Assembly: GCA_947168485.1 (NCBI GenBank)
Contig: CAMVLZ010000003.1
Coordinates: 1-32,996, forward strand
From: an uncultured Bacillota bacterium
GTDB lineage: Bacteria; Bacillota_I; Bacilli_A; RF39; UBA660
DNA length: 32,996 bases
Reading direction: 5' to 3'
Shown: piece by piece, positions 1 through 32,996 of the stretch
How positions within the stretch are numbered: position 1 is the first letter of the stretch
How the letters are laid out: every line of letters begins with the position of its first letter
Made by a program: the position numbers and the translations under genes
The notes under the pieces: generated by a model
What the model saw: the letters and a program-made list of their open reading frames with translations, nothing else
Told to the model about the DNA's origin: nothing
Databases searched by the model: none

Positions 1-700
1 TTATTGGAGCAGTTGCATCTTCCATAGCAAGTTTTTGTGTATTAATTTCTAATTCTTTAGTTCTTTCTAATAATTCATCCATAGATATAATAGCATCTTT
101 TTCTTGTTGTGCTTCGTATGATTGAATTGTTGTTTCGATTGTTTCATCTTCTTTTTCTGCTTCTTTTTCAAGCATCTCTGTTATACGAGCTATTTCATCT
201 CTAGCAGCTTCTGCTGTTGGTTCATTACTTGTGTATGTTACTTCATTATCTTTAATTGTAGCTATTTTAGCTGTTATTTCTAAGTTAGTTTCTTTTACTG
301 GTTCTTTTATTGGTTCTTGTACTTGTACTTCATTTTCTTTTAATTCTTCTAGAGTCATTTCTTGTACAGTATTCGCAACTTCTACTATTTCAGGTTGTTC
401 TTCTTTTTCTTCTTCTATTGAAACTACATCTTTCTCTAAAATGATTGGAGTTTCTTGATAAGTATTAGTTTCTACTTTAGGAAGAATTATTTCTTCATGT
501 TTTTCTTTCTTCTCTAGAACTATTTCATCATCTATATCTTCTACTAATCTTTTTAATTCTTTAGTATTTTGTTTTTGTTTTCTCTTTTCATAGTTTTTAT
601 CAAATAAATATATAATAATGCATAATAAGATTGCGGCTAACGCAACTATATATACTACTATCATTTCTGTTGAAGTTAAAAAATTTACTATATCGTTCAT
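1..700 (-). CDS. Acidic single-pass membrane protein, partial (C-terminus off the left edge)
   Basis: Reading the minus strand from an ATG at 698-700 gives an open frame of about 233 codons that is still open at base 1, so the C-terminus is missing. The protein starts MNDIVNFLTSTEMIVVYIVA. One membrane segment covers roughly residues 12-33 (ending IIIYLF) and is followed by a short basic stretch (KNYEKRKQKQ), consistent with a cytoplasmic C-terminal side. The rest is very rich in Glu, Lys, Val and Thr and looks disordered or coiled-coil. A good ribosome binding site, GAGGTG, lies four bases before the ATG. The gene is divergent from the two-component system. No family was recognised. The architecture recalls membrane-anchored acidic linker proteins of division or envelope machinery, but that is only a resemblance. 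The frame is reliable because of the continuous reading and the RBS; the function is unknown. Confidence 0.8.
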   Translation of the reverse strand, partial: MNDIVNFLTSTEMIVVYIVALAAILLCIIIYLFDKNYEKRKQKQNTKELKRLVEDIDDEIVLEKKEKHEEIILPKVETNTYQETPIILEKDVVSIEEEKEEQPEIVEVANTVQEMTLEELKENEVQVQEPIKEPVKETNLEITAKIATIKDNEVTYTSNEPTAEAARDEIARITEMLEKEAEKEDETIETTIQSYEAQQEKDAIISMDELLERTKELEINTQKLAMEDATAPI

Positions 701-753
701 AATACACCTCTATTTGTAATTATTTAGTAACTTGCATTTATCTTTATAAATAA

Positions 754-762
754 ATTGTACCA
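754..762 (-). promoter_or_regulatory. Extended -10 promoter element for the leftmost gene
   Basis: On the minus strand the sequence reads TGGTACAAT, an extended -10 (TGnTACAAT), about 50 bases before the ATG at 700. No convincing -35 hexamer was seen. This is a prediction from sequence only. Confidence 0.45.
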
Positions 763-938
763 CATATTTATATAATTGTATATTTTTTTTAAAGATTTTA
801 TTTCTTTTTACAAATGGACATATTAATAAATATATATTTTATAATACTTTCTTTATAAAAGTGTATTTTTTTGATAAAATAACAATATTACATTTAATTT
901 TCACAAATTTATTGTATTATGTTTTTGGAGGAGTTTAT

Positions 939-1607
939 ATGAGAATATTAGTTGTTGATGATGAAACTAATATTAGGTTAGTTATTAAAGAATACTTAAA
1001 ACATGAAAACTACTTAGTAGATGAAGCTACTGATGGTAATGATGCTTTAAGTAAGATTGATCAAATTAAATATGATTTGATGATATTAGATATAATGATG
1101 CCTAATATGGATGGTTTTGAAGTACTTAGAAGAATTGATAAGAAAAAGTTAATGCCTGTTATAGTTTTAAGTGCTAGAGATGATGAATATGATAAATTAG
1201 AAGGGTTTGATTTAGGAGTAGATGATTATGTTACTAAACCTTTTAGTCCTAAAGAGTTAATTGCTCGTGTTAAAGCTGTTTTAACTAGGACTCATGGTCT
1301 TAATACTAATTATGTATTAGATGGATTAGAGGTTGATTTTTTAGCTCATACTATCAAAATAAATGGTAAAAGAATAGATGTTACACCTAAAGAATATGAT
1401 ATACTTAGTTATTTAATTAATAATAAGAATATTGCGATATCTAGAGAACAATTATTATCTAATGTATGGGGATATGATTTTTATGGTGATGATCGTACTG
1501 TTGATACTCATATAAAAATGTTAAGAAATAATTTAAAAGAATACAGAAAACATATTGTTACTGTACGTGGTGTTGGATATCGTTTTGTAGAGGATGAAAA
1601 TGATTAG
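939..1607 (+). CDS. OmpR/PhoB-family response regulator
   Basis: DNA-binding response regulator of 222 residues, partner of the histidine kinase that follows. Receiver domain about 1-115: acidic pocket D7-D8, phosphoacceptor D51 in LMILDIMMP, T/S switch position S78 and the conserved lysine K100 in TKPF. Winged-helix output domain about 125-222, with the typical SREQLLSNVWGYDF and DDRTVDTHIKMLRNNL signatures and the terminal VRGVGYRF. The ATG at 939 is chosen over an in-frame ATG at 861 because GGAGGAG lies at 927-933 with five bases of spacing and because the receiver domain begins exactly there; the upstream 26 codons are hydrophobic, non-homologous and AT-rich. The gene overlaps the kinase start by a few bases. 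The regulated genes cannot be read from the sequence. Confidence 0.95.
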   Translation: MRILVVDDETNIRLVIKEYLKHENYLVDEATDGNDALSKIDQIKYDLMILDIMMPNMDGFEVLRRIDKKKLMPVIVLSARDDEYDKLEGFDLGVDDYVTKPFSPKELIARVKAVLTRTHGLNTNYVLDGLEVDFLAHTIKINGKRIDVTPKEYDILSYLINNKNIAISREQLLSNVWGYDFYGDDRTVDTHIKMLRNNLKEYRKHIVTVRGVGYRFVEDEND

Positions 1608-2982
1608 TATTAAGAATCTTATGTGGAAATCATTCTTTATATATTCTTTTACTATAATTATATTTTTATGGTTATTTCAAGGATTGTTTTTTGGTAATTA
1701 TTATAAATTTGTTAAGACTAAAGATGTTAAACATATTACTAATAGTATAACTAAGTATCAAAATGATAAAAATTTTGAAGAGAAAATAGATCAATTATCT
1801 TTTGATAAAGGTGTATGTATAGATGTTGTTGATTCTGATTTAGTATCTCACTATAAATCTAAATTTGTTGGTAAAGGATGTTTTATTGGTAATGAAGAAA
1901 GAAGTAATTCTTTTAAATTAGATTTTATTGAGAGTAAAAAGAATGAAGAGTTAGTTACTCTATCTAATCCTAGATTTAGAAATAATACTATTGTGATTGC
2001 TAAAAAGTTAGATAATAATAAATATGCTTTTGTTAATACTTCGTTGCAACCTATTGATTCTACAGTAAATATTATTATTAGACAGTTAATTATATTTACA
2101 TTTGTATCTATAATACTTTCTATATTAATATCATTTATGGTTTCTAAATACTTATCTAAACCTCTAGTTAGTCTTAATAATGAATCTAAGAAGTTAGCTA
2201 AAGGTAAATTTGATGAAGATATAAAAGTAGATGCTAATATATTAGAAGTTAATGAATTAGCTAATACACTTAACTATACAAGATTAGAATTAAATAAGAC
2301 AGATGAATTAAGAAGAGATTTAATGAGTAATGTTTCTCATGATATGAAAACTCCACTTACTATGATTAAAGCTTATGCTGAAATGATTAATGATTTACAT
2401 AAAGAAGATTATGAAAAACGTATGGAAGATGCTAATGTTATTATTGAAGAGGCTGATAGATTAACTACTTTAGTTAATGATATTTTAGATTTATCTAAGA
2501 TGCAAAGTAATATATCTGAATTAAATATAGAAAAATTTAATATTATAGAATTAATTGATAATATTATTAAAAGATTTGATGTATTGGTTGTTAATGATGG
2601 GTATGTATTTGAGTTTATTCATAAGAATAAGAAAATATATGTAAATGCTGATAAGAAGAAAATTGAACAAGTTCTTTATAATTTAATAACTAATGCGATT
2701 AATTATGTTGGTAATGATAAAAAGATTATTGTAGAATTAATTAATAATAGTGATATTATTGAAATTAGAGTTATTGATCATGGTAAAGGTATTAATAAAG
2801 AAGATATTCCTTATATTTGGGATAAATACTATAAAAGTAGTAAAAAATATAAGAGAAATAAATTTGGTACTGGATTAGGTTTATCTATAGTTAAAAATAT
2901 ATTAGATGAACATACTTATGATTATGGTGTTGATTCTATAGAAAATAAAGGTTCTACATTCTGGTTCAAAATAAAAAAGTAA
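1600..2982 (+). CDS. Membrane sensor histidine kinase
   Basis: Sensor kinase of about 460 residues cognate to the preceding response regulator. TM1 at about 11-31; an extracytoplasmic loop of about 125 residues with two cysteines (C73, C94) that could form a disulfide; TM2 at about 157-180; HAMP about 181-235; HisKA H-box SNVSHDMKTPLTM with phosphoacceptor H247; then the HATPase domain with N-box NLITNAINYV, G1 DHGKGI and G2 GTGLGLSI. The start at 1600 is preferred over the in-frame ATG at 1594, because AGAGG at 1589-1593 has a six-base spacer to 1600 but touches 1594. It overlaps the regulator by eight bases, so translation is probably coupled. The sensor loop matches no domain I can name, so the stimulus is unknown. 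Confidence 0.93.
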   Translation: MISIKNLMWKSFFIYSFTIIIFLWLFQGLFFGNYYKFVKTKDVKHITNSITKYQNDKNFEEKIDQLSFDKGVCIDVVDSDLVSHYKSKFVGKGCFIGNEERSNSFKLDFIESKKNEELVTLSNPRFRNNTIVIAKKLDNNKYAFVNTSLQPIDSTVNIIIRQLIIFTFVSIILSILISFMVSKYLSKPLVSLNNESKKLAKGKFDEDIKVDANILEVNELANTLNYTRLELNKTDELRRDLMSNVSHDMKTPLTMIKAYAEMINDLHKEDYEKRMEDANVIIEEADRLTTLVNDILDLSKMQSNISELNIEKFNIIELIDNIIKRFDVLVVNDGYVFEFIHKNKKIYVNADKKKIEQVLYNLITNAINYVGNDKKIIVELINNSDIIEIRVIDHGKGINKEDIPYIWDKYYKSSKKYKRNKFGTGLGLSIVKNILDEHTYDYGVDSIENKGSTFWFKIKK

Positions 2983-3000
2983 TAGTTAATATTACTTTTT
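2974..3000. terminator. Bidirectional intrinsic terminator between convergent genes
   Basis: Perfect 10-base inverted repeat AAAAAGTAAT / ATTACTTTTT with a 7-base loop. Both sides end in A/T tracts, so it can stop the two-component operon from the left and the minus-strand gene at 3006 from the right. Confidence 0.8.
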
Positions 3001-3005
3001 TTTAT

Positions 3006-4130
3006 TTAAATAATTCTAAATATAAATGCTAATAAACATATTATTATTCCAGATATTATTAATGTATATGATAAGTTTTTAGTATTTGAAAAACCTAAAC
3101 TTTTTCTTGTACCTAGATTATTTTCTATCTTTTGATCATATAATACTTTAGGTAATTCAATCTTATTATTAAGTCTATCTTTAGCTTTAGCTAGATAATT
3201 CTTAATAGTATCATATGGTTTATTATGAAGTCTTTCTATCGCAGCATCTAATTTATCTTCTGGAATATCTTTTTTATCATTCATTTTAACATCATACATG
3301 AAGTTAACTAATGAATTTCTTACTACTTCATTAGATGGAGTATTATTAATATTATTAGTTTCTACTTCTTTTATTATATTATTAGGAATAATACTATTAT
3401 AAACATCATAACTATATCCTATTTTATCTATTAAAGTAGATACTTCTATATCTTTTTCTATATCTTTATATCTCTTAATATACTCTAATGATACAGAATT
3501 AATATCTTCTCCATTTACTTTATATGTTTTTAAATAATTAGTATTATCTTTAATATCTTCTACTACAAATTTATTATCTTTATAAGTATATTTAGTAATA
3601 GAATCTTTATCTTTTATATATGGAGATATATTTATTAATACATTATCTACATTTAATTTAAATCCATAATCATTACCATCTTTTACAAAGTTCTTTGTAT
3701 CTAGATTATTATCATAATATGGAGTATTTTTCATTTTATCTCTAAATTTTTCTATATCTTTTAAATCTATTAACATATCTAGAGAATCATATGATTTACT
3801 AGTAGATTGATTTAACATAAGATATGGTGTTATATCAGAATCTATATATAAATCATAATTAGAAAATTTATTTAAATTATTTAGATTATTTAATGTAGAT
3901 TTTATTTGATCAAATGAATATTTATTTACTTTAGTACTTGATAATTTTGTTTTTAATTCATTTGTATAATTACTTAGTTCTTGTTGAATTATATTTAGAG
4001 GTTTATTTGAAGTTAAATAATGATTCATTATAATACTTCTTTGTTCTTCTGTAATGGTATTTGGAAATTGTTCATTTATACTTGATGTCATTTCTGATAC
4101 TAATTTTAATATTTGTTCATTTGTATTCAT
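3006..4130 (-). CDS. Tail-anchored protein of unknown function with a possible degenerate nucleotidyltransferase-like domain
   Basis: 374 residues, Asn/Asp/Lys-rich. One hydrophobic segment at the extreme C-terminus (about 350-371, ending FIFRII) suggests a tail anchor with a cytoplasmic body. Residues about 90-260 follow the element order of small nucleotidyltransferase-fold proteins: TPYLMLNQSTS, then SLDMLIDLKDIEKF where a DxD/E pair would be expected, then the beta strand VDNVLINISPY, then a helix with YIKRYKDIEKDIEV. The first metal-binding Asp of the expected DxD appears to be Ser (S116 in SYDSLDML), so if this fold is right the domain may be inactive. That comparison is from memory of the fold and is weak. 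The start is supported by AGGTGG seven bases upstream, and TAATG overlaps the stop of the preceding 71-residue gene by one base, so the two are translationally coupled. Confidence 0.8.
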   Translation of the reverse strand: MNTNEQILKLVSEMTSSINEQFPNTITEEQRSIIMNHYLTSNKPLNIIQQELSNYTNELKTKLSSTKVNKYSFDQIKSTLNNLNNLNKFSNYDLYIDSDITPYLMLNQSTSKSYDSLDMLIDLKDIEKFRDKMKNTPYYDNNLDTKNFVKDGNDYGFKLNVDNVLINISPYIKDKDSITKYTYKDNKFVVEDIKDNTNYLKTYKVNGEDINSVSLEYIKRYKDIEKDIEVSTLIDKIGYSYDVYNSIIPNNIIKEVETNNINNTPSNEVVRNSLVNFMYDVKMNDKKDIPEDKLDAAIERLHNKPYDTIKNYLAKAKDRLNNKIELPKVLYDQKIENNLGTRKSLGFSNTKNLSYTLIISGIIICLLAFIFRII

Positions 4131-4345
4131 TATGACACCACCTTAAATAATATGAAAGATAGAATCATTCCTATTATCGCAATAGATACTATAATATTAA
4201 GAGTTAATGTTTCAGTATAACCATTTTCATTTGATTTAGGATTTTTTAAATCCTCTATTTGATCATATGAAGGATTTTGAAATAACTCTTGTAATTCTTT
4301 ATTATTAGTATTTTCTATAAATTCATATTTTGTATATTTTTTCAT
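4130..4345 (-). CDS. Small tail-anchored membrane protein, unknown
   Basis: 71 residues starting MKKYTKYEFIENTNNKELQE. Residues 1-45 are polar and acidic; one membrane segment follows at about 48-68 (LNIIVSIAIIGMILSFILF). The ATG at 4345 is chosen over one at 4354 because GAGGAA lies eight bases before 4345 but directly touches 4354. The stop overlaps the start of the next gene (TAATG). Both proteins of this pair carry a single C-terminal hydrophobic anchor, which suggests they act together at the membrane. No family was recognised. Confidence 0.75.
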   Translation of the reverse strand: MKKYTKYEFIENTNNKELQELFQNPSYDQIEDLKNPKSNENGYTETLTLNIIVSIAIIGMILSFILFKVVS

Positions 4346-4366
4346 AAATACCATTCCTCTATGTTA

Positions 4367-4375
4367 ATTATAACA
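4367..4375 (-). promoter_or_regulatory. Extended -10 promoter for the tail-anchored pair
   Basis: TGTTATAAT on the minus strand, about 20 bases before the start codon at 4345 and just after the helD stop. It gives the pair a possible separate transcript with a very short leader. Confidence 0.5.
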
Positions 4376-4380
4376 TAATA

Positions 4381-6408
4381 TTAATTATATATGTATAATT
4401 CATGTTGTGCTCTTGTACATGAAACGTAAAGTAAATTTCTTTCATTCTTCTTATAAGGATTATTACGATTATTATAAACTATTACTGCATCAAATTCTAA
4501 TCCTTTAGATAAATATGCTGGTATTACTATTAAATGTTTATTATAAGTCTTAGTATCTTTATCTATAATTGATATATTTACATCATCTTTTAATAATTCA
4601 TATATATTATTTGTTTCTTTATCATCTTTACATATTACTGCGATAGTTTTATAAGTATTTTGTAAAGAATTAATATCATCTACTAATTGATATTTTAAAT
4701 CAGTATTCTTTCTAATAACAATTGGTTTATTATTAGAATCTCTTATAGCTGATACATGGTTTAAATTTAATATTTTATTTGTATAAGATATTATCTCTGG
4801 AGATGATCTATAAGTCTTAGTTAATTCAATATACTTAGTAGATCCATCTAATAATTCATTTAATCTTTCTAATGATTCATATTTATAATATGGATTTATA
4901 TTTTGATTAATATCTCCTAAGATAGTAAAATTAGCTTTTCTAAATATTTTAGATATTATTAAATATTGAAGATAATTATAATCTTGTGCTTCATCTATAA
5001 CTACATGTTTAATATTTGCTTCATATGGGAATCCTTCTAATAAACCTTTAAAATATGAGTATATTAAAGCATTTTCATATGATATAGTTTTAGATTTAAA
5101 CATAAATTTTAATTCTTTATCAGTTAGATTAATTTTAGAATATTTACTCTTAAAGAAATCTATTACTATATCTGATATGGGTTTATAAAAATTAGAAGAA
5201 TTCTTTAATAACTTAATAAATGTATCTTTCTTTTTATTAGAACCTTTATAGAAGTCTTGTGATAGTTTTTTTCCTATTTCATTAATTCTTTCATATAAAG
5301 GGAATTTATAATACTTATTATGTAAATAATTATTTAGATCTTCTTTAGATACTTTATTAATTATATTTTCAGTAATATTCTTAGTAAAAGATGCATTAGT
5401 TAGATAATTATCTATGTATTTACTAATATCATCTATAATACGATCACTTTGTTTATATTTGACTAATTCTTTATTAGTTTCAATTTCTTTATAAAAATTA
5501 CCTACAAAATCAGTATAAGATTCTACTTCTTTATACTCTTCTAATTGATAAGATAAATAATCATCAAATGTAGTTTGTAATGTATTTGCTTCACCTAGAG
5601 ATGGTAATACTTCAGATATGTAATCTGAAAATATATTATTAGGTGAAAAGATTAATATATCTTTTGATGATAAGTCTTTAATACGATATAGTAAGAAAGC
5701 TATTCTATGTAGAGCAACTGTTGTTTTACCTGATCCTGCGATACCATTTACTATTAAATTATTATCATCTAGATTTCTTATTACTTGATTTTGTTCTTGT
5801 TGGATTGTATTAACAACATTTTTCATCTTATCAGATGATTCTTCTGCTAAAACACTTTGTAAAAATTCATCATCTATATTTAGAGAATTATCAAATACTC
5901 CTAATAATTGATTATTCTCTATTTTATATTGTCTTTTTCTTTTTAATTCTCCTTTTATTTCTCCCATAGGAGCTTCATAAGAACACTCTCCTACTTCATA
6001 GTCATAAAACAAAGAACAGATTGGACTTCTCCAATCATATAGTATATTATTAGATTTTTTATCTTTTAAATAAGTTAAAGCCATATAAATATTAAATATT
6101 TCTCCTTCAGTATCTTTAAATACTATAGATGCAAAATACGGCTTTTTCTCAATTTGTTTTAATCTTTTATAATACTCTTGTTTTTTATATGCTCTATTTT
6201 CTTCAGTTTGTGCTTCTTCACGAAGAGAAGCAGTTTCAGCATTATCTAGTGTTTGAGATTCTTTCCAAGCAAGTTTTTTAAATTCTTTTAAGTCTTCTAA
6301 TTTTACTTTGATTGTTTCTTCTAATTCATGGATGTATTTTTCTACTAAGTTAGATGTCTTTTTTAAAATTAATTTTTCTTTTTTTACTTCTTCTTCTGTG
6401 ATTGACAT
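4381..6408 (-). CDS. helD: HelD-type superfamily 1 helicase (RNA polymerase recycling)
   Basis: 675-residue UvrD/Rep-like ATPase of the HelD family. Known HelD proteins bind RNA polymerase and release stalled or hibernating complexes; the B. subtilis protein is about 100 residues longer. The N-terminal 90 residues are charged and helical (many Glu/Lys heptads), matching the arm that enters the secondary channel. Walker A is NGIAGSGKTT at 221-230 with K228. Motif II is VIDEAQDYNYLQ. Later motifs include LTKTYRSSPEI and the C-terminal LLYVSCTRAQHELYIY (motif VI). The start has AGGAGG with a short spacer. The downstream tail-anchored genes begin 26 bases later but have their own -10. The distinction from UvrD/PcrA/Rep rests on the long helical N-terminus before the Walker motif. 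Confidence 0.88.
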   Translation of the reverse strand: MSITEEEVKKEKLILKKTSNLVEKYIHELEETIKVKLEDLKEFKKLAWKESQTLDNAETASLREEAQTEENRAYKKQEYYKRLKQIEKKPYFASIVFKDTEGEIFNIYMALTYLKDKKSNNILYDWRSPICSLFYDYEVGECSYEAPMGEIKGELKRKRQYKIENNQLLGVFDNSLNIDDEFLQSVLAEESSDKMKNVVNTIQQEQNQVIRNLDDNNLIVNGIAGSGKTTVALHRIAFLLYRIKDLSSKDILIFSPNNIFSDYISEVLPSLGEANTLQTTFDDYLSYQLEEYKEVESYTDFVGNFYKEIETNKELVKYKQSDRIIDDISKYIDNYLTNASFTKNITENIINKVSKEDLNNYLHNKYYKFPLYERINEIGKKLSQDFYKGSNKKKDTFIKLLKNSSNFYKPISDIVIDFFKSKYSKINLTDKELKFMFKSKTISYENALIYSYFKGLLEGFPYEANIKHVVIDEAQDYNYLQYLIISKIFRKANFTILGDINQNINPYYKYESLERLNELLDGSTKYIELTKTYRSSPEIISYTNKILNLNHVSAIRDSNNKPIVIRKNTDLKYQLVDDINSLQNTYKTIAVICKDDKETNNIYELLKDDVNISIIDKDTKTYNKHLIVIPAYLSKGLEFDAVIVYNNRNNPYKKNERNLLYVSCTRAQHELYIYN

Positions 6409-6416
6409 AAACCCTC

Positions 6417-7094
6417 CTAATTACTTATTAGTATTAATATAACCATTACTAATATAAATATTATTAATGAGATTAAAGATCTTTTAGAGATAGTTAATCT
6501 ACTATCTACTTTGAATTTAAAATCTTCTTTTTTATAATCTTTAACTTCTATTATTTTAAAGAATAAACTTTTCTTTTTAGTTAAATCTTCTTTAGATATT
6601 ATAACAAATTCATCAGGTTCTCCTGTTTCAGAATAAGTTATATTCTTTAATTTCATAATATATAGAAACATTACTATATCTAGGGCTGCTCCTGTGAAGT
6701 TAATAATAGATAGTAAAACTAATATATTTATATTAAATATTATACCTATTATGTATGTTAATACACTTATTACCATAAATGGCATTTGTAGTGATATTAA
6801 GATACCTTTTTTACTTACTTCTTGTAGTGCCATAGTATATAGAATACCTTTTTCAAAGGCTGCTCCATACTTTATATTTTTTCTTTTTACTCCACCTATT
6901 ATGAAACCAATACCATGTAATAATTCATGTAATATGAACCAAAATACCATTAATAATGTAGTTATTTGTATTTCTAATGGAGAAAATATTATTCTAAATA
7001 CTACATCTGTTATTATTAACATTATTATAAATATAATTATTGCAAATATGTTTGCTGGTATTAATTTCATTTTATAGGTATAGGCTTTTTTCAT
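6417..7094 (-). CDS. DUF3267-type integral membrane zincin (putative metalloprotease)
   Basis: 225 residues with about five hydrophobic segments. The second is followed by WFILHELLHGIGF, an HExxH-type zinc motif (HELLH) next to a membrane helix, and GAAFEKGILYTM follows. This pattern is that of DUF3267 membrane proteins, predicted zinc peptidases of unknown substrate. A C-terminal hydrophobic segment (about 203-224) closes the protein, after a basic cytoplasmic-looking stretch. The start overlaps the stop of the phosphohexomutase gene (ATGA), with GAGGAG inside that gene, so the two are translationally coupled. The metal motif is direct evidence; the peptidase activity is inferred. Confidence 0.75.
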   Translation of the reverse strand: MKKAYTYKMKLIPANIFAIIIFIIMLIITDVVFRIIFSPLEIQITTLLMVFWFILHELLHGIGFIIGGVKRKNIKYGAAFEKGILYTMALQEVSKKGILISLQMPFMVISVLTYIIGIIFNINILVLLSIINFTGAALDIVMFLYIMKLKNITYSETGEPDEFVIISKEDLTKKKSLFFKIIEVKDYKKEDFKFKVDSRLTISKRSLISLIIFILVMVILILISN

Positions 7095-8473
7095 TTATTT
7101 AACTCCTCAATTAAATTTACAAATTCTTTTTGAATTTCTTCTAATCTTTCTTCAGTATTTGCTTCAAATCTAGCAGTAATATTTGGACCAGTATTACTTG
7201 CTCTTACAAGTGCCCATCCATCAGGAAATTCTACTCTTACTCCATCAATATCATTAAATTCATAATTTTTACTTTTAGCATAATCTAATACTTTTTCTAT
7301 TACAGTGAATTTCTTATCATCTGGTGAAGCAAATTTTAATTCTTCTGTTGAATAATATCTATTAATTCCTTCTAATAATTCATCTACTGTTTTATCTGTT
7401 TTAGACATTATTTCTAATAATCTTAATCCAGCATACATTCCTGAATCAAATCCAGGCCATCTTTCATTAAAGTAAACATGTCCTGATAATTCTCCACCAA
7501 AAGGAAGATCATCTTCTCTAACTTTAGCTTTAGTATAAGAATTACCTGTACGATAACAAATTCCTTTTGCTCCTAATCTAGCTATTTCATCACTTAATGA
7601 TTTAGAGCATTTAACGTCATATAAGAATTCTTTCTTTTCTACTTTATTTACTATATCTCTAACGATAATAATCATATAATAATCTGTTGGTAAAAACTTA
7701 GTAGAGTTTGTAATAACTCCTAGTCTATCTCCATCTCCATCGAATGAGATACCTACATCAGCATTAAGTTCTCTTACTTTTTCTTTTAATTGTTCTAAAT
7801 TAGATTCTACACAAGGATCTGGATGGTGATTTGGAAAACGTCCATCACTTTCTTCATTAATAATAGTTAAATCTAAGTTAGGTATCATTTCATATATTTT
7901 TCTTACAAAAGGTGATGTTGTTCCATTTGCAGGATCTAATACTACTTTTAGTTTTCTATCTCCAAAATCAAATGATTTAGAATATAATTCTAAGTAATCT
8001 GGTTCTATATCATAATCAGTTACTTGTCCTTCTCCTTTTTGGAAGTATCCTTCTATTAAAAATTGTAAAAAGTCTTGTATTTCTTGTCCTTTACAATTTC
8101 CTGATTCATCAAAAGCAAATTTAAATCCATTATCTTGTTTAGGATTATGAGATGCTGTAACCATTACTCCACTATATACTTTTAATTTAATACAAGCATA
8201 ATAGTACATTGGTGTAGTACATAAACCTAATCTAATAATATTAATTCCAGTACTTTTAATTCCTTCAATTAAAGCATCATATAACGCTGGTGAAGAAAGA
8301 CGATTATCATGTCCTACAATACATGTAGTTTTACCTTTGTTCTTGATAATAGAACCAAAACCCATACCAAATGTATAGGCAGTATCTTCATCTAACTCTT
8401 CTCCATAGATTCCTCTTACATCGTATCCTCTAAATATATTTTCATTAATGTTTTCTTTTCTTTTGTATGTCAT
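7091..8473 (-). CDS. Phosphoglucomutase/phosphomannomutase (alpha-D-phosphohexomutase)
   Basis: Interconverts hexose 1- and 6-phosphates, feeding nucleotide-sugar and envelope glycan synthesis. About 460 residues, normal for the bacterial PMM/PGM (ManB/AlgC-like) group. Visible motifs in order: FRGYDVRGIYG at the N-terminus, the phosphoserine loop VTASHNPKQDNG, the metal-binding loop SFDGDGDRLG, the sugar-binding loop GGELSGH, and the phosphate-binding RASNTGPNITARFE near the C-terminus. Two alternative upstream ATGs exist (8494, 8476). The start at 8473 is chosen because GGTGG precedes it by six bases, whereas 8494 has no Shine-Dalgarno. It overlaps the preceding small gene by 29 bases and ends in TGA, overlapping the DUF3267 gene. 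Preference for glucose or mannose cannot be decided from the sequence. Confidence 0.92.
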   Translation of the reverse strand: MTYKRKENINENIFRGYDVRGIYGEELDEDTAYTFGMGFGSIIKNKGKTTCIVGHDNRLSSPALYDALIEGIKSTGINIIRLGLCTTPMYYYACIKLKVYSGVMVTASHNPKQDNGFKFAFDESGNCKGQEIQDFLQFLIEGYFQKGEGQVTDYDIEPDYLELYSKSFDFGDRKLKVVLDPANGTTSPFVRKIYEMIPNLDLTIINEESDGRFPNHHPDPCVESNLEQLKEKVRELNADVGISFDGDGDRLGVITNSTKFLPTDYYMIIIVRDIVNKVEKKEFLYDVKCSKSLSDEIARLGAKGICYRTGNSYTKAKVREDDLPFGGELSGHVYFNERWPGFDSGMYAGLRLLEIMSKTDKTVDELLEGINRYYSTEELKFASPDDKKFTVIEKVLDYAKSKNYEFNDIDGVRVEFPDGWALVRASNTGPNITARFEANTEERLEEIQKEFVNLIEELNK

Positions 8474-8816
8474 CATATTCCACCCTTTCTTCATAACTAT
8501 TAACTAAATCATTCATTTTAGATTGAAATGATTCTAATAGTGATTCTTTCTTTCTTAAATCTATTTCTTTATTATCTATATTTTTATTAATAGATGTTTC
8601 ATAATACTTAGTTACTTTAGTAGAAACATCATTTAACATAGCTTTATCATATGAACCATTAATCATATAATTATTCTCTATATTATTAATTTCACTTAAT
8701 AATTTATCATATCCATCTTCTCCATAAATATCATTATATTTTAATTTAATAGTAGATAGATCATCATCATTTATATTTGTAAGAATATCTTTAATACTTT
8801 TTTGAAAACTATTCAT
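8445..8816 (-). CDS. Small helical hypothetical protein
   Basis: 123 residues, starting MNSFQKSIKDILTNINDDDL, highly charged and predicted mostly helical, with no membrane segment or Cys. Residues 85-120 (KKESLLESFQSKMNDLVNSYEE region) look like a coiled coil. AGGAGG lies nine bases before the ATG. The 3' end overlaps the phosphohexomutase start, so the pair forms an operon. No family recognised. Confidence 0.7.
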   Translation of the reverse strand: MNSFQKSIKDILTNINDDDLSTIKLKYNDIYGEDGYDKLLSEINNIENNYMINGSYDKAMLNDVSTKVTKYYETSINKNIDNKEIDLRKKESLLESFQSKMNDLVNSYEERVEYDDIQKKRKH

Positions 8817-8837
8817 ATCACCTATCCTCCTAATATC

Positions 8838-8846
8838 ATTTTACCA
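8838..8846 (-). promoter_or_regulatory. Extended -10 promoter for the 123-residue gene and phosphohexomutase operon
   Basis: TGGTAAAAT on the minus strand, 21 bases before the start codon at 8816. No clear -35 was seen. Confidence 0.4.
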
Positions 8847-8882
8847 TATTTAAGCAGTAATGATAAAGAAATTTATAATAAA

Positions 8883-8908
8883 ATAAAAAAGTATCAGTTG
8901 ATGATACT
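8883..8908 (-). terminator. Intrinsic terminator after the tlyA-rsuA-type operon
   Basis: Stem AGTATCA / TGATACT with a 5-base loop, followed on the minus strand by a run of T. It begins just after the stop codon at 8911-8913. Confidence 0.8.
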
Positions 8909-8910
8909 CT

Positions 8911-9615
8911 TTATTTTTCTTGTATCAATAGTAATTCATTTTCAGTTAGTTCTCTTATTTCACCAATTTTTAAATCTTTTGGTAAATATAAATTACCTAT
9001 ACAAATTCTATTTAATTCAATTACAGTCGCTCCAAAGCGGCCAAACATTCTTTTTATTTGATGATATCTTCCTTCTGTAAGAGTTACTTCTGCTGTATAT
9101 TCTCCTGTTATATTTAAAATAGAACTTTTACAAACTCCATCATTTAATTCTACTCCTTTTTCAAATTCTTCTTTCATAGTTGTTGTTACAGGAATATCTA
9201 TAGTAACTTCATATACTTTTTTTACATGTTTATTGGGAGCCAAAATGTTATGAGCAAACTCTCCATCATCAGTAATAATCATTAATCCTGTTGTATCTTT
9301 ATCTAATCTACCTGCAGGAAACATATTTCTCTTTTGATATTTTTCTGGTAATAAATTTAATACACTGTTTTCATTAATTAAATCAGTTGTTGATACAAAA
9401 CCTTTTGGTTTATTTAAAATTAAATATATATTTTTCTTAATATCAATATCTTCATTTCCTATTCTAAGTGATATATCTTTTTCTTCAAATTTAGTTTCTG
9501 GTCTTTTTACTAGTTCATCATTAGCATATACCATATCTTTAGAAATTAATTTTTTTATTTCTTTTCTACTATAAGTTGTCTGTTCTGATATTATTCTATC
9601 TATTCTTTTAATCAT
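8911..9615 (-). CDS. RsuA/RluB-family rRNA pseudouridine synthase
   Basis: Converts specific uridines of 16S or 23S rRNA to pseudouridine. About 234 residues. The S4 RNA-binding domain covers about 1-55 (MIKRIDRIISEQTTYSRKEI); the catalytic domain follows with LILNKPKGFVST, the active-site motif AGRLDKDTTGLMIITDDG (catalytic Asp D105), and the substrate-loop motif EGRYHQIKRMFGRFG typical of the RsuA/RluB/E/F branch. The ATG at 9615 is used rather than 9660, because TTGGAGG lies five bases before it and the S4 domain begins there; the upstream ATG has no RBS and lies inside the tlyA end. It follows tlyA by 19 bases. The target position (RsuA, RluB or RluF type) cannot be assigned. Confidence 0.88.
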   Translation of the reverse strand: MIKRIDRIISEQTTYSRKEIKKLISKDMVYANDELVKRPETKFEEKDISLRIGNEDIDIKKNIYLILNKPKGFVSTTDLINENSVLNLLPEKYQKRNMFPAGRLDKDTTGLMIITDDGEFAHNILAPNKHVKKVYEVTIDIPVTTTMKEEFEKGVELNDGVCKSSILNITGEYTAEVTLTEGRYHQIKRMFGRFGATVIELNRICIGNLYLPKDLKIGEIRELTENELLLIQEK

Positions 9616-9634
9616 GTTAACCTCCAACAGTATA

Positions 9635-10429
9635 TTATTTATGTTTATTAAAAGTTTCAAAAACTAATTTTTCTACATCTATATTTTTATTTTGATTAAT
9701 CTTATTTGAAATATATGTAACATATTCTATATTTCCATCTCCTCCTGTAATTGGAGAAGAAGTTATTCCTTTTATATAAAAACCTTTTTCATTAAAGTAT
9801 TCTATTAAATCATTAATAATATTAATATGTATATTTTTATTTAATATTATTCCTTTATTTTTAGTTGCGATTTCTTTACCACATTCAAATTGGGGTTTTA
9901 TTAAACATACTAAGTCTATTTTAATATTCTCATTATATATTTTATCTATTATTTGTTTTAAAGATATAAATGATACATCACATGTCATAATATCAATATT
10001 TTTAAAATATTTACTATCTAGAGTTTTAAAATTAGTTTGTTCATGTAACTCAATTTGTTTATTTTCTCTTAATGATTCATGTAATAAGTTTGTACCTACG
10101 TCTATTGCGATTATTGATGAAGCACCATGTTTTAGAGCACAATCACAGAATCCTCCAGTACTTGATCCAATATCCATTACCTTTAAACCTGTCATATCTA
10201 TATTAAATTCTTTAATAGCTTGCTCTAACTTCAATCCACCACGAGATACATACTTTAACTTATCATTTTCTTTAATGACAATTTCATCTGTATCAGAAAC
10301 CATATAATTCATCTTATCTACTAATTTTCCATTACATAAGACTAATTTTGATTTTATTAATTCTTGAGCTTTTGATCTAGATGGTACTAAGTTTCTAGCA
10401 AATAATTCTTTATCTATTCTATTAGGCAC
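9635..10429 (-). CDS. tlyA: TlyA-family rRNA 2'-O-methyltransferase
   Basis: 264 residues with an N-terminal S4 domain (about 1-62; ARNLVPSRSKAQELIKSKLV) and an FtsJ/RrmJ-like Rossmann methyltransferase domain. Motif I is MDIGSSTGGFCDCALKHGA, followed by IIAIDVG, CDVSFISLKQI and the IKPQFECGKE block that ends in the catalytic lysine region. Members methylate ribose 2'-OH in rRNA; some are annotated as hemolysin A or YqxC. The start is GTG, not ATG: frame and family alignment begin at PNRIDKELFARN, with GGAAGTG seven bases upstream. It is co-transcribed with the pseudouridine synthase, so the operon modifies rRNA twice. The usual neighbours argR, recN and dxs are not seen here. Confidence 0.88.
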   Translation of the reverse strand: MPNRIDKELFARNLVPSRSKAQELIKSKLVLCNGKLVDKMNYMVSDTDEIVIKENDKLKYVSRGGLKLEQAIKEFNIDMTGLKVMDIGSSTGGFCDCALKHGASSIIAIDVGTNLLHESLRENKQIELHEQTNFKTLDSKYFKNIDIMTCDVSFISLKQIIDKIYNENIKIDLVCLIKPQFECGKEIATKNKGIILNKNIHINIINDLIEYFNEKGFYIKGITSSPITGGDGNIEYVTYISNKINQNKNIDVEKLVFETFNKHK

Positions 10430-10457
10430 CTCTAATCACTTCCTTTTTAACACTTTT

Positions 10458-10486
10458 ATTATATTTAATGAGAATATCAAAGTAAA
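10458..10486 (-). promoter_or_regulatory. Sigma-A-type promoter for tlyA
   Basis: Minus strand TTTACT (10481-10486), 17-base spacer, TATAAT (10458-10463), about 29 bases before the GTG start. Confidence 0.55.
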
Positions 10487-10516
10487 TAAAAAAGAAAGAA
10501 ATAGTTTATTTCTTTC
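10485..10516 (-). terminator. Intrinsic terminator after the PF06541 gene
   Basis: Stem GAAAGAAATA / TATTTCTTTC with a 3-base loop and a T tract on the minus strand. It overlaps the stop codon of the gene ending at 10506. Confidence 0.75.
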
Positions 10517-11252
10517 TTTTTCTTATTCTTTTTATTTCTTTAAAATCACTTTTATCTAATATTAATTTTTGTATCTTAGTAATTCTATTTTCTTTAGCAA
10601 ATAAATCTATATTAGGGAAAGCTTTAATTAAACGTATAGTTAATAAAGATCTTTCTTTTAATACTCTTCTTACTTCAGATTTTATTTTTGAAGTAGAATC
10701 TTTTCTTACTAATTTAGTAACATTATCTTTAAATTTAAATATTATGTTGGTAGATACTATAAAATCTATTAAGAATAATATAAACAATATTATACCTATA
10801 GTAATAATAGTATTTTCATTCATACTAAGTAAAATGTTTGAGATAAATGGATGAACAAACTTTAACATTAATACTCCACCTATACCAAAGTATATAGCAA
10901 AGTCTAATGCGATACGTCCATTTAAATTAAACTTTTTATCTGAATAATCCCACCATCTCATTTTAAATATTTTTTCCATTAAGAATGAAGTTAAATATTC
11001 TAAAATAGAACATATTACTGTAGATAATACAAATAATGTTATTAAATCATCTGAATATTTAGTTAAAAATTGTATTATTAAGATTGCTCCTAAACCAAAT
11101 ATAGGAATAATTGGTCCTATTAAGAAACCTCTAGATATTGTGAATTTTTTATCATTAATAGAGGCACAAGTTACTTCTACTAAGTATCCTAAAAATGAAT
11201 AAATAATAAATGATATAAATAGTAATGATAATTGATATATCATTTTATGCAT
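10506..11252 (-). CDS. PF06541-type (ABC_trans_CmpB) integral membrane protein
   Basis: 248 residues with about five hydrophobic segments. It has the family signatures: FLGYLVEVTCASINDKKFT near the N-terminus, RGFLIGPIIPIFGLGA, then LEYLTSFLMEKIFKMRWWDY and NLNGRIALDFAIYFGIGG. Proteins of this family are often annotated as putative ABC transporter permeases, but no ATPase partner is present here and their role is not established. A basic C-terminal tail (residues about 180-248, ending RIRKRKK) is probably cytoplasmic. The start overlaps the end of the DUF368 gene by eight bases, so it is the third gene of the pyrophosphatase-DUF368 operon. Confidence 0.8.
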   Translation of the reverse strand: MHKMIYQLSLLFISFIIYSFLGYLVEVTCASINDKKFTISRGFLIGPIIPIFGLGAILIIQFLTKYSDDLITLFVLSTVICSILEYLTSFLMEKIFKMRWWDYSDKKFNLNGRIALDFAIYFGIGGVLMLKFVHPFISNILLSMNENTIITIGIILFILFLIDFIVSTNIIFKFKDNVTKLVRKDSTSKIKSEVRRVLKERSLLTIRLIKAFPNIDLFAKENRITKIQKLILDKSDFKEIKRIRKRKK

Positions 11253-12078
11253 CTCCTAATTTATAACCACATAATATTCCAATTACTAATAAGATGATTC
11301 CTATAATAATTTCTATAATACTACTTGGTATAGTTATAGTTAAAGCTAAAGTTATAATACTAGCTAGAATAAATCCTAAGATAGCGTAATATGTTTCTAT
11401 TTTGTATTTTTTAAATAAATATTCTAATAATTTAGCAATACTAATAATACCTACAACTATTCCTATACCTAGAGGTATTAATATACATATATTTTTAAAT
11501 ACATTAGTAAACGAAGTTAATTCATCTATAGTATTAATTATTGGTTGATAATACCCTAGTAACATCAATACAAATGAACCAGATATTCCTGGAATAACCA
11601 TAGTTGCTGCAGCTACAATACCTACTATAAATAGTAAAATATATCCAAATAGATTAGAATGAATAGTAACATTATGTCCTGCTCCACCTAGGATAGATAA
11701 TAATAAGATTGAAATAAATGTTACTAAAAATAATACTATATATCTTACTTTTATCTTCTTACCTTTAATATTCTTAGTTAATAAAGGAATTCCTCCTAAT
11801 ATTAATCCTATAAAGAATAATATAGTTGGAGCCGGATATTTAGTAAGAGTATAATTAATAACTTTACTTAATAGTACTATAGATAATACTGCTCCTATAC
11901 CAAATGGTATTAATAAAGACATAGATTTTTTAAACTTCTTAAATATATTAGATATTGAAGATATTAAATCTTCATAAATACCCATAGTTAAAGCAATAGT
12001 ACCTCCACTTACTCCAGGTATAATATTAGCTATTCCAAATACAAACCCTTTTAATAATATCATTAATTTTTCTTTCAT
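11245..12078 (-). CDS. DUF368 (PopT-type) polyprenyl-phosphate transporter
   Basis: 277 residues, about eight membrane segments, with the DUF368 hallmark FVFGIANIIPGVSGGTIALTMGIYE near the N-terminus and a second related block VIPGISGSFVLMLLGYY at mid-protein, which indicates an internal inverted repeat. DUF368 proteins (PopT) are reported to recycle undecaprenyl phosphate to the inner leaflet for wall and glycan synthesis; that role is from family knowledge. It sits eight bases after the pyrophosphatase stop and overlaps the next membrane protein, forming a three-gene operon. The assignment to family is strong; transport direction and substrate here are inferred. Confidence 0.87.
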   Translation of the reverse strand: MKEKLMILLKGFVFGIANIIPGVSGGTIALTMGIYEDLISSISNIFKKFKKSMSLLIPFGIGAVLSIVLLSKVINYTLTKYPAPTILFFIGLILGGIPLLTKNIKGKKIKVRYIVLFLVTFISILLLSILGGAGHNVTIHSNLFGYILLFIVGIVAAATMVIPGISGSFVLMLLGYYQPIINTIDELTSFTNVFKNICILIPLGIGIVVGIISIAKLLEYLFKKYKIETYYAILGFILASIITLALTITIPSSIIEIIIGIILLVIGILCGYKLGDA

Positions 12079-12086
12079 AAGTTCTC

Positions 12087-13703
12087 CTAATTATCGAATA
12101 TATTCATTATTAAAGGAATAACATGTTTCTTACGAGATATACATCCTTCTATGAATAATCCTTCTTCTACATTTTGTTTTTCATATATTAATTCTATATA
12201 GTTTGTTCCTTTTTGATTAAATAATACATAAGAACCATTCTTAACTATATCAGTAACATATAAACATACTAATTTGAAACCATTAGTTTCTGCTACTGTA
12301 TTAAGTGTATTAACATACTTAGTAATATCTTTCTTTATTTCATCAAAATTCATAGTAAAGAATTGTCCTACAGCAAACTTATTATTATTAACAGTATATA
12401 ATTTATAATCATTATATAATACATCTTCTGGAGTCATTCCTTCTAAAGATGTTCCTGCTTTTAATAATTCCATACCATAATCTTCATAATTTACTTCAGC
12501 TATTTTAGATAAATTATGAACTGCCTCTTTATCACGATCAGTAGTAGTTGGACTTCTAAGTATTAATGTATCTGATAAGATACCTGATAGAAGTGCTCCT
12601 GCGATAGATTTAGGTATTTTTATTTTTCTTTCTACAAACATTATATAAACAATAGTACAAGTTGAACCAACTGCCATATTTCTATAATTTATTGGTGCCT
12701 TTGTTGTTAAAGCACTTAAATTATGATGATCAAATATCTCTAATATATCAGCTTGTTCTATTCCATCTGCACTTTGTAATGGTTCATTATGATCAACTAA
12801 TATTACTTTTTTAGGTACTTTATCTGATAAATCATTTATTCTTAATAGACCTAAACATTTACCTTGTTTATTAATAACAGGATAATTAGTATGACGTTGT
12901 TTTTCATTAATATCAATTACATCATCTATAAAATCAGTATCATAAAACTTAGTAGGTACTGTATTAGAAAAAATAGTTTTAATATAATTAGCTAATGTAA
13001 TTTGTCTAGATAAATGATATGTATCCATACCAGATTTAATTATATTAACTTTATTTTTCTTAGCTATTTCTAAATGTTCATCTTTAATTTCAGCATTACC
13101 TGTTAATATTAATAATTGTACTCCACTATTGACTGCATATTCTATAACAGAATGTCTATCTCCTACTATTAATATATGATCTCTAGTAAATTTAACATCA
13201 TTTAATATAGTAGTTGATTTATATGAAGCAACTAATATTTTTCCCATTATTTCATCATTAAAACGTAATACTTCTTTTGCTTTTAATACTTTTATAAGAT
13301 TATCATAAGAAGTATATAATTCATCTAAATCTCCTCTTAAGATATTACGAGAAGTATCTTTAATAGTTATTATTCCAGAGAAATCATTATTATCTTTAAC
13401 TATAGGGATACCAGTTACATTCTTTTTAACCATATAATTATAGCCATCATATATAGGAGCTGTTTCTTTTAAGAATAGATTCTTATGATAATTAATATCT
13501 CTTACTTGTAATTTAACATCATTTAAATATCTAGGAATTGATATATTAAAATAATTAAGAGCGAACATTGATTCTTTATTAATAGTTCCTAAAACTCTAG
13601 GTTCTGTTTTATCTCCTAATTCATTCTTTAAATATGATAAACCTATTGCTGACATAACTGAATCAGTATCAGGTTTTTTATGTCCAAAAATAAATGTAGC
13701 CAT
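12087..13703 (-). CDS. Family II Mn-dependent inorganic pyrophosphatase with regulatory CBS and DRTGG-type domains
   Basis: 538 residues, much longer than the roughly 310-residue plain family II enzyme, as expected for CBS-PPases. N-terminal DHH-type metal motifs: FGHKKPDTDS with H8, D12, D14. An insert of about 240 residues follows: CBS-like (about 65-125, NVTGIPIVKDNN and GIITIKD), a DRTGG-type domain (about 150-245), and a second CBS (about 250-295, TNYPVINKQGKCLGLLRINDLS). The catalytic part resumes with VILVDHNE, EIFDHHN (DHH), GSTCTIVY, LLSGILSDT, and a C-terminal DHHA2 domain ending RKKHVIPL. In known CBS-PPases, adenine nucleotides bound to the CBS pair inhibit or activate hydrolysis. 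First gene of the operon with DUF368. Confidence 0.92.
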   Translation of the reverse strand: MATFIFGHKKPDTDSVMSAIGLSYLKNELGDKTEPRVLGTINKESMFALNYFNISIPRYLNDVKLQVRDINYHKNLFLKETAPIYDGYNYMVKKNVTGIPIVKDNNDFSGIITIKDTSRNILRGDLDELYTSYDNLIKVLKAKEVLRFNDEIMGKILVASYKSTTILNDVKFTRDHILIVGDRHSVIEYAVNSGVQLLILTGNAEIKDEHLEIAKKNKVNIIKSGMDTYHLSRQITLANYIKTIFSNTVPTKFYDTDFIDDVIDINEKQRHTNYPVINKQGKCLGLLRINDLSDKVPKKVILVDHNEPLQSADGIEQADILEIFDHHNLSALTTKAPINYRNMAVGSTCTIVYIMFVERKIKIPKSIAGALLSGILSDTLILRSPTTTDRDKEAVHNLSKIAEVNYEDYGMELLKAGTSLEGMTPEDVLYNDYKLYTVNNNKFAVGQFFTMNFDEIKKDITKYVNTLNTVAETNGFKLVCLYVTDIVKNGSYVLFNQKGTNYIELIYEKQNVEEGLFIEGCISRKKHVIPLIMNIFDN

Positions 13704-13726
13704 CTCTCTATCCTTCTTTCCTACTC

Positions 13727-13735
13727 ATTGTATCA
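13727..13735 (-). promoter_or_regulatory. Extended -10 promoter for the pyrophosphatase operon
   Basis: Minus strand TGATACAAT, 24 bases before the ATG at 13703. It lies directly downstream of the dnaB terminator. Confidence 0.5.
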
Positions 13736-13747
13736 TAATTTGTCCAT

Positions 13748-13789
13748 AAAAAAAAGAAGATATCAAACTAGTTCTTTTAGAATATCTTC
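13748..13789 (-). terminator. Intrinsic terminator at the dnaB 3' end
   Basis: Stem GAAGATAT / ATATCTTC with an 18-base loop and eight T on the minus strand. The stem starts inside the last dnaB codons, and the stop codon TGA is in the loop side. Confidence 0.65.
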
Positions 13790-15064
13790 CATTTCATTAG
13801 ATTCTTCTTCTGTTGCTTCATTCTTTTCTGGTGTTGTTTCAAACCACTTAGGTAGTTCTTCTTTTACTTTTGTTTTTGTTTGATATGTAGTTGTTTTCTT
13901 AACTGATTTTTTCATCTTTTTATGTTCTTTTTCAGTTACTTTCATAGCTTCTTCTACTGTTTCTACATTTAATCTTTTTAATTGACCAGCTATTGTTTCT
14001 ACATATGATTTAGTTAACTTTTCATTATTAGTTTTTAATGTATAAGCTATTATTACATTTACTACTCCAGCAGATAGTTTTTGATCAATTAGAAGAGACT
14101 CTATTAACCTTTTATCTCTATCAGTTGGTTCTGCTCCTTTATATTTAGCTCTTAATAATTCATATGGAGTAATATTTTCAAAAGTATATACCATTTTTGC
14201 CCATTTAGAATTATCTCCATCAGGTTTCTTTAAATACTCAGGTTGTTTCTTATAAATTAGTGTTGGAAGAGAACCATCATGTTCGAATTGATAATAATTT
14301 CTACAACTTTTCCTTAAACTATTTTTATCAATTAAACCTTTTTCATTTAAAGAATCTCTTACTAGATTTACCATATCATAAGTTTTTATATTATATGTAA
14401 AACATAAACTATTAATTAGACTTTTAGTTTCATCAGTAAATGTTTTATCATTTAATTCACTTTGTGGGATTGATGCGATTAATTCATTAAAATCAATACC
14501 TTTACTAATTTCTATATTATTAGATTGTTTTTTAGTTATATCAGTTATTGTATCCATAGAAATCTTTTCTATTGATGAGAATACTTCATCAAATGATTTA
14601 GTTATATCATTAAAACCTCTTAAGTTTATTCTAGGTACTTTGAAATAATTAATTAACTTATCATATTCTTGTTTACCAACATTATTATATAAAACAATAT
14701 TTAATATAGGATGATTAAATATTTCTTCTTGAGTTAGTGGAGAATATAATAAATAAACATAATTATTAGTATTTTCTTCTTTTACATATGTTTTTAATAA
14801 ACCTATTCCTTCTAACTTTTCTCTAGCAATTACTATTTCAGTTAAAGATAATTGCATAGTAGACATTAAATGATGATGAGTATATTCTTCTGATATTATT
14901 CCTTGTTTATCTAGATCATCTTTTAAGCTCTCATATAGAGAGACTGCTTGATATCCTATTATTGGTTGATATAACATAGTTAATATCTTATGATCATTAT
15001 CATCTAATATAGTTTTATTAATTACTGTATAAGTATCTGCAGGTAAAATATTTAAAGATTTCAT
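13763..15064 (-). CDS. dnaB: Replication initiation and membrane attachment protein DnaB (B. subtilis type)
   Basis: 433 residues. In Bacillota this protein works with DnaD and DnaI to load the replicative helicase at oriC and restart sites; it is unrelated to E. coli DnaB. Evidence: N-terminal DnaB/DnaD winged-helix part (about 1-120; ILTMLYQPIIGYQAVSLYESL, LLKTYVKEE), and a C-terminal DnaB_2 (DDBH2-type) domain with ITPYELLRAKYKGAEPT, LSAGVVNVIIAYTL and YVETIAGQLKRLNVETVEEAM, followed by a basic tail and the terminal PKWFE motif. The start at 15064 is preferred over GTG 15073 and ATG 15070, because AGGTG lies six bases upstream. The usual partner dnaI does not follow; a terminator does. Stop codon TGA. 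Confidence 0.9.
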   Translation of the reverse strand: MKSLNILPADTYTVINKTILDDNDHKILTMLYQPIIGYQAVSLYESLKDDLDKQGIISEEYTHHHLMSTMQLSLTEIVIAREKLEGIGLLKTYVKEENTNNYVYLLYSPLTQEEIFNHPILNIVLYNNVGKQEYDKLINYFKVPRINLRGFNDITKSFDEVFSSIEKISMDTITDITKKQSNNIEISKGIDFNELIASIPQSELNDKTFTDETKSLINSLCFTYNIKTYDMVNLVRDSLNEKGLIDKNSLRKSCRNYYQFEHDGSLPTLIYKKQPEYLKKPDGDNSKWAKMVYTFENITPYELLRAKYKGAEPTDRDKRLIESLLIDQKLSAGVVNVIIAYTLKTNNEKLTKSYVETIAGQLKRLNVETVEEAMKVTEKEHKKMKKSVKKTTTYQTKTKVKEELPKWFETTPEKNEATEEESNEMEDILKELV

Positions 15065-15102
15065 ATGCATCACCTAAGATTTATATTAACATTATTTTAT
15101 CA

Positions 15103-15124
15103 TAAAAAAAAGGATTAATATCCT
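15103..15124 (-). terminator. Intrinsic terminator after the prepilin peptidase gene
   Basis: Short stem AGGAT / ATCCT, 4-base loop and a long T tract on the minus strand. It overlaps the stop codon at 15115. Confidence 0.6.
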
Positions 15125-15885
15125 CTTATTAAACTTATTATAAATTCTGGAGTTACTTGAGTAAAATATAGTAATGTTAATGAGATAAGTAAGAATGGTC
15201 CAAATGGAATTACTTTTTCTTTATCTTTATATAGTAAATATAAAGATACAGGTAGAGCTAAGAATGATCCTATAAAGATAGAACATGCTCCTACTAGAGG
15301 TCCTAATATAAGACCAAATATAAACATCATTTTGATGTCTCCTCCACCCAGTGATTCCTTTTTAAATACATAATCTCCTATTAACATTATTAAATACATT
15401 AAAGCAAATAAGAATATTCCTCCTCCGATTGCTCTAATAGTATCATGAAGTCCTATATTTAATAAATCAAATACTATGAAATAAATACTCATAAATATAA
15501 GTACTTCATCAGGAATAATTAAATAATTAATATCACTTACTATTACTATTAATAGAAGAGATACTATTCCTAAAGCTATAGATAATTCATAAGTTGGTCC
15601 AAATACGTAATATGCTGTAGCAAATAGTATTCCTGAAATTAACTCCATAAATGTAGAAGTAGAATCAATCTTTTTATGACAATATCTACATTTACCTCTT
15701 AAGAATACATATGATAATATAGGTACCATATCTAAAAAATTAAGAGGATGTTTACAATTATCACAATGAGATTTATCTAATAATACTTTTTCTTCTCTTG
15801 GTAATCTAGTACCTAAGACTGTATAAAATGAACCCATTAATGTACCTAAAATAAAAAAGATAATTAATGGTAAAATATTAGTCAT
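15115..15885 (-). CDS. Type IV prepilin peptidase / N-methyltransferase (A24)
   Basis: 256 residues, the normal size of PilD/ComC. Cleaves the leader of prepilins and methylates the new N-terminus; integral membrane aspartyl protease. N-terminal methyltransferase part with two CxxC pairs (C41, C44, C66, C69) around PLNFLDMVPILSY. Catalytic aspartates D118 (VSDINYLIIPDE) and D183 in LGGGDIKMMF, the A24 signature. About eight membrane helices. It lies 19 bases downstream of the PilC gene and is presumably co-transcribed. No prepilin, no secretion ATPase and no other pilus gene is in the window, so the remaining components must be elsewhere. Confidence 0.92.
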   Translation of the reverse strand: MTNILPLIIFFILGTLMGSFYTVLGTRLPREEKVLLDKSHCDNCKHPLNFLDMVPILSYVFLRGKCRYCHKKIDSTSTFMELISGILFATAYYVFGPTYELSIALGIVSLLLIVIVSDINYLIIPDEVLIFMSIYFIVFDLLNIGLHDTIRAIGGGIFLFALMYLIMLIGDYVFKKESLGGGDIKMMFIFGLILGPLVGACSIFIGSFLALPVSLYLLYKDKEKVIPFGPFLLISLTLLYFTQVTPEFIISLIRGY

Positions 15886-15904
15886 GTAATTATCCTCCTT
15901 ATTA

Positions 15905-17278
15905 TTATTTTACTGTGTCATAAATTGCGAACATTGGTTGAATAATTGATAATAGAATTATACCAACGACAACTGCTAAGAAGACTATTAATAATGGTTC
16001 AACTAAACTCTTCATTTGATCAATAATATTCTTATGTAATTCTTGGAAGTGTTTAGCAACTTTTTCCATCATGGCACCTAATTGTCCAGTTTTTTCTCCA
16101 GTTACAATCATTTCATATGCAACAATAGGAATAGCCCATTGTCCTTTGAATGCACTTGATACTGTATCACCTTTTGCTAAGTTAGTTAAACAATTATTAA
16201 TGATATCTTTATATACTTCATTATTTGTAATTCTTTGTAATATTTCCATTGAATCAGTAATATATACTCCATGGTTTAATAATGAAGCAAATGTTTTTGT
16301 AAAGTTAGAAATTTCATTATATATGATAACATTCTTTATTACTGGAATATGCATCAATACAATTTGTACTGATTTTCTAAATCCAACTGATTTTTTGTAT
16401 GCTACTATGAATCCAATTACAATAACTAAAATTACACCTATTAATATTGCATAATTACTCTTTAAGAAATCACTTACTCCAACTACTGTCTTTGTCATAA
16501 GTGGTAATTCAGCTCCATTAGATTCAAACATACTTGTAAATTGTGGAACTAAGTAAGTTAACATGAAGATTAAAACTCCAAATGCTAGAGTTAATACAAC
16601 TACCGGATAAGTCATGGCTGACTTCATTTGCTTTCTAGTTTGATCCATTGATGTATAATACTCTGACATATCATCTAGGATAGTTGGTAAATCTCCAGTC
16701 ATTTCAGCTGTTTTTACCATATTTATTAATAAAGCAGGATATAACTTCTTTTGCATTTCTAATGCACTAGATAAGTTTTCTCCTTTTAATAACTCGAAAT
16801 GCAATTGATTAAAACTTGTTTTTAGTACATCTTTAGTAGATTGTTTTGCTAAGATACGAACTGCTTCTGCTAAAGGAATACCTGATTTAATATATGTAGA
16901 TAACTGAGTTAATGAGAAAGATAAATCTTGTGGACTAATTTTTCCAAATGAAATACTTATATCAGTCGCACTTTGAGGTTTAATTTCTTCTACTTTTAAC
17001 TCTTGTTGAGCTAAGAAAGTTCTAACTTCTTGTTCTGATTCTGCTTCAATGTTTCTTCTTTCTTTTTTACCTAAATCATTAATTATGATATATGTAAATT
17101 TCTTTTTAGGTCTAATTGCTCTACCATGTCTATCAGTTTGAGTTTCAGGCTTTGCTACATTATTTTGAGGCTGATTAGCAGCTTGTTGTTGATTTTGAGC
17201 TGGTTGTTGATTTTGTTGAGCAGCTTGATTATTATTTTGTACAGTTGCAGTTTTATTTTTACCTTTTCCTAGCTTCAT
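15905..17278 (-). CDS. Type II secretion / type IV pilus inner-membrane protein (PilC/GspF/ComGB)
   Basis: 457 residues. Platform protein of a type IV pilus or competence pseudopilus. An unusual Gln/Asn/Ala-rich N-terminus (about 5-45, runs such as QQNQQPAQNQQQAANQPQ) precedes the standard N-terminal domain (FTYIIINDLGKKERRNIEAES). Two T2SSF repeats follow: the first about 105-230 (LSFSLTQLSTYIKSGIPLAEAV, ALLINMVKTAEMTGDLPTIL) and the second about 310-440 (FTKTFASLLNHGVYITDSM, YEMIVTGEKTGQLGAMMEKVA). Three membrane helices at about 225-245, 275-295 and 430-450. The RBS GAGAGG precedes the ATG. The Q-rich tail is atypical and probably a disordered cytoplasmic extension. Confidence 0.9.
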   Translation of the reverse strand: MKLGKGKNKTATVQNNNQAAQQNQQPAQNQQQAANQPQNNVAKPETQTDRHGRAIRPKKKFTYIIINDLGKKERRNIEAESEQEVRTFLAQQELKVEEIKPQSATDISISFGKISPQDLSFSLTQLSTYIKSGIPLAEAVRILAKQSTKDVLKTSFNQLHFELLKGENLSSALEMQKKLYPALLINMVKTAEMTGDLPTILDDMSEYYTSMDQTRKQMKSAMTYPVVVLTLAFGVLIFMLTYLVPQFTSMFESNGAELPLMTKTVVGVSDFLKSNYAILIGVILVIVIGFIVAYKKSVGFRKSVQIVLMHIPVIKNVIIYNEISNFTKTFASLLNHGVYITDSMEILQRITNNEVYKDIINNCLTNLAKGDTVSSAFKGQWAIPIVAYEMIVTGEKTGQLGAMMEKVAKHFQELHKNIIDQMKSLVEPLLIVFLAVVVGIILLSIIQPMFAIYDTVK

Positions 17279-17348
17279 ACTAATCCCTCTCTATTCTATT
17301 TTATCCTATTATTAATTCTATCATATTAAATCATTTTTTTAAATAAAA

Positions 17349-17372
17349 ATAAAAAAAAAGTAAATAGTTTAC

Positions 17373-17374
<2 letters not shown>
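17349..17374 (-). terminator. Intrinsic terminator after tgt
   Basis: Stem AAGTAAA / TTTACTT with a 3-base loop and nine T on the minus strand; an alternative longer pairing (AAGTAAATA / TATTTACTT) is also possible. Confidence 0.7.
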
Positions 17375-19536
<2,162 letters not shown>

Positions 19537-19559
19537 AGTATCACTTCCCAGTAGTGATA

Positions 19560-19568
19560 ATTATAACA
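19560..19568 (-). promoter_or_regulatory. Extended -10 promoter for queA-tgt
   Basis: Minus strand TGTTATAAT directly after the ruvB terminator T tract, 24 bases before the queA start. It gives queA-tgt a transcript separate from ruvAB. Confidence 0.5.
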
Positions 19569-19593
19569 AAAAAAGTACTGTTTTACTAGTACT
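19567..19593 (-). terminator. Intrinsic terminator after ruvAB
   Basis: Stem AGTACT / AGTACT, 8-base loop and seven T on the minus strand. The upstream arm begins just after the ruvB stop. Confidence 0.7.
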
Positions 19594-20590
19594 ATTTTGT
19601 TTTCTCAATTCCTAATATTTCATATCCTTTTGGAGTAACTACTCTACCTCTAGCTGTTCTTTTTAGTAATCCTGTTTGTAATAAATATGGCTCATATACA
19701 TCTTCTATTGTAGTTACTTCTTCACCTATAGATGAAGAAAGAGCTTCTATTCCTACTGGTCCTCCATTAAATCTATTAATTATAGCTAATAATAATTCAT
19801 GATCTGTATTATCAAGACCTAGTTCATCTACTTTTAGTCTTTTTAATGCTTTATTACAAATCTTCATATCAATATTACCATTATTTTCTACTATAGCAAA
19901 ATCTCTTACTCTCTTAAATAATCTATTTGCGATACGTGGAGTTCCTCTACTTCTTTTAGCTAACTCTACAGCAGCATCTTCTTCTATTGATACATCTAAT
20001 ACACGAGCTGTTCTTTTTACAATAGCAGTTAATTCTTCTATAGTGTAATATTCTAACTTAGAAGTTATACCAAATCTATCTCTTAATGGTGATGATAAGT
20101 CTCCTGCTCTAGTTGTTGCTCCTACTAATGTGAATGGTGGTAAGTCTATTCTAATATTTCTTGTATTATCATCACTACCTACAATTATATCTAATGAATA
20201 ATCTTCCATAGCTGGATAAAGTATTTCTTCAATATATCTAGGCATTCTATGTATTTCATCAATAAACAATACATCTCCTGGTTCTAATGATGAAAGAATT
20301 GCTGCTAGATCACCTGACTTCTCAATAGATGGACCTGAAGCTGTTTTTATATTTACTCCTAATTCATTAGCAATTATGAATGCTAACGTTGTTTTTCCTA
20401 ATCCTGGAGGCCCATATAATAATACATGATCTAGTGGTTCATTTCTAATCTTTGCTGCTTCTATAAAGACTTTAATATTTTCTTTAACATCAGTCTGACC
20501 AACATACTCTTCTATAGTCTCTGGTCTAATAGTATTATCTAAAACATTATCATCTTCTATATCATAATTAGTAATAACACTTTCTTTCAT
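19592..20590 (-). CDS. ruvB: Holliday junction branch migration ATPase RuvB
   Basis: 332 residues. Hexameric AAA+ motor that, with RuvA, drives Holliday junction branch migration. N-terminal [16 protein letters not shown], Walker [16 protein letters not shown], Walker [12 protein letters not shown], sensor [20 protein letters not shown] (containing the arginine finger), [12 protein letters not shown], and the C-terminal winged helix ([35 protein letters not shown]). It starts eight bases after the ruvA stop with TAGGTG as RBS. The ruvC resolvase is not adjacent, as usual in Bacillota, which use RecU instead. Confidence 0.97.
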
Positions 20591-20598
20591 ATTATCAC

Positions 20599-21162
20599 CT
20601 ACCTTAATAATAATTTTAATGCATCTTTTACTTGTTCTTCTATAGATAATGAAGTATCTACTTTAGCAAGTACAGGTTTTATTTCTTTTTCTTTATATCC
20701 TAATCCTATCAATACTTCTTCTAATTCATTTTCTTTTACCATTTCATCTTCAGTAAATCCAGTACCAATAAACTCTAATTTACCTTTTAGATCTAAAACT
20801 ATTTGTCTAGCTAATTTTTCTCCTATTTTAGGGAATTTCTTTAAATATAAAATATTTTCTCTTTCTATAGCATCCATTATTCCATTAATAGATCCTACTG
20901 CTAAAATAGGTAATGTCATCTTAGGACCTAATCCTTTTACACTAATTAATTTTAAAAATAATTCTTTTTCTTCTAAAGTTTTAAATCCATATAAAATATC
21001 TTCTTGTTCAGTTATATGTTCATATGTATATACTTTGTATTCTTTACCTTCTTCATAAGAAAATGGATTAGCTACATATATTAAATACCCTATACCATGA
21101 TTATCTACTACTATGGCATTTGTTTTTAAATATGCTATTTTTCCTATTATGTAATCAAACAT
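20599..21162 (-). CDS. ruvA: Holliday junction DNA helicase subunit RuvA
   Basis: 187 residues, near the usual 190-205. N-terminal OB-fold ([30 protein letters not shown]), tandem helix-hairpin-helix motifs ([16 protein letters not shown] and [23 protein letters not shown]), and a C-terminal domain III (about 140-187, [12 protein letters not shown]) that contacts RuvB. AGGTGG precedes the ATG. The promoter region upstream contains SOS-like operators (described separately), which fits the known LexA control of ruvAB in B. subtilis. Confidence 0.96.
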
Positions 21163-21179
21163 ATATCCACCTCATCTTA

Positions 21180-21208
21180 ATTTTATTATACAAACAATTG
21201 TTTGTCAA
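21180..21208 (-). promoter_or_regulatory. ruvA promoter with an operator in the spacer
   Basis: Minus strand TTGACA (21203-21208), 17-base spacer, TAAAAT (21180-21185), 18 bases before the ruvA ATG. The perfect 16-base palindrome ACAAACAATTGTTTGT (21190-21205) covers the spacer. A TATAAT at 21185-21190 is an alternative -10 but lacks a good -35. Confidence 0.6.
21190..21205. promoter_or_regulatory. LexA-like operator 1 (perfect palindrome)
   Basis: ACAAACAATTGTTTGT. The inner CAAACAATTGTTTG agrees with the B. subtilis SOS box consensus CGAACRNRYGTTYG at 12 of 14 positions (mismatches at position 2, A for G, and position 8, T for R). Its place in the ruvA promoter fits SOS control. A TetR-family operator is the main alternative. 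Confidence 0.6.
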
Positions 21209-21220
21209 TGATACTAATTA

Positions 21221-21274
21221 CTACTTCCATTTAATCTTATTATTGTTTTCATCATAAATATAATTATAATCCAT
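21221..21274 (-). CDS. Possible 17-residue peptide upstream of ruvA
   Basis: ATG at 21272-21274 preceded by AGGAG with six bases of spacing; reads MDYNYIYDENNNKIKWK and stops at TAG. It lies between two promoter-operator units and would be co-transcribed with ruvAB from the upstream promoter. The RBS is the only support; it may be a leader peptide, a gene remnant or chance. No homology is claimed. Confidence 0.3.
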   Translation of the reverse strand: MDYNYIYDENNNKIKWK

Positions 21275-21293
21275 AATTAACTCCTACAGATAT

Positions 21294-21322
21294 ACTATAT
21301 CAAATATAATAAAAACAAACAA
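21294..21322 (-). promoter_or_regulatory. Second, upstream promoter toward ruvAB
   Basis: Minus strand TTGTTT (21317-21322), 17-base spacer, TATAGT (21294-21299), leading to the RBS of the 17-codon frame. The -35 lies inside operator 2. Confidence 0.4.
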
Positions 21323-21337
21323 ATAATTGTTTGTTTT
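21312..21337. promoter_or_regulatory. Operator 2: 11-base inverted repeat with the same core
   Basis: Arms AAAACAAACAA and TTGTTTGTTTT are perfectly complementary around ATAA. A shifted reading gives CAAATAATTGTTTG, which differs from operator 1 at one position. It overlaps the -35 of the upstream promoter. Confidence 0.5.
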
Positions 21338-21385
21338 ACTGTTTACTTTTATATACACTTATACAAAAGTAATATCATAATAATA

Positions 21386-21414
21386 TTTATAAACAAACAA
21401 TTTTGTGATATATT
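21386..21414 (+). promoter_or_regulatory. Promoter of the 491-residue membrane gene with operator 3 in its spacer
   Basis: Plus strand TTTATA (21386-21391), 17-base spacer, TATATT (21409-21414) with TG one base upstream (extended -10). The spacer contains CAAACAATTTTGTG (21394-21407), a 12-of-14 match to operator 1. It points at the plus-strand gene 127 bases further on. Confidence 0.4.
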
Positions 21415-21475
21415 CTTCTTTGTATGGGAGGGATTATATAAGGCAATAATTGAAGAAATAAATGAATAGAAATAT

Positions 21476-21506
21476 GTAGGTAATTATATTGAATATTGTT
21501 ACCTAC
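21476..21506 (+). other. Stem-loop in the leader of the 491-residue gene
   Basis: Perfect arms GTAGGTAA / TTACCTAC around a 15-base loop, 34 bases before the ATG. No T tract follows, so it is not a standard terminator; a leader RNA structure or protein binding site is possible. Confidence 0.4.
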
Positions 21507-21540
21507 TTGATTATATTATTTATATTTAAAGGAGAGAAAT

Positions 21541-23016
21541 ATGAAAAAAATTTTAGAGAATGGTAAATTATTTTACCTTATTTTATTTGTGTTATTTTTA
21601 TTTTTATGTTTTTTATTTCCATATACTCATGATGATTATGCATGGGGTTCTTGTATAGGAATTTCAAGACTATATGGTTTATTTGATAATTATAATGGAA
21701 GATGGTTAGGTAATTTAGTAATTTTATTATTATCTAGATCATTAATAATTAAATCAGTAATTATGTCATTAGTACTAGTACTTATATTCTATTTAATTGA
21801 AAGAATAGTTGGAAATCAAAATAAAATAATTGTGAGGTTATTAGCACCTATATTATTTTTTTTAATGCCTTCTCCAATTTTAAAAGAAGGTATTGTATGG
21901 ACAAGCGCTTTTGCTAATTACGTATTTCCTGTATTATTCTTTTTAATTTATTTGAATTATAATAAAGATATTTTTAGTAAAAATAATAATTATAATAAAA
22001 TGATTAGCATGTTACTATTGTTTTCTGGATTTGCGTGTTCTTTATTTATAGAAAACATTACTTTGTTTAATTTGTTTTTGAGTTTTGCTATAACTATATA
22101 TTTGTTTGTTAAAAATAAAAAAATACATTTACCTAATTTAATGTATTTTATTGGTAGTTTCTTAGGATCTATTCTTATGTTTAGTAACAAGGGATATTAT
22201 TCTGTTGCAACTGGAACTGATGATTATAGAACTTTAAATATACTAGGAAATGCTGCTAGTAATATACTAGATACTATTCTAAATTATGTTACTTTTCAAA
22301 ATGTATTTCTTAATATTATTTTATCTGTAATTATTATCCTAATAATTAGTAAAAATTATAAAAAGTTAAACAAAAAAGTTAAATCTTTTGTACCAGTTAT
22401 TATATTATTACTTGTTTCTTTTCCAATATATACATTATTCAGTGGATATTATGTAATAAACATATTCTTAAATTATACTAAATATATTAATGCTTTATAT
22501 TCACTAATATATTTATTAACTGTATTAATTAGTATTATTCTCTTTATCGATAAGAAAGAAGATAAGTATAAATTAATCTTATTATGTTTTATTATTATTG
22601 GTGTTAATTGTCCATTAATCATTGTAACTCCTATTGGTCCTAGATGTTTTGTAATAACATATTTCTTATTTATATTATTAGTCGAATTATTATTAAAATA
22701 TTATTTAACTAATACTAAATGTAATTATGATGTCATAATAAATGTATTATGTTCTGTATTTATAGTTTTATTTGTATTTTATAGTTTAATATATGGATAT
22801 GTTTATAAAATAAATGTGGAAAGAGAAAAGTATATATTGGATCATAAAAATGATAATTATATGATATTACCACAATTACCATATAAAAAATTTGTTTATA
22901 ATGGTTATCCTAGATCAGATATATTTACTAAAAGATTTAAATATTTTTATAAGATAGATGAAAAAACAAAGATAGAGTTTGTTCCTATTAAAAAGTGGTA
23001 TAAAGAAAAGAAGTAA
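21541..23016 (+). CDS. Polytopic membrane protein, DUF6056/GT-C-like
   Basis: 491 residues with about 11 hydrophobic segments. The first (about 11-27) is followed by PYTHDDYAWGS with an acidic pair D31-D32 in the first external loop, and then NYNGRWLGNL. An acidic pair after TM1 is the arrangement of GT-C fold glycosyltransferases, which use lipid-linked sugar donors, and the DDY plus NGR/GN pattern recalls DUF6056 proteins. Family assignment is from memory and tentative. The C-terminal 60 residues (after about 430) are a hydrophilic domain with no recognised motif. GGAGAG lies five bases before the ATG. The gene is alone on the plus strand, divergent from ruvA, and closed by its own terminator. 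Its promoter may carry an operator shared with ruvAB. Confidence 0.7.
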   Translation: MKKILENGKLFYLILFVLFLFLCFLFPYTHDDYAWGSCIGISRLYGLFDNYNGRWLGNLVILLLSRSLIIKSVIMSLVLVLIFYLIERIVGNQNKIIVRLLAPILFFLMPSPILKEGIVWTSAFANYVFPVLFFLIYLNYNKDIFSKNNNYNKMISMLLLFSGFACSLFIENITLFNLFLSFAITIYLFVKNKKIHLPNLMYFIGSFLGSILMFSNKGYYSVATGTDDYRTLNILGNAASNILDTILNYVTFQNVFLNIILSVIIILIISKNYKKLNKKVKSFVPVIILLLVSFPIYTLFSGYYVINIFLNYTKYINALYSLIYLLTVLISIILFIDKKEDKYKLILLCFIIIGVNCPLIIVTPIGPRCFVITYFLFILLVELLLKYYLTNTKCNYDVIINVLCSVFIVLFVFYSLIYGYVYKINVEREKYILDHKNDNYMILPQLPYKKFVYNGYPRSDIFTKRFKYFYKIDEKTKIEFVPIKKWYKEKK

Positions 23017-23031
23017 AATTACTTCTTTTTT
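23006..23031. terminator. Bidirectional intrinsic terminator
   Basis: Inverted repeat AAAAGAAGTA / TACTTCTTTT with a short loop and T tract. It overlaps the stop of the 491-residue gene and faces the convergent gene ending at 23038. Confidence 0.75.
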
Positions 23032-23037
23032 TCTTAT

Positions 23038-23451
23038 TTATTTCTTAATTTTATAAGTTTTATTTTTATTTACTACTTTTCTTAATTCTATTAATTCATT
23101 ATAGATATCTGGATATTTTTCTTTTACTTCTCTTTCTTGTAATTTCTTTTCATAATCTTTTTGTCTATCTACATGTTCTGATAATAATTCTAAAGCTTCA
23201 TCTGAAGCATATTTAATATTACTTTGATAATAATCTAATAATTGAGATTTTTTACCAGGATAACCTAGATATTTACCTTTAGATAGAGTTACATCTATAT
23301 CTAATAAGTATCCAGCTAAAACTACTTTTTCATCTAAAGATAATTCATCTAAATCTTTTTGTTTATCAAAGTAATTAAAATACATATCAAATATTCTACT
23401 TTCAAATACATGTACTTTTGATAGATATGTTAACATTTTATTATCTTTCAT
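23038..23451 (-). CDS. Hypothetical soluble helical protein
   Basis: 137 residues beginning MKDNKMLTYLSKVHVFESRI. No membrane segment, no Cys. A charged helical segment at about 90-125 (DRQKDYEKKLQEREVKEKYP) and a basic C-terminus. GGAG lies seven bases before the ATG. It is a single gene between the terminator at 23006 and the gene at 23512. No family recognised. Confidence 0.7.
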   Translation of the reverse strand: MKDNKMLTYLSKVHVFESRIFDMYFNYFDKQKDLDELSLDEKVVLAGYLLDIDVTLSKGKYLGYPGKKSQLLDYYQSNIKYASDEALELLSEHVDRQKDYEKKLQEREVKEKYPDIYNELIELRKVVNKNKTYKIKK

Positions 23452-23500
23452 ATTCTGTCTCCTTCTTTATAAGTAATATTATTATACTCTTATTTTCAAT

Positions 23501-23527
23501 AAAAAAAAGAATTATTTTTTAAATAAT
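23501..23527 (-). terminator. AT-only intrinsic terminator
   Basis: Stem ATTATTT / AAATAAT with a 3-base loop followed by TCTTTTTTTT on the minus strand, at the stop of the gene ending at 23512. The stem has no G-C pair, so efficiency is uncertain. Confidence 0.5.
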
Positions 23528-24042
23528 CCTTTAATAAATATTTTTGCTGTTTGAAGTCTACCTTTTAAATTTTCTCCAATACTAGGTACAAACCAAACTG
23601 CTACAAAGATAATTAACCATATTAAGTTAAGTATATCTCCACTTATTAATGATCTAAATCCTATTATAAATAAAATTATAAATACTATAAATATTAATAA
23701 TATAATTAATAAATTTAATATATTTGAACTAAGTTTTCTATTTTTAAATGAGACATCTTTTCTTTTTAAAAAGTTATCAGCTTTTTCTTTAAAACTACTA
23801 TATCTTTCTTCTATTTCTTCTTTTGATAATTTTTCTCTTTCATATAAATCTCCTCGCATGATAATAGAACCTTTATCAGTTAAAGATATATCTACAGTTT
23901 TAAAATTATCTACTGGAAGATCTATATCGAATTCATTACCTAACATTTTTATTATCTTATTACGACATTTGTTAGATATAAATGAAGATTCATTCATATA
24001 GTCTTTTAATTCATTATTTATCTCATTTAATCTTTCTTTCAT
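23512..24042 (-). CDS. Membrane protein of unknown function with two transmembrane helices
   Basis: 176 residues. Residues 1-105 are soluble and charged with a short beta-like stretch (FKTVDISLTDKGSIIMRGDLYE). Two hydrophobic segments at about 109-131 and 137-154 form a hairpin, followed by a basic tail (GRLQTAKIFIKGLFKK). It starts eight bases after the yebC stop and is probably co-transcribed with it. The RBS is weak (AGAGG-like sequence inside the yebC end). No family recognised. Confidence 0.7.
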   Translation of the reverse strand: MKERLNEINNELKDYMNESSFISNKCRNKIIKMLGNEFDIDLPVDNFKTVDISLTDKGSIIMRGDLYEREKLSKEEIEERYSSFKEKADNFLKRKDVSFKNRKLSSNILNLLIILLIFIVFIILFIIGFRSLISGDILNLIWLIIFVAVWFVPSIGENLKGRLQTAKIFIKGLFKK

Positions 24043-24050
24043 AGAAACCT

Positions 24051-24773
24051 CTATTCTTCTTTTAAATTATAATAAACATCTTGTACATCATCTAAGTCTT
24101 CTAAATTATCTACTAATTTCATTACTTTTTCTTTAGCTTCATCATCTACTTCTACTTCCATAGTTGGAATATAAGTAAGTTGACATTCAACAAATTCTTT
24201 TACTCCTGCTGCTTCTAAAGCATCTCTTACTTTTACAAAGTTTTCTTGATCAGTAGTAATTAAGAACTCTTCATCAATATGTTCAAAGTCTTCTGCACCT
24301 GCATCTAGTGAGACCATCATCATTTCATCTTCATCATATGCATCATGAATAGAGATTTGTCCTTTTCTTTGGAACATATAACTTACTGAACCATCAGTTC
24401 CTAGATTTCCACCTGACTTTGTAAAACAACTTCTAACTTGAGGTGCTGTTCTATTTCTATTATCAGTTAAACAATCTACCATAAAAGCTACTCCATTTGG
24501 ACCATAACCTTCATATCTTACTTGTTCAAAATTATCTCCATCTTGTGAACCAGTAGCTTTTTTAATAGCATTTTCAATATTATCTTTAGGCATGTTAGCT
24601 GCCTTAGCTTTATCAACTGCTAATCTTAGAGAAGCATTTTCATTAGGATCTGGACTACCACCTTTTGCTGCAACCATTATTTCTTTAGCTAATTTTTGGA
24701 ATACTTTTCCTCTTTGAGCATCGATTAATCCTTTCTTTCTATGGATTGTTGCCCATTTAGAATGTCCACTCAT
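24051..24773 (-). CDS. yebC: YebC/PmpR (TACO1) family protein
   Basis: 240 residues, full length. Starts with the family signature MSGHSKWATIHRKKGLIDAQ and contains GGSPDPNENASLRLAVDKAKAANMPKDNIENAIKK, then YEGYGPNGVAFMVDCLTDNRNRTAPQVRSCF and GGNLGTDGSVSYMF. Long annotated as a transcription regulator; newer work on the family points to a translation factor that helps ribosomes through proline-rich stretches. AAGGAAGTG precedes the ATG. It is divergent from the DUF192-like gene. Confidence 0.95.
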   Translation of the reverse strand: MSGHSKWATIHRKKGLIDAQRGKVFQKLAKEIMVAAKGGSPDPNENASLRLAVDKAKAANMPKDNIENAIKKATGSQDGDNFEQVRYEGYGPNGVAFMVDCLTDNRNRTAPQVRSCFTKSGGNLGTDGSVSYMFQRKGQISIHDAYDEDEMMMVSLDAGAEDFEHIDEEFLITTDQENFVKVRDALEAAGVKEFVECQLTYIPTMEVEVDDEAKEKVMKLVDNLEDLDDVQDVYYNLKEE

Positions 24774-24827
24774 AATTTCACTTCCTTTTCCATTATTAGA
24801 ATATCATATTTTTTTTATTTAATAAAG

Positions 24828-24836
24828 TGATATAAT
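24828..24836 (+). promoter_or_regulatory. Extended -10 promoter for the DUF192-like gene
   Basis: TGATATAAT on the plus strand, 16 bases before the ATG at 24853, which implies a very short leader. Confidence 0.5.
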
Positions 24837-24852
24837 AATATTGGTGATATTT

Positions 24853-25182
24853 ATGTATATCAAAATTAATAGTAAACAAATTAAATTAGAAGAAAAAACT
24901 ACTTTTAAAGAGAGATTTAAAAGTCTTAGATTCAATTTTACTGAGTTAAAACATGCGATTAAGTTTCCTAAGAAAAGATTTTTAAATACAGTATTCTTTG
25001 TTCAAAGAGTTGATATTGCTTTAACTGATAAAGAAGATAGAATAGTTTATTTAGAAGAAAATGTTAAATCAGAAAGATACTTTATACATAAGAAAAAAAC
25101 ATATAATGTTTATTTATTACCACTTAGTTCAGTTAAACATCTTGCTATAGGAGATTATATCAAAACATATAATAAAAAATAG
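24853..25182 (+). CDS. Small DUF192-like protein
   Basis: 109 residues starting MYIKINSKQIKLEEKTTF. The pattern is that of DUF192 (COG1430): an early TTFKERFKSLRF segment, the core LNTVFFVQRVDIALTDKEDRIVYLEENV, then YNVYLLPLSSVKHLAIGDYI. The family's function is unknown. Unlike many members there is no signal peptide or lipobox, so it should be cytoplasmic. The ATG at 24853 is preferred over upstream TTG and GTG codons because GGTGAT lies just before it. It is a single gene with its own promoter and terminator. The family match is by pattern only. Confidence 0.65.
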   Translation: MYIKINSKQIKLEEKTTFKERFKSLRFNFTELKHAIKFPKKRFLNTVFFVQRVDIALTDKEDRIVYLEENVKSERYFIHKKKTYNVYLLPLSSVKHLAIGDYIKTYNKK

Positions 25183-25203
25183 TATGTAATAATACTATTT
25201 TTT
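25174..25203. terminator. Bidirectional intrinsic terminator
   Basis: Perfect 12-base arms AAAAAATAGTAT / ATACTATTTTTT around a 6-base loop. It overlaps the stop of the DUF192-like gene and of the convergent HEPN-like gene. Confidence 0.85.
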
Positions 25204-26634
25204 TAATGATAAAATATGTTCTTTTTTTGTTTTTTTACTATTGACATAGGTTTCTGACCATTCTATAAATTTATGCATTTTAATTGAGCCAACATATTCT
25301 AAGTTATTACTTTTATTATTTCTTGGATCAGCATCATACATTACTAATTCTGTATCTTTAGATATTAACCATCTACCATGAACTAATGAGTTTCTTATTT
25401 TTTCTGTTTCATATGTAATATTATCTATTGTTATAGTTTCATCTGTACAATAATGTGTTATCACAGAATCTAAATACATTATTGAAGGAACCACTTCTAA
25501 AAAATCTCTTGAAATCATATTATGCATAAAAAATATTTGATTTCTTTTACTCTCAGTAAAAATATAACTTAAAATCATAGAATCTATTTCATTATTTGGA
25601 AGTATCCTTTCAGTAGAATATAAATCATTAATTGAATTAATTATATCTGTTTTAGATAACATAGGATTACCATAAAACCCTCCTGCTAATATTAATTGAT
25701 CATATAATGTGTCTTTTTTAAAATCAGGTATAGATAATGATTGATTTAAAAAATAATCAGTCATTGTAGTAGTATGTGTTTTTAGTAATTCAGGCATTAT
25801 TTTTATATATAATTTTTTTAACGAACAGAATTTTTCTTTTTCTATTTTGGTCATTTTATATTCATATGGATCTGCAATACTAATTATATAATCACACAAC
25901 TCTTTTTCTATTCTTTTATTTTCTTCTTCTGAAGTATTATCTTCAGTTTGTAATTTATTTATTTTTTCTTTTTGATCTTTAGTTAATTTTTTAGGAAATA
26001 AATAATTAGTTATTTTAATTTTATCTAGTTCTTTATATAAGTTCTTTGAAAAAATGTTAAATTTTGTTAAGTCAATAGTGTAATATGGTGTTGTTCTTGA
26101 TTTGTTAATAATATTATCTAACACTTTATTTAAATAATCTAAATTAAATTTAATACTAAATGGTTTAATTTCTTTTGATGTTGCTATTTCTTTTGGTGTT
26201 CTTAAATCTTTAAAAGATATTTCTATATTTTTAGCGTTTTTTGATATTTTAAATCTATCGAATTTTGGATCATTATTATGATTGAATGCATTCCTAATAA
26301 GACGAATTATTTGTTTATTGCTTATATTATTAGATGATTCAATTTTAATTAGATCTTCTTTTAAATTATCTAAATCATCATCAACTATATAATTATCTCT
26401 ATTGAGAACATGATCTTCTGAAAAAGAAAATATTTTCATAATACAATATATTATGTATACATTTCTCATGGTATCGTAATATTCTTGTGTATTATCTTCT
26501 TTTCTGCCATTAAAAGTCATATATATATTAAAACATTTTCCTATTGATAAGTTTGTGGCATTATTTTGAAAATAAGCTATTTGAGCATAATCATGTAGAT
26601 ACTGTATCATTTCTTCTTTTGTCATTGATACCAT
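25195..26634 (-). CDS. Two-motif HEPN-like protein (putative ribonuclease), unknown family
   Basis: 479 residues, soluble, Asn/Lys/Ile-rich. Two copies of the HEPN ribonuclease motif RNxxxH are visible: RNAFNH at R114-H119 (in IIRLIRNAFNHNND) and RNSLVH at R414-H419 (in TEKIRNSLVHGRW). Each follows a helical region, and each is followed by a strand-rich stretch (KNIEISFKDL and ISKDTELVMYDAD), the usual setting of HEPN domains. The middle (about 150-380) is helical and charged, with KLTKDQKEKINKLQTEDN-type coiled coil and no ATPase or nucleotidyltransferase motif. Two HEPN sites in one chain can form an intramolecular RNase site, as known for Cas13; here size and context argue against Cas13. 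AAGGAG lies nine bases before the ATG. It is a lone gene with its own promoter and terminator between housekeeping genes, consistent with an accessory or defence gene. The motifs are seen directly; RNase activity and role are inferred. Confidence 0.75.
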   Translation of the reverse strand: MVSMTKEEMIQYLHDYAQIAYFQNNATNLSIGKCFNIYMTFNGRKEDNTQEYYDTMRNVYIIYCIMKIFSFSEDHVLNRDNYIVDDDLDNLKEDLIKIESSNNISNKQIIRLIRNAFNHNNDPKFDRFKISKNAKNIEISFKDLRTPKEIATSKEIKPFSIKFNLDYLNKVLDNIINKSRTTPYYTIDLTKFNIFSKNLYKELDKIKITNYLFPKKLTKDQKEKINKLQTEDNTSEEENKRIEKELCDYIISIADPYEYKMTKIEKEKFCSLKKLYIKIMPELLKTHTTTMTDYFLNQSLSIPDFKKDTLYDQLILAGGFYGNPMLSKTDIINSINDLYSTERILPNNEIDSMILSYIFTESKRNQIFFMHNMISRDFLEVVPSIMYLDSVITHYCTDETITIDNITYETEKIRNSLVHGRWLISKDTELVMYDADPRNNKSNNLEYVGSIKMHKFIEWSETYVNSKKTKKEHILSLKK

Positions 26635-26662
26635 CTATTCCCACTCCTTTTTAATGCAGCAT

Positions 26663-26691
26663 ATTATATCATTAAATATTTCTAAAATCAA
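26663..26691 (-). promoter_or_regulatory. Promoter of the HEPN-like gene
   Basis: Minus strand TTGATT (26686-26691), 17-base spacer, TATAAT (26663-26668) with an extended TG. About 29 bases before the start codon. One of the best promoters in the window. Confidence 0.65.
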
Positions 26692-26717
26692 TAAAAAAGA
26701 CTTGTCTATACAAGTCT
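26692..26717 (-). terminator. Intrinsic terminator after the HPt-receiver gene
   Basis: Stem AGACTTGT / ACAAGTCT, 4-base loop and T tract on the minus strand. Confidence 0.85.
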
Positions 26718-26718
26718 G

Positions 26719-27525
26719 TTATTGATTCATTTCTTTATAGTAAATATTCTTTTCTACAACACGTTTTACATCATCAGCATTAAAAGGTTTACCTAACATA
26801 TCAACTATTCCATATGTAAATGCTCTATCGATTGTTTCTTTAGATGAATCACCAGATATTATAGATGTAGGACATTTAGTAAATAAATTATTCTCTTTCA
26901 TATAATCTAATACTTTAAATCCATTAACTTTAGGCATATTTAAATCTAATAAAATGCATATAATATTATCATTATCTTTGTTAGCTTCAAGTAAATCTAT
27001 TGCCTCTTGTCCATCTTCAGCAGTACCAACACCATATTTTTCACTAAATATTCTCTTAACAAAGTTTCTAACAATATTAGAATCATCTACTACTAAGATA
27101 GTTTGTTTATCATAAACTTCTGCTTTAGGAATAGGTGCTTCAGCTGTCGCTACAACTTGAACTGGTTCATCTGACATATATTGCTCAACAATTAACTTAG
27201 TCTTTTCAACCTCATCAGTTAATTTTTGGAAATTGTTTGTAACATAGTAATAATCATTCGCTTTACTTTTTAATTCATGTTCATATGAGATATCTGCTAA
27301 GGTTGTGAATCCAAAGTATTTAGCATCACTTTTTAGAGAGTGAGCATATATTGAATATTGAGACATATCTCCTGCTGCTTTATAATTATTTAATTTATTT
27401 AATTTATCAGTTATACCATGTAAAAATTCACCTATAGTTTCATTATAAGTTTCTATATCACCAAATAGTTCTAAACTTTTATCTATGTCTACTCCATTTG
27501 CTTTTAAATAATTAATATCTTTCAT
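26719..27525 (-). CDS. HPt-receiver phosphorelay protein
   Basis: 268 residues. N-terminal histidine phosphotransfer domain (about 20-118) with the HPt signature YAHSLKSDAKYFGF, phosphoacceptor H62. A short Ala/Pro/Glu linker (about 119-138) leads to a receiver domain (about 139-265): D147-D148, phosphoacceptor D194 in CILLDLNMPKVNGF, switch S223 and K245 in LGKPF. There is no DNA-binding or enzymatic output domain and no kinase domain, so it must take phosphate from a kinase elsewhere and pass or buffer it. ATG at 27525 is used instead of GTG 27534, because GAGGTG lies six bases upstream. Single gene with its own promoter and terminator. Confidence 0.88.
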   Translation of the reverse strand: MKDINYLKANGVDIDKSLELFGDIETYNETIGEFLHGITDKLNKLNNYKAAGDMSQYSIYAHSLKSDAKYFGFTTLADISYEHELKSKANDYYYVTNNFQKLTDEVEKTKLIVEQYMSDEPVQVVATAEAPIPKAEVYDKQTILVVDDSNIVRNFVKRIFSEKYGVGTAEDGQEAIDLLEANKDNDNIICILLDLNMPKVNGFKVLDYMKENNLFTKCPTSIISGDSSKETIDRAFTYGIVDMLGKPFNADDVKRVVEKNIYYKEMNQ

Positions 27526-27547
27526 TAGACTCACCTCTACTATGAAT

Positions 27548-27556
27548 ATTATAACA
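27548..27556 (-). promoter_or_regulatory. Extended -10 promoter for the HPt-receiver gene
   Basis: Minus strand TGTTATAAT, 22 bases before the ATG at 27525, directly downstream of the terminator of the obgE operon. Confidence 0.5.
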
Positions 27557-27583
27557 TAAAAAAAGAATAATAAATATTATTCT
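27557..27583 (-). terminator. Intrinsic terminator after the obgE operon
   Basis: Stem AGAATAAT / ATTATTCT, 4-base loop and seven T on the minus strand, 26 bases beyond the stop at 27610. Confidence 0.75.
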
Positions 27584-27609
27584 AATTTCATTTGACATTA
27601 TTAAGTAAA

Positions 27610-28320
27610 TTACTTTTTAATTAGTTTTTTATTAAATAAAACTGGATATGGATCATCAAATTGTTTTAATGATTCTTCTCCTAAGATTCCTAAATTATTA
27701 TCTTCAATACCAGAACTTGCAAGATACTTCATATTTCCTATCCAATCATAGAATATATCATCATCTATATCATAATAATTCTTAATTGGTGGACATCCAC
27801 ATAATGCAACTATGAAATCTAAATTATGAGTTGTAGCATATCTAATAAATAATTCAGTACTTTCACATGGCATGAAAGCTATCATAAGAGAATCTTCATC
27901 CACTTTAGTATCTTGAGTAAACATCTCTCTTTTTATTACTAAATTATCTAGATTATAATCTGTAGGATGCATTAATGGATCATATACAGTTACTTTTCCT
28001 TTAGTTTGTTTAGATGCTATTTGAAAAGATAATCTAGGTATTGGTCCACCTGCTACTTCTACAATATTTCTATCTATTGAGAAATTTTCTTCTATTTTTT
28101 TAATAAAATTTAGATAGATACTTGTTTTCTCATCTTCAAATCCAAATAAGTCATATGCTTGTCTTAATAATGGATATGTTAGAGAACTTCTTCTTCCAGT
28201 TAATGTTGCCCTTTTTAATCTTTCTAATTCTTCTTTATCAGGAGTGTATTTTTCTATTGAGATGAAATAGTCGATTAATGTTTTCTTTATTACGTCGTCA
28301 GGTATATCTTTCTTTAACAT
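27610..28320 (-). CDS. Rossmann-like, possibly methyltransferase-fold protein coupled to obgE
   Basis: 236 residues, soluble. An N-terminal helical part (1-80, with RLKRATLTGRRSSLTYPLLRQ) is followed by a Rossmann-like segment: NIVEVAGGPIPRLSFQIA (about 85-102) resembles methyltransferase motif I, then KVTVYDPLM with D114 where the ribose-binding acid would sit, then LMIAFMPCESTELFIRY and LDFIVALCGCPP. A glycine-rich loop with GGPIP in place of GxG and a Cys pair (CGCPP) are unusual. The start codon overlaps the obgE stop (TAATG) and there is no clear RBS, so translation depends on coupling. Function unknown; the SAM-dependent methyltransferase idea is inference. Confidence 0.7.
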   Translation of the reverse strand: MLKKDIPDDVIKKTLIDYFISIEKYTPDKEELERLKRATLTGRRSSLTYPLLRQAYDLFGFEDEKTSIYLNFIKKIEENFSIDRNIVEVAGGPIPRLSFQIASKQTKGKVTVYDPLMHPTDYNLDNLVIKREMFTQDTKVDEDSLMIAFMPCESTELFIRYATTHNLDFIVALCGCPPIKNYYDIDDDIFYDWIGNMKYLASSGIEDNNLGILGEESLKQFDDPYPVLFNKKLIKK

Positions 28321-29594
28321 TAGTCTTTGAAGTCAAAATAGAAATCTAATATTCTAACTTGATCTCCGTCTTCTGCTCCTAATTCTCTTAACTTTTCATC
28401 TACTCCTAATCTTGTTAATCTATTTGCAAAACGATATTCATCTTCTTCGTTAGCAAACTTAGTCATTTTAAACATTCTTTCTATATTTTTACCTTCTATT
28501 ACCCATACATCATCTTCTTTATGAATAGTAAATGGTTCTTCTTTTTTGAATGTATATACTTTATGTTCTTCTATTGATTCATTTTTTAATATTTCTTCAT
28601 CTGGCATATCTTCTATCATTTTTTGAAGATAATCTGCTACATCTTGTAATCCTTGATTAGTAGCTGCACTTACTTCAAATATCTTAATATCTTTTATTTT
28701 CTTTTTAAATTCAGATAAATTATCAGATGATCCTTCTATATCCATTTTATTAGCTATAATTATTTGTGGTTTATCAAGTAACTTTTTATCAAAATCAGCT
28801 AATTCTTTATTGATTAAATTATAATCATCGAATGGATCTCTATCTTCTATACTAGCCATATCTATAACATGAGCTATTACTTTACAACGTTCAATATGCT
28901 TTAAGAATTTATCTCCTAAGCCTGCTCCTAGAGAAGCTCCTTCAATTAAACCTGGTAAATCTGCCATTACAAATGTTTTACCATTTCTTGCTTTAACTAC
29001 TCCTAAGTTTGGATTTAGTGTAGTAAAGTGATAAGCTGCTATCTTTGGACGTGAAGCTGAAAGACATGAAATGATTGTAGATTTTCCTACTGAAGGAAGT
29101 CCTACTAATCCTACATCTGCTAGTAGTTTTAATTCTACTTTTACTTCTTTTCTTTCTCCTTCTTCTCCATTTTCTGAATAATTTGGAGCAGAATTTGCTT
29201 TAGTACGAAGTGAAGAATTTCCTCTTCCACCTCTTCCTCCTTTAGCAATTATTTCTTCTTGTCCTGGTTTAATAAGATCAGCTATAATTTCATTTGTTTT
29301 AAGATCAGTTACTACTGTACCAATAGGTACTTTAATAACCATATCTTTAGCATTAGCACCATCCTTATTCTTTCCTTCTCCATTAGCTCCTTTTTCTCCA
29401 ATATACTTCTTTTGATATCTTAAATCTAATAAAGTGTTTAATCCTGTATCTGCTTTAAAAATGATATTAGCGCCTCGTCCACCATCTCCTCCGAATGGTC
29501 CTCCCATTGGAACATATTTTTCACGACGAAAAGCAGTGCATCCATTTCCACCGCTTCCAGCTATTAATTCAAGATTTACTTCATCTACAAACAT
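28320..29594 (-). CDS. obgE: GTPase ObgE/CgtA
   Basis: 424 residues, typical of Bacillota Obg. Large-ribosomal-subunit assembly and stress GTPase. Glycine-rich Obg fold about 1-157 (LIAGSGGNGCTAFRREKYVPMGGPFGGDGG). G domain: G1 GLPSVGKST, G2 region YHFTTLNPNLGV, G3 DLPGLIEGASLGAGLG, G4 NKMD, G5 SAA. C-terminal OCT domain about 350-424 (VWVIEGKNIERMFKMT, DEYRFANRLTRLGVDEKLRELGAEDGD). Location next to rplU-prp-rpmA is conserved in Bacillota. It has its own promoter after the rpmA terminator. Confidence 0.97.
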   Translation of the reverse strand: MFVDEVNLELIAGSGGNGCTAFRREKYVPMGGPFGGDGGRGANIIFKADTGLNTLLDLRYQKKYIGEKGANGEGKNKDGANAKDMVIKVPIGTVVTDLKTNEIIADLIKPGQEEIIAKGGRGGRGNSSLRTKANSAPNYSENGEEGERKEVKVELKLLADVGLVGLPSVGKSTIISCLSASRPKIAAYHFTTLNPNLGVVKARNGKTFVMADLPGLIEGASLGAGLGDKFLKHIERCKVIAHVIDMASIEDRDPFDDYNLINKELADFDKKLLDKPQIIIANKMDIEGSSDNLSEFKKKIKDIKIFEVSAATNQGLQDVADYLQKMIEDMPDEEILKNESIEEHKVYTFKKEEPFTIHKEDDVWVIEGKNIERMFKMTKFANEEDEYRFANRLTRLGVDEKLRELGAEDGDQVRILDFYFDFKD

Positions 29595-29613
29595 ATAAAC
29601 ACTTCCTAACGTT

Positions 29614-29622
29614 ATTATAACA
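29614..29622 (-). promoter_or_regulatory. Extended -10 promoter for obgE
   Basis: Minus strand TGTTATAAT, 19 bases before the obgE ATG, between the rpmA terminator and the gene. Confidence 0.5.
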
Positions 29623-29635
29623 AAGAAATACTAAT

Positions 29636-29659
29636 AAAAAAAGAGTCTTGTGACTCTTT
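29636..29659 (-). terminator. Intrinsic terminator after rpmA
   Basis: Perfect 8-base stem AAAGAGTC / GACTCTTT, 4-base loop and T tract on the minus strand. Confidence 0.9.
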
Positions 29660-29661
29660 AA

Positions 29662-29949
29662 TTAAGCATTTGGATAAACTGATGCTTGTTTTCTACTTCT
29701 TCCTAATCTTTCATATTTAACGATTCCATCTACAGTAGAATACAATGTATCATCATTTCCACGTCTAACATTAATACCAGGGAAAATCTTAGTACCACGT
29801 TGACGATATATAATAGATCCAGCTTTTATAAATTGTCCATCAGCAGCTTTTGCTCCAAGTCTACGTCCTGCAGAATCACGACCATTAGATGTAGATCCTT
29901 GACCTTTATGATGGGCAAATAATTGGATATTTAAATTCATTAATTTCAT
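29662..29949 (-). CDS. rpmA: 50S ribosomal protein L27 with cleavable N-terminal extension
   Basis: 95 residues. Sits near the peptidyl transferase centre. It has the Bacillota-type N-terminal extension [11 protein letters not shown] ahead of [15 protein letters not shown]; Prp is known to cut such extensions after the phenylalanine (here between F11 and A12), exposing the mature N-terminus. The core [16 protein letters not shown] is typical. AAGGAGG lies eight bases before the ATG. Last gene of the rplU-prp-rpmA operon. Confidence 0.97.
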
Positions 29950-29962
29950 AATATTTACCTCC

Positions 29963-30265
29963 TTATTTTACATTTATGTTTTTAGGATAATTCTCTTGTA
30001 GTTCTCTTAATAAACTAACCATATTTCCTATTAATTTTTGTGTAGTTTCATCATTAGAAATATTATCTATAACAAAACTATCTTCCATATACTCATAAGT
30101 TAATGAATCTTCTTTTAAACTAAGTATTCCATTAACTGTAGTTGTAACAATTGATGAGGCTGCTGCACATACTATATCTTTTCCAAAATCATCATATAAT
30201 GCATGTCCATCCATTATTACTTTTTCAAATAAATTATTATTTTCTTTGATAGTTACTTTAATCAT
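29963..30265 (-). CDS. prp: Ribosomal-processing cysteine protease Prp (YsxB)
   Basis: 100 residues. Removes the N-terminal extension of L27. Catalytic pair visible: H21 in [13 protein letters not shown] and C33 in [18 protein letters not shown], matching the family pattern of a His about 12 residues before the Cys. Encoded between its substrate L27 and L21, the usual Bacillota order; its start overlaps the rplU stop by one base. Confidence 0.95.
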
Positions 30266-30567
30266 TAAGCAGCAATCTTTGTAATTTTAATTTTAGTATA
30301 TGGTTGTCTATGACCATGAGTTCTACGGTTAGCACGTGATTTTTGTTTATATTTATAAACAATTATCTTCTTATTCTTACCATTCTTGATAACTTCTCCT
30401 TCAACAGTTGCATTTGTAAGATAAGGATTTCCTACTTTATCATCAATCATTAATACTTGATCAAATTTAACTGTATCGTTTGCATTGGCATTTAACTTTT
30501 CAACAAATATTTCGCTACCTTCAGTAACTCTATATTGTTTTCCACCAACTTTAATAATTGCGTTCAT
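30265..30567 (-). CDS. rplU: 50S ribosomal protein L21
   Basis: 100 residues starting MNAIIKVGGKQYRVTEGSEI, with the C-terminal signature KYKQKSRANRRTHGHRQPYTKIKI. Binds 23S rRNA. The ATG at 30567 is used instead of TTG at 30570, because AGGAGG lies eight bases before it. Preceded by a structured leader RNA and a strong promoter. Confidence 0.97.
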   Translation of the reverse strand: MNAIIKVGGKQYRVTEGSEIFVEKLNANANDTVKFDQVLMIDDKVGNPYLTNATVEGEVIKNGKNKKIIVYKYKQKSRANRRTHGHRQPYTKIKITKIAA

Positions 30568-30570
30568 CAA

Positions 30571-30668
30571 ATTTACCTCCTTCTTTTAATCTTAAGACTC
30601 GCTTTTAAGGTAGAATAAATTCTTTTTAAGACCTTTTCAATGCGGTTTGAGAGCTAGAGGCTTCAAAC
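30571..30668 (-). ncRNA. L21 leader RNA (cis-regulatory 5' UTR of rplU)
   Basis: The roughly 100-base leader between the promoter and rplU folds into a first hairpin with arms GTTTGA / TCAAAC (30645-30668) and a second stem with AAGGT / ACCTT (30607-30635) enclosing AGAA / TTCT, followed by GCGAGTCTTAAGA. Position and layout match the L21 leader family of Bacillota, where excess L21 is thought to repress its own operon. The family match is by layout, not by a covariance search. Confidence 0.65.
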
Positions 30669-30674
30669 GTAGTA

Positions 30675-30704
30675 ATTGTATCATAAAATTAACACTACAG
30701 TCAA
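30675..30704 (-). promoter_or_regulatory. Strong promoter of the rplU operon
   Basis: Minus strand TTGACT (30699-30704), 18-base spacer, extended -10 TGATACAAT (TACAAT at 30675-30680). The predicted start falls at the first leader hairpin. Confidence 0.8.
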
Positions 30705-30709
30705 CATAT

Positions 30710-30730
30710 AATAGTTAAAACTTAACTATT
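30710..30730 (-). terminator. Hairpin at the 3' end of the K/R/Q-rich gene
   Basis: Perfect 9-base arms AATAGTTAA / TTAACTATT with a 3-base loop, overlapping the stop codon. No T tract follows, so termination is uncertain. Confidence 0.35.
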
Positions 30731-31298
30731 TATTAATCTTTTTTACTTTAGCTTTATTTGCTTTTTGTTTTTCCATTCTTCTTAAGAATTCTTCTACTTG
30801 TTCTTCTGGTGTCATATACTTAGTAGAATTATTGATATCTTCTGGATTTAATACTATAGTTGCTCTATCTTGTTGTCTTTTTGCAAATCCTTTTAATTCA
30901 CCAGTATTGGTAGGTTTTTGTTGAGTAGTTTGTTTCTTAGGTGTAGTTTTAGTTTGTTGTGGTTGTACTGGTTGTTGTCTAGTTTGTTGAGTAGCAGCTT
31001 GTTGACCAGTAGTTTGTTGACCAGCAGCTTGTCTTCTTTGTTGTCTTTCTAATCTTTTCTTTTCTCTTTCTTTATATTTTCTTTGTTGTTCTTTTCTAAA
31101 TTCTTTCTTTTGTTGATTTTTAGATTTAACAGGTTGTTCAGCTTGTCTTCTTGATTCTTCTGCTTCTTGTTCTTGTTTTTCTAATTCTTCTCTATCTCTT
31201 ACTCTGAAGATTACTCTGTCTCCTCTATTTATTACTTTAATTCTTTTATCTTTATCAAAAACATCTTTTACGAAATAAATTAAATCAGTTATATACAT
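30726..31298 (-). CDS. Lys/Arg/Gln-rich low-complexity protein
   Basis: 190 residues. A short N-terminal ordered part (MYITDLIYFVKDVFDKDKRI, then KVINRGDRVIFRVRDREE) is followed by a long basic, Gln-rich region (about 45-145) with runs such as ERQQRRQAAGQQ and QQTRQQPVQPQQTK, probably disordered. The C-terminus is ordered again (ATIVLNPEDINNS, TPEEQVEEFLRRMEKQ) and ends in a basic tail. The ATG at 31298 is used rather than 31325, because GAGGTG lies six bases before it. High positive charge suggests a nucleic acid or ribosome partner, but no family was recognised. It lies between addA and the rplU promoter. Confidence 0.75.
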   Translation of the reverse strand: MYITDLIYFVKDVFDKDKRIKVINRGDRVIFRVRDREELEKQEQEAEESRRQAEQPVKSKNQQKKEFRKEQQRKYKEREKKRLERQQRRQAAGQQTTGQQAATQQTRQQPVQPQQTKTTPKKQTTQQKPTNTGELKGFAKRQQDRATIVLNPEDINNSTKYMTPEEQVEEFLRRMEKQKANKAKVKKINK

Positions 31299-31343
31299 AA
31301 TAAACACCTCTTTTTTTCGATGCATATTATACCATAAAATAGT

Positions 31344-31375
31344 AAAAAAAGCAATTTATTTAACTAAATTGCTTT
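31344..31375 (-). terminator. Intrinsic terminator after addA
   Basis: Perfect 11-base stem AAAGCAATTTA / TAAATTGCTTT, 6-base loop and T tract on the minus strand, starting in the last addA codons. Confidence 0.9.
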
Positions 31376-32996
31376 ATTATTTCTATCTACTTTTCTAAAT
31401 TCTTCGTTAATTATTGAATATAAGTAACAAGATGTTTCTTTTCCAGTTTTATTCTCAATATAGTTTCTATATCCATTTAATTGTTTATCATAGTTAGAAT
31501 CATCTATATTTTTTAGTTTATAATCAATAATTATACAAGAATCATCTTTCTCTATTAATAAGTCTATTATTCCATGTAATTCTTCATCATCTTCTTTAGT
31601 AGTAAACTCATATTCTTTATACATTTGATTATCTAAATTACTTTGAATAATATCAGTATTAATAAACTTAGTAATTTTATCTTTAATAGAGTTATCTACA
31701 TTAAATTGATCTAAATCATAATTATTAAAATCTATTACTTCTAATATTTCATGAACTTTAGTACCAAATGATAATACTTCTTTTTCTTCTTTAGATTGAA
31801 TTTTTAAATTCTCTTTTGAGAAATGTTTTTCTTCTACTTCATTAGAATCAATGTTTATTTCATTTACTTTTAATTCATCATTTTTAAGAAGTAATTTATC
31901 AAAATTAATTTCTTTTTTATTTAATTGATAATCTTTAGAAATAGCTGGTTCTATACTAACTTTATAATTATCTAGAGATAAATTAATACTATTTAATATC
32001 TTTTCAAAAGAAGAATACTTTTCTTTTATATAATTAGGTACTATTTTATAATCTGATTCATCTTCACTACTAGGTAGTAAAATAATCATCTTTTCTTCTG
32101 CTCTAGTAAGAGCTACATAGAATAATCTAATTCTTTCTGATATATCTTCTTTTACTCCTATATTTTTAGTAATAGTTTTTATAATAGTATCTTTATAAAA
32201 CTTATCTACTTTAGGTACAACTATTCCATATTTATTATCAAAGTATATTCTATCTTTGAAATCAGGTAAATTAAACTTAGATGTAAATCCAGAAAAATAA
32301 CATATTGGGAATTCTAATCCTTTAGAAGTGTGAATAGTCATTATTTTAACTGAGTTAGTTGAATCATTATTAGTTTTAAATTTAATATCTAATTCATTAT
32401 CAAATATCTCATCTAAATAACTACTAAACTCATATATAGTTTTACCACTACTCGCAAAATTTTCAATTAGATTATAAATATATTCTTCTTTCATTATAAA
32501 GTTTTCAATGTTACCAACAGTAATTAATTTTTCTTCATAGTTAAACTCTTTTAACATCATTTCATAAAAATCAGTAGATGGAATATTATCTAAATACTTT
32601 GATAATTCTAAACATTTAGAATAAATTTCAGTATCTTTATAACTATTATTTACAAAAATATCATATATTTCATTATCAGGTAATTCAAATAAGAATGATC
32701 TTGCGATTGATATAAATGAATGTATAAAGTTTGTATCAAATACATTATTTTTAACATAAATAATTAATTTGATTAAATTAGATATAACTAAGATATCATT
32801 ATCTTTAGTAAGAGTATTATCTTTAATAATAGTCATTGGGATACCAAAATAAGTGAATATCTCTTTATACATATCAAAATCTTTAGAACGATCTATCATA
32901 ATACAAAAATCACTGTATCTAGCATCTCTTAACTCTAATTTATCTTTATTAAATACTTTTAATCCATTGTTCATCTTAGTTAATATATCATTCGCG
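31364..32996 (-). CDS. addA: ATP-dependent helicase/nuclease subunit A (AddA), C-terminal part
   Basis: The frame is open to the right edge, so only about 544 C-terminal codons are visible of a protein normally near 1,200 residues. AddAB processes double-strand breaks for recombination. Visible: helicase 2A/2B region with KIMTIHTSKGLEFPICYFSG (motif V) and RLFYVALTRAEEKMIILL (motif VI), then a linker and the RecB-type nuclease domain with GTKVHEILEVIDF, GIIDLLIEKDDSCIIIDYKLK (D and DYK catalytic residues) and the following QLNGYRNYI. The internal ATG at 32974 is not a start. AddB would be expected beyond the right edge. Confidence 0.92.
   Translation of the reverse strand, partial: ANDILTKMNNGLKVFNKDKLELRDARYSDFCIMIDRSKDFDMYKEIFTYFGIPMTIIKDNTLTKDNDILVISNLIKLIIYVKNNVFDTNFIHSFISIARSFLFELPDNEIYDIFVNNSYKDTEIYSKCLELSKYLDNIPSTDFYEMMLKEFNYEEKLITVGNIENFIMKEEYIYNLIENFASSGKTIYEFSSYLDEIFDNELDIKFKTNNDSTNSVKIMTIHTSKGLEFPICYFSGFTSKFNLPDFKDRIYFDNKYGIVVPKVDKFYKDTIIKTITKNIGVKEDISERIRLFYVALTRAEEKMIILLPSSEDESDYKIVPNYIKEKYSSFEKILNSINLSLDNYKVSIEPAISKDYQLNKKEINFDKLLLKNDELKVNEINIDSNEVEEKHFSKENLKIQSKEEKEVLSFGTKVHEILEVIDFNNYDLDQFNVDNSIKDKITKFINTDIIQSNLDNQMYKEYEFTTKEDDEELHGIIDLLIEKDDSCIIIDYKLKNIDDSNYDKQLNGYRNYIENKTGKETSCYLYSIINEEFRKVDRNNKAI

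Follow-up and report, generated by a model that had tools for sequence, protein, structure and literature searches.

HEPN RNases cut RNA at a site that is made by the R and H residues of two HEPN domains. As a rule, these enzymes are homodimers in which each chain has a single motif, and the presence of two motifs in one chain is the hallmark of Cas13. Cas13 carries its two HEPN domains in a single polypeptide, and 12 clusters of the AlphaFold database in which two HEPN domains dimerise within one chain have been described, two of which are Cas13an and ten of which are uncharacterised (PMC12165695). The HEPN superfamily is already well known and similar uncharacterised two-HEPN proteins have already been reported (PMC12165695), and the protein analysed here does not constitute a new category; the family to which it belongs may be among the ten non-Cas13an clusters of that study. 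This protein of 479 aa is encoded in a stretch of 32,996 nucleotides, the whole of which is referred to below as the window. The explanation that we favour, with a probability of roughly 0.55, is that it is a stand-alone single-gene HEPN RNase whose two halves form one site, and that it likely acts in phage defence by abortive infection.

The features of the gene and its immediate surroundings are given in Table 1. A first-pass annotation of this DNA had attributed a strong promoter and an own terminator to the gene. An extended -10 is indeed present in TTGATT-17-TATAAT, and a similar -10 is located upstream of the paralogue and of most homologues, but the match is rated as fair only. The second attribution was not upheld: all that is found downstream is the A/T-rich inverted repeat, which is probably a terminator common to the gene and its convergent neighbour. 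On the other side, the hairpin of the Hpt-receiver gene sets the cassette apart from that upstream gene. Most homologues share an M-x-x-M start with both Met codons in frame (26623-26634 in the window), and the start may be either M1 or M4.

Table 1. Position of the two-motif gene, its signals and its conserved elements in the window
Feature	Position	Strand	Basis or remark
Gene for 479-aa protein with two HEPN-type motifs	25195..26634	-	ORF and homologues
Motif 1, R114-N-A-F-N-H119	26278..26295	-	R and H invariant in 14/14; position 115 is N or D
Motif 2, R414-N-S-L-V-H419	25378..25395	-	R, N and H invariant in 14/14
Invariant R421-W422 directly after motif 2 (HxRW)	25369..25374	-	alignment
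Invariant D434 in predicted beta stretch past motif 2	25333..25335	-	alignment; weak AF2 secondary structure
Codons 181-375, poorly conserved region between the motif halves	25510..26094	-	mean pairwise identity 19-21%
Promoter-like site TTGATT-17-TATAAT with TG before the -10	26663..26691	-	fair extended -10 match
Shine-Dalgarno-like GGAG, 9 nt 5' of ATG	26644..26647	-	read from sequence
Clear terminator-like hairpin of upstream Hpt-receiver gene	26698..26717	-	
A/T-rich inverted repeat across both convergent stop codons	25174..25203	.	
1,536-bp stretch from stop codon to stop codon of the flanking genes	25183..26718	.	

The two RNxxxH motifs reported by the first-pass annotation, about 300 residues apart, were confirmed in the 479-aa ORF. 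Exactly two R[ND]xxxH motifs are present in each of the 14 intact homologues, the same-genome paralogue included, with motif 1 located within residues 107-124 and motif 2 within residues 372-427. In alignment A2, which consists of 14 proteins that are 18-42% identical to the window protein, only 13 of the 479 positions are invariant (M1, L13, F35, M56, D74, R114, H119, R414, N415, H419, R421, W422 and D434). Both R/H pairs are thus unchanged even in homologues with as little as 18% identity, and the poor conservation of R and H named by the first-pass annotation as evidence against its proposal was not found. If the invariant columns were placed at random, R114, H119, R414 and H419 would all be invariant with a probability of ~3e-7, a rough figure in which residue type is ignored. 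In A2 conservation is highest at the two motifs (mean pairwise identity 39% and 45%) and lowest in residues 181-375 and the C-terminal tail (19-21%). Moreover, at least two R[ND]xxxH motifs occurred in 0.085% of 20,000 shuffles of the residues of the window protein, and among all ORFs of at least 150 aa at the fetched loci only the family members and two ORFs at L034 contain a double RNxxxH motif.

When profiles of the N- and C-terminal parts were aligned with each other, the best local match placed motif on motif (IRNAFNHN/IRNSFVHG), a match that spans 8 columns and has a low probability, and no alignment between the halves was obtained outside the motif. Low-confidence AF2 secondary structure gives a hint of the same arrangement in both halves, namely helix up to the motif, then strands, and then helix. 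Each half of the chain contains an R-N-x-x-x-H motif of the HEPN type. As suggested by the analogy of Cas13 and of homodimeric HEPN enzymes, pairing of the halves is probably intramolecular, and their packing inside one molecule would bring R114/H119 and R414/H419 together into a composite RNA-cutting site. The variable stretch of residues ~181-375 is a candidate sensor or regulatory part that may keep the site inactive or sense the trigger. Activation of the enzyme by a phage product would then lead to cleavage of cellular or phage RNA, by which infection would be halted.

A less probable arrangement, which would still make the protein a HEPN RNase, is that each chain contains two HEPN domains but that the sites are formed between chains, two of them in each dimer, which would be domain-swapped or head-to-tail. 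The majority of HEPN proteins form homodimers (PMC12165695), and two equal sites would also need both motifs to be intact, as they are. However, two full motifs in a compact chain permit an intramolecular pair, as in Cas13an of 429-577 aa (PMC12165695), and the strong dissimilarity of the halves is as seen in specialised asymmetric pairs; we give pairing between chains a minor share.

Profile searches covered a sample of 386 species, all from the bacterial family of the source genome, and detected members of the protein family in 14-15 of them; one search included two weak matches, which a second search dropped. These species counts are lower bounds, since few candidates pass the initial filter of the genome search. 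No members were detected beyond this bacterial family in samples of the class and phylum. The proteins are 457-562 aa long; one is encoded by an uncultivated Bacilli genome from water-deer reticulum, and the 1.26-Mb draft genome to which the window belongs encodes a paralogue elsewhere that is 45% identical. One copy (G040, L023:979-2457, minus strand), located directly after secA, is broken by an in-frame TAA, and both motifs are readable across its two pieces.

The proposal that the gene is inserted among housekeeping genes was supported by comparison with congeners. In G001 and G002 the gene is missing from this site: the stop codon of the Hpt-receiver gene directly meets that of the ORF matching 24841-25182, with zero bases between the genes, where the window has 1,536 bp carrying the gene. 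G002 contains its own family copy at another site, in a defence island. In addition, the flanks of G221 and G383, which belong to one genus, are 84-97% identical at the protein level (about 90%), and their family members are 22% identical and occupy different slots. The family tree, many branches of which are weakly supported, is discordant with genus. The gene thus behaves like a roving single-gene cassette.

Four of the 14 copies are located near AbiU, AbiD, type III R-M or PD-T7-3/GmrSD genes. The copy in G361 has an AbiU neighbour (E 6.9e-128), that in G213 an AbiD neighbour (E 1.5e-56), and type III R-M genes are located near that in G100. The island of G002 (L027:206-4266) encodes a NOV_C protein, a GmrSD_N-HNH protein, a PD-T7-3 homologue (E 1.1e-20) and an AAA protein, followed by the gene with two HEPN motifs. 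The AbiD neighbour in G213 counts for little, because AbiD-type genes are present in most of the family-bearing genomes. For the other ten copies, that of the window included, no known defence gene was seen by eye among the neighbours, which were scanned in part, and no family member matched an anti-phage system model (PADLOC-DB 2023). The link with defence is suggestive only, since AbiD-type genes are common in these genomes and most copies, again including the one in the window, have housekeeping genes around them. The patchy distribution, the turnover of alleles and the four defence-rich neighbourhoods nevertheless support it, and of the two roles put forward by the first-pass annotation, defence or RNA decay, it is housekeeping RNA decay that fits the patchiness poorly. 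Counting against the explanation that we favour, no homologues were found in phage or plasmid collections (tblastn) or among viral contigs (IMG/VR), and many defence genes occur in such phage and plasmid collections. In G361 the AbiU gene is directly followed by a gene for a 306-aa protein (L032:12572-13489, plus strand) that contains an RDFSQH motif and has no Pfam match.

Single-gene mobility and rapid turnover would also suit a selfish gene. The protein could then be a toxin that belongs to a selfish or stress module, or the product of another mobile RNase gene, that has no function in phage defence and whose antitoxin is encoded elsewhere or is an RNA; HEPN toxins do occur in toxin-antitoxin pairs (PMC4621449). 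Against this, no conserved small gene adjoins the family gene at any of the 14 loci, no known RNA family (Rfam) is located beside it, and the cassette in the window leaves no space for a partner, the stop codon of the neighbour being 12 nt downstream and the upstream side being taken up by the promoter and the terminator of the other neighbour. Together these results make a toxin unlikely. The statement that no antitoxin or other partner is nearby extends to the family: no MNT nucleotidyltransferase antitoxin adjoins the gene, and no neighbour of any kind recurs within 5 kb of the 14 loci. Because the loci have no partner gene, this suggests that sensing and cutting would take place in the same protein.

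In agreement with the view that the protein belongs to no named family, searches of Pfam, NCBIfam, PADLOC and PDB gave no match to the window protein, no HEPN family scored above its cut-off, and no member of the family gave a significant HEPN-family profile match in Pfam, NCBIfam or PADLOC. The divergence of HEPN families is often too great for a profile match to serve as a test. The consensus of the first half matched HEPN pEK499_p136 over the motif region at a sub-threshold E of 0.062, and a single weak match to the window protein, unnamed, was obtained in PHROGs (E 0.016). Two further consensus matches, DUF4340 and DUF4367, did not reach the cut-off (E 0.003-0.006) and were put down to chance, and DrmC matches of one family member (E 0.01-0.02) are not credible. 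AlphaFold was run with two sequences only, the window protein and L005, and gave a pLDDT of 47.3 for the whole protein and 45.7 for residues 262-479; on these models of pLDDT 46-47, Foldseek and VIA-align returned low-scoring unrelated structures only, which are uninformative as to the fold. The lack of a HEPN profile above cut-off and the low pLDDT of models built from two sequences count against the explanation that we favour and, taken by themselves, would suit a non-HEPN helical protein in which the RNxxxH motifs are a structural coincidence. This is, however, distinctly improbable, given that both R/H pairs are invariant amid 18-40% identity and that double-motif ORFs are rare in the same DNA.

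Least probable of all is an RNA-guided or RNA-regulated nuclease of the Cas13an or AbiF pattern with its guide or inhibitory RNA encoded elsewhere. The proteins are of a size (457-562 aa) comparable to that of Cas13an (429-577 aa), and a fusion of HEPN genes of the AbiD/F type, which co-occur with RNA RF03085, is the presumed origin of Cas13 (PMC12165695). Against this, there is no CRISPR array in the window, as had been noted before, or CRISPR-like array at the other family loci examined, no Cas1 in the 13 family-bearing draft genomes (control genomes gave positives), and no Rfam RNA of the RF03085 kind at the gene.

Some observations were made on other genes. At L034 of G285, a gene for a 742-aa protein with RNGIIH at position 118 and RNCFAH at position 670 (L034:5840-8065, minus strand) has 29 nt in common with the end of the family gene, which it overlaps; the protein has no detectable sequence relation to the family, and no relatives of it were found in 126 sampled genomes. 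A 470-aa protein encoded at the same locus (L034:13247-14656, minus strand) is related to it, with 38% identity over 63 C-terminal residues; it has kept a C-terminal motif, RNCSSH, and its N-terminal motif looks lost. Neither of these two proteins has a match in PADLOC. In the window, the product of gene 27610-28320 (minus strand) has an identity of only ~31% with the protein encoded at the corresponding position in two congeners, compared to 53-88% for its neighbours, which indicates unusually fast change or replacement. The window also contains an ordinary ribosomal protein L21 leader at 30585-30657 (minus strand; RF00559, 38.9 bits).

Going beyond the explanation that we favour, we tentatively consider that the family could be an undescribed family of HEPN nucleases in which a single chain pairs internally to form the site, acting without guide or partner as a one-gene phage sensor, and a living analogue of the fused-HEPN stage that has been proposed between AbiD/F-type proteins and Cas13; we regard this wider proposal as doubtful rather than probable. 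A two-motif family of Cas13an size that is free of guide and partner would help to test the pre-CRISPR origin of fused HEPN nucleases, and would be a further candidate defence system, consisting of one gene, in uncultivated gut Bacilli. Clean point mutants for testing are offered by the two motifs.

Compared by description and not by sequence, the family resembles Cas13an in having two HEPN R-x4-H motifs in one chain of ~430-580 aa. It differs in that Cas13an adjoins a CRISPR array (PMC12165695), whereas the loci examined here have no array and the family-bearing genomes no Cas1. HEPN pEK499_p136 (PF18736) provides the best HEPN hint for the first half, but its model comprises one HEPN domain and the score is far under the gathering cut-off. 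Tha, a tail-activated defence protein of S. aureus prophages, is a lone HEPN protein with the abortive RNase role that is proposed here, and its R265-NSIM-H270 resembles motif 2; in contrast to the window protein it is 301 aa long, has one C-terminal HEPN, is a predicted homodimer and is accompanied by an inhibitor gene in the prophage (PMC11087260). AbiD/AbiF (Abi_2, PF07751) proteins are the products of stand-alone phage-defence HEPN genes and contain an RNxCAH motif. The Abi_2 profile matched no member of the family at E values up to 1, and the profile alignment is confined to the 7-residue motif. The main difference lies in the architecture: AbiD/AbiF proteins have one motif in ~300 aa, whereas the family described here has two in ~480 aa.
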